From contig JAJCYR010000042.1 in assembly GCA_029262775.1 (NCBI GenBank), positions 22,812 to 86,811 on the forward strand: DNA of 64,000 nucleotides, read 5' to 3'. The notes under the pieces were generated by a model. The model had not been told where the DNA came from, ran no database searches, and saw only the letters and a program-made list of their open reading frames with translations. A program made the position numbers and the translations under genes. Below are positions 1-64,000 of this stretch, piece after piece (the stretch's first letter is position 1; each line of letters starts with the position of its first letter). The stretch is from Bacteroidota bacterium. GTDB lineage: Bacteria > Bacteroidota > Rhodothermia > Rhodothermales > UBA10348.

Positions 1-540
1 CTCGCGCGGAAGCCCGGCTGGCAAGCCCAGGCGCTCCGCCACCACCCGGAAATCCTCTTCAATCCGCTCGAATCGCCCTACAAAATCTACTTCCGGCTCA
101 CCGCTCCCACCCAGCACGAAATACGCCTGCGGCAGAAACAACAGATGACTTCGAAAATGTCCCTCCGCCAACCCCTCGAGTACAAACGCCGTGAACGAAT
201 CGTACGCCGCAATAGCCCGCATATCCGCCTCCCGTTCCCGGCCGCTCCCGCCTCCTTTCAAATACCGATACGCCGACACCGCCCGGTCCCACGGATTCCG
301 CACAAACGCGAACGAAAATGCCCGCCCGTAATACTCCGGATTCGCCGTCTGGTATACAAACCACGGCAAATGATCGCGCCCCCGACGCCCGTACCCAAGC
401 GCCCTCAGCACCGACGTCCCCCCCGTCTTCGGGACGTGGATAAACACACAACCATGCCGCTTCTGATAATCGCGAAACGGAAAATGCCTCTCCCGTCTTA
501 TATGTGCGATACGAAGCACATGCTCGTGTACACTCGTCAT
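1..540 (-). CDS. Sulfotransferase family protein, partial (runs off left edge)
   Basis: Own translation from ATG at 540: MTSVHEHVLRIAHIRRERHFPFRDYQKRHGCVFIHVPKTGGTSVLRALGYG...FAFVRNPWDRAVSAYRYL; VPKTGGTS and RNPWDRAVSAY are PAPS-binding motifs. Not in ORF track because the stop is outside the window. Confidence 0.85.
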   Translation of the reverse strand, partial: MTSVHEHVLRIAHIRRERHFPFRDYQKRHGCVFIHVPKTGGTSVLRALGYGRRGRDHLPWFVYQTANPEYYGRAFSFAFVRNPWDRAVSAYRYLKGGGSGREREADMRAIAAYDSFTAFVLEGLAEGHFRSHLLFLPQAYFVLGGSGEPEVDFVGRFERIEEDFRVVAERLGLPAGLPRE

Positions 541-553
541 AGCCCTCGTCCCG

Positions 554-1129
554 TCATACAATCACCTCGCGCACCCAGTCCATAGGCAGATTCACCTTGA
601 TCGCCTGCCGGATCGAGTGGATACGGATAACCAGGTAATCCTTCCCCCGTTGATGCAGTACCTGTCCGCGCAGACCCTTCATCACACCATACTCGATTTC
701 AACTTCCGCCCCGATCGATGGCGCCGGAATCTCCACCAGGCCCACCACCTCCTCAATCTCGACATCATCTGCGCCGCCCTGGCCTCCCATCCCGCGTCCG
801 CTTTTACACTGGATGATTTCCGGGGTCTGCGTCTTCTGCAGCAGAAGCAGCGTATCCACCTCACGCTGCGGCATCGCCACCAGTTCACTTCCTATACGGA
901 CGCTCCCCACAATGCCGCGATCCTCCAGCACATCAAGCCGGCCGCGTTCATCCACATAGGCAAAAAAATACCCCCGAAACAGCGGCTCAATCACCTTCTT
1001 CTTCCGGTCCGACCATTGCCGGATAACCCGCCTCTTGGGCAGAAACACCTCAATATTCGCCGCCCTCAATCGCTCCTCACACTGCTTCTCGGCTCTGGAT
1101 TTCGTATAAAACACGCGCCAACATTCCAT
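554..1129 (-). CDS. NusG/RfaH-like transcription antitermination protein (UpxY type)
   Basis: MECWRVFYTKSRAEKQCEERLRAANIEVFLPKRRVIRQWSDRKKKVIEPLFRGYFFAYVD plus C-terminal KOW-like part (GLRGQVLHQRGKDYLVIRI). Confidence 0.85.
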   Translation of the reverse strand: MECWRVFYTKSRAEKQCEERLRAANIEVFLPKRRVIRQWSDRKKKVIEPLFRGYFFAYVDERGRLDVLEDRGIVGSVRIGSELVAMPQREVDTLLLLQKTQTPEIIQCKSGRGMGGQGGADDVEIEEVVGLVEIPAPSIGAEVEIEYGVMKGLRGQVLHQRGKDYLVIRIHSIRQAIKVNLPMDWVREVIV

Positions 1130-1220
1130 AAACTCAGGGGTGGTCTCCGTTCGCGAATACAACAGCTGGACGAGCCCTTTAATATAGGACGACGTGCACT
1201 CTCCCGCACACAATCAGACA

Positions 1221-1290
1221 CTCATGCGGAAGCTTTTGAGGATCACCGACCTCAAGACAAAACGCGAAGCCGTTGAGCTGGTCCTGGAAA
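1221..1290 (+). pseudogene. Truncated vapB-like antitoxin remnant
   Basis: LMRKLLRITDLKTKREAVELVLETI closely matches the intact VapB at 1774 (LMRKVLRITGLKTKREAVELGLETL); both ends degraded. Confidence 0.7.
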
Positions 1291-1773
1291 CGATAGCGCT
1301 TGCTCCCGGCTCACACCAGGGAAGCCTTCGAGGAAGTCGAGAAGAGTTTGAACGGGAACGCGAGTGCCGACGAAGACAGGTACTCCGCTCATGATCTCAG
1401 GGTCGAAATGGTAAACGTCGTGCCGTTTCATCAGTTCGCTCGGCTAGTTCGTGTCTCGAGCGCCCTCACCAGCTTCTGGTTCAGGCACAGCGCAGTTGCG
1501 CCATTGTATCTCGACTTCAGCCGGTTTCCCACTCTTGATTATGTTGGAGTGTCCGGGGAAGACTGAAGTCACATGAGGCCCCTCGCAGTATGCGTCGGTG
1601 AGCCTGTCCGTCTTCATTGCCTTGATACTGTTCATGGCCACCTCCCGAAGAAAGAAAGCCATGCGGTATTACAAACCACAGAACCAGTATCAGTACTTCT
1701 GCGGCACAAACGTGAAACCTTGGTCGCCAGTCGTGTGTACGATGTGGTGCGTTCATACACATTGATAACGGAT

Positions 1774-1968
1774 ATGCGTACCAACATTGTAATCGACGAC
1801 TCGCTCATGCGGAAGGTTTTGAGGATCACCGGCCTGAAGACAAAACGCGAAGCTGTTGAGCTGGGCCTGGAAACGCTGGTCAGACTTGGCGAACAAGCCA
1901 AGATCAAATCCGTCCGTGGGAAGCTCCTGTGGGAAGGTGACCTTGATCAAATGCGTACCGATGTATGA
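1774..1968 (+). CDS. vapB: Type II antitoxin, VapB family
   Basis: MRTNIVIDDSLMRKVLRITGLKTKREAVELGLETLVRLGEQAKIKSVRGKLLWEGDLDQMRTDV; ATGA overlap with downstream vapC. Confidence 0.85.
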   Translation: MRTNIVIDDSLMRKVLRITGLKTKREAVELGLETLVRLGEQAKIKSVRGKLLWEGDLDQMRTDV

Positions 1969-2357
1969 TTATTGTCGATACCAGCGTCTGGATCGACTAT
2001 TTCAACGGCCGTCCAACCGAAAAAGCCGACGTTCTGGATTCAATACTGGGAATTGAACCGGTTGGAATTGGTGACCTTATCCTGGTTGAAATACTTCAAG
2101 GGTTTCGTTCTGACACTGACTACAGAACGGCAAGGGACTTGCTGACCTCGTTACCTTCGTTTGGGATGCTGGGAGTGTCTCGCGCTGTCCAATGTGCGGA
2201 GTACGTTCGCATCCTCCGAAAAAAGGGTACGACGATTCGAAAAACAGCCGATGTGATCATCGCCGGATTTTGTATCGAAGAAGGACATTCCCTCCTGTAC
2301 ACAGACAGAGACTTCGACCCATTTGTCGAGCAATTCGGACTGAAATCATTCCCGTGA
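1965..2357 (+). CDS. vapC: PIN-domain ribonuclease toxin VapC
   Basis: MIIVDTSVWIDYFNG...KTADVIIAGFCIEEGHSLLYTDRDFDPF, PIN acidic residues; starts inside vapB stop (ATGA). Confidence 0.9.
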   Translation: MIIVDTSVWIDYFNGRPTEKADVLDSILGIEPVGIGDLILVEILQGFRSDTDYRTARDLLTSLPSFGMLGVSRAVQCAEYVRILRKKGTTIRKTADVIIAGFCIEEGHSLLYTDRDFDPFVEQFGLKSFP

Positions 2358-2593
2358 GGCCTATAACCGTAACACGGGCGTCAATAGTGATATCTGGCCT
2401 GAAGAAAATCTATCCTATCTTGCTTTATGACATAAACAACGCGGTGCTCTTGGGTTAAGCGCCACGACCAAACACCAGAACCCATAAATTTTAACGGCTC
2501 AGGCCAGGGACTTGGCCCAAGAGAAGAGCCGGCCGCAGCTTTCCTTCGGACAGATCTGCTTGCGGAAAGCGAAATAGTACAATCTGGCCCGTT

Positions 2594-2821
2594 TCACTCG
2601 AACGTCTCCTTCAAGTCCGCCTCGGAATATTGGGGCGTGTCCTCGTGCTCCATCCCGCGCATCGCAAAGGTTAGAGACATACTTGACCAGGCCCTTTCGT
2701 CTTGCTGAGCTTCCTCCTGTTCTGATTTAGACAGGAGATACTCAACGAACGTCAAGACTTCCGACTGCATTCTTGCTGGAAGTTGCTGTAAGTACTGTTG
2801 AATTCGGTCCGAAACAGCCAT
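2594..2821 (-). CDS. DUF2281-type orphan antitoxin
   Basis: MAVSDRIQQYLQQLPARMQSEVLTFVEYLLSKSEQ...SLTFAMRGMEHEDTPQYSEADLKETFE. Confidence 0.65.
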   Translation of the reverse strand: MAVSDRIQQYLQQLPARMQSEVLTFVEYLLSKSEQEEAQQDERAWSSMSLTFAMRGMEHEDTPQYSEADLKETFE

Positions 2822-3105
2822 GTGAGGCACCTGAACGAAGGGGCTGAAGATCCAATATCTCTGTTTGTACCAACGACGGTCCGTTTCGGTTCACTGGGAC
2901 CGGCGGCAGAGTTACTACCAGCCAATCCGCGTCCCAATTCCGCCATTTCAAGCTCCAGTTCCGGCAGAGGCGAATCCGTAAGAAGGAACTCAACCGCCTC
3001 CTGCATCTTGTCGAAGTCCTTTCCACGCTCTTTCATGCGCTTGGCGTCCTTCTTGAACCGGGAGGTTCTTCAACACGCTTCTAAATCTTTCATGAGCGCT
3101 GCGAC
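2750..3105 (-). pseudogene. Decayed YafQ/RelE-like toxin with C-terminal end of its antitoxin
   Basis: RTSRFKKDAKRMKERGKDFDKMQEAVEFLLTDSPLP without a start codon, then frameshifted (NWDADWLVV in another frame); preceded by antitoxin-like FDSVAALMKDLEAC*. Confidence 0.55.
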
Positions 3106-3342
3106 GGAATCGAAAGACCTTCCTTTTCCGGATCTGGCCTCAGCGGTTGGGAGCCGGTTTTGCGGCATTTTCTGCTGCCTCTCGTTCCAGTTCGCGTGCG
3201 CGGATCCGAATTCCCCCCTGAAGCATCCATGAATTTCCCACATGCCCGTCTGACACCGAACGCCGCTGCACGTAACACGTGCAGCCGCGACCCTACCACC
3301 CGTCCGGCTTCCGGACCTCAGAGCCTCGGTCCACGCCGTCCA

Positions 3343-3723
3343 TGACATTCACGACATCCGGGAACTGCGCCGCCCGCAGGTGCTTGTGGCGGATAGGCCG
3401 CACAATGGATAACGGTTCCGCCAGATCGGAGTCGTGGACCATATGCACCGCCAGGTTTACATCGGTCAGCTTCTCCTCGGTCTTCAGCACCTCGGCAGTC
3501 GTCGCCCCCCCCGGCTCGGGCTTGGCAAGCGGCAGACGCGTTGTGTGCGTGCGGAATCGGCCGTATTGAATGACCAGCCTCGGCAGCGATTCAAGCGCCT
3601 GCAGATACTTTTTCTGCCGATCTACCTTGTATTCCTTACCTGGGCTTTGAAGGGCGTCTTGCTCAGCGCGCCATAGAACAGGTTCCAGGCATCGACATAC
3701 ACGTAGGCACGAGGTTGTCGCAT
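3343..3723 (-). pseudogene. NYN-domain (PIN-like RNase) protein, frameshifted with internal deletions
   Basis: MRQPRAYVYVDAWNLFYGALSKTPFKA* in one frame; VDRQKKYLQALESLPRLVIQYGRFRTHTTRLPL...VEVLKTEEKLTDVNLAVHMVH-DSDLAEPLSIV in another. Confidence 0.7.
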
Positions 3724-3764
3724 AATGTCCTATAATGTCGCATAAAGTCGCAAAGCCGAGCAAA

Positions 3765-5966
3765 TCACCGGATAACAGCGCCGTTTTCGCCGGTCGATGT
3801 GATGGGGTGCAGGCTGCCGTCGCGGTCTTCGGCCATGAGCACCATGCCCTGCGACTCGAGGCCCATCATTTGGCGGGGGGCGAGGTTGGCTACGACGGCG
3901 ACGCGGCGACCCACCATGTCTTCGGGCGAGTGGTGTCCGGCAACGCCTGCGAGGATCTGTCGCTTCTCGAAGCCGAGATCGATCACCATGCGGAGCAGCT
4001 TTTTGGATTTCGGGACGGGCTCGGCCTCCAGTACCGTCCCCATGCGGAAATCGAGCTTCATGAAATCACTGAACGTGGCTTCGTCGGCCACAGGCGGGTG
4101 CGGCGTTTCGGGAGCAGGAGCGGGAGCGGGAGCAGTGGCAGAAGCAGGAGCGGCATCGGCAGCGCCCGTACCAGCACCCGAATCGGCATTCTGATGGAGC
4201 TTTTCGGTCTGAGTTTGAATCACGTCGTCGTCGATCTTGGTGAAAAGAATGTGTGGTGTGCCAAGGGGCGCGCCCGTCTTGAGGAGCGGGGCCGCCGCAT
4301 CGCCCCATAAAATCTGTTTTCCGGTCGATGCGGCGGCCGTCCGTGGCGCGCTCGGCGCTACGCCCCGGAGCTGGAGCATGTCGCGGAGTTTGGCGGCGGA
4401 AAACGGTAGCACGGGGTCTATCAAAACAGCGAGGGCACCGCAGATCTGGAGCGATACGTGGATGGTGTTGGCGCAGGCCTCCTCGTTCGTGCGGCGCGTG
4501 TGCCAGGGCTCGGTGTCGTTGAAATATTTGTTTCCGAGGCGGGCGAGGGCCATGGTCTGAAATACGGCCTCGCGCATCTTATACGTATTGTATGCGCTGC
4601 CAATGCGGTCCGGGAAGTCGGCGATGGCGGCGAGCGCTGCCCGGTCCGTGTCCGACGGGTTCGAGAGCGGCGGCACGCGGCCATCGAAGTAGCGCGTGGC
4701 GAACGTCATGGTGCGGTTCACGAAGTTGCCGAGCACATCGGCCAGCTCCGAGTTGACCCGCGTCTGGAACTCGGCCCAGTTGAAATCGGCATCCTTCGTT
4801 TCGGGGAGCGTGGTGGCGAGCGCGTAGCGAAGCAGGTCGGGCTCGAACTCGGCGAGGTACTCGTGCAGCCAGACCGCCCAGCCGCGGGACGTCGAGAGCT
4901 TCTCCCCCTCGATGTTCAGGAACTCGTTGGCGGGCACATTCTCCGGCAGTACGTACTCTCCGTGGGCCATGAGCATGGCCGGAAACATGAGACAGTGGAA
5001 GACAATGTTGTCCTTTCCGATGAAGTGCACGAGCCGCGAGCCCGGGTCCTGCCAGTAGTCGCGCCAGGCATCGGGCGTGCCGCGCCCTGCAGCCCACTCG
5101 CGGGTGGCCGAAATGTAGCCGATGGGCGCATCGAACCAGACATAAATGACCTTCCCATCGGCACCAATGCCCATTTCGCGCGCAACATCGGCCGGGACGG
5201 GGACGCCCCAGGGCACATCGCGCGTGATGGCGCGCTCGCGCAGGCCGTCGTTCAGCCAGGAGCGGATTTGTCCGAGCACGTTCGGCTTCCACTCGGGGTG
5301 GGAATTGATCCACGTGGTGAGCCGATCCTGGAAATCGGCGAGCGGAAGGTACCAGTGCGCGGTTTCGCGCAGCTCGGGCGTGGCGTCGGAGAGCGTGGAG
5401 CGGGGATCGAGGAGCTCGAGCGGGCTGAGCGCCGTACCGCATTTCTCGCACTGATCCCCATAGGCCTTCTCGTTGCCGCACTTCGGGCAGGTCCCGACCA
5501 CGAACCGATCGGCCAGGAAAATCCCGGCCTCCGGATCGAACAGCTGCTTTTCGGTTTTCGTCGTGAAAACGCCTTTGCGCGCGAGCGTGCGGAAGAAATC
5601 CTGACTCGTCTCGCGGTGCGTGTCCGATGTGGTGCGCCCGTAATGGTCGAAGCTCATGCCGAAACCACGAAAGGCGTCTTCGATCTGCGGATGAATCCGG
5701 TCCACGAGCTCCTGCGGCGAAATCCCTTCCGCGCGCGCGCGGACCATGATGGCAACCCCCATTTCGTCGCTGCCGCACACGAACACCACGTCCTCCCCGC
5801 GCAGGCGCTCGTAACGGCAGAACAGATCCGCCGGGAGGTAGGCACCCGCCAAATGGCCCAAGTGAAGCGGCCCATTGGCGTACGGGAGAGCCGCCGTGAC
5901 CAGGATGCGGTCGAACGTCGGGTCGGGTGAGCGATTGGACGGGCTTTCGGACGGGGTTTCGGGCAT
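3765..5966 (-). CDS. metG: Methionyl-tRNA synthetase with C-terminal tRNA-binding domain
   Basis: ILVTAALPYANGPLHLGHLAGAYLPADLFCRYERL, zinc-binding CPKCGNEKAYGDQCEKCG, C-terminal KLDFRMGTVLEAEPVPKSKKLL. Confidence 0.97.
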   Translation of the reverse strand: MPETPSESPSNRSPDPTFDRILVTAALPYANGPLHLGHLAGAYLPADLFCRYERLRGEDVVFVCGSDEMGVAIMVRARAEGISPQELVDRIHPQIEDAFRGFGMSFDHYGRTTSDTHRETSQDFFRTLARKGVFTTKTEKQLFDPEAGIFLADRFVVGTCPKCGNEKAYGDQCEKCGTALSPLELLDPRSTLSDATPELRETAHWYLPLADFQDRLTTWINSHPEWKPNVLGQIRSWLNDGLRERAITRDVPWGVPVPADVAREMGIGADGKVIYVWFDAPIGYISATREWAAGRGTPDAWRDYWQDPGSRLVHFIGKDNIVFHCLMFPAMLMAHGEYVLPENVPANEFLNIEGEKLSTSRGWAVWLHEYLAEFEPDLLRYALATTLPETKDADFNWAEFQTRVNSELADVLGNFVNRTMTFATRYFDGRVPPLSNPSDTDRAALAAIADFPDRIGSAYNTYKMREAVFQTMALARLGNKYFNDTEPWHTRRTNEEACANTIHVSLQICGALAVLIDPVLPFSAAKLRDMLQLRGVAPSAPRTAAASTGKQILWGDAAAPLLKTGAPLGTPHILFTKIDDDVIQTQTEKLHQNADSGAGTGAADAAPASATAPAPAPAPETPHPPVADEATFSDFMKLDFRMGTVLEAEPVPKSKKLLRMVIDLGFEKRQILAGVAGHHSPEDMVGRRVAVVANLAPRQMMGLESQGMVLMAEDRDGSLHPITSTGENGAVIR

Positions 5967-6077
5967 GGCGGGCACAAAATTTCTTGAATCCAACAATAAA
6001 CGACACAGCAGCGACTCGCGGCGCAGCCAGCGCATGGAATCCGGATCAATTCTCCGGGCGCCTCCGTTCGAGCGGCC

Positions 6078-6890
6078 ATGTTACTCATCATCCCAGCTAT
6101 CGACCTGCGCGGCGGCGCCTGCGTGCGCCTCTACCAGGGATCCTACGAAAAAGAGAAAATCTATTTCAAGGATCCGGTCAAAATGGCCCAATTGTGGCGT
6201 ATTCAGAACGCCAAGGTCCTTCACGTGGTCGATCTCGATGCGGCACGTGGCGACGAAAAGGCCAACAACCGCGCCGTAATTGCCGACATTTGCCGTGCGC
6301 TCGACATTCCCGTGCAGACGGGTGGCGGCATTCGCACGCTTGAGGACATGGAGCGGGCCTTCGAGGCCGGCGTGTACCGCGTCATTCTCGGTACAGCGGC
6401 CGTTCGCGAGCCGGAACTGGTCCGGGAAGCGATTCGGCGCTGGGGGTCGAGCCGGATTGTGGTCGGGATCGATGCCAAGCACGGCGAGGTCCGCGTCGAC
6501 GGCTGGCTCGAGGGCAGCGGGGTCAATGCCATTGACTTTGCCCTGCAAATGGAGGCGCTCGGATGCCGGCGCATTGTGTATACGGACATTTCGCGCGATG
6601 GAACGCTCGAAGGGCCCAACCTGGAGGCGTACCGCGAAATGGGATCGCGCCTGAAACGAACCCGGATCACAGCATCGGGCGGCGTCGGAAACTTCAAAGA
6701 CCTGATGGCCGTGGCATCGCTCATGCCGCACCGGGTAGATTCGGTGATTGTGGGCCGCGCCCTGTACGAAAACCGCTTTCCGTGCCAGCAGTTCTGGTGC
6801 TGGAACGACAAAGACGTACTCGATCTCGAAAAATACTCGACGGCGCGTACGCGGAACGAACCAGGCGAGGGGGCAGGCGATGGGTGTTGA
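6078..6890 (+). CDS. hisA: Phosphoribosylformimino-5-aminoimidazole carboxamide ribotide isomerase
   Basis: LLIIPAIDLRGGACVRLYQGSYEKEKIY...IPVQTGGGIRTLEDMERAFEAGVYRVILGTAA. Confidence 0.92.
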   Translation: MLLIIPAIDLRGGACVRLYQGSYEKEKIYFKDPVKMAQLWRIQNAKVLHVVDLDAARGDEKANNRAVIADICRALDIPVQTGGGIRTLEDMERAFEAGVYRVILGTAAVREPELVREAIRRWGSSRIVVGIDAKHGEVRVDGWLEGSGVNAIDFALQMEALGCRRIVYTDISRDGTLEGPNLEAYREMGSRLKRTRITASGGVGNFKDLMAVASLMPHRVDSVIVGRALYENRFPCQQFWCWNDKDVLDLEKYSTARTRNEPGEGAGDGC

Positions 6891-8055
6891 ACGTTCAACC
6901 GGACATGGCGCGGGGCTCGCGTGCCAGGCAGATGCCTTTCAACTGCCATCAGATATACATTATCTGAACTGCGCCTTCATGTCGCCCACGCCAAGGGCCG
7001 TGGAAGAGGCGGGCATGGCAGCGCTCGCCGCATCGCGGAACCCGGCGGTGGTGGATGGGCGCGACTTTTTTGCCCCGTCCGACCGGGTGCGCGCGCTCTT
7101 TGCTACGCTCGTCGGGTCCAACCAGCCGGAGCACGTGTCGCTCGCGCCCGCGGCGTCGTACGCCATTTCGACGGCCGCTCGGAATATTCCCGTCGGCAAC
7201 GGCGAGCGAATGGTGGTGCTCGACGAGCAGTTTCCAAGCAATATGTATGCGTGGCGGCGCCTGGCCGCCGAGCGCTCGGCCGAACTGGTGGTGGTGCGGC
7301 GGGGGGATGCATCCTGGACCGAGGCGGTCCTCAATGCCATGGCGCCCGGCACGCGGCTCGTTGCCGTTCCGCAAGTACACTGGACCGATGGATCGCTCAT
7401 CGACCTGGTTGAGATCGGCCACTTGGCGCGCGAGCGCAGGGCGTGGTTCGTGGTCGATGCCACGCAGTCGCTCGGCGCAATGCCCCTCGATGTAGCCACC
7501 GCCGAGCCCGATCTCGTCGTCGCCGCCGGATACAAATGGCTACTCGGCCCCTACTCCACGGCGCTTGCCTGGTGGAGCGAGCGTATGCTGCACGGCGTGC
7601 CACTCGAAGAAAACTGGATCAACCGGCGCGGAAGCGAAGATTTTGCCCGGCTCGTGGACTACGAGGATGCCTATGCCGAGGGCGCCATCCGCTACGACGT
7701 CGGCGAGCGATCGAATTTTTTGCTGCTTCCGATGGTCGAGGCGGCGCTCCAGCTGGTCTCCGCCTGGACGCCCGCGGCTATACAGGCGTACTGCGCGGCG
7801 CTCGTTCGCGAGCCGCTTGCCGAGCTTGGGGCGCGCGGATTCCGGGTAGATGCGGCGGCCGAGCGCGCCTCCCACTTGTTTGGCATTCGCCTGCCCGGCG
7901 GCCTGGAGCCCGAGCGCGCCCGCCAGGCGCTCTTGCAGGCGGGGGTCCATGTTTCGGTGCGCGGATCGGCCATCCGCGTGGCCCCGCACCTCTATAACAC
8001 GCCGCGGGACCTGGACGCCCTCGTGGACGTTCTGGTGGGTCTCTCTCCCTCTTAG
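6880..8055 (+). CDS. Aminotransferase class V-fold PLP enzyme
   Basis: HYLNCAFMSPTPRAVEEAG...WFVVDATQSLGAMPLDVATAEPDLVVAAGYKWLLGPYSTAL (PLP lysine in GYKWL). Confidence 0.85.
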   Translation: MGVERSTGHGAGLACQADAFQLPSDIHYLNCAFMSPTPRAVEEAGMAALAASRNPAVVDGRDFFAPSDRVRALFATLVGSNQPEHVSLAPAASYAISTAARNIPVGNGERMVVLDEQFPSNMYAWRRLAAERSAELVVVRRGDASWTEAVLNAMAPGTRLVAVPQVHWTDGSLIDLVEIGHLARERRAWFVVDATQSLGAMPLDVATAEPDLVVAAGYKWLLGPYSTALAWWSERMLHGVPLEENWINRRGSEDFARLVDYEDAYAEGAIRYDVGERSNFLLLPMVEAALQLVSAWTPAAIQAYCAALVREPLAELGARGFRVDAAAERASHLFGIRLPGGLEPERARQALLQAGVHVSVRGSAIRVAPHLYNTPRDLDALVDVLVGLSPS

Positions 8056-8083
8056 AAGATTCCTCATCGCAGACCGCGCCCAC

Positions 8084-8791
8084 ATGTTGTTCCGCTTTTT
8101 GAACGTTTGCCGATCGAACGGCGTGGCGCTGCGCATGGTGGTGCTTGGCGTGTTTGGGGCACTGCTCGTGGCGGCGCCGGGCGCCCACGCGCAGAATAAT
8201 CCGGCCTCGCCCGGCGCCGCCCGCACCCTCCCCCCTCTCGCCGCCGAAATCCGCGCCCGCTACGGAGAGAACACCACTTTTACGGCCCACTTCAACCAGC
8301 ACGTATCGTCCGCCTTTCTCGATTCCGACGAGCGCTACTCAGGCCAGCTGCTGCTCAGCGGCAATGCCTACCGCGTCGAAACCGGCGGCCAGACCATCGT
8401 ATCGGACGGAACAAATCTCTGGATCCATAACATCGCCGAGCGCCAGGTGCTGCTCTCAAACGCCGAGGACGAGAGCGATGACTTCTCGCTCACCTCCTTC
8501 CTCGGAGAATTCGACACGGCGTACCAGTCTACAGAACGTCCCGATACCACGATTCAGGGACAGCGCCTGCGGACCCTCAGCCTGACGCCGACCGATCCGT
8601 TTGCGAGCTTTCAGACGGTCACCATGTGGGTCCGCCCGCAGGATGCCGCCATTGTGCGGCTGAGCGTCGTGGACCAGACAGATGTCGTCATGCTCTTCCT
8701 GCTCACGGACATTGCCTTTCCGGCCACGCTGCCCGACTCCACGTTCCACTTCGAGGTGCCAACGGGCGCTGAACTGGTCGACCTGCGATGA
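8084..8791 (+). CDS. lolA: LolA-like outer membrane lipoprotein carrier
   Basis: Signal peptide; FTAHFNQHVSSAFLDSDERYSGQLLLSGNAYRVETGGQTIVSDGTNLWIHNIAERQVLL. Confidence 0.8.
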   Translation: MLFRFLNVCRSNGVALRMVVLGVFGALLVAAPGAHAQNNPASPGAARTLPPLAAEIRARYGENTTFTAHFNQHVSSAFLDSDERYSGQLLLSGNAYRVETGGQTIVSDGTNLWIHNIAERQVLLSNAEDESDDFSLTSFLGEFDTAYQSTERPDTTIQGQRLRTLSLTPTDPFASFQTVTMWVRPQDAAIVRLSVVDQTDVVMLFLLTDIAFPATLPDSTFHFEVPTGAELVDLR

Positions 8792-9831
8792 ACACCCGGC
8801 TGCGCACCTGGCTCATTCGCCTTGGAAGTTTTGCGCTCGCGGGCCTGCTCCTCTGGCTCGCGCTCCGCGGCGCCGACTGGGCGGCCGTCGGCGCCGCCCT
8901 TCGCACGGCCAACTACTGGTGGGTGCCGCCCGTCATCGTGGTCACGCTCGGCGCCCACTGGCTGCGCGCCGTCCGGTGGTGCATCATGATGGATGCCCTG
9001 CCCGAGCGCCGCAGCCCGCACGGCGCGGGTTCGCCCAATCCGACCTCCCGCACGGTCGCCTTCGCATCGGTCCTCGTCGGCTACATGGCCAATTACGCCG
9101 GACCGCGCATTGGCGAGCTGATCCGGGCGGGCAACGTGGCCGCCCACGAGCGCCTCTCGTTCTCCTCGCTCATGGGCACGGTCGTGGCCGAGCGCGTACT
9201 CGATATGCTCACGCTCGTCCTCGGCCTTGCCACGCTCCCGCTCATTTACGGATCGGAGCTGTCGGGCGTCGTCGGCCGCCTCGGTGAATCCTTCAGCGGG
9301 GTATCGGCCGGGACGTGGTGGCTTGTCGGGGGCGCGGGGCTTGCCGCGGGCTTCGCGGGCCTGTGGATCCTGTTTCGGCGGCCGAGCGACGGATCGTCCC
9401 GGCTCGGCCGCATTCTCGATACCTTCCGCGACGGACTGCTCGCCGTGACGCGAACCGGCCGCAGCGGCACCATTACCACCCTCACGGCCGCCATGTGGCT
9501 CTCCTACTCCTTCATGGCATGGGTCCCTTTTGCCATGCTCGGCTACACGCAGACGTTTGGCATCTCTCCACTGGAGGCCTGGGGCCTCATGATCATCGGT
9601 TCATTCGGCGTCGTCCTGCCTGCGCCCGGCGGCATTGGCACCTACCACGTCATCACAGTCGAATCGCTCGGTCTGCTACACGCCATGCCGAGCTCCGAAG
9701 CCGCCACCTACGCCCTCCTGACACACACCGGCCAGATGATCATCTACGTACTCGCCGGCTTCGCGGCGCTCACCTGGCTCGCCCCCCGACTTGCACGTAA
9801 TGCCGCCGCTTCCGATCATTCACCGACATGA
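8788..9831 (+). CDS. Lysylphosphatidylglycerol synthase TM / UPF0104 flippase-like membrane protein
   Basis: Multi-TM; FASVLVGYMANYAGPRIGELIRAGNVAAHERLSFSSLMGTVVAERVLDML; ATGA overlap with lolA. Confidence 0.8.
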   Translation: MNTRLRTWLIRLGSFALAGLLLWLALRGADWAAVGAALRTANYWWVPPVIVVTLGAHWLRAVRWCIMMDALPERRSPHGAGSPNPTSRTVAFASVLVGYMANYAGPRIGELIRAGNVAAHERLSFSSLMGTVVAERVLDMLTLVLGLATLPLIYGSELSGVVGRLGESFSGVSAGTWWLVGGAGLAAGFAGLWILFRRPSDGSSRLGRILDTFRDGLLAVTRTGRSGTITTLTAAMWLSYSFMAWVPFAMLGYTQTFGISPLEAWGLMIIGSFGVVLPAPGGIGTYHVITVESLGLLHAMPSSEAATYALLTHTGQMIIYVLAGFAALTWLAPRLARNAAASDHSPT

Positions 9832-12233
9832 ATCCGTCTATTTTCAGATCTTTTTTCGGGTCGATGCGCCGCTCCCGCCCATCCTTGTGTTTTCTGGTGG
9901 CCCTGTTCCTGTTCTGTAGCAGCTTCTGTGGTAGCGCACGGGCGCAGGACGTGCCTGATATGCCTGAGGCGCCGCTCCAGGCCGATCTCCTGCCCGGTCT
10001 CGATATCCAATACGTCCGCGCAGCCATCGTGCTGCTCCCGGCTCAGCGCACACTTCGCGGCTCGGTGGCCTACCACGTTGAGCGGCGCGTGGGCGCCGAC
10101 AGCCTCATTCTGCGCGCTGGCGCCGTCAGCGTCAAGAACGTATTTCTCCACGTTGTAGGCAGCCGCACGGAAGCCACACCCGACTCCTCGGACGCCCCCA
10201 CACCCCCTTGGACCCACCGCTCCGATACGCTCCGGATTGCACTGCCTGCCGCTACGGACAATGGCAGCGCGGACGCTGGACCCGTCGTCTTCGTGGTGCA
10301 AATCGACTACGAAACCGCCCGCGTCGGCTATGACGTGCGCGATCGAAGCGGGTGGAAGGCCGTTTGGACGCCTTCCCGGCCCGATGCAGCGCACTGGATT
10401 CCGCAGCCCCTGGCCTGGTCCGATCCGTTTGCTGCCGACATCCGCGTGAAAACGCCGCCGGGCTGGAACGTCTACTTTCCGGCTGGTTCCACCACGCGTC
10501 TTCCAGGCCCCGACCACGCCATTCACGTCTGGCAGCCGAGCGGCGAGCGTCTCACGCACGGGCTCGGCTTTTTGGCCATGGATGTGGACGCCGTGCTCGA
10601 ACAGGCGCCCGATTCCTCCCAGATCACGATTCAACTCCCCGAGGGTCATCCATCCCACTACTGGCCGGGCCTCGTGCTGCTCTCGGACGACATGGAGCTC
10701 GAGACCGACCCCCTCATGGGGCGCTTCAAGAAGCTAACGCTCGCCGAACGCACATGGGCCGCCCCGCTGGCTACCAACGTCTACTGGACCGATTCCTGGC
10801 TTCACGAGGCAGCCGTTGCCTGGCGCGCACTCGAAGCGCTCCGTGTCTCGGAGGGCCCTGCCGCCGCGCAGCGCGTGCTTGAGGAAGCCCGGCGGCGCTA
10901 CCTCGCCGAACCCTACCGCCGGCCCCTCGTCTGGGACCGCTGGCACAGCCCGGTCGACCTCGAAGATGCGCACGCCCGGTGGAAAGGGCTCTGGGTGCTG
11001 CATATGCTGGCCGAGCGGACATCGCCTTCGGCGGTCCACTCGGCCCTCGACGCCGTTCGTCTTCGTGCCCTTGACGCGCCCATCGATACGGAAGATTTCC
11101 GGCAGGCCATGGAAAACGAGTGGGATCTGACGGCGTTTTTCGATACATGGGCCTACAGCGCCGGGCACCCGCAGCTGTCCGTGATCCACACGCACGCGGC
11201 GAATAGTGGGCAGCTCACCGTGATGGTAGAGCAGAAACAGGCGGGGCCGTTCATTCCGCCCGCATTCGATCTGGATGGGGAGCTGCTGGCGTCATCCATT
11301 GCCGGATCCGAGGCGCGCGCATTCCGGAGCGCCGAGCGCTCGACTCGTGTCACGATGGACATGCCCGTCCGGCCGCGCTATGTGCACTTCCGGAGCCGGG
11401 TGCCCCTGCTCATGGAATTCGTTCCGCCGCCCGATGAAGTGGATGTGACCGCCTGGATCCGCGATGCCGAAACCGACCAGGAGCGCGTGGCGCTGCTCGC
11501 GACGCTCGCCGAGGGCGAGCCGGGTACATCGCTCCTGATTGGCCTGCGCGCCGTGCTCGAAGCGGCGCCTGACAACGTGCGCGTCGCTGCGTTTCCTGTC
11601 CTCGCCGCCATGGCGCCCTCCGAATCGGCCCTCCGCCTCGTACATTCGCTCAGCGTGCCGACAAAAACGCCGAGCGGCGACCCGCTTCCAGACCTCCTGT
11701 ACGCCAAGTTGGGAGCGCTCGAGGCCTTCGGCCCGGCCGAGGCGGCTGCGCTGGCACTTGAAACAGCCAACACGAGCCAGAATGGATTTCTGCTCGAACG
11801 CGCCGTCCACCTGCTCGTCACGCACCGGCCGGATCTGGCCTGGCAGGTCCTCGAGTCCGCGCTCGTCACCCGCAGCGACGATGACCGGATACGGCGGCTC
11901 GCGATCCGGCTCGTTGAGGCCTCCGGCCGCTCGGCGCGGGAGCGCCTCGCCGCGCTCCTACCGCTCACGGAAAATCCGCACCACCCGACGACGCGCGGCG
12001 AAGCGCTGTTGGCGGCCGCGCGCGTGGACCCCAAAAACAGCACCGTGCGCCGCCGCACCGCCGCCTGGCTGCCTGACGAACACCCCACCCTGCGCGCGGC
12101 CGCCATCGAAGCGCTGGACGTGCTGCCCGAGGACGCCGTACCCACGGCCGCCATCACCGATGCCCTCGAGCGCGAAACGCGTCCAGCGCTTCGCCGCGCC
12201 CTCCTCCGCGTCCTGTCCAACCGCGACGCGTAA
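9828..12233 (+). CDS. M1 aminopeptidase-like protein with degenerate zinc site and helical-repeat C-terminus
   Basis: Signal peptide; M1-like N-terminal beta region; TLAER-x18-E in place of HExxH-x18-E (KKLTLAERTWAAPLATNVYWTDSWLHEAAVAW). Confidence 0.7.
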   Translation: MNPSIFRSFFGSMRRSRPSLCFLVALFLFCSSFCGSARAQDVPDMPEAPLQADLLPGLDIQYVRAAIVLLPAQRTLRGSVAYHVERRVGADSLILRAGAVSVKNVFLHVVGSRTEATPDSSDAPTPPWTHRSDTLRIALPAATDNGSADAGPVVFVVQIDYETARVGYDVRDRSGWKAVWTPSRPDAAHWIPQPLAWSDPFAADIRVKTPPGWNVYFPAGSTTRLPGPDHAIHVWQPSGERLTHGLGFLAMDVDAVLEQAPDSSQITIQLPEGHPSHYWPGLVLLSDDMELETDPLMGRFKKLTLAERTWAAPLATNVYWTDSWLHEAAVAWRALEALRVSEGPAAAQRVLEEARRRYLAEPYRRPLVWDRWHSPVDLEDAHARWKGLWVLHMLAERTSPSAVHSALDAVRLRALDAPIDTEDFRQAMENEWDLTAFFDTWAYSAGHPQLSVIHTHAANSGQLTVMVEQKQAGPFIPPAFDLDGELLASSIAGSEARAFRSAERSTRVTMDMPVRPRYVHFRSRVPLLMEFVPPPDEVDVTAWIRDAETDQERVALLATLAEGEPGTSLLIGLRAVLEAAPDNVRVAAFPVLAAMAPSESALRLVHSLSVPTKTPSGDPLPDLLYAKLGALEAFGPAEAAALALETANTSQNGFLLERAVHLLVTHRPDLAWQVLESALVTRSDDDRIRRLAIRLVEASGRSARERLAALLPLTENPHHPTTRGEALLAAARVDPKNSTVRRRTAAWLPDEHPTLRAAAIEALDVLPEDAVPTAAITDALERETRPALRRALLRVLSNRDA

Positions 12234-12345
12234 CGGGTCGCCCGCCACGCGCGACCGTTCACGGCATTTCACTTTGTGGATACCAAATCCTGTGGTACCC
12301 TCATATTGGAAACGGAACCTATGGATCTTGCCACAGGAAAACGCC

Positions 12346-12600
12346 ATGCAAGCCACAAACCAGGGAAATGAAAACCCACTCCAGGGTCTGATCAGCAGTG
12401 ATCTGTATGAGACGCTGGCCGAGCACAATCTGCTCAACGAAAAAGGCGTCCGCGACTATCACATACGGAAAGTGTACATCCGTCTCCGGAGACAGAATAT
12501 GTCCTCGTTTGAGGCCATTGAAACGCTCCGCGGAGAGCACCCGTACCTGCAGTTCGACACCATCCGCAAAATCGTCTACAGAATGGGGGCACCAAGCTGA
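12346..12600 (+). CDS. Conserved small hypothetical protein (84 aa)
   Basis: MQATNQGNENPLQGLISSDLYETLAEHNLLNEKGVRDYHIRKVYIRLRRQNMSSFEAIETLRGEHPYLQFDTIRKIVYRMGAPS, followed by terminator. Confidence 0.55.
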   Translation: MQATNQGNENPLQGLISSDLYETLAEHNLLNEKGVRDYHIRKVYIRLRRQNMSSFEAIETLRGEHPYLQFDTIRKIVYRMGAPS

Positions 12601-12664
12601 GTCCTCTGAGAAATTTCAGGTGATGAACGTGCCCAATAGGGCATGGTCTTGCTTGAAAGGTGGG

Positions 12665-12704
12665 CACCCCGATTCGCCATACGGCGGGTCGGGGTGGTTT
12701 TTTT
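12665..12704 (+). terminator. Rho-independent terminator
   Basis: CACCCCGA...TCGGGGTG stem followed by a T run. Confidence 0.8.
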
Positions 12705-13533
12705 ATATCCGGCAGCGCGTGGCCTGAAAAAGCAGGATGGCGGCAGCCACGGACGCGTTCAACGATTCGGCCGGGCCGGGCATGGGGATAGATACCTCGT
12801 AGTCGCAGAGCGCGCGCACGGTCGGCATCATGCCCTTCTCCTCTGAGCCGACCACCAAACCGAGCGGACGATCCCAGTCCATATCCCACATGGACGTCGC
12901 GCCCGAGCCCTCGGCCCCTACAATCCAGTAGCCCCGCTCCTTCATACCCTGTATGACGAGCTTCAGGTTGTGCGTCCTGGCAACAGGCAGGTGCGCCAGC
13001 ATACCTGCACTCGTCTTGACCGATGCCGCCGTTACCGGTGCCGCGCCGCGATCGGGCAGCACCAGGCCTGCGGCTCCCGCCGCCACCGCCGAGCGCGCAA
13101 TGGCCCCAAGGTTGTGCGGATCCTGGATGTGGTCGAGCAGCACGACGATCGGTTTCTTCGCGAGGACATCGTCGCGCGTGGGCGCAATCAAAGCGAGCAT
13201 TTCATCGGCGTCGAGGTACGCGACGGGCGATACCACCGCCACCACCCCCTGATGATTCACGCCTGGCACCAGGCTGTTCAGCTTGCCGTGCGGCACGTAC
13301 TGCACGGAAACGCCCCGCTCATCGGCCAGCGCCCGGATCACCCCGAGCGAACCACCGCCACCGCCGCCACCACTACCGCCACCAGCCTGCCCGCCCTGCT
13401 TCTGCTGCGCGAAGAGCACCTTGTCAAGGCGCGATACATCGGCCGCTTCGAGCAGCTCGCGCACGGCATTGCGGCCCGCCACATGCGGCGACGAAGCCGC
13501 ACTGGGTGAGTCTGGTGCAGAGGAGCGGCGCAC
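12703..13533 (-). CDS. rlmB: 23S rRNA guanosine 2'-O-methyltransferase (SpoU/TrmH family)
   Basis: VAGRNAVRELLEA...VVLLDHIQDPHNLGAIARSAVAAGAAGLVLP...LGLVVGSEEKGMMPTVRALCDYEVSIPMPGPAESLNASVAAAILLF. Confidence 0.93.
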   Translation of the reverse strand: MRRSSAPDSPSAASSPHVAGRNAVRELLEAADVSRLDKVLFAQQKQGGQAGGGSGGGGGGGSLGVIRALADERGVSVQYVPHGKLNSLVPGVNHQGVVAVVSPVAYLDADEMLALIAPTRDDVLAKKPIVVLLDHIQDPHNLGAIARSAVAAGAAGLVLPDRGAAPVTAASVKTSAGMLAHLPVARTHNLKLVIQGMKERGYWIVGAEGSGATSMWDMDWDRPLGLVVGSEEKGMMPTVRALCDYEVSIPMPGPAESLNASVAAAILLFQATRCRI

Positions 13534-13536
13534 GGA

Positions 13537-14466
13537 TCAGGACGCGCCCGCCGGCGCCTTACCGGCCGATTCCTGCTCCGCCGGGACGCGGAAGCGCCAG
13601 GCACCCACGATCCCGATCGTAATCAGGATGACGGAAATCACTTCGGCCTGCGTGACGGCCATGCCGAACAGATCGAACGAGTTGTTGACGCGGATCTGCT
13701 CAATCAGGAGGCGCTCCGTGCCGCTCAGGATCAGGTACACAAAGAACAACCATCCAGCCCGGTAGCGATGGTCGCGAATGACCCACAAAAAACCGAAAAT
13801 GAGCGATGAAGCGACAAATTCGTAGATGGGTGTCGGGTAGACCGGCGCCCCCGAGAGGTCCCGTCCCAGAATATTGTTGGCATAGTCTTCTGCCCAGAGC
13901 CACGTCGGAAACCAGTCAGGCCTGGCCGCGAGGTCGGCCGCAATACCCCAATCCCCGTCGCCCGAGAGGTGACAGCCAATGCGCCCAATGCCGTAGGCAA
14001 TCATGAGGCCGGGCGCGACAGCATCGGCCACGCGGCCCACGGACAGCCCTTTTTTGCGCGAGTAGTGCACAAGGGCCCACGCAGCGACCACCAGACCGCC
14101 ATAAAACGTGAACCCACCCGAGGAGAAGAGCATGTCCGCCGGGGCCATGAAAAAGTCATTCAGGTTCTCCAGGATATGGAAGAACTTGGCGCCCACGAAC
14201 CCGACAAAAATGGCGAGCATGACATATGTGCCCACCAGATACGACGGACTGGCGGTGATTTGCCGCTTTTTGCCCTTGGGAGCATTCGGATCATCGATGC
14301 GCACGCCGTTGAGCATGCCCTGCCCGTAGAGCCGGTCGAATTCTTTCTGCAGCACCCAGGCCGCCGTCATGGCGCCCACGGCCACCATGAATCCGAACGA
14401 ATAAATGGGCAGCGGAAGTGAAAATCCAAAGACATCCTGAAAGATGTCACTCAGGCGTGGGTACAT
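13537..14466 (-). CDS. lgt: Prolipoprotein diacylglyceryl transferase
   Basis: PIYSFGFMVAVG...RVADAVAPGLMIAYGIGRIGCHLSGDGDWG...VYPTPIYEFVASSLIFGFLW. Confidence 0.93.
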   Translation of the reverse strand: MYPRLSDIFQDVFGFSLPLPIYSFGFMVAVGAMTAAWVLQKEFDRLYGQGMLNGVRIDDPNAPKGKKRQITASPSYLVGTYVMLAIFVGFVGAKFFHILENLNDFFMAPADMLFSSGGFTFYGGLVVAAWALVHYSRKKGLSVGRVADAVAPGLMIAYGIGRIGCHLSGDGDWGIAADLAARPDWFPTWLWAEDYANNILGRDLSGAPVYPTPIYEFVASSLIFGFLWVIRDHRYRAGWLFFVYLILSGTERLLIEQIRVNNSFDLFGMAVTQAEVISVILITIGIVGAWRFRVPAEQESAGKAPAGAS

Positions 14467-15757
14467 ATGCTGTTTTCAGTATACCGGTCAGGTCGTCGAG
14501 AGCAACGCTCTGTTGCTCTCCTGTGTCCATGTGTTTCAGTTGGGCCGTGCCGGCGTCGAGCTCCGCATCGCCCAGAATAACTACGCACCGTGCCTCTTGC
14601 CTGTTCGCCTCGCGCATCTGCGCCTTCATGGAGCGTCCCTTGAGGTCGTAGACGGTGCTCAGTCCGGCACGCCTCCATGCGCGCATGAGCGGAAAGGCGT
14701 AGTCTCCCGCGCGCTCGCCGAGCGTAACCACAAACACATCGGGCACACCGGCCTTCGGCAGTTCGATACCCGCCGATTCGAGGGCCAGGAAGAGCCGTTC
14801 CATGCCGGCCGCAAACCCAACCGCCGGAACATCCTGTTTCGAGCCGATTTCGCCGGCCAGCAGGTCGTAGCGCCCGCCCCCGGCGAGCGTCGTCTGCGCG
14901 CCGAGCACGGGAGAATCTATTTCAAAGGCCGTCCGCGTATAATAATCCAGGCCGCGAACCAGAAACGGATCTTCCTCGAAGGCGAGTCCGGCCGCCGTGA
15001 GGTGCTTTTTCACGTCGCCGTAGTGCCCCGCGCTCTCCTCGTCAATGAAATCGAGCATGATGGGGGCGCCCTCGAGAAGCCCCCGCTCGGCCTCGCTCTT
15101 CGTGTCAAGAATGCGCAGCGGATTCGACTCAAGGCGTTCGCGGCTCGTTTCCGACAGCTGACCGGCCAGTGGGCGCAGGTACGCCTGGAGCGCCGTCCTG
15201 TAGGCAGTCCGCGACGCGGCTGTGCCCAGCGAGTTCAGCCGCACGGTGAAATCCGTGAGCCCGAGTTCGCGGTAAATGTCCACTGCGAGCAGAATGGTTT
15301 CGGCGTCTGCCCGTGCATCGTCCGCGCCAATATACTCGGTGCCGAACTGGTGAAACTGGCGGTAGCGACCCTTCTGGGGGCGTTCGGCCCGGAAACAGGG
15401 CCCAATATAGTAGAGGCGCTGCACGCCCCCGAGCTGCGCCAGATGATGCTGCAGGTAGGCCCGCATGACGGGCGCCGTGACCTCAGGACGTAACACATAC
15501 TGCGTGCTCCCCCGCTCGAAGGCGAACATTTCTTTCGATACGATATCGGTCAGCTGGCCAATGCCCCGCGCAATGAGGGCCGTCGGCTCCAGGATGGGCG
15601 TCCGGATTTCGTGGACACCGTGCCGGTGCATGACACGCCGAATGGTCTCTTCCACGTACTGCCAGGCGTGGGTCGATGCCACCGTGTCGGCCGACGTCGA
15701 CTGCGTATGCGGCAGGATATCGAACGTGCCGGGAATACTCTGGAAGGAGTCACTCAT
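14447..15757 (-). CDS. hisS: Histidyl-tRNA synthetase
   Basis: FERGSTQYVLRPEVTAPVMRAYLQHHLAQLGGVQRLYYIGPCFRAERPQKGRYRQFHQFGTEYIG; LVRGLDYYTRTAFE. Confidence 0.96.
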   Translation of the reverse strand: MSDSFQSIPGTFDILPHTQSTSADTVASTHAWQYVEETIRRVMHRHGVHEIRTPILEPTALIARGIGQLTDIVSKEMFAFERGSTQYVLRPEVTAPVMRAYLQHHLAQLGGVQRLYYIGPCFRAERPQKGRYRQFHQFGTEYIGADDARADAETILLAVDIYRELGLTDFTVRLNSLGTAASRTAYRTALQAYLRPLAGQLSETSRERLESNPLRILDTKSEAERGLLEGAPIMLDFIDEESAGHYGDVKKHLTAAGLAFEEDPFLVRGLDYYTRTAFEIDSPVLGAQTTLAGGGRYDLLAGEIGSKQDVPAVGFAAGMERLFLALESAGIELPKAGVPDVFVVTLGERAGDYAFPLMRAWRRAGLSTVYDLKGRSMKAQMREANRQEARCVVILGDAELDAGTAQLKHMDTGEQQSVALDDLTGILKTAYVPTPE

Positions 15758-16220
15758 CGAGCAGATGGTTTTCAGCGTCCTCGATCGCCGCGAAGAGCTC
15801 GTCGTCGGTCTTTGCCGCGAGCATACGCCGACGCACCGCTTCCTGGTTCATGAGGCGAGAAATGCGGCTCAGGATTTTGACGTGCTGGCTTTTGGCCTCC
15901 GGAATGCCCAGCACCAGAAATACAATCTGGACGGGGAGGTCGTCGACCGCATCGAAGGCCACGGGCCCCGAGAGTACGGCGAGCGCCGCCACCGTTTCCG
16001 ATACGCCCTTCGTCTTGGCATGCGGAAGCGCCAGGCCTTTGCCGACGCCCGTCGACATGGACCGCTCGCGCGCCTCCACGTCGCGGCGCACGTACTCCAT
16101 ATCGATAATCTGTGGCCGGCTGGACACGAGCTCCAGCATGGCGGCCATAAGCTCCGGCTTGTTGCGGGCCTCAATGCCCACGGTCACCGATTCGGGAGCA
16201 AGAAATTGACTAATGCTCAT
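15750..16220 (-). CDS. ptsN: PTS IIA (fructose/nitrogen-regulatory type) domain protein
   Basis: GVGKGLALPHAKTKGVSETVAALAVLSGPVAFDAVDDLPVQIVFLVLGI. Confidence 0.85.
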   Translation of the reverse strand: MSISQFLAPESVTVGIEARNKPELMAAMLELVSSRPQIIDMEYVRRDVEARERSMSTGVGKGLALPHAKTKGVSETVAALAVLSGPVAFDAVDDLPVQIVFLVLGIPEAKSQHVKILSRISRLMNQEAVRRRMLAAKTDDELFAAIEDAENHLLDE

Positions 16221-17406
16221 GACGTTTTATTTTTTCAAGGACAGTAGACATGTCACGCGGAGGTTCAGCCTCGAAATATACTTCGCTTCCAGTCTGCGGA
16301 TGAACAAATCCTATTGAAACCGCATGTAGCGCCTGGCGGGGACACCTCGCCATGATCTCCTTGTAGAACGGGCGTTCGGTGCCGCCCGGAACGCCGTCCG
16401 GAATGCGGTCGCCCCCATACACGGAATCGCCAAAAATGGGCCTGCCGAGGTGCTTGGCGTGCACGCGAATCTGGTGTGTGCGCCCCGTTTCCAGGCGGAA
16501 CTCGACGAGCGACGTGTACTCGAAATACTCCAGCACGCGGTAATGCGTTATGGCATGCTTGCCTGTTCCCTCGGCCACAACCGACATGCGCCGGCGGTCC
16601 CGCGGATCCCTCCCGAGCCACGTATCGATCGTACCCTCCGCCTCGCCGGGATGCCCCCAGAGCAGCGCCCGGTAGCGCCTGTGAATGGTGTGCCTGGCAA
16701 ACTGATCGGCCAATCTGGCGTGCACATGATCGTTTTTGGCCACCACCAGCAGACCACTCGTGTCCTTGTCGATACGATGCACAATGCCAGGCCGAAGCAC
16801 CACATCCCCGTCGAACCGCGGCGCGGCGTTGACCGTTGAGAGGGGAATCCCGCCGATTCCGCCCTCCGCATCCCCCGAACCACCCGCGTCCTCCGAACCA
16901 CCTGCAGCCTCCGAACCACCCGCATCCTCCGAACCACCTGCAGCCTCCGAACCACCCGCGTCATCATTCAGATCTCGGTCCTCCTCGTCCCCTGCCGCCT
17001 CCAGCGAGAAGGAATGCCCCCCAAAATGGTACAGCAGGCCGTGCAGGAGCGTCCCCGTCCGGTGACCATGCGCCGGGTGCACGACGAGGCCCGCGGGCTT
17101 GTTCACAACGAGCAGGTCCTCGTCCTCGTGCACGATGTCGAGCGCCATGGGCTCGGGCGTGATCTCGAGGCGCGGCGGCCGCGGCAGCGTGCACACAATG
17201 GTATCGCCCGCCATGATGGGCTGCGAGGCCTTGCGGGTCACGGCGTCGTTGACCACCACCCGCCCCTGCCGAATACCCCGCTGCACCTTGGTCCGCGTGG
17301 CATTCTGTATGAAACCGGTCAGATACACATCCAGCCGCTCGTTCTCCTGGTACCCTGCGGGGACCTCAAAGACGAGTGTCGCTTCTTCGGGCTTCATGTT
17401 TTCCAT
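16210..17406 (-). CDS. rluD: RluA/RluD family pseudouridine synthase with low-complexity insertion
   Basis: ERLDVYLTGFI...S4-like N-terminus; VVNKPAGLVVHPAHGHRTGTLLHGLLYHF; LRPGIVHRIDKDTSGLLVVAKND. Confidence 0.92.
   Translation of the reverse strand: MENMKPEEATLVFEVPAGYQENERLDVYLTGFIQNATRTKVQRGIRQGRVVVNDAVTRKASQPIMAGDTIVCTLPRPPRLEITPEPMALDIVHEDEDLLVVNKPAGLVVHPAHGHRTGTLLHGLLYHFGGHSFSLEAAGDEEDRDLNDDAGGSEAAGGSEDAGGSEAAGGSEDAGGSGDAEGGIGGIPLSTVNAAPRFDGDVVLRPGIVHRIDKDTSGLLVVAKNDHVHARLADQFARHTIHRRYRALLWGHPGEAEGTIDTWLGRDPRDRRRMSVVAEGTGKHAITHYRVLEYFEYTSLVEFRLETGRTHQIRVHAKHLGRPIFGDSVYGGDRIPDGVPGGTERPFYKEIMARCPRQALHAVSIGFVHPQTGSEVYFEAEPPRDMSTVLEKIKRHEH
16860..16970. repeat. 18-nt degenerate tandem repeat coding GGSE(A/D)A in rluD
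   Basis: Repeated tccgaaccacc(c/t)gc(g/a)(t/g)cc units on + strand; protein GGSEAAGGSEDAGGSEAAGGSEDAGGSGDAEGG. Confidence 0.9.
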
Positions 17407-17511
17407 GGTAATTTTCGAATCCGGCGGGTCTGGGCGCAACTTCCACATGAACATCCCGTCATGATTGACTTCAAGATGGAGCGCCCGGTGGCAACCCGGG
17501 CTACTCCCTCC

Positions 17512-18717
17512 TCATGCAAGCCGGTCGCCTGGTGGGGTCGACCGGCTTGCTATTTTTATGTGCCTGTGCCTGCCTGTGCCTGGCCCCGTGCCTGGCCGCC
17601 CGTAGCGCCCACCCGGCAGGATCCGGACCAGGCCCGATGCTTCCAAACGGGCCAGCCCTGACCAGAATGCCGGAGGCAAGATACGCGCCCGGTCCATAAT
17701 GACTTCGGGCGTCAACTTTGCGGTAGACAGCGCCTTCAGAATGCGCTGTTCGGTGTCTGTGAGATCGGGTGGTATGGGCTGGGGGCCGTTCGCCGCGTCC
17801 CCATTCCCGTCCCCGGCACTCCCCGGCGCAACCACCTCCGGTAAATATTTCGAATGCCGCAGTTTGACTACAAGGTCCAGGGGCGATACCACGATACTGG
17901 CCCCGTCGGCCAGCAACCGGTTCGATCCGCGCGCCATGGGCATCTCCATGCTGCCCGGTACCACATACACGTCCCGGTTCTGCTCCCGCGCGCGCGCCGC
18001 CGTCACGAGCGCCCCGCCGCTGTCGTAGGCTTCCACCACAATGGTGGCCTTGCACAGCCCGCTGATAATCCGGTTTCGTCGAGGAAAATGCCACGGGGCG
18101 GGTTTTGCCCCCGGCAGAAATTCCGATACGAGCGCGCCTTCCTCGGCAATCCGCTGCTGAAGCGATCGGTGCCCCCCCGGATAGACGCGGCCCGGACCGC
18201 ACCCCATCACGGCGACCGTGCTGCCTCCCTCGACGAGCGCCCCCTTGTGGGCGGCGGCGTCAATGCCGTAGGCCAGCCCGCTGACCACGCACGCTCCTGC
18301 CGCTACCAGGGCGCCGGACAGCATATATGCTGTCCGGCGCCCGTATTCCGAGCACTTGCGCGTACCGACAATCGCCGTGCAGAACTGTTGCAGCATGGCC
18401 ACATCGCCCATCACCCAGAACATCGGCGGATCGTCGATGGCCCGAAGCAGTTTTGGATAATTCTCGTCCGCGGGCCAGTACATATCCCACCCATCCGGCC
18501 AGGACACGTCGAGCGGCGCGCGCATCGTGTCCCGAAGCGCCGCTACATGCCGCTCCGTCAGGCCTTCGAGGGCGCGCCAGCGGTCCACCCCCATGGAGAG
18601 GGCATCGCCCGCCGACGCGGCCGCGCCCGAAAGAACCTTCACCCCCCGAGGGCCCAACCCATCTGCCCGCATGAGGCGGAGACGGGCCTCACGCTCGGCC
18701 GTATCCAGCCGCGTCAT
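17512..18717 (-). CDS. dprA: DNA processing protein DprA
   Basis: AIVGTRKCSEYGRRTAYML...VVSGLAYGIDAAAHKGAL...GGSTVAVMGCGPGRVYPG...FPRRNRIISGLCKATIVVEA. Confidence 0.95.
   Translation of the reverse strand: MTRLDTAEREARLRLMRADGLGPRGVKVLSGAAASAGDALSMGVDRWRALEGLTERHVAALRDTMRAPLDVSWPDGWDMYWPADENYPKLLRAIDDPPMFWVMGDVAMLQQFCTAIVGTRKCSEYGRRTAYMLSGALVAAGACVVSGLAYGIDAAAHKGALVEGGSTVAVMGCGPGRVYPGGHRSLQQRIAEEGALVSEFLPGAKPAPWHFPRRNRIISGLCKATIVVEAYDSGGALVTAARAREQNRDVYVVPGSMEMPMARGSNRLLADGASIVVSPLDLVVKLRHSKYLPEVVAPGSAGDGNGDAANGPQPIPPDLTDTEQRILKALSTAKLTPEVIMDRARILPPAFWSGLARLEASGLVRILPGGRYGRPGTGPGTGRHRHIKIASRSTPPGDRLA
18309..18342. repeat. Perfect 34-bp palindrome inside dprA
   Basis: GGGCGCCGGACAGCATA|TATGCTGTCCGGCGCCC, identical to its reverse complement. 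Confidence 0.95.
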
Positions 18718-19730
18718 GACCCGGCGAGCATCCGGTCTGACTGAATTTCCCGCCAGAGCCTGTTCTTGAGCGCATCGATCCCGGTCCGAGCTACCGAACT
18801 GATGGGTAGAATGTCTACGTCCGCCGGAACCGCCGTGCGGAGCGCCCGGATGAATGCTTCTGTGTCTCCAGGCGGGACAATGTCTACTTTCGATGCCGCC
18901 ACCAGATGCGGTTTGTCGGCGAGCTCCGGATTGAATGCTCTCATTTCCTCGCGCAGGGTCTCATACTCCGCGGCCGGGTCTTCGCTCGTAACGGGGATCA
19001 GCAGCAGCAGCACGGCATTACGCTCTATGTGCTTCAAAAAGCGGATACCCAGGCCTTTTCCCTCGTGCGCGCCCTCGATGATCCCCGGAATGTCGGCCAT
19101 CACGAACGATTCGTAGGAGCCCACACTCACCACACCCAGTGACGGCTCCAGCGTCGTGAAGGGGTAGTCGGCAATTTTGGGCTTGGCCGCCGAAATGCTC
19201 GACACGAGTGTGCTCTTGCCGGCGTTCGGAAAGCCGACGAGCCCGACATCGGCCAACAGCTTCAGTTCGAGGGTCAGTTCCAACTCCTCGCCCAACTCGC
19301 CCGGCTGTGCGTGCCGGGGTGTGCGATTTGTCGAGGATTTGAAGAACGTATTACCCTTACCGCCACGCCCACCGGTGGCGAGCACGAGGACATCGCCCTC
19401 GCTTGTGACCTCGCCGATCACGTCTCCCGTATCCGAATTGCGGGCCACCGTGCCGAGCGGAACGCGCAGCACAATATCCTCACCATCCCTGCCCGTTTTG
19501 TTGCTGCCCTCCCCACGACCGCCATTCTGACCATTATGATGCCGATTGTATCGCAAATCAAGCAGCGTGTACAGGTGACTGTCTCCCTTGAGCATGACCG
19601 TTCCCCCGCGACCACCGTCGCCTCCGTCCGGCCCTCCCTTGGGCTCGTATTTCGCGCGGCGGAACGACAGGGCCCCAGCCCCTCCATCGCCGCTTTTCAC
19701 GGAGATGGTCACATAGTCGACAAATTTCAT
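18714..19730 (-). CDS. obgE: Obg family GTPase
   Basis: MKFVDYVTISVKSGDGGAGALSFRRAKYEPKGGPDGGDGGRGGTV; G1 GFPNAGKST; DIPGIIEGAHEGKGLG. Confidence 0.97.
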   Translation of the reverse strand: MKFVDYVTISVKSGDGGAGALSFRRAKYEPKGGPDGGDGGRGGTVMLKGDSHLYTLLDLRYNRHHNGQNGGRGEGSNKTGRDGEDIVLRVPLGTVARNSDTGDVIGEVTSEGDVLVLATGGRGGKGNTFFKSSTNRTPRHAQPGELGEELELTLELKLLADVGLVGFPNAGKSTLVSSISAAKPKIADYPFTTLEPSLGVVSVGSYESFVMADIPGIIEGAHEGKGLGIRFLKHIERNAVLLLLIPVTSEDPAAEYETLREEMRAFNPELADKPHLVAASKVDIVPPGDTEAFIRALRTAVPADVDILPISSVARTGIDALKNRLWREIQSDRMLAGS

Positions 19731-19802
19731 GGCATATAGGTGTTGCGTAATTTCCACTCTGACCCGTAGACCCCAAAATACGAAAAACGTACCCATAGGG
19801 CT

Positions 19803-20412
19803 CTAACCGATCTCCCCCCGGCCACCGAGGGCCTCCACGAATGCCTGCTTGAGGGTTGGGATCTCGCTGAGCCGCACGCGGACCGTCACGTGGGTGCGAT
19901 CATCGTACAGAGTGTCGGCAATCGTGGCATCGAACGTGGAAATGACGTGCATGGCGGGCGAGGTGTCGTCGTAATCGAAACTGAGCTGGATGGGCGCGCG
20001 GCGCACTACACGGCGCCTGCCCGCAGCACGGAGCGCTTCGTCGGCCACACCGCCATAGGCGCGGATAAGACCGCCCGTGCCGAGTTTCGTGCCGCCGTAA
20101 TACCGGGTCACGGTGACCAGTACGAATGTCAAAAGCCGACCTTCGATGTGCCTCAGGATGGGCGCTCCGGCCGATCCGTTCGGTTCTCCGTCGTCATTGA
20201 AACGGAATTCCTGGGCCTCCGGGCCCACACGCCAGGCGCTACACACGTGCGTGGCGTTGTATTCGCGCTTTCGGATGGCGGCGACCTGCGCCTCCGCTTC
20301 CTCACTCGACGAAACGGGAAAAGCCTCGGCTATGAAGCGCGAGGCCTTTTCCTTGATTTCCGCCGTGGAGGGACGAGCAATGGTGAGGTATGAGTCGGCT
20401 ACACGTGGCAAC
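19803..20412 (-). CDS. YigZ/IMPACT family protein
   Basis: SRFIAEAFPVSSSEEAEAQVAAIRKREYNATHVCSAWRVG...FNDDGEPNGSAGAPILRHIEG...VTRYYGGTKLGTGGLIRAYGG; likely TTG start. Confidence 0.88.
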
Positions 20413-21222
20413 TTACGACCCGATACGGCGCAGGAAGCTGTCCTGGCCACCGTCCCAGAGCGACTGCTGGGCCAGGCGGGCGGGCTCTTCGTCCTCGAAC
20501 CGGGAGTAGTAGACCCGGTAGGATGGACGGCCGTTGACGTCAATTTCCGCGATCCAGGCGGTTTCGTAGTCCTTGGCCAGCATGCGGGCGCCATCCATGG
20601 ACGCAAAAGAGCCAATCTGCAGGGTGTATATGAGGCTGGATGCGTTCGGGGCGGCCTGTTCGAGGCGCGTCTCGACGACAGGTGCCTCGACGACCGGTGC
20701 CTCGACGACCCGGGCCGGACGTGCGGGGCGGCCCGACCAGCCTATGGCCCGCTGTGAAACGCCGTCGCTCGTGGCGACGGGTGTCAAAAGCTCGATGGAA
20801 ACATCCACGACGCCCGTCTCCAGCATGTCGAGTCGACTTGCGGCCGCACCCGAGAGGTCAATGGTCCGCGCAGAGCCAGCTGGCAGGCGGTCGTTGATGC
20901 GGACAACGACCTGGCCTCCCGTATCCATGCGCGTAATGCGCACCATCGTATTGAAAGGCAGCGTCTTGTGCGCCGCTGTGAGGGCTTTGTGGTCGTAGAC
21001 CTCGCCGCTTGCGGTCTGCTTTCCGTCAAAGATCGGGTGGTAGAACGTGGCCGTGCCTTCAATAAGTACCGGGGCCGCGCCGTCTGCTGTGGCGCTCGCG
21101 CCTGTCGATGCGAGGCGAACCGGCTGGGCCTCGGCCGAGCTGGCGGCCAGAAAGGCGACGGAGATCATAATGGCTACGAGAGCCATGAGGGGAGCGAGAG
21201 GTTTGTAGTAAGAGCGGTTCAT
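20413..21222 (-). CDS. rlpA: RlpA-like septal ring protein with SPOR-like C-terminus
   Basis: ATFYHPIFDGKQTASGEVYDHKALTAAHKTLPFNTMVRITRMDTGGQVVVRINDRLP; C-terminal YTLQIGSFASMDGARMLAKD. Confidence 0.88.
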   Translation of the reverse strand: MNRSYYKPLAPLMALVAIMISVAFLAASSAEAQPVRLASTGASATADGAAPVLIEGTATFYHPIFDGKQTASGEVYDHKALTAAHKTLPFNTMVRITRMDTGGQVVVRINDRLPAGSARTIDLSGAAASRLDMLETGVVDVSIELLTPVATSDGVSQRAIGWSGRPARPARVVEAPVVEAPVVETRLEQAAPNASSLIYTLQIGSFASMDGARMLAKDYETAWIAEIDVNGRPSYRVYYSRFEDEEPARLAQQSLWDGGQDSFLRRIGS

Positions 21223-21398
21223 GATGGTGTGTATGTGTGAGAGGTACCCATCATGCTTTCAAGCATCGTGCCCAGTGGCCCATTCGTGCTGCAGGTACGC
21301 GACAATGGCTCTCTGAGTGGCCTTCTGCGCGCATCTGCGGCGTTTTTACGACCCTTTCGAGCGGATGTTTTTTCCGCCGATGGGAAAATCCGTCCCCA

Positions 21399-21730
21399 TC
21401 AACCGCGGATTTCCGTCACGAGTCCGATCTCGGCCAGCACGCCCTCGGCGCGCAGACATTCCTCGAACGTTCCCGTCATCACGGTCACCTTCCCCTCGGT
21501 ATGGACGGTCCAGGCCATGTGCTGGGCCTTCGACGCCGAGCACGAAATAGCCTTGATGAGCTGCACAATGACCTCATCGAACGTATGGATGTCGTCATTG
21601 AAGAGAAGAAGGTGCCAGGGGCGCGTGTCGACGCGGTCCGGCGCATCCATCACATCGACGTCGGGGGCGGGCAGCTCAGGCGCTGGCGACGAGCGCACGG
21701 CCTCAGCCGACAGGCTGCACCTCTTCAATA
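21399..21730 (-). CDS. clpS: ClpS-like Clp protease adaptor
   Basis: PWHLLLFNDDIHTFDEVIVQLIKAISCSASKAQHMAWTVHTEGKVTVMTGTFEECLRAEGVLAEIGL; start uncertain. Confidence 0.85.
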
Positions 21731-21966
21731 CGGACCGAGAAGTCTTCCATGACGGGGTTTGCGAGCAGCTGGTCGCTGGCCCGTTCGGCCACGCGCCGGG
21801 CTTCATCGGGCCCTGTGGCCTCAATTTCCATTTCAATGAATTTGCCAATACGAACATGGTTTATCTGGTCAAATTCCAGTTGGGTCAATGCGTGGTGGGT
21901 GGCCTTGCCCTGCGGATCCAGAATGGATGGACGCAGCGTGACGGTAACCTGGGCTTTGTAAGTCAT
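21703..21966 (-). CDS. purS: Phosphoribosylformylglycinamidine synthase subunit PurS
   Basis: MTYKAQVTVTLRPSILDPQGKATHHALTQLEFDQINHVRIGKFIEMEIEA. Confidence 0.93.
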   Translation of the reverse strand: MTYKAQVTVTLRPSILDPQGKATHHALTQLEFDQINHVRIGKFIEMEIEATGPDEARRVAERASDQLLANPVMEDFSVRIEEVQPVG

Positions 21967-21971
21967 GAATC

Positions 21972-22793
21972 TCAGTTGGTTTGGGGATCGGCATCCCAGA
22001 CCGCCTTGGCGAACTGGTAAAGGGCCCGCCCCATGCCGACGGCAAGGTATATCAGCAGCACGGCCAAGAGACCGGCCTCCCGGAACATCACGAGCAGGAC
22101 GGCGCCCACCATGAATGCGACAATTTTGAGCGGGTGGAGTTTCATGTAGGCGGCATTCGGGCGCGGAATGGCGTCGAACGGGATGTTCGATATCATAAGG
22201 CCCGAAAGCACGACTACACTCGTGATGAAAATGCGGTGGTTCGACCCCTCATCCAGCACCATGCGCACGAAATCGCCGTTCAGAATGACGGCCACGATGA
22301 CGGCTGCCGCCACCGGTATGGGGAGCCCGGTGAAATAATCTTTCTTTTCACCGTCAAACCCGACGTTGAATCGGGCCAGGCGCACCGCACCGCAGATGGC
22401 CGGGAGCGATGCCACGATCATCCCCGGCGTGCCGAAGTCTTCGAGTGCGAATACGTAGATGAGGAACGAGGGGGCGACGCCGAAGGAGACAATATCCGAG
22501 AGCGAATCCAGCTCAACCCCGAAAAGACTCGTGCCGTTGGTGAGGCGGGCCATCATGCCGTCGAGCGCATCGAAAAAAGCCGCCAGCACAATCAGCCAGC
22601 CCGCATTCACGAAGTGCCCCTCGTAGACCTGAATGATGGCCATGAAACCCGCCAACAGGTTCATGAGCGTAAAAAACGAGGGAACCGCCGAGCGCGGAAT
22701 GCCCCGCCGTGGGCGCCTGGCCCGCACCGCGCGGTACGCACTCAGCCGCTGCCGAACACGCCGATGTTTGAGTCCAGGGCCCTTTTCAGTCAT
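21972..22793 (-). CDS. pssA: CDP-diacylglycerol-serine O-phosphatidyltransferase
   Basis: PSFFTLMNLLAGFMAI...FFDALDGMMARLTNGTSLFGVELDSLSDIVSFGVAPS (CDP-alcohol phosphotransferase motif). Confidence 0.93.
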   Translation of the reverse strand: MTEKGPGLKHRRVRQRLSAYRAVRARRPRRGIPRSAVPSFFTLMNLLAGFMAIIQVYEGHFVNAGWLIVLAAFFDALDGMMARLTNGTSLFGVELDSLSDIVSFGVAPSFLIYVFALEDFGTPGMIVASLPAICGAVRLARFNVGFDGEKKDYFTGLPIPVAAAVIVAVILNGDFVRMVLDEGSNHRIFITSVVVLSGLMISNIPFDAIPRPNAAYMKLHPLKIVAFMVGAVLLVMFREAGLLAVLLIYLAVGMGRALYQFAKAVWDADPQTN

Positions 22794-23475
22794 GCTGCGC
22801 TGGCGCCTGTGAAAGGTCTTCGGGGGCGCCGAGCCGCGCCAGGATGGTCTCGCCCGCGACGACGCGGTCACCCATGGCGACGTCCAGCACGACGCCGGGC
22901 GGCATCAGGACATCCATCCGCGACCCGAATTTGACAATACCAAACCGCTCGCCCGCGCGTACCGTATGGCCCACGCCGATATGGTATACAATGCGCCGCG
23001 CCACGGCACCGGCAATCTGCTTGAACAGGATTTTCTGACCCGATGGATGCATGAGGCCCAGTTGTGAGCGTTCGTTGAGCTCGCTGGCCTTCTCGTGCCA
23101 CGCTACCAGATAGTCGCCCGGCACATACTCGTCGAATTCAATCACGCCATCGGCAGGCGCCCGGTTCACGTGTACGTTCAGTGGCGACAGAAAAATGGAC
23201 ACCTGGAGCGCCGGCCCCTTGATGTAGAGCGGTTCCTCCACCTGCTGGATAACCACCACCTTGCCATCGGCAGGCGCCAGTACCAGGTCCGTCGTATTGA
23301 CGGGTGGTGACCGCACAGGATCGCGGAAAAACCAGAGCGTAAAGAGCGGAATGAGCAGCGCAGGCACAACAAATACCCACCCCCACAGAGAACCCGCCTG
23401 CACGGCGGCCACGGCCAGCGCCGCGCCGATCAGGCCGGACACAATGATGAGAGCAATTCCTTCGCGGGCGAACAT
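22786..23475 (-). CDS. psd: Phosphatidylserine decarboxylase
   Basis: LAPADGKVVVIQQVEE...VSIFLSPLNVHVNRAPADGVI...VKFGSRMDVLMPPG. Confidence 0.92.
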   Translation of the reverse strand: MFAREGIALIIVSGLIGAALAVAAVQAGSLWGWVFVVPALLIPLFTLWFFRDPVRSPPVNTTDLVLAPADGKVVVIQQVEEPLYIKGPALQVSIFLSPLNVHVNRAPADGVIEFDEYVPGDYLVAWHEKASELNERSQLGLMHPSGQKILFKQIAGAVARRIVYHIGVGHTVRAGERFGIVKFGSRMDVLMPPGVVLDVAMGDRVVAGETILARLGAPEDLSQAPAQHD

Positions 23476-23692
23476 GGGAAACGTGGCGTGGTGGGAAGCC
23501 TGTGGGTGATTCCCGGCTGAAACACGTCAAAGCCTGTTTCGTTCTGCACCATCCCCGCAGCGCGGAGACAACGAGGTGCTCGGCGCCTTGCGCCGAAAGT
23601 ACCGGTCGCCGTCGACACGCTTGTCGGCACCCCTGAAGTAACTTCGCGTGTAACGCACCGTACTGGCGTGCATTAAAAACGAAGCGAATGCC

Positions 23693-26116
23693 ATGTTCGG
23701 ACATCGATTTATAGCCACATTACGCCGCCTCAGCAACCAGCCCGGATACACATCCATCAACCTGCTGGGCCTCGCCGCAGGCCTCGCCGTGTCGCTGCTC
23801 ATCCTGCTCTTTGTCCGGCACGAAATCAGTTACGATGCCTATCACGCCGATGCCGACAGGATTTACAGGCTCGTCCTCGACGGCAGGATCAGTGGTCGCT
23901 CCCTCGTAGCGCCGGTCGTCCCGTCTCCCATGGGGGCAACCCTGGTCAATGAACAGCCCATGGTCGAGGCATCGGCCCGGATCTTTGCGTTCACGAATGA
24001 GCAGCAAATCTCGATCGATGACCGCTCCTTCCTGCGCGACCGGATTTTTCTGGCCGATTCATCCCTCTTCGACATCCTTGACTTCGAATTCCTGAGGGGA
24101 GACCCCGAAAACGCCCTCAACCAGCCCAGTACTGTCGTTCTGACCCGGACACTGGCCACACAACTATTCGGAGACGACGATCCACTCGGCAAAACAGTCA
24201 TCTTCGGCGATACAATGCGCGTGGAAGTACGTGGTGTGGTGGCGGATCCTCCCCAGAATTCGTCGCTCCAATTCCAGGCGCTCGGGACTCTGCTCGATTT
24301 CCCGCAGTCCCAGACAGACGCCTGGATTTCGAATAATTATGTAACCTACATTCGCCTCACTCCCGGTTCAAACCCCGATGATCTGGTCGCCGGATTCGCC
24401 GAGATGTTTGAACGCCACGCGGGTCCACAGCTGCTGAATGACATGGGCATATCGTACACCCAGTTCACCGAGGCGGGAAATCAACTCGCCTACAACGTCC
24501 AGCCACTGACAGACATCCACCTCCATTCAGGGCAGTTCGAGATCGACATCATATCGCCCGGCAGTATCACATATGTGTATCTTTTTTCAGCCGTGGCGTT
24601 CTTCATCCTGATCCTCGCGTGCATCAACTTTGTGAACCTGTCAACGGCACGTGCGGCAACACGTGCCCGGGAAGTGGGTGTCCGCAAAACGTTCGGTTCC
24701 TCGCGGGGACAATTGATAGGTCAATTCCTGTCCGAATCGACGCTCATGAGCTGCCTGGCCGGCGTTTTTGCCCTGCTCTTCGTGGCGGCTGCCCTGCCCT
24801 CCTACAACGCCATCACGGGCATTGACTTTGCGCTCGGAACTGTCCTGGAGGCGTCGGTACTTCTGTGGACCTTAGCCGGCGTGCTGCTCGTCGGACTGCT
24901 CGCGGGCTTGTACCCGGCTTTTTACCTGTCGTCCTTCGAACCAGCCCACGTGCTGAAATCCGAAGGACCCGTTTCGAGCAGCCGATCCCTGTTCCGGAAC
25001 GCCCTTGTCGTCTTCCAATTCGGGATATCGATCTCACTTCTGATCAGTACGTTTGTTGTCCAGAAACAACTCGACTTCATCCAGAATACCCGACTCGGCT
25101 TCGATCGAGACCATGTCATCGTGCTCGAACGGGCATTCATCCTGGCGGACCAGGCCGACGCGTTCAAGGACGCATTGCGGGACCACGCGAACATCCGGGC
25201 CGTGGGGGCATCATCATCCATCCCCGGTGGAATTCACGGTGGGTCGGGATTCATGCCGGAAGGCTTCACCAACGAAGAAGCCATCATCATGGCACCGATC
25301 TGGGTCGATACGGACTTCGTGGAAGCGATGGGAGTCGAGCTCGCCGAGGGCCGGGATTTCTCGCCGGAATTCCAGGGCGATTCGACCGCCTTCATGATCA
25401 ATGAGGCGGCACTTGCCAAGATTGGCTGGGATTCGGCCGTCGGGCGTATTATGCGTACGCCGGAGGGAGATGGAATTGTGGCATCGGGAGAAATTGTCGG
25501 CGTACTGCGGAATTACCACTTCAACACGTTGCGCCAGGAAATACAACCAGCGGCGTACAGACTGGCAACGGAATTCACGCCGGGCAACCTCCTTATACGG
25601 ATCACAGGAAACGATGTGGACGGTACGCTTGCTTTCATCCGCGAGACATGGAACACATTCAGGCCTGGCCAGCCCGTGTCCCTTTCGTTCCTGAATGAAA
25701 CGTACGGCGAATTGTACCAGTCCGATCAACGACTGGCCGAACTGTTCCGCGGGTTTTCTGCGTTTGCCATTTTCATTGCCGCCCTGGGCCTATTCGGACT
25801 GGGAATGTTCGTCACGCAGCAGCGGACCCGGGAAATCGGCATACGAAAGGCGCTCGGCGCCTCGGACTGGCAGGTCGTCGTGCTGCTTACGCGCGACTTC
25901 ACGCGCCACGTCATTATAGCGTTTGTCCTGGCCGTGCCGCTCGCAGGGTACGTTATGAACAACTGGCTGAATGGTTTTGTGTACCGTACAGGACTCGGGT
26001 GGGAGGCCTTCGCGTTGTCCGGTCTCATCGCCATCCTGGTAGCCTGGCTGACCATCAGTTATCAGTCCATCAAAGCCGCCACTCAGAACCCGGTCCACGC
26101 CCTGCGCTACACCTGA
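23693..26116 (+). CDS. ABC transporter permease, MacB/FtsX type
   Basis: NQPGYTSINLLGLAAGLAVSLLILLFVRHEISYDAYH...RAREVGVRKTFGSSRGQLIGQFLSES...REIGIRKALGASDWQVVVLLTRDF. Confidence 0.88.
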   Translation: MFGHRFIATLRRLSNQPGYTSINLLGLAAGLAVSLLILLFVRHEISYDAYHADADRIYRLVLDGRISGRSLVAPVVPSPMGATLVNEQPMVEASARIFAFTNEQQISIDDRSFLRDRIFLADSSLFDILDFEFLRGDPENALNQPSTVVLTRTLATQLFGDDDPLGKTVIFGDTMRVEVRGVVADPPQNSSLQFQALGTLLDFPQSQTDAWISNNYVTYIRLTPGSNPDDLVAGFAEMFERHAGPQLLNDMGISYTQFTEAGNQLAYNVQPLTDIHLHSGQFEIDIISPGSITYVYLFSAVAFFILILACINFVNLSTARAATRAREVGVRKTFGSSRGQLIGQFLSESTLMSCLAGVFALLFVAAALPSYNAITGIDFALGTVLEASVLLWTLAGVLLVGLLAGLYPAFYLSSFEPAHVLKSEGPVSSSRSLFRNALVVFQFGISISLLISTFVVQKQLDFIQNTRLGFDRDHVIVLERAFILADQADAFKDALRDHANIRAVGASSSIPGGIHGGSGFMPEGFTNEEAIIMAPIWVDTDFVEAMGVELAEGRDFSPEFQGDSTAFMINEAALAKIGWDSAVGRIMRTPEGDGIVASGEIVGVLRNYHFNTLRQEIQPAAYRLATEFTPGNLLIRITGNDVDGTLAFIRETWNTFRPGQPVSLSFLNETYGELYQSDQRLAELFRGFSAFAIFIAALGLFGLGMFVTQQRTREIGIRKALGASDWQVVVLLTRDFTRHVIIAFVLAVPLAGYVMNNWLNGFVYRTGLGWEAFALSGLIAILVAWLTISYQSIKAATQNPVHALRYT

Positions 26117-26132
26117 CTGCATGAGCCCCGAC

Positions 26133-28961
26133 CTACCTCGACAAATACAGATTCCGCATTTCGAAGGGCTTCTTGAACGCCTCGTCGTCGAAGTCATCGA
26201 TGAAGGCAATGGCTTCGCCCGTTGATTTCATTTCGGGACCGAGCTCCTTTCGGACTTCCGGAAATTTGTCCCACGAGAAGACAGGCTCCTTGACGGCGTA
26301 GCCCGTCAGCGACGACTCGAGCAGCCCCGCCTCCCGGAACTCGTCGAGTTTACGGCCCAGCATGACCTTCGTGGCAATGTTGGAAATCGGAATGCCCATG
26401 GCTTTCGCAAGAAACGGTACGGTGCGGGAGGCGCGCGGGTTGGCCTCGATCACAAACACGTCCTCGCCTTTTACCACCATCTGCACGTTTACGAGCCCCA
26501 GTACGTCCATACGGAGCGCAATCTGCCGCACGTAGGACCGCACCTTTTCCTGTACCGCATCCGAGAGCGAGTAGGGCGGCACAACGGCCGTCGAGTCGCC
26601 CGAGTGGACACCCGCCGGCTCAATGTGCTGCATGATCCCGGCCACCCACACGTCTTCCCCGTCGCAGATGGCGTCGACATCGAGCTCGATTCCGTTTTCC
26701 AGAAAAAGGTCGAGCAGGATCACGTTTTTGGGCAGGAGTTTCCAGATCTGCCCCACATATTTTTCCACCTCTTCCTTATTGATGGCAATACGCATGCCCT
26801 GACCGCCGAGCACGTAACTCGGGCGTACGAGCAGCGGATAGCCAATCTGTTCGGCCGATTCAATGGCCTCGCGCGGCGTGCGGGCGCGGCCATAGGGTGG
26901 ATACGGGATGTTGAGTTCCTTGAGGAGGTCTGAAAACTGCCCCCGATCTTCGGCAAGGTCCATGTTGGCGTAGGACGTCCCAATAATTTCGACGCCCGAG
27001 CCGGCAAATCGGGCGGCCAGTTTGAGCGCCGTCTGCCCCCCGAGCTGCACGATCACGCCCTTCGGCTTTTCGTGCTCAATGATGTCAAGCACGCGCTCCC
27101 AGAAAACCGGCTCAAAATAGAGCTTGTCGGCCACGTCGAAGTCGGTCGATACCGTCTCCGGGTTGCAGTTCACCATGATGGCCTCGAAGCCCATTTCCTT
27201 GGCCGCCAGCACCCCGTGGACACACGAATAATCGAACTCAATTCCCTGCCCGATCCGGTTGGGGCCGCTTCCCAGGATCAGGATTTTTTCGCGGTCAGAG
27301 ACGGGGCTCTCCGAGTGCGTCTCGTAGGACGAATAGAAATAGGGCGTCTGCGCTGGGAATTCCCCGGCGCACGTATCGACCAGCAAAAAAGAGGGTTTCA
27401 GGCCGAGCGACAGCCGGTGGGCGCGCACCTCGTCTTCGGCTGCGTCGTCCGCGACGAGCCAGGCAATCTGCACGTCCGAGAACCCGTTCCGCTTTACGAG
27501 GCGCATGAGGTCCACATCGACCTGCGACAACATAAAGCCCGAGAGCCGCTCCTCGATGGCCACGATATCCTGGATCTGGTACAGGAACCAGGGATCGACA
27601 CGCGACACGTCGGCCACTTCTTCGACGCTCGCGCCCATGCGGAAGGCATTGCGAATCTGTAGCGTCCGGTCCCAATAGGATTTGCGCAGGCGGTTCCGGA
27701 TTTCGAGCCGGCTTGCTTCCTCGCGGTCGGCGCCGAGTCCCGAATACCCGTTTTCAAGGCTCTGCCACGCTTTCTGGAGACTTTCGTTGAACGTGCGCCC
27801 AATGGCCATGACTTCGCCAACGGCCTTCATCTGGGTCGTGAGCTCCTCGTCCACGCCCTCGAATTTCTCGAAGTTGAAGCGCGGTATTTTGGTGACCACA
27901 TAGTCAATACTGGGCTCGAAGCAGGCGCTCGTCGTTCCCGTCACCTCGTTGGGCAGCTCGTCGAGCGTGTAGCCAACTGCCAGGCGGGCGGCGACCTTCG
28001 CAATCGGATAACCGGTCGCTTTCGATGCAAGCGCCGAGGAGCGCGACACGCGCGGGTTGATTTCAATGGCAATCATGCGCCCCGTGGCCGGCTCGAGCGC
28101 AAACTGCACATTGCAGCCGCCGGCGAACGTGCCAATGGAGCGCATCATGCGGATGGCCGCGTCGCGCATGATCTGGAACTGCTTGTCGGTCAGCGTCTGG
28201 CTCGGCGCGACGGTCACCGAGTCGCCCGTATGCACGCCCATCGGATCGACGTTCTCGATGGTACATATTATAATGACATTGTCGTTCGCATCGCGCAGAA
28301 GCTCGAGTTCAAACTCCTTCCAGCCGACCAGACATTCCTCGATCAGCACCTCGTGCACGGGCGAGAGCTCCAGGCCGCGCATGACCTTCTTGTCGAATTC
28401 GCCGGGCGCCCAGACAATGCCGCCCCCACTACCGCCGAGCGTGAACGACGGCCGGATCACAACGGGCAGTCCACCAAGCTCCTGCGTGATTTCCTTGGCC
28501 TCCAGGAGGCTCTTGGCCACGCGCGATCGGGCCTGGTCCACGCCGATTTTCTCCATCAGGTCGCGAAACTGCTGCCGGTCCTCGGTGATGTTGATGGCAT
28601 CGATATCCACCCCGATCACCTCGACACCCATTTTTTCCCAGTACCCCTTGGCGTGCAGTTCATTGGCCAGATTGAGCGCCGTCTGGCCGCCCATGGTCGG
28701 GAGCACCGCATCGGGCCGCTCAATTTCAACGATTTCCCTGATGGATGCGGGCGTGAGTGCCTGTAGATAGATCTTGTCTGCCGTGACAGGATCGGTCATG
28801 ATGGTCGCCGGATTCGAATTGACCAGTACCACCTCGTAGCCCTCGTCACGGAGTGCGCGCGCGGCCTGGCTCCCCGAGTAGTCGAATTCGCAGGCCTGCC
28901 CAATGATGATGGGCCCCGATCCAATGAGCAGTATTTTTTTTATGTCTTCTCTTTTGGGCAT
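26133..28961 (-). CDS. carB: Carbamoyl-phosphate synthase large subunit, lacking C-terminal MGS-like domain
   Basis: [58 protein letters not shown]; two ATP-grasp halves; ends ...[37 protein letters not shown]. Confidence 0.96.
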
Positions 28962-28974
28962 ATGGGTCGACGGC

Positions 28975-30099
28975 TCAGATTCGGCTGGGGTTCATGGACA
29001 TGGCGGTGACAAATTCGTCGAACAGGTACTGGCTGTCGTGCGGCCCGGGCGATGCCTCAGGGTGGTACTGCACCGAAAACCCGTTGAAGGCGTGGTAGCG
29101 CAGGCCTTCGACCGTGCGGTCGTTCAAATTCACGTGCGTCAGCTCGGCCACGCCCTCCCTGAGGCCCTCCGGGCTCACAGCGAACCCGTGATTCTGGGTC
29201 GATACTTCGACCGCGCCCGTCCGCAGATTCTGCACCGGATGGTTGGCGCCGCGATGGCCCACATGCATCTTGTATACGTCGAGCCCGGCGGCGAGCGACA
29301 TCAGCTGATGCCCCAGACAGATCCCGAAAAGAGGAATACCGAGCGTCATGGCGCCCCGTACCATCTCAATCTCGTCCGGCATGGAGCGGGGGTCTCCAGG
29401 ACCATTCGAGAAGAAAATCCCATCTGGGCTCCATGTGTTGACAAGCGCCAGGTCGGTGCCCGCCGGAAAGACCTGCACGGTGCACCCGCGGGTCTTCAGG
29501 GAGCGCAGGATGTTGCGCTTCACGCCGTAGTCGTAGACGGCTATTCTCGGGCCATCGGCCTCGCACCAGGAGTAGGCTTCCTTCGTGGTGACCCGCGAGG
29601 CCAGCTCCAGGCCCTCCATCGAGGGCCAGCGGCGCGCCTTTTCAATGAGCGATTCGTTCTCGAGATCGACCGCTGAAATCACGGCGTTCATGACCCCCTT
29701 CTCCCGGATGTGGAGCACGAGGGCGCGCGTATCGACCCCCGAAATGCCTACGAGTCTGTGCTGGACCATGAAGTCCTCCAGAGACCCGTCGGCCAGGGCG
29801 TTGGAGTAGCGCCGCGAGAAGGCCCGCACGACGAGGCCTGCCACCATGGGCTCGTCGGCCTCCATGTCCACGTCGGCCGTGCCGTAGTTGCCGATGTGCG
29901 GATAGGTCATCATCATGATCTGCCCGTGGTAGGACGGGTCGGTGAAAATTTCCTGGTACCCGGTCATCGCGGTATTGAAGCAGAGCTCGCCACCGGTTTC
30001 CCCGCGGTACCCGACGGCTTCGCCCTCGACGACGAGGCCGTCCTCCAGGGCCAGTTTGCAGGGTTGAAACATGTCCGTGGGAAGGTTTTGCTGAATCAT
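28975..30099 (-). CDS. carA: Carbamoyl-phosphate synthase small subunit
   Basis: [47 protein letters not shown]...[20 protein letters not shown]; start 30099 or 30072. Confidence 0.95.
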
Positions 30100-30117
30100 G
30101 GGATTACGTGTGGCTGC

Positions 30118-30146
30118 AAAAAAAAACCTCCCCGTAACCGGGAAGG
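30118..30146 (-). promoter_or_regulatory. Intrinsic terminator/attenuator in carAB 5' leader
   Basis: Minus strand CCTTCCCG-GTTA-CGGGGAGG followed by nine T, ending 19 nt before the first carA ATG; no upstream minus-strand gene to terminate. Confidence 0.65.
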
Positions 30147-30152
30147 TCGTCA

Positions 30153-30191
30153 CTATGGCGTCCAGAAAGAGGGCGTGGCGGCAAGGCGCAT
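30153..30191 (-). other. Candidate 12-aa leader peptide ORF upstream of carA attenuator
   Basis: ATG CGC CTT GCC GCC ACG CCC TCT TTC TGG ACG CCA TAG = MRLAATPSFWTP*, ends just before the hairpin. Confidence 0.3.
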
Positions 30192-30317
30192 GGGGCGTTT
30201 TTGTTTCGGATAAAATACGGCTTCGGTCGCTCGCGGACAAGTCACCGCGCCGATCGCCGCCGTGGCAAAAGGCGTCCCCACCGAACCCGCTACGCACCAT
30301 GACGTTAACAGGCCATT

Positions 30318-31004
30318 GTGGATAATTTCGATCAAAATAGCCAGCGCCTGAGGCGCTACCCTGGGCATATCATGGTCGGGCTTGCGGCCGCATTGCTGCT
30401 CGCGAACCTTGTAGTCCGGTTCTGGCCCAACCACTGGGGCGGCAACGATCCGCGGCTTTTCGACATGTCGGCGCGCGAGGAAATCCAGCTGGAGGAAATC
30501 CAGCAGACCATGCAGGAAAAGCGGCGCCCTCCACCGCCGAGGCCCATTGTGCCCGTCATCATCCCCAACGACGACGAGCTCGAAATCGTGGAGCTCGACC
30601 TGGACAACAACATGCTGGCTGTCGAGGACCCGGGAACGGACAAGGAGATCAAAGACGGCGCCGACGAGAGAGATCAGTCGAGTGCGCGCGCCGATCGGGG
30701 CCCCCAGCCCCGCCGCATCGTGGAGCCCACCTATCCCCGCGCGGCCGACCGCCGCAATATCCGGGCGGAGATCGTGCTGCGTGTACTGGTCAACAGCCGC
30801 GGCCGGGTCGATAACGTGGAGATCGCCGAGCGGTGGCTGCTCGAAAAAGATACAGCGCGGCGCATTGAGGCCGTCAGCGAAGTGGGCTACGGCATTGAAG
30901 AAGCGGCCGTGGAAACGGCCCGACAGTGGATGTTCTCCCCGGCGCGCGAAAACGGCGAGCTGGTTACGAGTTATACTACCATCGCCATCCGCTTCGGCGT
31001 GTGA
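30318..31004 (+). CDS. TonB-family energy transducer
   Basis: N-terminal TM, EEIQQTMQEKRRPPPPRPIVP, C-terminal AEIVLRVLVNSRGRVDNVEIAERW...AVETARQWMFSPARENGELVTSYTTIAIRFGV. Confidence 0.82.
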   Translation: MDNFDQNSQRLRRYPGHIMVGLAAALLLANLVVRFWPNHWGGNDPRLFDMSAREEIQLEEIQQTMQEKRRPPPPRPIVPVIIPNDDELEIVELDLDNNMLAVEDPGTDKEIKDGADERDQSSARADRGPQPRRIVEPTYPRAADRRNIRAEIVLRVLVNSRGRVDNVEIAERWLLEKDTARRIEAVSEVGYGIEEAAVETARQWMFSPARENGELVTSYTTIAIRFGV

Positions 31005-31151
31005 CCGAGGAGCTGCCCTGCTGCCCTGCCGCCCTGCTGCCCTGAAATTTTTTCGCGCGCCGTGTAACGCTGTTAAGGCACGCGTCACTGAACGGGACAA
31101 GACCACCAGTTGGTCATCTCGAGACAAGACATTCATCAGCAAGAGGATACC

Positions 31152-31568
31152 ATGAAGACAATTTTTTCACTGATGCTTGCCGCATTCCTGTTCGTCGGGT
31201 TTACGTCTGAAAAGACGAGCCAGGTAACAGTCAAGGGCAAGCTCATTGACACCAAGTGTTACGGCATGATGCATGAGAATCACACCAATGACCACATGGT
31301 CAAAAAGGGTGACAAGATGATGAAAATGCCGAGCTGCGCCACAGCCTGCGCATCGATGGGCATTCCTGCCGGCGTTCTGGAAGGCGGCAAGAAGGACGGT
31401 AACGTTCACGTCGTAATTGCACCCGCCGGCGTATTCGCAGAGCACATGGACAAGGAAGTTCGCATCACTGGCGAAGCACCTTATGCAGGTGCCATCATGC
31501 CCGGCAAAGTCGAAGTCAAAAACGACAAGGGCAAGTGGGTAGAAGTTGATGTTGCCACAATGATGTAA
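31152..31568 (+). CDS. Secreted Cys-rich protein, CATACA motif (paralog 1)
   Basis: Signal peptide; VTVKGKLIDTKCYGMMHENHTNDHM...MPSCATACASMGIPAGVLEGGKKDGNVHVV. Confidence 0.65.
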   Translation: MKTIFSLMLAAFLFVGFTSEKTSQVTVKGKLIDTKCYGMMHENHTNDHMVKKGDKMMKMPSCATACASMGIPAGVLEGGKKDGNVHVVIAPAGVFAEHMDKEVRITGEAPYAGAIMPGKVEVKNDKGKWVEVDVATMM

Positions 31569-31570
31569 GC

Positions 31571-32056
31571 GTGAGCAATTTAAACGCTTCTTTGGCCCAG
31601 GCGCAGTCGGGTTCCGTACAGAACTACGGGTTTATGCTCGGCTGCGCCCTTCTGGGCCTTTTTCTATTTTCGGGCTGCCAGTCAGGCGGTCCATCTCCCG
31701 CTGAGGAGCCTGCCCCCGTGTACGAGCAGGGGCAATCCATCAGCATGGAAGGAATACTGATTGACACCCGCTGCTACCCGCTCAACATGGATATCAACCG
31801 CGGCATGGACCACGAACGCCCGGAAGGGTTCGTCAAGGCCTGCGCCACGGCCTGCGCCATGCAGGGTTTTCCGGTCGCCATCCTGCGCGGTGGCGAGCCT
31901 GACGGCGAAGTCTGGGTGCTCATGACGGTGCCCGCCGTCCTGGCCGACTACATGGCCGAGCAGATCCGCGTCCAGGGAACGGTCCGGTCTACCGGCGTGC
32001 TCATACCCGAGCGGGTTGAAACGTTATCCGAAGGAGAATGGCTTACCGTCCTGTAA
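31571..32056 (+). CDS. Lipoprotein paralog of preceding gene, CATACA motif (paralog 2)
   Basis: Lipobox LFSGC; ISMEGILIDTRCYPLNMDINRGMDHERPEGFVKACATACAMQGFPVAILRGGEPDGEVWVL. Confidence 0.65.
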   Translation: MSNLNASLAQAQSGSVQNYGFMLGCALLGLFLFSGCQSGGPSPAEEPAPVYEQGQSISMEGILIDTRCYPLNMDINRGMDHERPEGFVKACATACAMQGFPVAILRGGEPDGEVWVLMTVPAVLADYMAEQIRVQGTVRSTGVLIPERVETLSEGEWLTVL

Positions 32057-32892
32057 TGAATTCCTACCGGTCTCTGACCCTGCTCGCCGCACTCGTTCTT
32101 TTCGCTGGATGCGGCGCATCGACAGAAACCGACTCGTTGCGCCCATCTGAACCATCGGAAGGGGGCTCGGCGTCTACACAGGCCGCGCCGGCCGATACGT
32201 TCCATTTTGACGCCTTCGCCCGCGTTCGAAGCATTACCCCGAGCGGATCCCATGCCGTGCTGGAGCATGGCAATATTGAGGGCTTCATGGATGCCATGAC
32301 CATGCCCTTCGAACTCGATCGCCCGGAGCTCGCCGAAGAGGTTTCGCCCGGCGACTCCGTACATTTCGACATCCGCGTCGTCGGAAATGTCGTGAAAATC
32401 ATCGATTTCACGCCGGCCGATGCCTACGAGCCCACAACGTCGGACGCATCGGGCACGGGCGGCGCGCGGAAGGGTCTCGGCCAGGCCATCCCATTTGAAC
32501 TCACCGCGCTCGACGGCACCACGCTCTCGCTTGGGGACCTCGCTGGCAAGGTGGTTGTACTCAACTTCTGGGCCACCTGGTGCGGGCCCTGCCGCGAGGA
32601 AATCCCTGAATTCAACCGTCTCCAGGCCGAATATGGTGCCCGGGGCGTCCAGTTCGTGGGCGTAGCGCTCGACGAGGAAGGGCAGTCGATTGTGGAGCCG
32701 TTCGCCGAAGAGCTGTCCATTGCCTACCCGACGCTGCTCGACGACGGCAAGGTGTCCGAAGCCTACAAGGGGCACTATGTGGTGCCGACGACCTATCTGA
32801 TTGACCGTGAAGGTGTCATTCGCCGGCGCTACATCGGGGCCGTCACGTTCGAGACCATGATTCCCATTCTCGACGAACTGACAGCGGGTTGA
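32056..32892 (+). CDS. Lipoprotein fusing a CusF-like copper-binding domain to a TlpA-type thioredoxin
   Basis: Lipobox [50 protein letters not shown] (CusF-like) + [27 protein letters not shown]...[11 protein letters not shown] (TlpA, CGPC). Confidence 0.85.
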
Positions 32893-32916
32893 AAAGGCCT
32901 GCGGCCTGTTGCCCGT

Positions 32917-34188
32917 CTACTGGATACTGAAGCGCGTGAACCCCTGACTCCCGCGCGTAAACCAGCGCACAACATAATTTCCAACGGGCAGGTCCGATAC
33001 ATCCCAGATTTCAGCGTCCGACACGCGCCCGCGACGGAGGGTCTCATTCCCTCTTCCCAGGATGCTGATGAATGCCCGGGCGCGCTCGGGCAGCAGCAGA
33101 ACCAGCTTTTTCTCGGCCTCAAGCGGAATCACGTCCAGGGCTGTGGATGCGTCTGCGATGGCCGCGCGCCACGGCGCGTCGTCCGTGCGCCAGGGTGCAA
33201 TGGACGAGCGCGTTAAGACATCTGGATTGGTATAGGCTCCCCTGAGGGCCGCCACGCGGATGTCCCGGATCTGATCGTCGGCCCACATGGAGTACCACGC
33301 CCAGCGCTCGCCGCGCGCGCGCATGGCTGTTGGATCGGGCAGCCGGTCCGTCTCGGTCACGGCAAAAGGTTTTGCGGTGCCGAACGTCCGCCGGAGATCG
33401 GCCCACGCCCGGTAGGTCCTGGCATCGGCTCCGTAGAGATCTACACCAATCACATCCACCACATCGTGACCCGGATACCAACCGGAATCCCGGTGCGTAT
33501 AGACCCAGATCAGGTGGTCGAGTCCGTGATGTACGGTCAGCCGGTCGTACATGAGCCGCCACAGCGCGCGGTACATATCCGGGCCACCCTTCCCCCACCA
33601 GAACCACCCACCCCAGCCCTCATGCAGGGGCCGCCAGAATACGGGTACGCCCGCGTCGCGAAACGTATGTAGCTGAACGGCTATGGCATCGATGTCCCGC
33701 ATCAGGGCAGCCCGCTCCGCCGATTCCGGCTCCTCGACCGCCGCCCGCACATCGAACGAGGAGGCATCGGTATAGAATCCGCGCCACCATTCGCGACCAC
33801 CGTCATTGTAGAGGAACATGGGAGCATTCCAGTGCCAGGACAGCGATACGAACGCATCGTCGCCCGCCCATCGAATCCAGGATTCCACCTGTCCCCACGG
33901 CCGCGAGCCGTGCTCCAGGCGCGAGGGAGAGTAGTCCATGAGGTCAAAACTGCCCATCGCCGGCTCCCGGTCCGTAACCAGACTCACATAGATGATATCG
34001 TCCAGGTCCTGCTGGGCCATGAGCACCTCCGAACGCGTGGTGTCGGTTACCAGGCGGAACGCACGTTCGGCCGCCGGGTGCGGATCAGGGTGTGACAGCG
34101 CCCATTCCTGCCTATCGGATGCCGGTAGCCCCACCTGGGCGCTGGCGGGCAGACCGAGTTGAAGCACAGCGAGCACGACGAGCAACAT
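32917..34188 (-). CDS. Glycoside hydrolase family 26-like (beta-mannanase-type) secreted protein
   Basis: Signal peptide; LSWHWNAP; FWRPLHEGWGGWFWWG (acid/base Glu); LIWVYTHRDSGWYPGHDVVDVIGVDLYG; FAVTETDR (nucleophile Glu). Confidence 0.82.
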   Translation of the reverse strand: MLLVVLAVLQLGLPASAQVGLPASDRQEWALSHPDPHPAAERAFRLVTDTTRSEVLMAQQDLDDIIYVSLVTDREPAMGSFDLMDYSPSRLEHGSRPWGQVESWIRWAGDDAFVSLSWHWNAPMFLYNDGGREWWRGFYTDASSFDVRAAVEEPESAERAALMRDIDAIAVQLHTFRDAGVPVFWRPLHEGWGGWFWWGKGGPDMYRALWRLMYDRLTVHHGLDHLIWVYTHRDSGWYPGHDVVDVIGVDLYGADARTYRAWADLRRTFGTAKPFAVTETDRLPDPTAMRARGERWAWYSMWADDQIRDIRVAALRGAYTNPDVLTRSSIAPWRTDDAPWRAAIADASTALDVIPLEAEKKLVLLLPERARAFISILGRGNETLRRGRVSDAEIWDVSDLPVGNYVVRWFTRGSQGFTRFSIQ

Positions 34189-34258
34189 GTGGAAATCAGG
34201 AGGCTGGAAAGATGAATCGGCGGAAATATCGTATCCTCTCTACCCGAAACTGCCACCA

Positions 34259-34849
34259 ATGGTTGCGATGACTGACGTCAGACTGCGCCCCCGGTTCGAA
34301 TTTGTCACGCCCGTCGAGCCAAACGACGTGCTGAGACGCCTCCAGCGGGTGCTGGGCGGCGGCACGGGTACCCGCCAGGCACCTGGCGGCGCGTGCACCG
34401 CCACCGGCCGCGTATTCGCGTCGTCTGCGGTCCTGAAAATCCCGAGCGACCAGGTTCATTTCTGGTCTCCCCAACTGGAGATTTCGGTCGATCCCCACCT
34501 GCCCGAAGGCTCCGTGGTGCGTGGACTTTTTGGGCCGCGCCCGGCCATCTGGAGCCTGTTTGTAGCGCTCTATGTGGGCATTGCCTTCGCGGGTGGCATG
34601 GGTGTCATTTACGGCTATGCCCAGTGGAGTCTGGGGGCCGCGGGGCACGCTCTATGGAGCGGCCCCGCGGCCCTTGCAGCCTCCCTGCTGGTCTATCTGG
34701 TCGCGCGACACGGTCGCCAACTGGGCATGCAGCAGATGCGGCAACTCAGAGCGGCGCTGGACGAGGCGCTCGCTGGCGACGACATACCCGCGGAAGGGGT
34801 ACACCATCTGCGCCCTCGGGAAGATTCGAACTTCCGACACCCGGTTTAG
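34259..34849 (+). CDS. Conserved two-TM hypothetical protein; 3' end overlaps antisense tRNA-Arg
   Basis: DVRLRPRFEFVTPVEPNDVLRRL...KIPSDQVHFWSPQLEISVDPHLPEGSVVRGLFGPRPAIWSLFVALYVG...; last residues from antisense tRNA. Confidence 0.6.
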   Translation: MVAMTDVRLRPRFEFVTPVEPNDVLRRLQRVLGGGTGTRQAPGGACTATGRVFASSAVLKIPSDQVHFWSPQLEISVDPHLPEGSVVRGLFGPRPAIWSLFVALYVGIAFAGGMGVIYGYAQWSLGAAGHALWSGPAALAASLLVYLVARHGRQLGMQQMRQLRAALDEALAGDDIPAEGVHHLRPREDSNFRHPV

Positions 34850-34883
34850 GAAACCGGTGCTCTATCCCCTGAGCTACGAGGGC
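34811..34883 (-). tRNA. tRNA-Arg (anticodon CCT)
   Basis: GCCCTCG TA GCTC AGGGGATA GAGC A CCGGT TTCCTAA ACCGG GTGTC GGAAG TTCGAAT CTTCC CGAGGGC; full cloverleaf. Confidence 0.96.
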
Positions 34884-34984
34884 GTTTTCCCGGCCGAGCA
34901 GGCACCCGGCACCCGGCCACGCTGCGCCGGGCTCCAGTTTCCTGGCTCGGGGCGTAAAATACACCATCAGAAATCAATGAACGC

Positions 34985-36163
34985 ATGAACGCCATGAACA
35001 TCCAAAAACTGCGCGATGACACGCCCGGGTGCGCGCATGTGGTGCATTTGAATAATGCGGGGGCGGGGCTCATGCCCCGCCCCGTACTCCAAGCTGTTAC
35101 GGAGCATCTGGAGATGGAGGCGAGGCTCGGCGGGTACGAAGCCGCTGCCCTGGCCGAGCCTGCACTCGCGGCGACCTACCAGGCGCTCGCCGACCTCGTG
35201 GGCGCACGGCCCGACGAGGTCGCCCTCGTCGAAAACGCCACGAAGGCCTGGGGCACCGTGTTCTACGGCATGCCGTTTCAGCGTGGCGACAACGTCATCA
35301 CGACACACGCGTCCTACGCATCCAATTACCTGGCCATGCTGCAGCTGCGCCAACAGCTCGGAATTGAGATTGTGGTCGCGCCCTCGGACGGCGAGGGGCA
35401 GGTCGATGTAGATGCCCTCGAGGACTGCATCGACCAGAAAACACGGCTCATCTGTTTGACGCACATTCCGACCAACTCCGGGCTCGTCAATCCGGCGGCC
35501 GACGTCGGACGCGTAGCGCGGCGGCACGGCGTTCCGTTCCTCGTCGATGCATGCCAGTCGGCCGGGCAGGTGGATATGGATATGGACGCCATCGGGTGCG
35601 ATTTCCTGTCGGGGACGGGGCGCAAGTACCTGCGTGGGCCGCGCGGAACGGGTTTCCTGGTGGTGCGTCGGGAGCGGATGGACCTTATCCGGCCGCCTAC
35701 AATCGATCTGCGGGCGGCTGACTGGACGGCGACAAATGCCTTCGAATTGCAGGACACGGCGCGGCGCTTCGAGTCCTGGGAAGGGTATGTGGCCGGAAAA
35801 ATCGGTCTGGGCGTGGCCGTCCGGTACGCACTCGATTTGGGTATGAAGCGTGTAGAGGGGCGGATTGCGATGCTGGGCGCTGCACTTCGCGAGCGGCTGC
35901 AGGCACAGCGGGGTATCACGGTGCACGATATTGGGCGGCAGAAAGGGGGCATTGTGACGTTTTCTCACGCCGTGGTGGGCGCCGACGCACTCAAAAAGGG
36001 CCTCGCTGCCGAGCGCATCAACGTGCACACGTCAGGTCCCGAGTGGTCGCGCCTTGACGCCGAGGCCCGGAATTTGCCACTCATGGTGCGGGCATCGGTC
36101 CATGTCTACAATACGGAGGAGGAATTGGACCGGTGTGTGGAGGCGATTGGGAGGATTTGTTGA
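34985..36163 (+). CDS. Aminotransferase class V-fold PLP enzyme
   Basis: VVHLNNAGAGLMPRPVLQAVTEHLEMEARLGGYEA...VPFLVDACQSAGQVDMDMDAIGCDFLSGTGRKYLRGPRGTGFL. Confidence 0.88.
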   Translation: MNAMNIQKLRDDTPGCAHVVHLNNAGAGLMPRPVLQAVTEHLEMEARLGGYEAAALAEPALAATYQALADLVGARPDEVALVENATKAWGTVFYGMPFQRGDNVITTHASYASNYLAMLQLRQQLGIEIVVAPSDGEGQVDVDALEDCIDQKTRLICLTHIPTNSGLVNPAADVGRVARRHGVPFLVDACQSAGQVDMDMDAIGCDFLSGTGRKYLRGPRGTGFLVVRRERMDLIRPPTIDLRAADWTATNAFELQDTARRFESWEGYVAGKIGLGVAVRYALDLGMKRVEGRIAMLGAALRERLQAQRGITVHDIGRQKGGIVTFSHAVVGADALKKGLAAERINVHTSGPEWSRLDAEARNLPLMVRASVHVYNTEEELDRCVEAIGRIC

Positions 36164-36214
36164 CGGATCGGTCCCCGCCCGCTACATTTCGGTTTCACCC
36201 GCAACCGGCCTGCC

Positions 36215-37543
36215 ATGCCTCACGCCCAGACGTCCCGATACGCCACGCCTGCGTGGGCCCTTTACGATTTTGCCAACTCGGCGTTCACGACACTCGTGGT
36301 GACGTTCATCTATGCCACGTACTTTACGAAAAGCATTGCGCCGGACGAGACTACGGGTGCGAATCTCTGGTTTACGGGCATTACCATCTCGGGCCTCATT
36401 GTGGCCGTCGTATCCCCGTTTCTGGGCGCGCTCGCCGATCAGGGCGGCCACCGCAAACGGTTCCTCTTCGCAGGCACTCTCGCATGCATTCTTCTGACCG
36501 CAGCCCTCTATTTCCCCGGCCCGGGCGACGTCATGGCGGCGCTCGTCATATTCATTGCGGCGAACGTGGCATTTGAACTGGCCGGCGTCTTTTACAACGC
36601 CTTCCTGCCGGACGTGGCTCGCCTCTCCCGTATTGGCCGCGTTTCCGGATACGGATGGGCCCTCGGATATGTCGGCGGTCTGCTCTGCATGGTGGTGGGC
36701 CTCGTGCTGCTTGTGAACCCCGACCCCCCGCTTTTCGGGCTGGATGCGGACCAGGGGGAGCATATCCGCGCCACCAACCTGCTGGTAGCCGTCTGGTATG
36801 CCCTGTTCAGTATCCCACTGTTCCTGTGTGTCCGCTGCAGGGACGTAGCCAATGCGCCCCGACTGCGAACCATCATGCGCTCCTCCTGGATCGATGTCCG
36901 GCGCGTGTTTGGCGATATTCTGCGCTACAGACAGGTGTTCCGCCTGCTCGTAGCCCGCCTCATCTACAACGACGGACTGATCACGATCTTCGGCGCGGGC
37001 GGCGTCTACGCCGCGGTCGTGTTCGACTTTACGTTCCAGGAAATCATGATCTTCGGCATAGCACTCAACGTGGCGGCGGGTATAGGCGCTTTCGCGCTCG
37101 GCTTTCTGGATGACCGGATCGGCGGCAAACGCACCATCCTGATATCGATTGCAGGCCTCTCGCTGGCCACGCTGATTGCGGTCATGAGCCGCAGTGTGCT
37201 CTGGTTCTGGGTGGCGGGCGTCGGGATAGGGCTGCTGGCCGGCCCGAACCAGAGTGCGAGCCGCTCCCTGCTGGCGCGCTTCACTCCCGAGGACCACGAG
37301 AACGAATTCTTTGGCTTTTTTGCTTTTTCAGGTAAGTTTACCGCCTTTATTGGCCCGTTCCTGCTCGCCAAAATGACACTTATTTTCGACAGTATGCGCT
37401 ATGGCATTGCGGTCGTTGTCGCCATGTTTGTGATTGGTGGTATACTGCTTTTGCGGGTCGATGAGAACGAGGGCGTTGCGCAGTCCGGCCGCGCCCCCAA
37501 TGCACCATCTACTCCTTCGACGCTCTCTACGGCGTCTGTCTGA
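36215..37543 (+). CDS. MFS transporter, UMF1-like family
   Basis: TPAWALYDFANSAFTTLVVTFIYATYFTKSI...SPFLGALADQGGHRKRFL; ~12 TM. Confidence 0.85.
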   Translation: MPHAQTSRYATPAWALYDFANSAFTTLVVTFIYATYFTKSIAPDETTGANLWFTGITISGLIVAVVSPFLGALADQGGHRKRFLFAGTLACILLTAALYFPGPGDVMAALVIFIAANVAFELAGVFYNAFLPDVARLSRIGRVSGYGWALGYVGGLLCMVVGLVLLVNPDPPLFGLDADQGEHIRATNLLVAVWYALFSIPLFLCVRCRDVANAPRLRTIMRSSWIDVRRVFGDILRYRQVFRLLVARLIYNDGLITIFGAGGVYAAVVFDFTFQEIMIFGIALNVAAGIGAFALGFLDDRIGGKRTILISIAGLSLATLIAVMSRSVLWFWVAGVGIGLLAGPNQSASRSLLARFTPEDHENEFFGFFAFSGKFTAFIGPFLLAKMTLIFDSMRYGIAVVVAMFVIGGILLLRVDENEGVAQSGRAPNAPSTPSTLSTASV

Positions 37544-37588
37544 TTCCTGCCTACTCTCTGCCCGATTCCTGCCTAAACTCCTTTCGTC

Positions 37589-38734
37589 ATGTCTGCTACT
37601 GTCCAAGAAATCCTCGAATTCCTGGAACGCTGGGCACCTCCTGCTACCGCCCAGTCCTACGACAACGTGGGCTTGCAGGTCGGCCGATTGGGCGCAGACG
37701 TGACGCGGGCTGTTGTGGCCCTGGACATGACACCGGATGTCCTTCGAGAGGCAGAGAGTGTGGGCGCCGAACTCATTGTGACGCACCACCCCCTCCTGTT
37801 CAAGGGAGTCAAGCAGCTGACCGAAGGACCCCTTGTCCCCGAACTGGCCCTGCGCCTTGCCGAAGCGGGCGTAGCGCTTGTGAGCGCCCACACGAATCTG
37901 GATGCGGCCGTGGGCGGCGTAAATTTTGAATTGGCCCGGCGACTCGGGCTACAGCATGTGGCCGTTCTGACGGGCATGGACGGCGCCCTCCGCAAACTCG
38001 TGGTCTTCGTGCCCGAGGAACACGCCCGCAACGTGCACACCGCCATGGCAGACGCCGGAGCGGGACACATCGGCGCCTACGAGGCGTGTGCATTCCAGAC
38101 TCCGGGCACTGGATTTTTCCGGGCGAGCCCGGGCTCGCGCCCTGCCGTCGGGTCCACTGGTGACCACCTTGAACACGTCGCTGAGGTCCGGCTCGAAATG
38201 CAGGTACCCTCCTGGCTGGTGCCGGACGTGGTCCGCGCCATGACAGCGGCGCATCCATACGAAGAAGTTGCGCACGATATCTATCCGCTCGACCAGGCAT
38301 CTCTCGCCGCTGGGCTCGGCGCCGTGGGCGAGCTCGGCCAGCCAGAACCGCTCAGGGCGTTTTTGGACCGGGTCTGCGCCGCGCTGGGGACGAGGGCCGT
38401 GCGCTTCGCGGGAAATGAAGACATGACCGTGCAGCGTGTGGCGGTCTGTGGTGGCTCCGGGTCCTCGTTCCTGCCCGCCGCCCACGCGGCCGGCGCCCAC
38501 GCATATGTAACTTCTGATGTTACATATCACACGTGGTTCGATCTCATGCGCGGAGATGGATCCCTGACCATGGCCATGGTCGATCCGGGCCACTACGAAT
38601 CGGAACGGTGTACGGAAGAACTCCTGTGCAACCGCCTGTCAGATGCGTTCCCGGACGTAAGTTGGCATGTAACCACGACGCGTACATCGCCCGTAAAAAA
38701 CTGGATCGGTTCACACGATATGCAACGAACTTAA
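37589..38734 (+). CDS. Nif3-like dinuclear metal center hexameric protein
   Basis: LERWAPPATAQSYDNVGLQVG...VTHHPLLFKGVKQLTEG...VALVSAHTNLDAAVGGVN...AYVTSDVTYHTWFD. Confidence 0.9.
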   Translation: MSATVQEILEFLERWAPPATAQSYDNVGLQVGRLGADVTRAVVALDMTPDVLREAESVGAELIVTHHPLLFKGVKQLTEGPLVPELALRLAEAGVALVSAHTNLDAAVGGVNFELARRLGLQHVAVLTGMDGALRKLVVFVPEEHARNVHTAMADAGAGHIGAYEACAFQTPGTGFFRASPGSRPAVGSTGDHLEHVAEVRLEMQVPSWLVPDVVRAMTAAHPYEEVAHDIYPLDQASLAAGLGAVGELGQPEPLRAFLDRVCAALGTRAVRFAGNEDMTVQRVAVCGGSGSSFLPAAHAAGAHAYVTSDVTYHTWFDLMRGDGSLTMAMVDPGHYESERCTEELLCNRLSDAFPDVSWHVTTTRTSPVKNWIGSHDMQRT

Positions 38735-38786
38735 TTTTCGCCGCGCAGTTACCGGGTAGTCTACAGAAGAACGAGATAATACAACT

Positions 38787-39545
38787 ATGGCACCTACCGC
38801 GACCGAAACGACCATTGCCGATCAGCTGCAGGCCCTTGTCCGCCTGCAAGCCGTGGACAGCAGAATTGACCGCATCAAAAAACTGCGTGGTGATCTGCCC
38901 GACGAGATTCGGGACATGGAGGATGAAAAGGCCGGTCTTGAAACGCGGATCCAGAAGCTCGAAGACGAGAAGAAGCAGAATGAAGTGTCGGCCAAGCAGG
39001 CCGAAAATGACGTCAAAGAGGCTGAACAGCTCATCAAGAAGTACGAGGAGCAGCAACTCCAGGTGCGCAACAACCGCGAGTACGATGCCCTGACCAAGGA
39101 AATCGAGGCACAGCGCCAGCGCATTGTCGACGCCCAGACACGCGTGGCGGAGCTGGAAGCGGCCGGCCCGGTCCAGGAGCTTGCCGTTGAGGAGGCCACC
39201 TCCCGCCTCGCGGAAATCCAGGAGGTCCTCGATTCCAAGCACACGGAACTGTCCGAAGTGCTCAAGGACACGAAGAGCGAACAGTCGGCGTACGAAAAGC
39301 TGCGCAAGAACGCCGAGAAGAGCGTTGACGACCGGTACGTTCGGGCGTATAACCGTCTCCGGGGACGCCTGCGTGACGGACGAGCCGTCGTGCCGCTTGA
39401 ACGGGGAGCCGCCGCCGGGTTTGCTGTACCTCCGCAACGCCAGCTCGAAATCCGCAAAAAAAACCGGATCATTGTATGCGAGCACACCGGACGCATTATT
39501 GTGGATGGAGACCTGTTCGACGAGGTCTCCGGCGAAGTAAAATAA
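38787..39545 (+). CDS. Coiled-coil zinc-ribbon family protein with degenerate zinc ribbon
   Basis: Long coiled coil; AVVPLERGAAAGFAVPPQRQLEIRKKNRIIVCEHTGRIIVDGDLF. Confidence 0.75.
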   Translation: MAPTATETTIADQLQALVRLQAVDSRIDRIKKLRGDLPDEIRDMEDEKAGLETRIQKLEDEKKQNEVSAKQAENDVKEAEQLIKKYEEQQLQVRNNREYDALTKEIEAQRQRIVDAQTRVAELEAAGPVQELAVEEATSRLAEIQEVLDSKHTELSEVLKDTKSEQSAYEKLRKNAEKSVDDRYVRAYNRLRGRLRDGRAVVPLERGAAAGFAVPPQRQLEIRKKNRIIVCEHTGRIIVDGDLFDEVSGEVK

Positions 39546-39555
39546 GTACCTGAAT

Positions 39556-39963
39556 TTGCCAGTCGGATCATCGCGCCGGAGCGCTACTACGGCGGTTTCG
39601 GTGAGGAAAGTCCGAACACCACAGGGCACCGTGCTTCCTAACAGGAAGGCATTGCGTTTGCGCAGTGACGGCACGTGCAACAGAAAGCAAACCAGCCGAT
39701 GGTTCCCATGGAACACAGGCGATGGGTGAAATGGTGGGGTAAGAGCCCACCGGCGCTGCGGGTGACCGGAGCGGCCAGGCAAACCCCATGGGGTGCAAAG
39801 TCAAGCAGCATCGCTCCTGCAAAGGATATGGCGGCCCGTCGAAGTGCGATGCGGGTAGACTGCTCGAGGCTGGTGGCGACACCAGTCCCAGATAAATGAT
39901 GATCTCCCCGTCTTACGTCGCGGCAGTGCGCGGGCAGACAGAATTCGGCTTACAGGCTGGCAA
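39556..39963 (+). ncRNA. rnpB: RNase P RNA (bacterial class A)
   Basis: GAGGAAAGTCCGAACACCACAGGGCA core and 3' CAGACAGAATTCGGCTTACAGGCTGGCA; followed by terminator. Confidence 0.95.
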
Positions 39964-39969
39964 TGCCGC

Positions 39970-40000
39970 AAAAGGGCGTCCGAAAGGGCGCCCTTTTTTT
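39970..40000 (+). terminator. rnpB terminator
   Basis: AAAAGGGCG...CGCCCTTTTTTT. Confidence 0.85.
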
Positions 40001-40068
40001 GGGGCTGGCCTGACCGGTGGCACAGCCTGACCGGTGGCACAGCGGGTACGGGAATTCAGATCCGCAGA

Positions 40069-40443
40069 TCAGTTGTCGCCCGATCCGCCCTCTTCGCCCG
40101 TGCTGGTGCCCGAGCCGGATGCGCCATCATCGAGCTGCTCGCCTGCAGGCGGCAGAATCGGAGCCTGCTGGGTCTGGACGCCCTGCTCCTGGATGACCGA
40201 GCCCGCATTGCCTGAGCGGTCAATGACGAAGTTCGACAGGATGCAGAGCACGATGAACATCGTGGATAGCACCCAGGTGGCCTTTTCAAGGAAATCGGGA
40301 GCCTGACGCGATCCCAGAATCTGCGTGGTCGCGCCACCAGACGCAATACCCGCCAGCCCACCACCGGTACCGGCCTGCAGAAGTACAGCCAGTGTCATCA
40401 ACACGGCAATGATGGAAATCAGAATGATGATGAGAGTAAACAT
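40069..40443 (-). CDS. secG: Preprotein translocase subunit SecG
   Basis: MFTLIIILISIIAVLMTLAVLLQAGTGGGLAGIASGGATTQILGSRQAPDFLEKATWVLSTMFIVLCIL. Confidence 0.9.
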   Translation of the reverse strand: MFTLIIILISIIAVLMTLAVLLQAGTGGGLAGIASGGATTQILGSRQAPDFLEKATWVLSTMFIVLCILSNFVIDRSGNAGSVIQEQGVQTQQAPILPPAGEQLDDGASGSGTSTGEEGGSGDN

Positions 40444-40516
40444 GCTCGTCCTGTATGGCTCGCGATAGTAATCGGGCAAGAATTGTAGTCGGTAAATATA
40501 CGACCAGGAAGCGGCC

Positions 40517-41320
40517 TTACTCAAGTGACATAATGATGAAACCTGCAGCGGCCATGGCGGCCGTTTCTGCGCGCAGCCTCCGCGGGCCAAGCCACACCGA
40601 CCTCCACCCCGCCTCCTGGGCCAGTTGGACTTCAGCATCTGAAAAACCGCCCTCCGGCCCTACGAGGAGTGTCACGTGGCGAGGACGCGTGCCCTCCGAT
40701 CCGGCGACGCCCGTGTCAAGGGGTCGAAGTCTGTGGCATTCCCGGCGGAGGTGGTTGGCATGCGAACCGGCTTCGTGGGCCACGAGCCCCACCGCGTCTT
40801 CCCCCAGACCTTCCACCACCGACGGCAAAGACGCTGGCGCCTCCAGAACCGGAAGACGGCTTCTGCCGGACTGCTTCAGCGCCGCCACGAGGATGTTCTG
40901 GCACCTGTCCAGCCGAATCCGGGAGCGCTCGGTGCGCTCGCTCTCGAGCGGCACAATGGAATGAACCCCGAGCTCGACGGCCTTCTCCAAAAACATTTCG
41001 TAGCGCGCCGTCTGTTTGAGGAGGCCGAGGGCCACGCGAAGCTGGACTGGCGGCTCGGTCCTGCAAGGCAGCGCCTCCACGACGCGGCCGACAGCCTGCC
41101 TTCTGGTCACGGCCTCCATTTCCACGCGAAACAGCCCACCCACGCCGTCCGTCACCCGTACGTCATTACCCACGCTCACCCGCAGCACGTGCATGGCATG
41201 ATGAGACTCATCGCGCGGAAACACCACGCGTCCAGCGCCGGGCGACGGCGCTGCGCCGTCGCCCGACACGAAACAGTCGGGCGGACAGTAAAACGTGTGT
41301 TTGACCTGTTGTCTCTTCAT
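40517..41320 (-). CDS. rsmE: 16S rRNA (uracil1498-N3)-methyltransferase
   Basis: VFPRDESHHAMHVLRVSVGNDVRVTDGVGGLF...LGLLKQTARYEMFLEKAVELGVHSIVPLESERTE...LLVGPEGGFSDAEVQLAQEAGW. Confidence 0.93.
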   Translation of the reverse strand: MKRQQVKHTFYCPPDCFVSGDGAAPSPGAGRVVFPRDESHHAMHVLRVSVGNDVRVTDGVGGLFRVEMEAVTRRQAVGRVVEALPCRTEPPVQLRVALGLLKQTARYEMFLEKAVELGVHSIVPLESERTERSRIRLDRCQNILVAALKQSGRSRLPVLEAPASLPSVVEGLGEDAVGLVAHEAGSHANHLRRECHRLRPLDTGVAGSEGTRPRHVTLLVGPEGGFSDAEVQLAQEAGWRSVWLGPRRLRAETAAMAAAGFIIMSLE

Positions 41321-41350
41321 GATTGTCCGAAAAGCGATTGCCCAAAGGGT

Positions 41351-43117
41351 CTACAGGGCGAACGACAATCCGACGTGGATTCTCCCGTTCGTGAGGGCGT
41401 CCTCCTTATTGATCGCGTAGCTCAGATTCATGAGCCCCGCTCCGGTTTCCACCACCATACCCAGACCGGCGCCAGGAAACACTTCGGCCAGCGAGGTGGA
41501 TGAGCGGGCTACGTATCCGACGTCCACAAACGCGAACGCATAGGATATGGTCTCGAAAGCATAACGCCACTCGGTCACCGACCGGAGCGCCGTATCGACC
41601 AGAAAACGATCTTCGTCGTAACCGCGTAGGGATTTCGCCCCGCCAAAGCGAACGAGTTGGCTCGCGTCCAGATTGTCTCCGCGCACGAGCGCGGCGTCCC
41701 CGCCTACGACGAGGGTACTCCGCTCTGCAATGGGCAGAAAGCCCCGCACACGGCCGGTGAGCCGCTCCATGCGGCTGACCTCTATAGCCCGACGGTCGCC
41801 CTGTTCAATGAGCGATGTGAAGGTCACGCCCCGGTGCGGTTGCAATTCGTTGTCGACGCGCCTGAATGTGATTTCGACGCCCCAGAGGGTGGCATCGCTG
41901 CGCGGAATACCCAGCAGAAGGCCGCCCTGGCCCGGCCGCGTAATTTCCCGGGCCAGTCGCACGCCGAGCGATATCTGCTCATCGAATCGGTAGCTGAGGC
42001 CCGCGCTCCAGGTCCGGTTCGAGAACGTCGAGTCCTGCTGCAACCCGTCGAAGCCGACGCGCGCCGTGATGGGAAGATTGACAAGGGCCGGATCGCTCAA
42101 CACGACGCGTGCGGCGCTCACCTGTCCCGGCCGGCGGTCCAGCTCCATATCCATTGTCCGACCGGCCCCGAATGCGTTCAGCAGGCTTATATGACCGCCG
42201 CCGACGAGTGTCGAGCCGCGGTTATCGGTCGCGGGAAGCACGCCTACGACGAGGTCGAACTGGCCCGGGGGCAGCGGCTCAACGGGCACCACGACACGCG
42301 CCGTGGAGTCGGACGTCAATTCGTAGAAGGGGGCATTGGCCCGGCCCACCCCCGGCGTCTGCTGCACCCGCCGGCGCAGCACCTCCAGATCCATGTCCGC
42401 GGCTGGCGTTCCGGGCGCGACGCCGGTCATCTGGCGGATGAACCGTTCATTGCTGCGGGTATCTCCCCGGAATTCGATGCCGTCAATACTCGTCTCCCGG
42501 CCCGGCGTCGCGTGAACCAGGATGTCAAATCCGTCAGATCCGGGCATGATGTGGTCAATGCCGACGCGCGCATCCAGATAGCCGCGGGCCGTCAACGCAC
42601 GCAGCGTCCGGGCGACGAGTCCGTCGAGAACGGCCTGCGTGAGCGTATTGGCGGCGGCCGAGTCGGGTACCGGCGAATCGGATCCGGGCTCCGAGCCCTC
42701 CAGTTCCATCAGGATTTCCTGGCCTTCCAGTTCGTCCAGACCGCTCCACGAAACGCGACCGACGCGGGCCGCCTCCCCGCGCTGCATCCATACAGTCCGC
42801 GTGTCCCGGTTCAGCGAGTCGATCCGGGCGAAGAAAAACCCCTGTTCCTGCATGTGACGGATGAGTTCCCGGCGCCAGAGCGTTCCGGGCCGGTCGGGCG
42901 TCACGACCGCCGCCGGCCACGGCGCAGCCGTCTCGGCTACGAGCGTCCAGGCCGCCCGTGTGCGCGGGCCAGCCACGTCTCCATCCCGCGCCTGCGCCGC
43001 CGCCGGCGCGGGTGCGACCAGCACGAGGCCCGCCAAGAAGGCTGTTGAACACGCAGAGAACATGGCGCTGGAAACGAGTAGGGCGCGTCCGTGTATTCGT
43101 GATGGCATGGAAGACAT
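41351..43117 (-). CDS. Omp85/BamA-TamA-like outer membrane protein
   Basis: Signal peptide, POTRA-like ETSIDGIEFRGDTRSNERFIRQMTGVAPGT, C-terminal barrel ending VGLSFAL*. Confidence 0.78.
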   Translation of the reverse strand: MSSMPSRIHGRALLVSSAMFSACSTAFLAGLVLVAPAPAAAQARDGDVAGPRTRAAWTLVAETAAPWPAAVVTPDRPGTLWRRELIRHMQEQGFFFARIDSLNRDTRTVWMQRGEAARVGRVSWSGLDELEGQEILMELEGSEPGSDSPVPDSAAANTLTQAVLDGLVARTLRALTARGYLDARVGIDHIMPGSDGFDILVHATPGRETSIDGIEFRGDTRSNERFIRQMTGVAPGTPAADMDLEVLRRRVQQTPGVGRANAPFYELTSDSTARVVVPVEPLPPGQFDLVVGVLPATDNRGSTLVGGGHISLLNAFGAGRTMDMELDRRPGQVSAARVVLSDPALVNLPITARVGFDGLQQDSTFSNRTWSAGLSYRFDEQISLGVRLAREITRPGQGGLLLGIPRSDATLWGVEITFRRVDNELQPHRGVTFTSLIEQGDRRAIEVSRMERLTGRVRGFLPIAERSTLVVGGDAALVRGDNLDASQLVRFGGAKSLRGYDEDRFLVDTALRSVTEWRYAFETISYAFAFVDVGYVARSSTSLAEVFPGAGLGMVVETGAGLMNLSYAINKEDALTNGRIHVGLSFAL

Positions 43118-44267
43118 AGAACCAGTATACCCACTACAGGTCGTTTTGACCCCGGATCACCCGCCCGAAAAAAGCCTCGACGCTGCGCAACACGTGGCCT
43201 TCCGGCGCACACTTGCAGTCTGGTTCGAGCGCGTGAAGCGCCCCCTGCCCTGGCGCGAAACGTCCGATCCCTGGCTCATCTGGATGTCCGAGGTGCTCCT
43301 CCAGCAGACGCGTGTGGAGCAGGGCCGTCCGTACTACGAAGCGTTTGCCAGCACCTATCCCACCGTTGGCGACCTTGCAGGTGCCGATATTGACGACGTA
43401 CTCCGCCTCTGGGAAGGGCTCGGATACTACGCCCGGGCGCGCAATTTCCACGAAGCCGCCCGCCGGGTGGTCCGCGAGCGCGGCGGCGAGTTTCCCACCT
43501 CGCGCAAGGACTGGGAAGCCCTCCCCGGCGTGGGGCCCTACACGGCGGCGGCCATCAGCAGCATGGCATTCGGTCAGGCAGAGGCCGTCGTCGATGGCAA
43601 CGTGATCCGCGTCGTGACCCGTCTTTTCCGGATCCATGCAGACGCGCGGCGCTCCTCGACGCGCGCGCTCTTGAACCGCCTGGCAACGGAACTGCTGGAT
43701 CCGGCGCATGCCGGCCGCCACAACGAAGCCATGATGGAGCTCGGCGCAACAATTTGCCTGCCGCGCACACCGCGCTGCGGCGACTGTCCTGTCCACGCGT
43801 GGTGCCACGCAGCGGCCAAGGGGGATCCTGAGCGCTTTCCGGTCAAGAAGAAGAAAGCGCCCGTCCCGCACTACACCGTCGTCGTGGGACTGCTGCCAGA
43901 TTCCTTGGGCCGGTTTTTTGTCCAGCGCCGACCGGAAACTGCCATGCTGGGTGGGCTGTGGGAATTTCCCGGGGGGAAATGCGAGGAGGGCGAGATACCC
44001 CGGGAGGCGCTGGCGAGGGAGTTCCGGGAAGAGACGGGTGCCAAGGTGCGCGTGGGCGCTCAGGTGTGCAGCGTAAAGCATGCCTACTCCCATTTTCGGA
44101 TCACGCTGCACGCCTTTCAGTGCCACCTCGAGCCCGGATCACCGGCCCCGTCGACGGCCCTTCCCAGCCGCTGGATCCTGGCAGAAGAGATGCCAGAGTT
44201 GGCCTTTCCACGGGCTAATCGGCGGATCATTGACGCGCTGACCTCGTTTCCAGACCCATGGACATAG
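43107..44267 (+). CDS. mutY: A/G-specific adenine glycosylase
   Basis: PLPWRETSDPWLIWMSEVLLQQTRVEQGRPYYEAF...LPGVGPYTAAAISSMAFGQ...VDGNVIRV; FeS CxxxxxxCxxCxxxxxC; C-terminal Nudix-like domain. Confidence 0.95.
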   Translation: MEDIEPVYPLQVVLTPDHPPEKSLDAAQHVAFRRTLAVWFERVKRPLPWRETSDPWLIWMSEVLLQQTRVEQGRPYYEAFASTYPTVGDLAGADIDDVLRLWEGLGYYARARNFHEAARRVVRERGGEFPTSRKDWEALPGVGPYTAAAISSMAFGQAEAVVDGNVIRVVTRLFRIHADARRSSTRALLNRLATELLDPAHAGRHNEAMMELGATICLPRTPRCGDCPVHAWCHAAAKGDPERFPVKKKKAPVPHYTVVVGLLPDSLGRFFVQRRPETAMLGGLWEFPGGKCEEGEIPREALAREFREETGAKVRVGAQVCSVKHAYSHFRITLHAFQCHLEPGSPAPSTALPSRWILAEEMPELAFPRANRRIIDALTSFPDPWT

Positions 44268-44821
44268 ATATTCTATTCTGGCTGATCATTGCCGCACTGC
44301 CCATTATTTCGGGGTTACGCGAGAGACGCCGGAAGCAGCAGCTTGGTGCACGGACCGATCCGGACGACACGGCGACGACCCTGAAGGACGGCCGAGACCC
44401 GGAACTGGGCTCGGCGCTCGAGGAAATACGCCGTGCGCTGGCCGGGGAATATCCGGAGCCGGAGAAGCCCCACTGGGAGGAGCAGCGGGCGCCTCAGCAG
44501 AGCCGCCCCGTCAAGGAGCCGCGCGCCCAAAGCCGCCCAGCGACGGAAACGCGCGCTAAGGGTGGCACCGCGCGGAAAATACGCGCTAAAGGTAGCACGG
44601 CGAAGGACGTTCTCCCGAACAGCCCTCTCGTGAAGTCCCCCGAAAACCTCATGCATCTTCCCATGCCCGTCGCCACAGGAAAGATTGAGGTTGAAGAAGC
44701 GCTCACGGAGCGGAGCTCGCGCCGACGCGTTCCAGTGACGCCCAAGCAAATCCGGCACGCCATCATTCTGGCCGATGTCCTCGGCACCCCCCGCTTCAAG
44801 AATCGGCACCGGCCGTTCTGA
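44258..44821 (+). CDS. Hypothetical membrane-anchored protein
   Basis: N-terminal TM MDIDILFWLIIAALPIISGLRERRRKQQ, disordered middle with RAKGGTARK/RAKGSTAKD repeat. Confidence 0.5.
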   Translation: MDIDILFWLIIAALPIISGLRERRRKQQLGARTDPDDTATTLKDGRDPELGSALEEIRRALAGEYPEPEKPHWEEQRAPQQSRPVKEPRAQSRPATETRAKGGTARKIRAKGSTAKDVLPNSPLVKSPENLMHLPMPVATGKIEVEEALTERSSRRRVPVTPKQIRHAIILADVLGTPRFKNRHRPF

Positions 44822-44864
44822 CACGCACCAGAAGGCCGTTGAAGAAGTGGAGAGCCATAATAGC

Positions 44865-45371
44865 TTACGCAGCCAGCGGATCGGTGCTGAAATCGTCTCC
44901 GCCCTTCTTGAACATTTTCGCGCCCAGCGCCCCACCAATGGCCCCCATGGCGACGACAACGAGTGCAGAGATCACCAGCGTGAGCATGTTTTCGGACACC
45001 CAACCGACGAGCGTGAACGGCTTTTCGATCTGCGCCACCATCATGTCGTACTGCTCCGGAGGCATATTCTCCCCGAAGCGGTCCAGAACGAACTGATTTG
45101 CTGCCAAATCATGACGGACCCCCATTGACATGAGCAGCATAGTCAGGATGTTACCAACAAAGTAACCGACCAGTCCGGCGAGGGCTCCCATGCCAGCTCC
45201 CTCTCCGGTCTTGATCGTCAGTTCATTGGTTGACGTATAGTGCCAAACGGCAGCCAGCGCTCCTGCGATAACGCCAAGGCAGCAGAGAAAATTGATGAAG
45301 CCCAGGTACGACGTGCTGAGTAATCCCGAGATGAGGCCACCGAGCAGGATGGATTGTTTTTTGTCAGGCAT
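44865..45371 (-). CDS. Hypothetical membrane protein (4 TM)
   Basis: MPDKKQSILLGGLISGLLSTSYLGFINFLCCLGVIAGALAAVWHYTS... Confidence 0.6.
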   Translation of the reverse strand: MPDKKQSILLGGLISGLLSTSYLGFINFLCCLGVIAGALAAVWHYTSTNELTIKTGEGAGMGALAGLVGYFVGNILTMLLMSMGVRHDLAANQFVLDRFGENMPPEQYDMMVAQIEKPFTLVGWVSENMLTLVISALVVVAMGAIGGALGAKMFKKGGDDFSTDPLAA

Positions 45372-45433
45372 GGCAGGTGTGTAGTTGTGGGTTGTAGCCA
45401 GGACGTATTGTATCGCCCACTCGGAAAATAGTG

Positions 45434-45919
45434 TTATGAGCCGGACGATGCACGCGAATTTGCCAGCGGACTCGCCATAGGCGTGTCATCGTGAAGCGCG
45501 AAGCTGAGGAGGTATCCGGCCGTTATGCCGAATGTGGCACCAGTCATTATTCGGGTAAGCGGTGAGTTGGTGACCCACCCCACCGCATCCATCCCCCAAT
45601 CCAGGCCCATGGGGATGAGCGCAGCTGCAAAAACGAGGGGCATGCGCCGGGCCAGCCAGGCGGGCACCGAGCGGGACATTCCGAATAGGAGCGCCCCCAC
45701 GGGCAGGCCCCAGTAAATACCGGCATCCCGGTGACAAATGGCCCATTGGATGCCGTGAGTATGCGGAGATCGCCCCGGCAGTTGGTGGCAGACCGGACTG
45801 AACATCTGCATGACCACGTCCCGAACGGCCGGTGGAAACAGGGGGGCGAGCGTGGGCAGAGCGGCCAGGAATACGAGCGCCGGCACAAGCCAAAACAGGA
45901 AGGATTTCGGTCTGTTCAT
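45434..45919 (-). CDS. DUF2085 family membrane protein
   Basis: FSPVCHQLPGRSPHTHGIQWAICHRDAGIYWGLPVGALLFG. Confidence 0.8.
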   Translation of the reverse strand: MNRPKSFLFWLVPALVFLAALPTLAPLFPPAVRDVVMQMFSPVCHQLPGRSPHTHGIQWAICHRDAGIYWGLPVGALLFGMSRSVPAWLARRMPLVFAAALIPMGLDWGMDAVGWVTNSPLTRIMTGATFGITAGYLLSFALHDDTPMASPLANSRASSGS

Positions 45920-46055
45920 GATTTTTTTACGTCGGACAGGCCTGGCGGTGGTTTTAAGGTACCACTTGCATGGAACAGGAATCGAAAGAATACTGTTCAA
46001 GGAGACTGCGATGGACCTCAGAAAAGTCCTCTTCGCCTCTTTTTTTGAAGCTGCG

Positions 46056-46082
46056 TTGGCACTCACCGTATGAGAGTGCCAA
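46056..46082 (+). promoter_or_regulatory. CIRCE-type operator (HrcA site) upstream of groESL
   Basis: TTGGCACTC-N9-GAGTGCCAA, compensated variant of TTAGCACTC-N9-GAGTGCTAA, 50 bp before groES. Confidence 0.9.
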
Positions 46083-46131
46083 AACGTCATTCACACTCTC
46101 ACATACAGTAAGCAATTGGAGGATTCCAACT

Positions 46132-46422
46132 ATGGCTAACATCAAACCATTGGGCGATCGCGTCGTGGTCGAGCCTGTACCGGCCGAAGAAAAAACGGCC
46201 AGTGGCCTGTTCATTCCCGACTCGGCCAAGGAAAAGCCGCAGCGGGGCACCATCCTTGCCGTTGGCCCGGGCAAAGTCGAGAACGGTACCAAGGTCGACA
46301 TGACCGTCAGTGAAGGAGACACGGTTCTCTACGGAAAATATTCCGGCACGGAAATCACCCTCGGTGACAACGACGTGCTGATCATGCGCGAATCAGATAT
46401 TCTCGGCATCGTCGAAGACTAA
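46132..46422 (+). CDS. groES: Co-chaperonin GroES
   Basis: [48 protein letters not shown]. Confidence 0.97.
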
Positions 46423-46457
46423 CCACCTGGTCGAAGACTAACCACCTGTTCAAATAA

Positions 46458-48125
<1,668 letters not shown>

Positions 48126-48151
48126 GCCGCGCCCTCAACCAGGCATGAACG

Positions 48152-48191
48152 AAAGGGGGGCCGGGCTCGAAAGAGCCCGGCCCCCCTTTTT
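48152..48191 (+). terminator. groESL terminator
   Basis: AAAGGGGGGCCGGGCTC-GAAA-GAGCCCGGCCCCCCTTTTT, 17-bp perfect stem. Confidence 0.95.
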
Positions 48192-48211
48192 ATATAGTAC
48201 TGGGACGTACT

Positions 48212-49219
48212 CTACCGCTTAACCCACTGCTCCAGAAGCGCTGCGAACTCCGCCACCGTGGCCGTACGAATGGACGCCCGATGCAATTCCTTGCATAGTG
48301 CAATATCCTTCTGGGCGGTGACGGTATTCTGGACAGATTGGGGTACCGAGCCAAAACGTAGTACCAGGACGTCAAGAATATTTTCCTGGGCGACTTGCAA
48401 GCGGCCTTGCTCCAAGCCTTGCTCCAAGCCTTGCTTCATTCCCTTCTCCAAGCCCTGCTTCAATCCCTTCTCCATACCTCTCTCGAGGCCAATTCGCTCA
48501 AAACTCGTCACGTATGCCATTTTCTTGTCCTCCTCTGAGTTTGCCAACAGCGTATGCAATTGCCGGTCAAGTTCTTCAGGCAGACGCACCGCCCAGTCCA
48601 TGAATTTCAGCAATTGTCTGGTCTCCTTTCTCGAAGCCCCAAATCGATATAAACTTCGCATGGCCTGAAGTTTCCAGCGTCCGCGCTCCGACATGTCATT
48701 GGCGGTCTCCTGAGCCTTGAGCAGGGCGAGAGTGAGGAGTGCAAACGGATTTTTGCTCGAGCGCAATTCATCGGCACGCACCTGGAAATCCAACAATTTT
48801 GCTGTCGGGTACCGGAACGTCAACTCGCAGCCCCATAACTTGTGACCATAGATCCCCGGTCGCCAGCTGACATCCGAGTCTGCCAGCAGCGCAAGACTTG
48901 CGACGCCGCATCGGTACCGATCAATGATACGGTAGTGGTACGTCCACATCCGGCGTGAAAAGTCGCTATCAGCTCGACTTTGAATCTCGACATGAACGAG
49001 TACAAGAGCCTGATCACCATCGAGACGGCGCACTTCGATGAGCTTGTCAACGAACCGGGTGCCCGTTTCATTGTCCCTGTTGAGTTTCGACAACTCCTTG
49101 TCGCGCACGTTGAATCCTACCTTCCAGTCAATGCCGGCATGCTCCTGCGGAAAAAAAAGCGCCATGAAGTCCTCGAAAAAAACGTCGAGCACTTCTTTCC
49201 AGAATCCGTCCTCTGCCAC
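48212..49219 (-). CDS. Rpn-family (PD-(D/E)XK, YhgA/DUF4351-like) nuclease
   Basis: FFEDFMALFFPQEHAGIDWKVGF...ALVLVHVEIQSRADSDFSRRMWTYHYRIIDRY; RGMEKGLKQGLEKGMKQGLEQGLEQG repeat. Confidence 0.82.
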   Translation of the reverse strand: MAEDGFWKEVLDVFFEDFMALFFPQEHAGIDWKVGFNVRDKELSKLNRDNETGTRFVDKLIEVRRLDGDQALVLVHVEIQSRADSDFSRRMWTYHYRIIDRYRCGVASLALLADSDVSWRPGIYGHKLWGCELTFRYPTAKLLDFQVRADELRSSKNPFALLTLALLKAQETANDMSERGRWKLQAMRSLYRFGASRKETRQLLKFMDWAVRLPEELDRQLHTLLANSEEDKKMAYVTSFERIGLERGMEKGLKQGLEKGMKQGLEQGLEQGRLQVAQENILDVLVLRFGSVPQSVQNTVTAQKDIALCKELHRASIRTATVAEFAALLEQWVKR

Positions 49220-49299
49220 ACTGCACCCCTCACATCCGTTTCATCTGCCAGATAGACCCTTTGGTGCGTAATGCGTAACTCCGTCTGTCACGGTAGCTT

Positions 49300-50874
49300 T
49301 CAGGAAGTGGCGCTGGAAGGCCCCGACCACTGGATTTTGTAGAGGTCCCGCCGCCTGTCCAGGTAATTGCGCACGGAGCCCTCATTCTGGAGCACATTCA
49401 ATTTTTCCAGGTCCAGATCCACAATCAGTGTCATTTCTGTGTTGGGCGTTGTCTCCGCCATGATGGCATCGTGCGGAAACGCGAAATCGGACGGCGAAAA
49501 CACCGCCGCCTGGGAATACTGGATATCCGCGCCATCGACCTTCGGTAAATTCCCCACGCTGCCGGCAATGGCTACGTAACACTCATTTTCGACAGCCCTG
49601 GCCTGCGCGCACAGCCGTACGCGCAAATATCCGTTCTTCGTATCGGTCCAAAACGGCACGAACAACATCTGCATACCCTTTTCCGACTGCAGTCGCGCCA
49701 GCTCCGGAAACTCCACGTCGTAACAGATCAGAACCCCGATCCGTCCGAAATCCGTGTTGAACACCTTGAGCGTATCGCCCCCCTGCATGATCCACGCCCT
49801 TTTTTCGTGCGGAGTCGTGTGGATTTTGTACTGCGTGTCAATGGTACCATCCCGCCGGCACAGATAGGCCACATTGTACAGGTCTCCGTCCTCGAGAACC
49901 GGCATGGACCCGGCAATCACATTGATGTTATACGTCACGGCAAGCTTTGCCACCGCCTCCACAATTTCAGCCGTATAGGCGGCGAGCGCCTTTATTGAAT
50001 CGACCGAATCGTAATGATGCGATATACCCATGAGCGGGGCATTGAAAAACTCCGGAAATAGCGCGAGGTCGCACTGATAATCCGAGAGTGCATCGACAAA
50101 AAACTCTACCTGCTGGATGAGCTCATCGACCGATTTCACCGACCGCATTTGCCACTGTACGCAACCGATTCTGGCAGACGTCTTCGGCGCGCCAATGAGC
50201 GGCGTCCTCTCCGGATCGTAGTACAGATTCGTCCACTCGAGCAGCGTCGCATACCCGCGCGATTCCCGGTCCTCTGGCAGATACCCCTTGAGCACGCGCT
50301 TGACCTCAAACTCGTTGGACAACTGAAACGTCAGAATGGGGTCATAGATGAGCTTGCAGCGCACCTGCTCAATGTAGGCCTGCGGCGTCATGGTATCCGC
50401 GTACTTCTGATAATTGGGGATGCGTCCACCTGCGACGATGGCCCGAAGGTTCAGGCTCTGGCAGAGCTCCTTGCGGGCTTCGTAGAGCCGTCTCCCCAGG
50501 CGCATACCGCGGTAGTCGGGGTGCACAAAGACATCGACCCCGTAGAGCACGTCGCCCTGCGGATCGTGCGTCGTGAGGTAGGCATTGCCCGTGATCTCGT
50601 CGTACGTATGCTGATCTCCGAACTTGTCGTAGTCCACAATAACGGATAGCGCAGCCGCCACCACGCGGCCGTGGTCTTCAATGCAGATCTGTCCTTCTGG
50701 AAAAACACTCACCTGGGCGAGGAATTTCTTCTTCGGCCAGGACCCGTCCAGGTTCGGATACACCTCATTCATGATGTGCTGTACGTCCGAATAGTCATCC
50801 GGGCAAAGCTGTCTGAGCAGGAGTTTGTGCTCGGGCTCGTTATCCGATTGCGGATCTGTCGGGTTTGGGGACAC
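49300..50874 (-). CDS. GNAT acetyltransferase-nitrilase (carbon-nitrogen hydrolase) fusion
   Basis: DVFVHPDYRGMRLGRRLYEARKELCQSLNLRAIVAGGRIPNYQ (GNAT) + LALFPEFFNAPLM / GVLICYDVEFPELARLQSEKGMQMLFVPFWTD (nitrilase E-K-C); probable GTG start. Confidence 0.85.
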   Translation of the reverse strand: MSPNPTDPQSDNEPEHKLLLRQLCPDDYSDVQHIMNEVYPNLDGSWPKKKFLAQVSVFPEGQICIEDHGRVVAAALSVIVDYDKFGDQHTYDEITGNAYLTTHDPQGDVLYGVDVFVHPDYRGMRLGRRLYEARKELCQSLNLRAIVAGGRIPNYQKYADTMTPQAYIEQVRCKLIYDPILTFQLSNEFEVKRVLKGYLPEDRESRGYATLLEWTNLYYDPERTPLIGAPKTSARIGCVQWQMRSVKSVDELIQQVEFFVDALSDYQCDLALFPEFFNAPLMGISHHYDSVDSIKALAAYTAEIVEAVAKLAVTYNINVIAGSMPVLEDGDLYNVAYLCRRDGTIDTQYKIHTTPHEKRAWIMQGGDTLKVFNTDFGRIGVLICYDVEFPELARLQSEKGMQMLFVPFWTDTKNGYLRVRLCAQARAVENECYVAIAGSVGNLPKVDGADIQYSQAAVFSPSDFAFPHDAIMAETTPNTEMTLIVDLDLEKLNVLQNEGSVRNYLDRRRDLYKIQWSGPSSATS

Positions 50875-50943
50875 GGATGGTTTCCTGAAGGTTTGGAAGG
50901 CGGCGCGCCGTAGTTTTGCTGCATGATACGGAAGGAATGCAAT

Positions 50944-52149
50944 ATGACTCGCGCCTACATTGCCCTGGGATCGAACCTGGGCGAGCGGGCCCTCACCATA
51001 GCGCATGCGATCGATGCACTGGTCGCTTCTGAGCGCGTCTTGCTCGTCGCCGTCTCGTCGCTTTACGAGAGCGCTGCAATGACCCTTCCTGGCACCGACC
51101 CGCAGCCCGACTTCATTAACGCCGTCGTAGGTATCGATACGTCGCTCACGCCGCATGAGCTGCTCGAGCGCTGCCTGGACATTGAGAATGCGCACGGACG
51201 TAGGCGCCATTCCAGGGTGCGCTGGGAGGCGCGCACGCTCGACATGGACATCCTGCTCTACGGAGACATGCGGGTAGATTCGGAAGATCTCACCATACCC
51301 CATCCCGGACTCAGGTCCCGACCGTTTTTCCGCGAACCCCTCGCGGAAATTGCCCCGGATTTGGTCCTTCCTACCCCGTTGGAAGGGCGTGCAGAGTATC
51401 TTGAAGGCATGAGCCTCTTCGAAGACGAACATACAAGCAGCCCCTCCGCCGCCGGTGCCGCACGAACGGATGCCGCCTGTGCCGAGGCGGCAGATATTCC
51501 CGCCGCGCTGCCCGATAACCTCCAGTATGTGATCATTGAAGGCGTGATTGGCGCGGGCAAAACGTCGCTGGCGCGCCGCCTTGCCGAGCATTTTACGGGC
51601 CGCCTTGTACTCGAAGAATTCGATGACAATCCGTTTCTGGAACGTTTTTACGGGGACCGGCCCCGCTGGGCGCTACAGACACAGCTCAGCTTCCTGGCCA
51701 GCCGGTTCCGCCAGCAGCAAAGCCTGGCCCGGCAAGACCTGTTCCACAATGTCTCGGTCTCCGATTACGCCTTCGACAAAGACCGCATATTCGCACGCAT
51801 CAATTTGGATGGCGATGAACTGGGTCTATATGAGACCATGTTCTCCATCATGCAGCCGACCGTGCCCCGGCCGGACATGATCGTCTATCTGCAGGTTTCG
51901 ACCGATCGGCTCATGCACAATATTGCCGAGCGCGGACGCTCGTACGAAACCAACATGGAACGGGACTATATCGATGCGCTCAACCGGGCCTACAACGAAT
52001 ACTTCTTCCACTACACGGCCGGCCCACTCCTCATTGTGAACGCAACGCACATGGATTTCGTGAAACAATCTGCCCATTTGGACGAAATCATAAGGCAGAT
52101 CGCGGGCGATACGCCGCCCGGCACGCGTTACTTCAATCCGTCCCGCTGA
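50944..52149 (+). CDS. folK: FolK (HPPK)-deoxynucleoside kinase fusion
   Basis: MTRAYIALGSNLGERALTIAHAI...RWEARTLDMDILLYGD...IPHPGLRSRPFFREPLAEIAPDL + QYVIIEGVIGAGKTSLARRLAEHFTGRLVLEEFDDNPFLERFY. Confidence 0.92.
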   Translation: MTRAYIALGSNLGERALTIAHAIDALVASERVLLVAVSSLYESAAMTLPGTDPQPDFINAVVGIDTSLTPHELLERCLDIENAHGRRRHSRVRWEARTLDMDILLYGDMRVDSEDLTIPHPGLRSRPFFREPLAEIAPDLVLPTPLEGRAEYLEGMSLFEDEHTSSPSAAGAARTDAACAEAADIPAALPDNLQYVIIEGVIGAGKTSLARRLAEHFTGRLVLEEFDDNPFLERFYGDRPRWALQTQLSFLASRFRQQQSLARQDLFHNVSVSDYAFDKDRIFARINLDGDELGLYETMFSIMQPTVPRPDMIVYLQVSTDRLMHNIAERGRSYETNMERDYIDALNRAYNEYFFHYTAGPLLIVNATHMDFVKQSAHLDEIIRQIAGDTPPGTRYFNPSR

Positions 52150-52160
52150 CCGTCCCTACA

Positions 52161-52415
52161 ATGCTCTTCAAGTGGCTCCTTCTTGCCTTTATCGCTTGGT
52201 ATGTCTACCGGGCAGGCCGTAATCTGGTACGCGTCGCCCTCGGCAGGGCGGAAGAGCCCCTGACCGGGCGCGACCCACGGTCCCGATTCGACGCGGACTC
52301 TGGCGCACGTGACCAGCGTAATGACAGCGTGCGGATACACGTCGACCGCACGACGGCCTCTTCTTCGCGGCCCCCGGACAGCCAGATCGAGGACGCGCGG
52401 TTCAAGGATATGTAG
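52161..52415 (+). CDS. Small single-TM protein
   Basis: MLFKWLLLAFIAWYVYRAGRNLVRVALG...SSSRPPDSQIEDARFKDM*. Confidence 0.5.
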   Translation: MLFKWLLLAFIAWYVYRAGRNLVRVALGRAEEPLTGRDPRSRFDADSGARDQRNDSVRIHVDRTTASSSRPPDSQIEDARFKDM

Positions 52416-52439
52416 ACCCTGACACAGCACCAATTCGGC

Positions 52440-53430
52440 TCAATCGTCAACAAGGCCGGTCATCTGCGCCGAAAATTCCTCCATGGAACTGGCACGGATA
52501 GCCGCCCTGTGCAATTTTTTACAGATTTCGACCTCCAAGACGCTACCTATCACGTTCTTTACAGACTCAGGAACGCTACCAAATCGGATGTCAAGGGTAT
52601 CCAGCACACTTTCCTGGGCGTAGCTCAGGCGCCCCTGTTCCATTCCTTTCTCCATTCCTTTCTCCATCCCTTTCCGGATGCGGGAGTATCCGCATTCATA
52701 TAAATTTCTAAGAGCATGAAGTTTCCAGCGGCTTCGCTCTGCAATAGCACGCTCTCCGCCCGCAGTGGTCTCCTGCGCCTTGAGAATAGCCAGCACCAGG
52801 AGTGCAAATGGGTTACTGCTTGCAGCGAGTTGGTCCTCCTGGCCCCGAAAATCCAGCAGCTTCGCCGCTGGGAAAACGAATCGAAGTCGGCATCCCCAGA
52901 AGCGTGTTGAAGAACCAGCGTGCACCAAGATGCGAGCGCCGGAATGCCAGATGCAAGGCGTCCCGACGCCGAATAGCAGCGCTATTCGAAGGAGGGACAA
53001 CGCAGTAGATGGCGTTTCGCCGCCGCAGAAGGGTGTGTGATGGGTTTTCAACACGCTTCCAAAGTTCCGTCTGGAAGGCACCGGATCGCCAGGCGGTATC
53101 GGAGTCGGCGAGTAGTGCCAAGCTGACAACATCCGCCCCGTATCGGTCAAGGAGTCGGTAGTAGTAGGTGAACATACGCCGCGCAAAATCGCCATCGGGG
53201 TGACTTTGCACTTCGATGTGGACCATGACGAGTGCCGGCCCACCTCCAAACCGTTTGACCTCCACCAGTTTGTCCACAAAACGCGCTCCGGTTCGGTTGT
53301 CCCGATTCAGCTTTGAGAGCTCCTTGTCTCGCGACTTGAAGCCAGCGCACCAGTCTATACCTGCATGAGCCGCCGGAAAAAGCAGCGCCATGAAGTCCTC
53401 GAAAAACGCATACCGCCGCCATGCTCACGC
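52440..53430 (-). pseudogene. Rpn-family nuclease, disrupted by 160-bp insertion and 5'-truncated
   Basis: RYAFFEDFMALLFPAAHAGIDWCAGFKSRDKELSKLNRDN...AWRSGAFQTELW | insertion | GCRLRFVFPAAKLLDFRGQEDQLAASSNPFALLVLAILKAQE in a second frame; paralog of 48212..49219. Confidence 0.85.
52899..53058. mobile_element. MITE-like non-autonomous element
   Basis: Terminal inverted repeats GAAGCGTGTTGAAGAACC / GGTTTTCAACACGCTT, flanked by CCA target duplication; internal hairpins CGAATAGC-AGC-GCTATTCG and GGCGTC-CC-GACGCC; excision restores ELW-GCRLRF. Confidence 0.8.
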
Positions 53431-53485
53431 CCTGCCCATTGTATCTCCCGTGAGATGCATAGACACGGGACAGCAGGCAACGTGA

Positions 53486-53609
53486 CCTTCTACGTCTCGA
53501 GCAGTTCCGCCATGAATCGCTGTCCGAGCTCGTCGGCCACGTCCCTGGCCCCCGCTTCGGCGTAAACCCGAATAATGGGTTCGGTATTGGATTTTCGCAT
53601 GTGCACCCA
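53486..53609 (-). repeat. Duplicated 3' end of glmM (124 bp)
   Basis: 121/124 identical to 55528..55651; encodes VHMRKSNTEPIIRVYAEAGARDVADELGQRFMAELLET*. Confidence 0.95.
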
Positions 53610-53611
53610 TA

Positions 53612-53687
53612 TGCACGTCGAACAGGTACCGCGCGCCTCCCACCCGCCAGACAGCCAGATCGAAGATGCATGGTTCCGGAACATGTG
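53612..53687 (+). pseudogene. Diverged duplicate of 3' end of gene 52161..52415
   Basis: HVEQVPRASHPPDSQIEDAWFRNM* vs HVDRTTASSSRPPDSQIEDARFKDM*; directly abuts the glmM fragment. Confidence 0.85.
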
Positions 53688-53766
53688 AATTCAATCGGAA
53701 CTTCGTGACTCATCAAGTGTCACAAGAAGCGCTCTAAACCACATATAATGGATTTACAGCACGCCC

Positions 53767-54561
53767 ATGACACGTTCGATTCCGACTTGGCTGACACCTA
53801 TTACCCAAGAGCTCGAGTTGGAGCGACCGGCGGTCGTAACCACGGACTATATAGCCGATTTGCGACATAAATTCGGAGTGAGTCCTCCACCGAACCGGAT
53901 AATTGAACATCTCTCCGAACGCGGATGGTTGCTGAAAACCGGAATTCGTGGCGCTTGGGAGTTCATTCCTGCTGAAAGAGCCAGCGCCCTCTCGGCAGGT
54001 AGTCCACTCCTTGAATTGAAAGGGGCACTCGCGCTCGCACACGACCTGCCTGTTGCATTGGCTCTGGGTTCTGCTCTTTGGATGTACGACCTGGCCGATC
54101 GTCCTCCTGAGCCTCATGAGATTGCCATACCATCGCGCATGCACCTACCAATCGGCCTGCGTCGCACATACCGAATCGTGCGCCACTCCATACATACCGA
54201 TTTGAGAATCGTTGAGAACCTCCCCGTTCATAGCCCAGCTTCCGTTTTAGTGCATCTTGCAAGCCGCCCATCTGACGTTCGCAGTTGGTCCAGTGTTATT
54301 GAAGCCCTCCCAGAACTGATGTCAATGGCAGACAAGACAGACATCCTGGTGGAACTGGAGGGGCGGTCTCATGCTACCAACGTGCGCTTTGCATACCTAT
54401 ATGAACACATCGCTCCCGAGTTGATCCACGAACTCCGTATCGAGCCTGCTGGCAAGGTCTGGTTTGGCCCACGAGGTCGCCTGCGTAGACATAGTAGTCA
54501 TTGGAATCTGGCAGACACAGTCCTTCCGGTCGCCCCAGGTACGACCCGCCCCACAGCATGA
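53767..54561 (+). CDS. AbiEi-family antitoxin/transcriptional repressor
   Basis: N-terminal winged-helix-like, LALAHDLPVALALGSALWMYDLADRPPEPHEIAIPSRMHLPIGLRRTYRIVRHS...ENLPVHSPASVLVHL; ATGA overlap with toxin. Confidence 0.82.
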   Translation: MTRSIPTWLTPITQELELERPAVVTTDYIADLRHKFGVSPPPNRIIEHLSERGWLLKTGIRGAWEFIPAERASALSAGSPLLELKGALALAHDLPVALALGSALWMYDLADRPPEPHEIAIPSRMHLPIGLRRTYRIVRHSIHTDLRIVENLPVHSPASVLVHLASRPSDVRSWSSVIEALPELMSMADKTDILVELEGRSHATNVRFAYLYEHIAPELIHELRIEPAGKVWFGPRGRLRRHSSHWNLADTVLPVAPGTTRPTA

Positions 54562-55507
54562 TTGGAAAAGATCACACACTGACATCAGGTCATGTCAGCC
54601 GTCATATACCGCCAGCGTCACGCGTGGGAGTCGACATTGCACTTCTCGACATCGCCCAGGATTTTTTACTGGCTCACCTGTGCGAGCGTCAGGTAATTGG
54701 TGGTCTGGTCGTCTTTAAGGGTGGCACGGCCCTTAGAAAGTTATACGCAGGAACGACGGGACGTTTTTCAACAGATATGGATTTCGCCTCACTTGAGGCG
54801 CATGAAAACCGTGTTGACCTTGCGGATGTCATCGCTGAAGAATGTCAGGTCACGCTGGGACCTTTTCAGTTTGAGCCGACAAATGCGCGGGGACGGTGGC
54901 GTATACGTGTCTCCAGCCCTTTCGGGAATCCGACCGTCACGATAAAAATAGACATCAGGACCTCCTTGCTGGCTTCAACCCGGTGTGAGACCCGTAGTAT
55001 CCGTGCCTATCCATGGCCGGTACGGATTTTCCATGCCAGCCATCACTTCCATGCGTCTGGAGGAAATTCTTGCGGAGAAAATCGCCCGCCTGACGCGTGT
55101 TTCAACGGCAAGGGACGCGTTCGACCTGGTGTGGGGCAGCCACAACATCTCCGCACTCCGGATTCTCAAACACAGTCGTGCGACACATTGCAATTCTCAA
55201 AGTCTGGGTAGATTATAATGGCCTTCGTCCCGGATGGGCGAAAGCCTTGAGTCCTCAGACGTTTGATCCGGAGCGCTGGTTCACGTACCGAACGCACTGG
55301 GATGATGAACAGATCGGACTGTTATCACACCCTCCTCCACCCCTGTCACAGCTTGAATCTGATTTGCACACGTACTTTCATTGGCTTCGCAATATGACTG
55401 ACTCGGAATCGCAGTGGGCAACCTGCGACCAGAATAGCCGTGGTGATGTCATCGACGCCATTCGTCGCTTGGAGAATGGAGCTCAGGCAGATACCCACTT
55501 GTGGTGA
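54558..55507 (+). pseudogene. AbiEii-family nucleotidyltransferase toxin, two apparent frameshifts
   Basis: VVFKGGTALRKLYAGTTGRFSTDMDFAS (frame 1); MRLEEILAEKIARLTRVSTARDAFDLVWG (frame 2); VRHIAILKVWVDYNGLRPGWAKAL (frame 3). Confidence 0.82.
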
Positions 55508-55527
55508 GTGCTCGTTCATCTTTCACC

Positions 55528-55651
55528 CCTTCTACGCCTCGAGCAGTTCCGCCATGAATCGCTGTCCGAGCTCGGCGGCCACGTCCCTGGCCCCCGCTTC
55601 GGCATAAACCCGAATAATGGGTTCGGTATTGGATTTTCGCATGTGCACCCA
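55528..55651 (-). repeat. glmM 3' end, parental copy of the 124-bp direct repeat
   Basis: See 53486..53609. Confidence 0.95.
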
Positions 55652-56947
55652 GCCTTCGTCGAGGTCCACTTTCACGCCATCCACGGTCGATACGCGGGCC
55701 CCGCTGTAGCGGCGCGCCATCTGCCCAAGGAGCGCATCCGCGTCCCGGTCGCCGATGTCGGTTTTCATTTTCACGATGTGGTAGACCGGCATGCGGGATC
55801 GCAGTTCGGAGAGCGATACGCCCTCGGTCGCGAGGTGCTGAAGCGTGAAGGCGACGCCCACGAGCGCATCGCGCCCGTAATGCAGCGCGGGAAGAATGAC
55901 GCCTCCGTTACCCTCACCGCCAAGGACCGCGCCTCGCCGTTTCATTTCCTCTACGACATTGATTTCGCCCACCGCCGAGCGAAACACCTGCTGCCCATAC
56001 TGGGCCGCCACGTCCTCAATGGCCCGGGACGATGACAGATTGGTGACGAACGGTCCCGTGTGGTGCCGCCACCAGAAGTCGGCAGCAATGACCTGCGTGA
56101 GCTCTTCACTCATATAGCGACCGCCGTCTTCGATGAGCGCCAGGCGGTCGGCATCAGGATCGACCACGATCCCCAGGTCAGCGCCTTCGCGCTCGACCAC
56201 GCGGCAGGTGTCAATGAGGTTCTCTGGCAGCGGCTCGGCCGGATGCGCGAACAGGCCTGTCGGCTCGCAGTTGACCTCGATAATGTTCTCCGCCGCCACG
56301 CCCAGTCGCCGGAGCAGCGCAGGAATGGCCACGCCGCCCACCGAGTTCACGCCGTCCACCACGACGCGGAAATCCCGCGCGGCAATGGCCTCTGGATTTA
56401 TTTCGGGGAGTGCCAGGATCTGGTCTATGTGCTCGTCCAGATAGTCGCGCTGCGCGCGGCCGCCGAGCGCATTCCACGCGGCCCAGGGCGCAGCGGCAGG
56501 CGCAGCGGCGGCGGACCCAGCCTCGGCCCGGGCTATCACGTCTCCGGCTTCCTCGGGCGTCAGGAATTCGCCCGTCGGGCCGAGCAATTTGAGCGCATTC
56601 CACTCGGCCGGGTTGTGGCTTGCGCTGAGAATAATACCTCCGGCCGCCCGCTCCCGTATCACCGCCAATTCGACGGTCGGCGTCGTGGCGAGCCCCGCAT
56701 TGATCACGTCCAGCCCGGCCGCCTGCAGCGTGCTCATGGTGATTTCGGCGTAGACGGGGCCCGAGACGCGGGCATCGCGGCCCACGACAACCGCGGGACG
56801 GGCCGCGCCCTGTCGCTCGCCCGCCGCGCCCGCCTTCTCCCTACACCAGGCGGCGTAGGCCGCCACAAAGCGAACCAGGACCTCTGGATTCAGCCCATCG
56901 CCCACAATACCACGGATACCAGAAATCGAAACGACGAGTGCTGCCAT
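55532..56947 (-). CDS. glmM: Phosphoglucosamine mutase
   Basis: VSISGIRGIVGDGLNPEVLVRFV...GGIILSASHNPAEWNALKLLG...IVVDPDADRLALIEDGG...GGEGNGGVILPALHYGRDALV. Confidence 0.88.
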   Translation of the reverse strand: MAALVVSISGIRGIVGDGLNPEVLVRFVAAYAAWCREKAGAAGERQGAARPAVVVGRDARVSGPVYAEITMSTLQAAGLDVINAGLATTPTVELAVIRERAAGGIILSASHNPAEWNALKLLGPTGEFLTPEEAGDVIARAEAGSAAAAPAAAPWAAWNALGGRAQRDYLDEHIDQILALPEINPEAIAARDFRVVVDGVNSVGGVAIPALLRRLGVAAENIIEVNCEPTGLFAHPAEPLPENLIDTCRVVEREGADLGIVVDPDADRLALIEDGGRYMSEELTQVIAADFWWRHHTGPFVTNLSSSRAIEDVAAQYGQQVFRSAVGEINVVEEMKRRGAVLGGEGNGGVILPALHYGRDALVGVAFTLQHLATEGVSLSELRSRMPVYHIVKMKTDIGDRDADALLGQMARRYSGARVSTVDGVKVDLDEGWVHMRKSNTEPIIRVYAEAGARDVAAELGQRFMAELLEA

Positions 56948-56950
56948 CGG

Positions 56951-57694
56951 CTACTTCTGGAACGCGTTGAAATGAACCTGCACGGCGGCGCGTACCGTAA
57001 TCGTGCCCTCGGCCCAGGCCTCCGGGTTTCCACCGCCATCACCTTTCTGCAGCATGGCGCTTTCAACACGCATCATGGACTGCGGCGCGCTCACCCCTTC
57101 CTCCGTTACCGATACGGCCCGGACGTGATTATAATCCAGTCCATCGGCAATGGCGCGGGCTCGGCGGCGGGCGTCAATAACAGCCAGACGGAGCGCTTCG
57201 ACTTCATGATCATTCGGCTCGGCGAGCATGTACTGGACGCCGTCTATCCGGTTGGCCCCATTTTCCACGATCAAAGCCACGAGTCCCGGCAACTGACCGA
57301 GGTCACGCACCGTGATACGCACACTGCGCACGGCCTCAAAGCCTGCTTCCACCCACTCGCGCCGATCACCGTTCCACTCCCGGTGCGGCTGCAGGCGGAC
57401 GCTGGCCACCTGCAAATCGGTCTCGGGCACGCCGGCTGCGCGAACGGCCCGCAGGACTTTCGCTGTTTCCGATTCACTCAGCTCGGAGGCGCGGTCCGGC
57501 TCGGCGCTTCGAGTCACGATGGAAACACGCACCTCCGCCATGTCGGCGGGAATCTCAATTCGCCCCTCGCCGCGCGTTGAAATAGAGGTTATCTGGGCCG
57601 CCGCTGGCGCGGCGGCCAGCAACATCAGGGCCACGAACAGGAAACGGGCAGGATAAGCAGCGCAAGCGCCGCATCGATCAAAATAAATACGCAT
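56951..57694 (-). CDS. SIMPL (DUF541) domain secreted protein
   Basis: Signal peptide; ISTRGEGRIEIPADMAEVRVSIVTRS...VRITVRDLGQLPGLVALIVENGANRIDGVQYML. Confidence 0.88.
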   Translation of the reverse strand: MRIYFDRCGACAAYPARFLFVALMLLAAAPAAAQITSISTRGEGRIEIPADMAEVRVSIVTRSAEPDRASELSESETAKVLRAVRAAGVPETDLQVASVRLQPHREWNGDRREWVEAGFEAVRSVRITVRDLGQLPGLVALIVENGANRIDGVQYMLAEPNDHEVEALRLAVIDARRRARAIADGLDYNHVRAVSVTEEGVSAPQSMMRVESAMLQKGDGGGNPEAWAEGTITVRAAVQVHFNAFQK

Positions 57695-57737
57695 ATCGCT
57701 GTGGGTTTGGTGGTGGGCTGGTACGTACTTCACCGGC

Positions 57738-59243
57738 TCAAGGATACAGCCGGTCGAGTGTCCGAGGGAACGGAATGGTCTCGCGCAGGTGGTGCAGGCC
57801 GCAGATCCATGTCACGGTCCGCTCGAGGCCCAGGCCGTACCCGCTGTGCGGTACCGACCCGTACCGGCGCAGGTCAAAGTACCAGGAGAACACCTCTTCG
57901 GGGAGCCCATGTTCCTTGACCTGCCGCTCGAGAAACGCCAGGTCCGTCGCGCGCTCGCCGCCGCCCACGATTTCGCCGTAGCCCTCGGGGGCCAGGACGT
58001 CCATGCCAAGCGCCAGACGGTCATCTTCCGGATCGCGCTTCATATAGAACGCCTTGAACTGCTGCGGAAAGCGGTGCACAATGATGGGCCGATCGAAGTG
58101 CCACGTAATCAGCGTCTCGTCGCTGCCACCGAAATCCGACCCCCATTCGAACGCATTAGCCGATGCCTGCCACCTGGGCAGGTTGCGCAACTGCTCCTCG
58201 ATATCCGTGAGGCGCGTCTGGATCTCGATTTCGCGCGCATCCATGTTGCGCTTTTCCCATTTTTTGACCTGTCCGTAGCGTGCTTTGCTGTCCTCGCGCT
58301 CACGCCCGAGGGCCTCCTGCTCCTTTTCGAGGGCCGCGATCTTTTCGGTCACCATGCGGCGCGTCGTGTCCGACTTCAGGAGATCGACCGCCTCGGTATA
58401 GGTCACGCGCGGAAACGGACCCGTCGAGCGCTCGAGCGGCGCCGTGTCGCGCTCCAGCACGTCGAGTTCCACGCGGCAGCCCCGAAGCGCGTCAGCCACA
58501 ATGCGGGACAGCATTTCCTCGGCCAATTGCATGGCCATGGCGAGGTCATAGAACGCCATTTCGGGCTCAATCATCCAGAACTCGGTCAAATGCCGCCGCG
58601 TCTTGGATTTTTCGGCCCGGAACGTGGGCCCGAACGTGTAAATGCGCCCCATGGCCATCGCCATCGCCTCGCCGTGCAGCTGCCCGGATTGTGTGAGATA
58701 GGCCTTCGTATCGAAATAATCCATTTCGAAGAGGGTCGACGTCCCCTCGACGGCATTTCCGGTCAGAATGGGCGCATCCATCTGGATGAAGCCCTGCTCC
58801 TGGAAAAACTGGTGGATGGACATGATGACGCGGTTGCGCACGCGCATGATGGCCCATTGGCGGCGGCTTCGCAGCCAGAGGTGCCGGTGGTTCATGAGAA
58901 AATCGATCCCATGCTCCTTCGGCGTAATCGGATACTCTTCGGCCTTGTGGATCAGCTCGGCGGCGGTCACCTGCACTTCGTATCCGCCCACCTGGCGCTC
59001 GTCGGCGCGTACAAGACCCGTCACGGCGAGGGCGCTCTCCTGCGTCGCCTCATCGGCAGCCGCCCATGAGGCGGCACTGACTTCGCCCTCATTCACGACG
59101 CACTGACACAGCCCCGTGCCATCGCGAAGTATCAGAAAATAGAGCCCCTTCGAGCCTCGTTTGTTCTGCAGCCACCCCTTGAGCGTAACCGTTTTCCCCT
59201 CACTCGATGCGAGCGCATCGATATACGTATGATCCAGTGTCAT
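57738..59243 (-). CDS. asnS: Asparaginyl-tRNA synthetase with coiled-coil insertion
   Basis: VTLKGWLQNKRGSKGLYFLILRDGTGLCQCVV...FTFGPTFRAEKSKTRRHLTEFWMIEPE-like; YGSVPHSGYGLGLERTVTWICGLHHLRETIPFPRTLDRLYP. Confidence 0.96.
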   Translation of the reverse strand: MTLDHTYIDALASSEGKTVTLKGWLQNKRGSKGLYFLILRDGTGLCQCVVNEGEVSAASWAAADEATQESALAVTGLVRADERQVGGYEVQVTAAELIHKAEEYPITPKEHGIDFLMNHRHLWLRSRRQWAIMRVRNRVIMSIHQFFQEQGFIQMDAPILTGNAVEGTSTLFEMDYFDTKAYLTQSGQLHGEAMAMAMGRIYTFGPTFRAEKSKTRRHLTEFWMIEPEMAFYDLAMAMQLAEEMLSRIVADALRGCRVELDVLERDTAPLERSTGPFPRVTYTEAVDLLKSDTTRRMVTEKIAALEKEQEALGREREDSKARYGQVKKWEKRNMDAREIEIQTRLTDIEEQLRNLPRWQASANAFEWGSDFGGSDETLITWHFDRPIIVHRFPQQFKAFYMKRDPEDDRLALGMDVLAPEGYGEIVGGGERATDLAFLERQVKEHGLPEEVFSWYFDLRRYGSVPHSGYGLGLERTVTWICGLHHLRETIPFPRTLDRLYP

Positions 59244-59353
59244 ATCCCCTCGGCTTAGTTGTAGGCGCCCTCCATTCGGGTCGTAGTCAGCGCAGCAAAA
59301 TACAATTCGCGCGCCGACTTACCGCACGCGCTTACCGAGAAGGCTGTTGAATC

Positions 59354-60787
59354 CTACCGGACAATCACGCTCTGCCAGTTCTGCTCCTGCCGCTCCCCGG
59401 TTACCGTCGAATGCAGCAGCTCGAACCGGCCGAACCCATCCATGTCCGCAAACACAAACATGGACTGCCCCTCTCCGGAGATATTATTATACTCCCAGAC
59501 CTCGTACGGAGCCATGCCACGATCAAACAAGTGCGGCTCCACAGCTGTCGGCGTACCGTATTTCAGCAGCACCTGCCCGCGATCCGTCGCCCAACCCTCC
59601 GTGAAACTCGTCGTATAGCGGTCGTTGGCGTACTGCACGAGGGCATAGAAATTCTCCTGGTACTCGTTGACCGGCGTCGACGCATTCGGGTCACGGGCCT
59701 GCCAGAAATCCATCATGAACCGCCGGCGCTCGTCCAGATCCTTGATGGAGCGAAGCCGTTTCCACTCTGAATCGGCCGCAATGGCGCGAATATGCTTCGC
59801 CATCCGGTCTACCTCCTCCTCGTCCATGTGCGCATACTGGCTCGATTCAAAGTCCGTCTCGACGGCCACCGGCCGCTCCACCTGCACGTCCGGATTGTAG
59901 ACAAAAAACTTGCGTGTCTGCTCGGTGATGGCCTCGTTGTTTTCGTTGAGAAGCGCTATGCGCAGAAAATAGGAGCCACTCGGCAGGCTCTTGATATTGA
60001 ACGATCCGACGAGCACGTCTGGACTGCGCAGCGACCGCTCCGCGCGCCGCTGAAAATTGGGCATGGGCTGCGGAATATTGGCCTCGGCGATGTACGTAAA
60101 GACCGTGTATTTTCCGGTAGATGCGTCGACCTGGTCCAGGCCATACGCTTCTGCATAGTAGAACAGGAAATTCAATCCGCTGCCAAAAAGCTGGTTGGCG
60201 TTTGGCCGGATGAGCATTCCGTTCTTGAAGAAGGGATCTTCATTATTCTGACTCGGCGTGATCTGGCTGGCAAGTGTCACGTCTGACACGGAGACTGAAT
60301 TAGCCTTCGCATAATTCTGGACGAGTACGTCCCGCCGCACGGACAATTCCTGGTCCAGGCCGGGCGCCCCAGCGGGAATGGTGGCACGCAGCTCGTACTC
60401 GCCTGGGGCTACGCTGGCGCGGACCTGATGCACGAAATGCTGCCCCTCAACGAGTGTTGTGGTATCTGGCACCATGAACGAGAGCGGTATTGCTTCCGAC
60501 CATACGGGGTCTGTTGGGGTGCCGTCGAGGGTGGCCTGTGTCGAGCGAACGAGCGCAAGCCGTACCTCAAGTTCGGCCAGAAAGCCACCGTCTGCGGCCG
60601 TGTAGGTCAGTGAGGCCGCTTCAAAGGCCAGGTATATTTCCAGTAGGGCCTGCCCATCGTCGTAGGCGAACGTGGCGTGGTCCACATCAAGCTGAATTGG
60701 CATGGACTGCGCCCTTGCGCTACCATCGAAAATAAGCAGGGCAGCAAGGGCTACGGCTGAGATATGGATGTATTTGGGAGCTCGCAT
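59354..60787 (-). CDS. GWxTD domain-containing secreted protein
   Basis: QYANDRYTTSFTEGWATDRGQVLLKYGTPTAVEPHLFDRGMAPYEVWEYNNI. Confidence 0.88.
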   Translation of the reverse strand: MRAPKYIHISAVALAALLIFDGSARAQSMPIQLDVDHATFAYDDGQALLEIYLAFEAASLTYTAADGGFLAELEVRLALVRSTQATLDGTPTDPVWSEAIPLSFMVPDTTTLVEGQHFVHQVRASVAPGEYELRATIPAGAPGLDQELSVRRDVLVQNYAKANSVSVSDVTLASQITPSQNNEDPFFKNGMLIRPNANQLFGSGLNFLFYYAEAYGLDQVDASTGKYTVFTYIAEANIPQPMPNFQRRAERSLRSPDVLVGSFNIKSLPSGSYFLRIALLNENNEAITEQTRKFFVYNPDVQVERPVAVETDFESSQYAHMDEEEVDRMAKHIRAIAADSEWKRLRSIKDLDERRRFMMDFWQARDPNASTPVNEYQENFYALVQYANDRYTTSFTEGWATDRGQVLLKYGTPTAVEPHLFDRGMAPYEVWEYNNISGEGQSMFVFADMDGFGRFELLHSTVTGERQEQNWQSVIVR

Positions 60788-60940
60788 GGTCCGTAGTGAT
60801 CAATAGGTTAACCGGCAATAAACGAAATATATCGAGGGCGCGGCATCAAAAGCGCACCAACCGGTAAGTATATACCACTGAATGGTCATTTCGCTCCGGC
60901 GGAAGGATGCATCATGGTGGGGCCGCGAGTAGGAGCGCCT

Positions 60941-61849
60941 TCACGCCCAAATCAGGAAGGCCGGTACTACGGGCCAGGCAGCGATGACATCCAGATGGAA
61001 CACGCGGCGGCGGGTGAGGGCAGACTGCGGGCGCGTGAGAAAGATCTGCGCGACAAGCCCTGCGAGGTCCAGAACGAGCCACAGGGCGGCTGCGGTCAGA
61101 CCGGCCGGGGCGGCCGCCCCGGTTGGTCCGGCCGCCCCGGTCGCGCTCAGTGCCATGACTACGCCCACGCCTGCCGTGAGGGCCACGGTACCTGTGACGA
61201 CGTTGACCCCGTAGAGTCGTTTTCTCGTCCACGACGCCGTCAGGCCGGGATTGCCCGCATGGATGTCTCCCGGACGATCCACATACTCGGCCGACAGCAC
61301 GTTCGGTAGCAGCCACAGCGTGCGGTAGGCCGCAAGCAGGAGGACAAGCAGCCACGGGGTCGGGGTACCACCACCGTACGCATGCACCGCTCCGGGCGCC
61401 TGCGCAGCCGACATTGAAAGGGCGGGCAGCGCTACAACGCCTACTCCCCATACGAGGGCAATGAATGGACTCCGCGCCGGGCCGAGCAGGCGCTTGAGGC
61501 TCCACGCTGTGGGCAACGCGTACCAAAGTCCGAGTGCGCCGGCCGCCGCGCCCGCCGCCCAGACCCGCAGCGGGAATGGGCCCAAGAGAATCGGCAGCAT
61601 CAAAAAGTTCAGTGGAACCACGCTCGACTCTCCGCCTGACCCCTTGCCGGAATGGCGCAGGTTTACCTCGTCTTCCGGCCGCGACCCGAAATTTCTATCT
61701 ACGGCGTATACCAGAACTGCTCCCGCCGTACCAGCCAACAGGAGCGTCGCATGCACAGGGCTACCCAGCAGCCACATGCTCGAAAGCAGAAGCGCCGCAG
61801 CAACAAAACCAACGTGGACGCTCCTGCCTATCGTTCGGAGTATGTCCAA
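60941..61849 (-). CDS. Multi-TM membrane protein, possibly UbiA-like prenyltransferase family
   Basis: LVYAVDRNFGSRPEDEVNLRHSGK; ~8 TM segments. Confidence 0.45.
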   Translation of the reverse strand: MDILRTIGRSVHVGFVAAALLLSSMWLLGSPVHATLLLAGTAGAVLVYAVDRNFGSRPEDEVNLRHSGKGSGGESSVVPLNFLMLPILLGPFPLRVWAAGAAAGALGLWYALPTAWSLKRLLGPARSPFIALVWGVGVVALPALSMSAAQAPGAVHAYGGGTPTPWLLVLLLAAYRTLWLLPNVLSAEYVDRPGDIHAGNPGLTASWTRKRLYGVNVVTGTVALTAGVGVVMALSATGAAGPTGAAAPAGLTAAALWLVLDLAGLVAQIFLTRPQSALTRRRVFHLDVIAAWPVVPAFLIWA

Positions 61850-61867
61850 GGTGCGGCTACTTCACGG

Positions 61868-64000
61868 CTATTTCAGGAGCGTCATGGTGCCTGTTGCCGT
61901 CCGCGTACCGGTCGGCCCGCTGGCAATGACCTGGTACAGATAGATACCAGAAGACATGTCGGACGCTGTGACTTCCACGTACTGATCCGTTCCGGCAGGC
62001 ATGGCTCGTGCTGGCAGGGTCAGCATAGTCCGCCCCAGCATGTCCATGACACGCACTTCGACGTCAGCCGCCTCCGGCAAATCGAATTCAATGCGCGTAC
62101 GGTCAACAAAAGGATTGGGATACGTTCCACGCAGCAGAAACTGTCCAGGAATAGATTCATCCAGTTCCGTATCCGTCACGGCGCCCCGCGTTAGTACCGT
62201 CGATTCCGTCTGCCCCGCTTCAATGGCTGCACCATCGGTCGAGGCCAGTCGCCAATACACGGTGGCAGCTGCACCCGGCTGGGGAGCCCCTGTAATCTCA
62301 TCGACCATGGCCGCCGCTTCGGCAACCGTTACAGAAACACTGTTCGCGGCACTATCGGTGACGTCGTAGGCAGCCAGGATCTGACCCAGGTCAGCGAGGC
62401 TTTCTTCCGCGCTGGCAACAAGCACCAACCTGACGTCATCGCCGTCGGAGTCCACCGGCGAGCCGGTCCACGTTATATCGAAAAGAATATCTCCGGGATC
62501 ACCCATCACGTCAGCGGTGAACGGAGCAGTCACACCAACGGTCGATGGCGCGTTGTTACTCGCTGGTTTCAGTTGCGCCCTGAGTTCGCCCTCAACCCGA
62601 TCTGTCGTCCGAATGTTGACAAACACATTACCGGCCCGATACGCATCAATGAATTCCTGTACGGTAACTCCCCCGGACAGGGAGACGGTATCGAGATCGA
62701 ATGTGTTGGACCCGGCCTCGAAGGTGCCGGAGTCTGCGCCCGGGTTGCCACCCTGCATGGTCGGCGTAAGTGACAGCACACTTGAGCCACCATCTCCAAA
62801 AGCACCCACCCCGACCTGCGCCGACGCAAAAAGGGATTCCAGTCCCATGAAGGACCCCGTGATTTCGAGCATATTGTCTTCTTCGGTGTAGCGTGCGGTT
62901 ACCGCGCCGCTACCAGCTACCTGTTGCAGTACCGGCTGATGAATACCCGACAGTTCACCGTGGCCCGTTTCGACCAGCTGTACGGTTATGGTAAAAACCG
63001 GTGCCAACACCTCGATATCGCCATCGGTAACAACGACCTGCACGGCGAACGATCCGGCAGCATCAGCCGACCAGGAAAAAGTACCGGTAAAAACGTCTAT
63101 AAAAGCACCCGCGGGTCCGCTCACAATACTGAACGACAATGCGTCATTTTCTGCATCCGATGCCACGAACTGCCCTTCTACCTGGGCACCAACTTCCACC
63201 GTCACATCCGCAATCGTATCGGTAAACACCGGTGCATCATTTACCGGATTGATGGTGATCGTGACCGTAGCTTCAGCCGTAGCCGATCCGTCACTGGCTT
63301 CATAAACGAACGAATCTGACGTCGTCTCCGATCCATCATGCATGTAGACAAATGAACCGTCTGGATCAAGATCAAGCGTGCCACTGGCGGGACCGGTAAC
63401 AACAGCTGCGGTCATGGGATCTCCGTCAGGCTCGACGTCATTCGCCAGCACACCTGATCCAACGATTACCGTCAATAATCCCCCCTCATCAACCTCGTAG
63501 GCATCGTCAACCGGCTGGGGTGGACTGAGCACGTTCAACCCACTTTCTGGCACATCAGGTTCAAACGGTACGGGTGGAGCACCTTGTCCAGGAATGGAAA
63601 CATTGAACCTCATTTCATCTAATTGCAGAATACCCCCTCCTGCTGTTCCATTTATGCTGAGTTCCAGAAATACCAGAACGCCATCATCCGTAATGGGATT
63701 GGAGGACCCACCGAATGCGGTCACAAGATTGTTGCCCTCCTCAAAGTTGTTGCTGCTCCATCCACAACCGCCACAGACTTTCGGCTCAAGAATGGTTCCC
63801 GTGGTGGATCTGCCCACGTAGGACATGTTCGCCGTAGTAGATACAACACGGAAGGAGAACGACGTAAACCCGGATTCAGGAATATCGGTGAGGGTGACGG
63901 GTACGGAGACGACATCACCCACTTCACCCTGTATATCCCCAACATCGACCTGGATCTGGGCAGATGCGCCCTGTATCAGGATCAGGCCTGCGGCGGACAG
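61868..64000 (-). CDS. Secreted multidomain protein (cadherin/Ig-like + CHRD-like + T9SS-type sorting domain), 5' end beyond window
   Basis: Frame open to right edge with signal-peptide-like LSAAGLILIQGASAQIQVDVG; GLLTVIVGSGVLANDVEPDGDPMTAAVV; HGELSGIHQPVLQQVAGSGAVTARYTEEDNMLEITGSF; C-terminal GTYPNPFVDRTRIEFDLPEAADVEVRVMDMLGR...YLYQVIASG. Confidence 0.85.
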   Translation of the reverse strand: MSAAGLILIQGASAQIQVDVGDIQGEVGDVVSVPVTLTDIPESGFTSFSFRVVSTTANMSYVGRSTTGTILEPKVCGGCGWSSNNFEEGNNLVTAFGGSSNPITDDGVLVFLELSINGTAGGGILQLDEMRFNVSIPGQGAPPVPFEPDVPESGLNVLSPPQPVDDAYEVDEGGLLTVIVGSGVLANDVEPDGDPMTAAVVTGPASGTLDLDPDGSFVYMHDGSETTSDSFVYEASDGSATAEATVTITINPVNDAPVFTDTIADVTVEVGAQVEGQFVASDAENDALSFSIVSGPAGAFIDVFTGTFSWSADAAGSFAVQVVVTDGDIEVLAPVFTITVQLVETGHGELSGIHQPVLQQVAGSGAVTARYTEEDNMLEITGSFMGLESLFASAQVGVGAFGDGGSSVLSLTPTMQGGNPGADSGTFEAGSNTFDLDTVSLSGGVTVQEFIDAYRAGNVFVNIRTTDRVEGELRAQLKPASNNAPSTVGVTAPFTADVMGDPGDILFDITWTGSPVDSDGDDVRLVLVASAEESLADLGQILAAYDVTDSAANSVSVTVAEAAAMVDEITGAPQPGAAATVYWRLASTDGAAIEAGQTESTVLTRGAVTDTELDESIPGQFLLRGTYPNPFVDRTRIEFDLPEAADVEVRVMDMLGRTMLTLPARAMPAGTDQYVEVTASDMSSGIYLYQVIASGPTGTRTATGTMTLLK

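Follow-up and report, generated by a model that had tools for sequence, protein, structure and literature searches.

A short hairpin MITE within an Rpn-like nuclease gene carries a folded core that recurs in Bacteroidota elements with other ends

Results

A 159-bp MITE splits an Rpn-like nuclease gene

What is the short non-coding segment that interrupts an Rpn-like nuclease gene in the 64,000-nucleotide stretch of Bacteroidota DNA analysed here (the window), what could have moved it there, and why does it fold into a hairpin? Aligned copies set the limits of the segment at AAGCGTGTTGAA ... TTCAACACGCTT, window positions 52900-53058 (159 bp; we use the + strand, which has the conserved fold). 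The element itself, originally predicted as 160 bp at 52899-53058, is real, but that start and length were wrong. As predicted, it has no transposase inside and is bounded by terminal inverted repeats of 17 bp, AAGCGTGTTGAAGAACC on the left (52900-52916, +) and AAGCGTGTTGAAAACCC on the right (53042-53058, -), the right being the inverse of the left with one mismatch. In MITE-A, as we call the element type of the window, both ends carry the same outermost 12 bp (AAGCGTGTTGAA).

Within G000, the assembly that contains the window (3.3 Mb in 103 contigs; other G numbers denote other genomes and L numbers denote loci), a 176-base query around the finding had 46 matches. The best E value was 1e-87, far above chance, and about a dozen of the 46 matches have at least 97% identity. 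Many of them lie at contig ends, indicating that the element breaks the G000 assembly. Complete MITE-A copies come chiefly in two lengths, 159-162 bp and 177-178 bp, that differ in the apical hairpin, and deletion forms of 105 bp also occur. Copies are present in two of three genus mates, and G001 and G003 carry many, which bears out the expectation that the element would be found elsewhere. Public records hold copies in the Bacteroidota MAGs OFTM130 and CG12 and on one contig binned as Amylibacter (MAG OFTM131, a name that resembles OFTM130), which is perhaps mis-binned; a search of viral contigs gave no match. The segment is a real MITE, far beyond chance: short, non-coding, multicopy, and bounded by terminal inverted repeats and a target-site duplication. 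As a MITE it is of an ordinary kind.

The interrupted gene lies on the - strand. Its 5' part (53063-53391) is a weak match to TIGR01784, below the cut-off, with uninterrupted homologs, and its 3' part (52440-52899) comes into the same frame only once the element is taken out. Removal of the 159 bp plus 4 bp reopens the frame with the junction TELW-GCRLRF, and this junction aligns gap-free to five uninterrupted homologs, one of which is a paralog with 80% identity over residues 1-184. The proposed restoration of the frame on removing the element and one target copy therefore holds, and paralogs and relatives that span the junction provide uninterrupted homologous sites. The gene (52440-53391, -) also lacks about 45 residues (RFLDWAVRLP...TSFER) found in the compared homologs, a loss that shows decay separate from the insertion. 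A second Rpn paralog, this one without interruption and with 63% identity, is located 4 kb away at 48626-49165 (-). Beside the broken gene, at 53767-55211, adjacent genes resemble by eye an AbiEi/AbiEii-type pair, and two adjacent small genes at 1776-2358 of the window resemble, also by eye, a VapBC-type toxin-antitoxin pair.

MITE-A is flanked by a 4-bp target-site duplication

The target-site copies in the window are CCAG (52896-52899) and CCAA (53059-53062), alike at 3/4 bases. Permutation testing of 27 complete copies gave 8 identical pairs of 4-bp flanks vs 1.9 expected (p = 0.0005), whereas flank lengths of 2, 3 and 5-8 bp reached no significance. This test excludes the 3-bp CCA duplication originally described, and the duplication is instead 4 bp. 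Taken singly, the outer flank positions also reach significance (p = 0.004 for position 1 and 0.007 for position 4), and these matches exclude a 2-bp TA duplication for MITE-A. The duplication is family-wide with the consensus YTAR, which the copies in the window resemble, and it is imperfect in most complete copies.

Smaller pieces of the element were also observed. A lone perfect 17-bp end, AAGCGTGTTGAAGAACC, at 3064-3080 (-) of the window is preceded by TTAG, has no partner end and is a remnant. A 45-bp mini-element (L055:1216-1260) comprises little beyond two ends and lies between perfect TTAA copies. End fragments of about 30 bp, AAGCGTGTTGAAAAACCATCACACACCCTT, occur at L030:3988-4017 and L058:536-565 and also in L050-L053 and L057. 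All of these stop at the same base and are flanked by YTAR-like 4-mers, two of them perfect (CTGG, TTAG); they arose either by deletion between CACACCCTT and CAACACGCTT or as very small insertions. The palindrome AATGTAACTTTTATTGTTACATT lies beside two unrelated MITE copies (the right flank of L017; L052 from about 1353) and is either a further small repeat or a target common to both.

An intact IS in the same genome has the ends of MITE-A

We identified an intact IS of 1464 bp in G000 (L048:680-2143) that has 12/12 bp of the MITE ends at both of its ends and is flanked by TTAA on both sides, a 4-bp duplication of the YTAR type. An IS sharing the terminal repeats, as anticipated, is thus present in the same genome. 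It encodes a 465-aa transposase with DUF772 and DDE_Tnp_1, which scores 262.8 bits against the NCBIfam model NF033551 (IS1182, cut-off 270) and 176.8 bits against NF033581 (IS5_4, cut-off 140). Because the transposase falls just under the IS1182 cut-off and above the IS5 one, we call it IS1182/IS5-like. The IS is single-copy in G000 and has only 12-13 bp in common with the MITE. No further IS with MITE-A ends was found besides L048, and only fragments were found when an intact L048 relative was sought in the genus mates G001 and G003. The intact IS1182 of G003 (L180) was rejected as a partner, its ends GAGTCCGTCGGACT being unrelated. Prokaryotic MITEs generally have fewer than 20 nt in common with their IS, and the literature includes an IS1182-associated MITE of 160 bp that has a 4-bp duplication (PMC3852290). 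Since likeness confined to the terminal repeats is normal and has a precedent of this kind, the reading of a trans-mobilised MITE stands; judging from the shared ends, the IS transposase would mobilise the MITE in trans.

The fold of one strand appears to be selected

The + strand of the whole element forms one hairpin (-87.1 kcal/mol, z = -8.6), and the opposite strand folds less stably (-69.4 kcal/mol, z = -6.1). The same strand folds better in 28/28 full copies. The short internal hairpins noted in the original prediction are present, but both belong to this single hairpin spanning the whole element. Among 28 copies, two-sided changes that preserve pairing occur at 19 of 60 pairs, counted over sequences and not as independent events, and none of 500 shuffles reached this number. 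The terminal repeats covary too, at 11 of 26 pairs of helix 1. Compensatory changes therefore go beyond those in the controls.

Mismatches between the two arms were counted on an alignment of the arms that treats both strands alike. In 28 related copies, whose counts are not independent, we found 290 G.A vs 9 T.C and 179 G.T vs 50 A.C mismatches; for the window copy alone the counts are 12:0 and 7:2. The mismatches include tandem G.A loops, and much of the asymmetry is interior. As the element occurs in both orientations, a palindrome without strand-specific selection should show no such asymmetry, suggesting that the fold of one strand is selected. These strand-specific non-canonical pairs come from copies that share ancestry, and single-stranded DNA would give the same sign. 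A conserved Shine-Dalgarno site or peptide was excluded: the ribosome-site-like AGGAGG becomes AGGAGTGAC or AGGCGTGAC in MITE-B with pairing kept, which points to structure and not to translation. According to a heuristic gene caller applied to 37 copies, the strand with the conserved fold is mostly antisense to co-directional flanking genes (12 vs 2; uncorrected and weak), a tendency that does not favour simple mRNA read-through.

The folded core recurs under other ends

The conserved core of the window element, at 52954-53005 (+), reads CAAGGC-GTCCC-GA-C-GC, then the hairpin CGAATAGC-AGC-GCTATTCG, then AA-G-GA-GGGAC-AA-C-GCA-G. The core motif (about 100 nt) is C-AA-G-GC-G ... TAGC-GCTA ... 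AA-C-GNN-G, and with compensatory changes it is also found in MITE-B, G009, G032, G044, G083, G055, G107 and G031. A covariance model built from MITE-A (R1) picked up structural relatives in the same family, namely MITE-B and nine copies in G009. MITE-B is about 316 bp with ends AAGGCTGTTGAA or AAGCGTGTTGAA and is nested in the apical part of MITE-A (L026:2053-2144, L027:2013-2366 and L034:1-222, among L026-L034). The nine G009 copies have other ends, TGCTTAGTCGGATAAATC, and mostly CTAG flanks. Common to MITE-A, MITE-B and the G009 elements is AAGGCGTNCCGACG-hairpin-AGGAGGNACAACG, in which the core stems are compensatory (GTCCC/GGGAC, GTGCC/GGTAC, GTTCC/GGAAC, GTCAC/GTGAC), and 22 of 35 core pairs covary across 30 sequences drawn from several types of element.

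A second model (R2), built from the core with other families left out, was run at E <= 1e-5 on 114 genomes of the order; it matched six genomes of other families and nothing in 100. Most matches in other families are full hairpins of 157-164 bp, bounded by terminal inverted repeats and flanked by YTAR. R2 covers the core alone, and the terminal repeats, YTAR flanks and full-length hairpin are features outside the model. Such bounded hairpins are clear in G032, G044, G055 and G107; boundaries are poorer in G083, and none is clear in G031. No autonomous IS with GCTGTGTTTGA ends was evident in G107. In an order-wide alignment of 20 sequences, built from hand-checked stretches, two-sided changes occur at 25 of 35 pairs (score 0.478, against 0.169 after shuffling and no more than 0.144 after sliding), and the unpaired loop bases AA, GC/AA and AAC are invariant across families. 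The third model (R3), which has the window copy in its training set and matches the window at 52930-53028 (+), was run on 396 genomes of the phylum and matched G258, G262 (8 copies) and G207 outside the order (E 1e-8 to 1e-5). These matches carry a related AGGC ... TAGC-GCTA ... AACG pattern and are weaker and provisional. An Rfam family was excluded for the window and eleven related loci, which gave no match passing a gathering score.

The single-contig complete genome G032 contains a 159-bp MITE whose ends, CTAGTGCTGCGTCAAG, also occur at six or more places as pairs with a spacing of 1219 bp. The 1219-bp units are IS elements with two open frames that score 111 bits for the IS630 family (cut-off 100) and match DDE_3. 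The likeness of MITE and IS extends over 16 bp, the CTAG flank counted in, and ends there; for this IS630-linked type, the CTAG flanks are ambiguous between a 2-bp TA and a 4-bp duplication. The G032 MITE resembles the window element in its homologous hairpin core and its length but differs in its ends (TGCTGCGTCAAG) and transposase family. Because the G032 MITE has the ends of an IS630-family IS, the homologous core carries the ends of two transposase families.

Discussion

We consider it probable that the window element is a MITE mobilised by an IS1182/IS5-like IS and built around an old folded core that is selected on one strand and is elsewhere mobilised by IS630. The transposase of the IS elsewhere in the genome would recognise the 12-bp ends AAGCGTGTTGAA, cut out or copy the MITE, and integrate it into YTAR-like targets, duplicating 4 bp; the Rpn gene would have been split by an insertion of this kind that has since partly decayed. 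The 135-base interior would not be filler, the central ~100 nt of the hairpin being the putative old core. Selection would keep the fold of one strand, most simply as RNA upon transcription and possibly as single-stranded DNA, and we infer that the constraint acts on RNA. The core would have persisted while its ends changed and, in a different lineage, would have been moved by an IS630-family transposase.

The fold could instead be conserved as single-stranded DNA or as a cruciform, through replication, excision, or binding of the transposase or a host factor. The antisense position of the conserved strand (12 vs 2) and the covariation of the terminal repeats (11/26 pairs in helix 1) would fit such a role, and G.T wobbles and tandem G.A mismatches are stable also in DNA hairpins. 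However, IS1182- and IS630-type DDE transposases work on double-stranded ends, which predicts no strand asymmetry, and much of the asymmetry is interior; we regard conservation as DNA as rather unlikely. Considerably more improbable is that the hairpin is the by-product of an inverted duplication, its paired changes copied by template switching between the arms without selection. Some single copies do have the same change at both ends (AAGCCCG in L150, AAGCGTTTT in L016), but template switching would yield perfect, strand-symmetric complements, whereas G.A and G.T mismatches are kept and are strongly one-sided, and unpaired loop bases are conserved across families.

A different doubt concerns L048, since the MITE-A copies could have been moved by another IS, lost or missing from the assembly, whose ends match over a greater length. 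Just 12-13 bp are common to the MITE and L048, and G001 and G003 are rich in MITE copies yet gave no intact L048 relative. On the other hand, such short likeness is general among prokaryotic MITEs (PMC3852290), L048 has a 4-bp duplication of the YTAR type, and no second IS with these ends turned up, so that a lost IS seems to us a doubtful source.

The window element can be compared with known systems. MITEs associated with ISMac2 (IS1182 family) in Methanosarcina acetivorans are 160 and 169 bp with several copies (PMC3852290 Table 4). The 160-bp one resembles the window element in having 4-bp duplications and ends in common with an IS1182-family IS, but these MITEs are archaeal. ERIC, NEMIS (Correia), RUP and bcr1 are short MITEs with robust secondary structures that can affect neighbouring transcripts (PMC3733652). 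Their sequences and hosts are different (sequences were compared via Rfam alone, with no match), and unlike in these MITEs the core described here is common to elements with ends of different transposase families. REP/REPIN sequences with RAYT (IS200/IS605-type) transposases (PMC3116915) are likewise small structured mobile DNA without a transposase of their own, whereas the window MITE has true terminal inverted repeats, 4-bp duplications, and DDE and not Y1 transposases.

The usual view of bacterial MITEs is that they derive from IS copies by deletion and share the fate of a single transposase. In the elements described here the ends differ from lineage to lineage while the folded core is recognisable across families of the order and possibly the phylum, which separates the needs for movement from what is kept for another reason. 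What would surprise a specialist is a covarying, strand-specific core that recurs under the ends of unrelated transposons; this recurrence suggests that the fold itself, beyond the ends, is kept. We tentatively propose, with slightly less than even confidence, that an old Bacteroidota family of folded elements persists by joining its hairpin core to the ends of active transposons, IS1182/IS5-like ones here and IS630 in G032, with the function of the core kept by selection. The core offers a concrete motif that can be tested, and an alignment, with which to ask if small mobile hairpins function at the RNA level.
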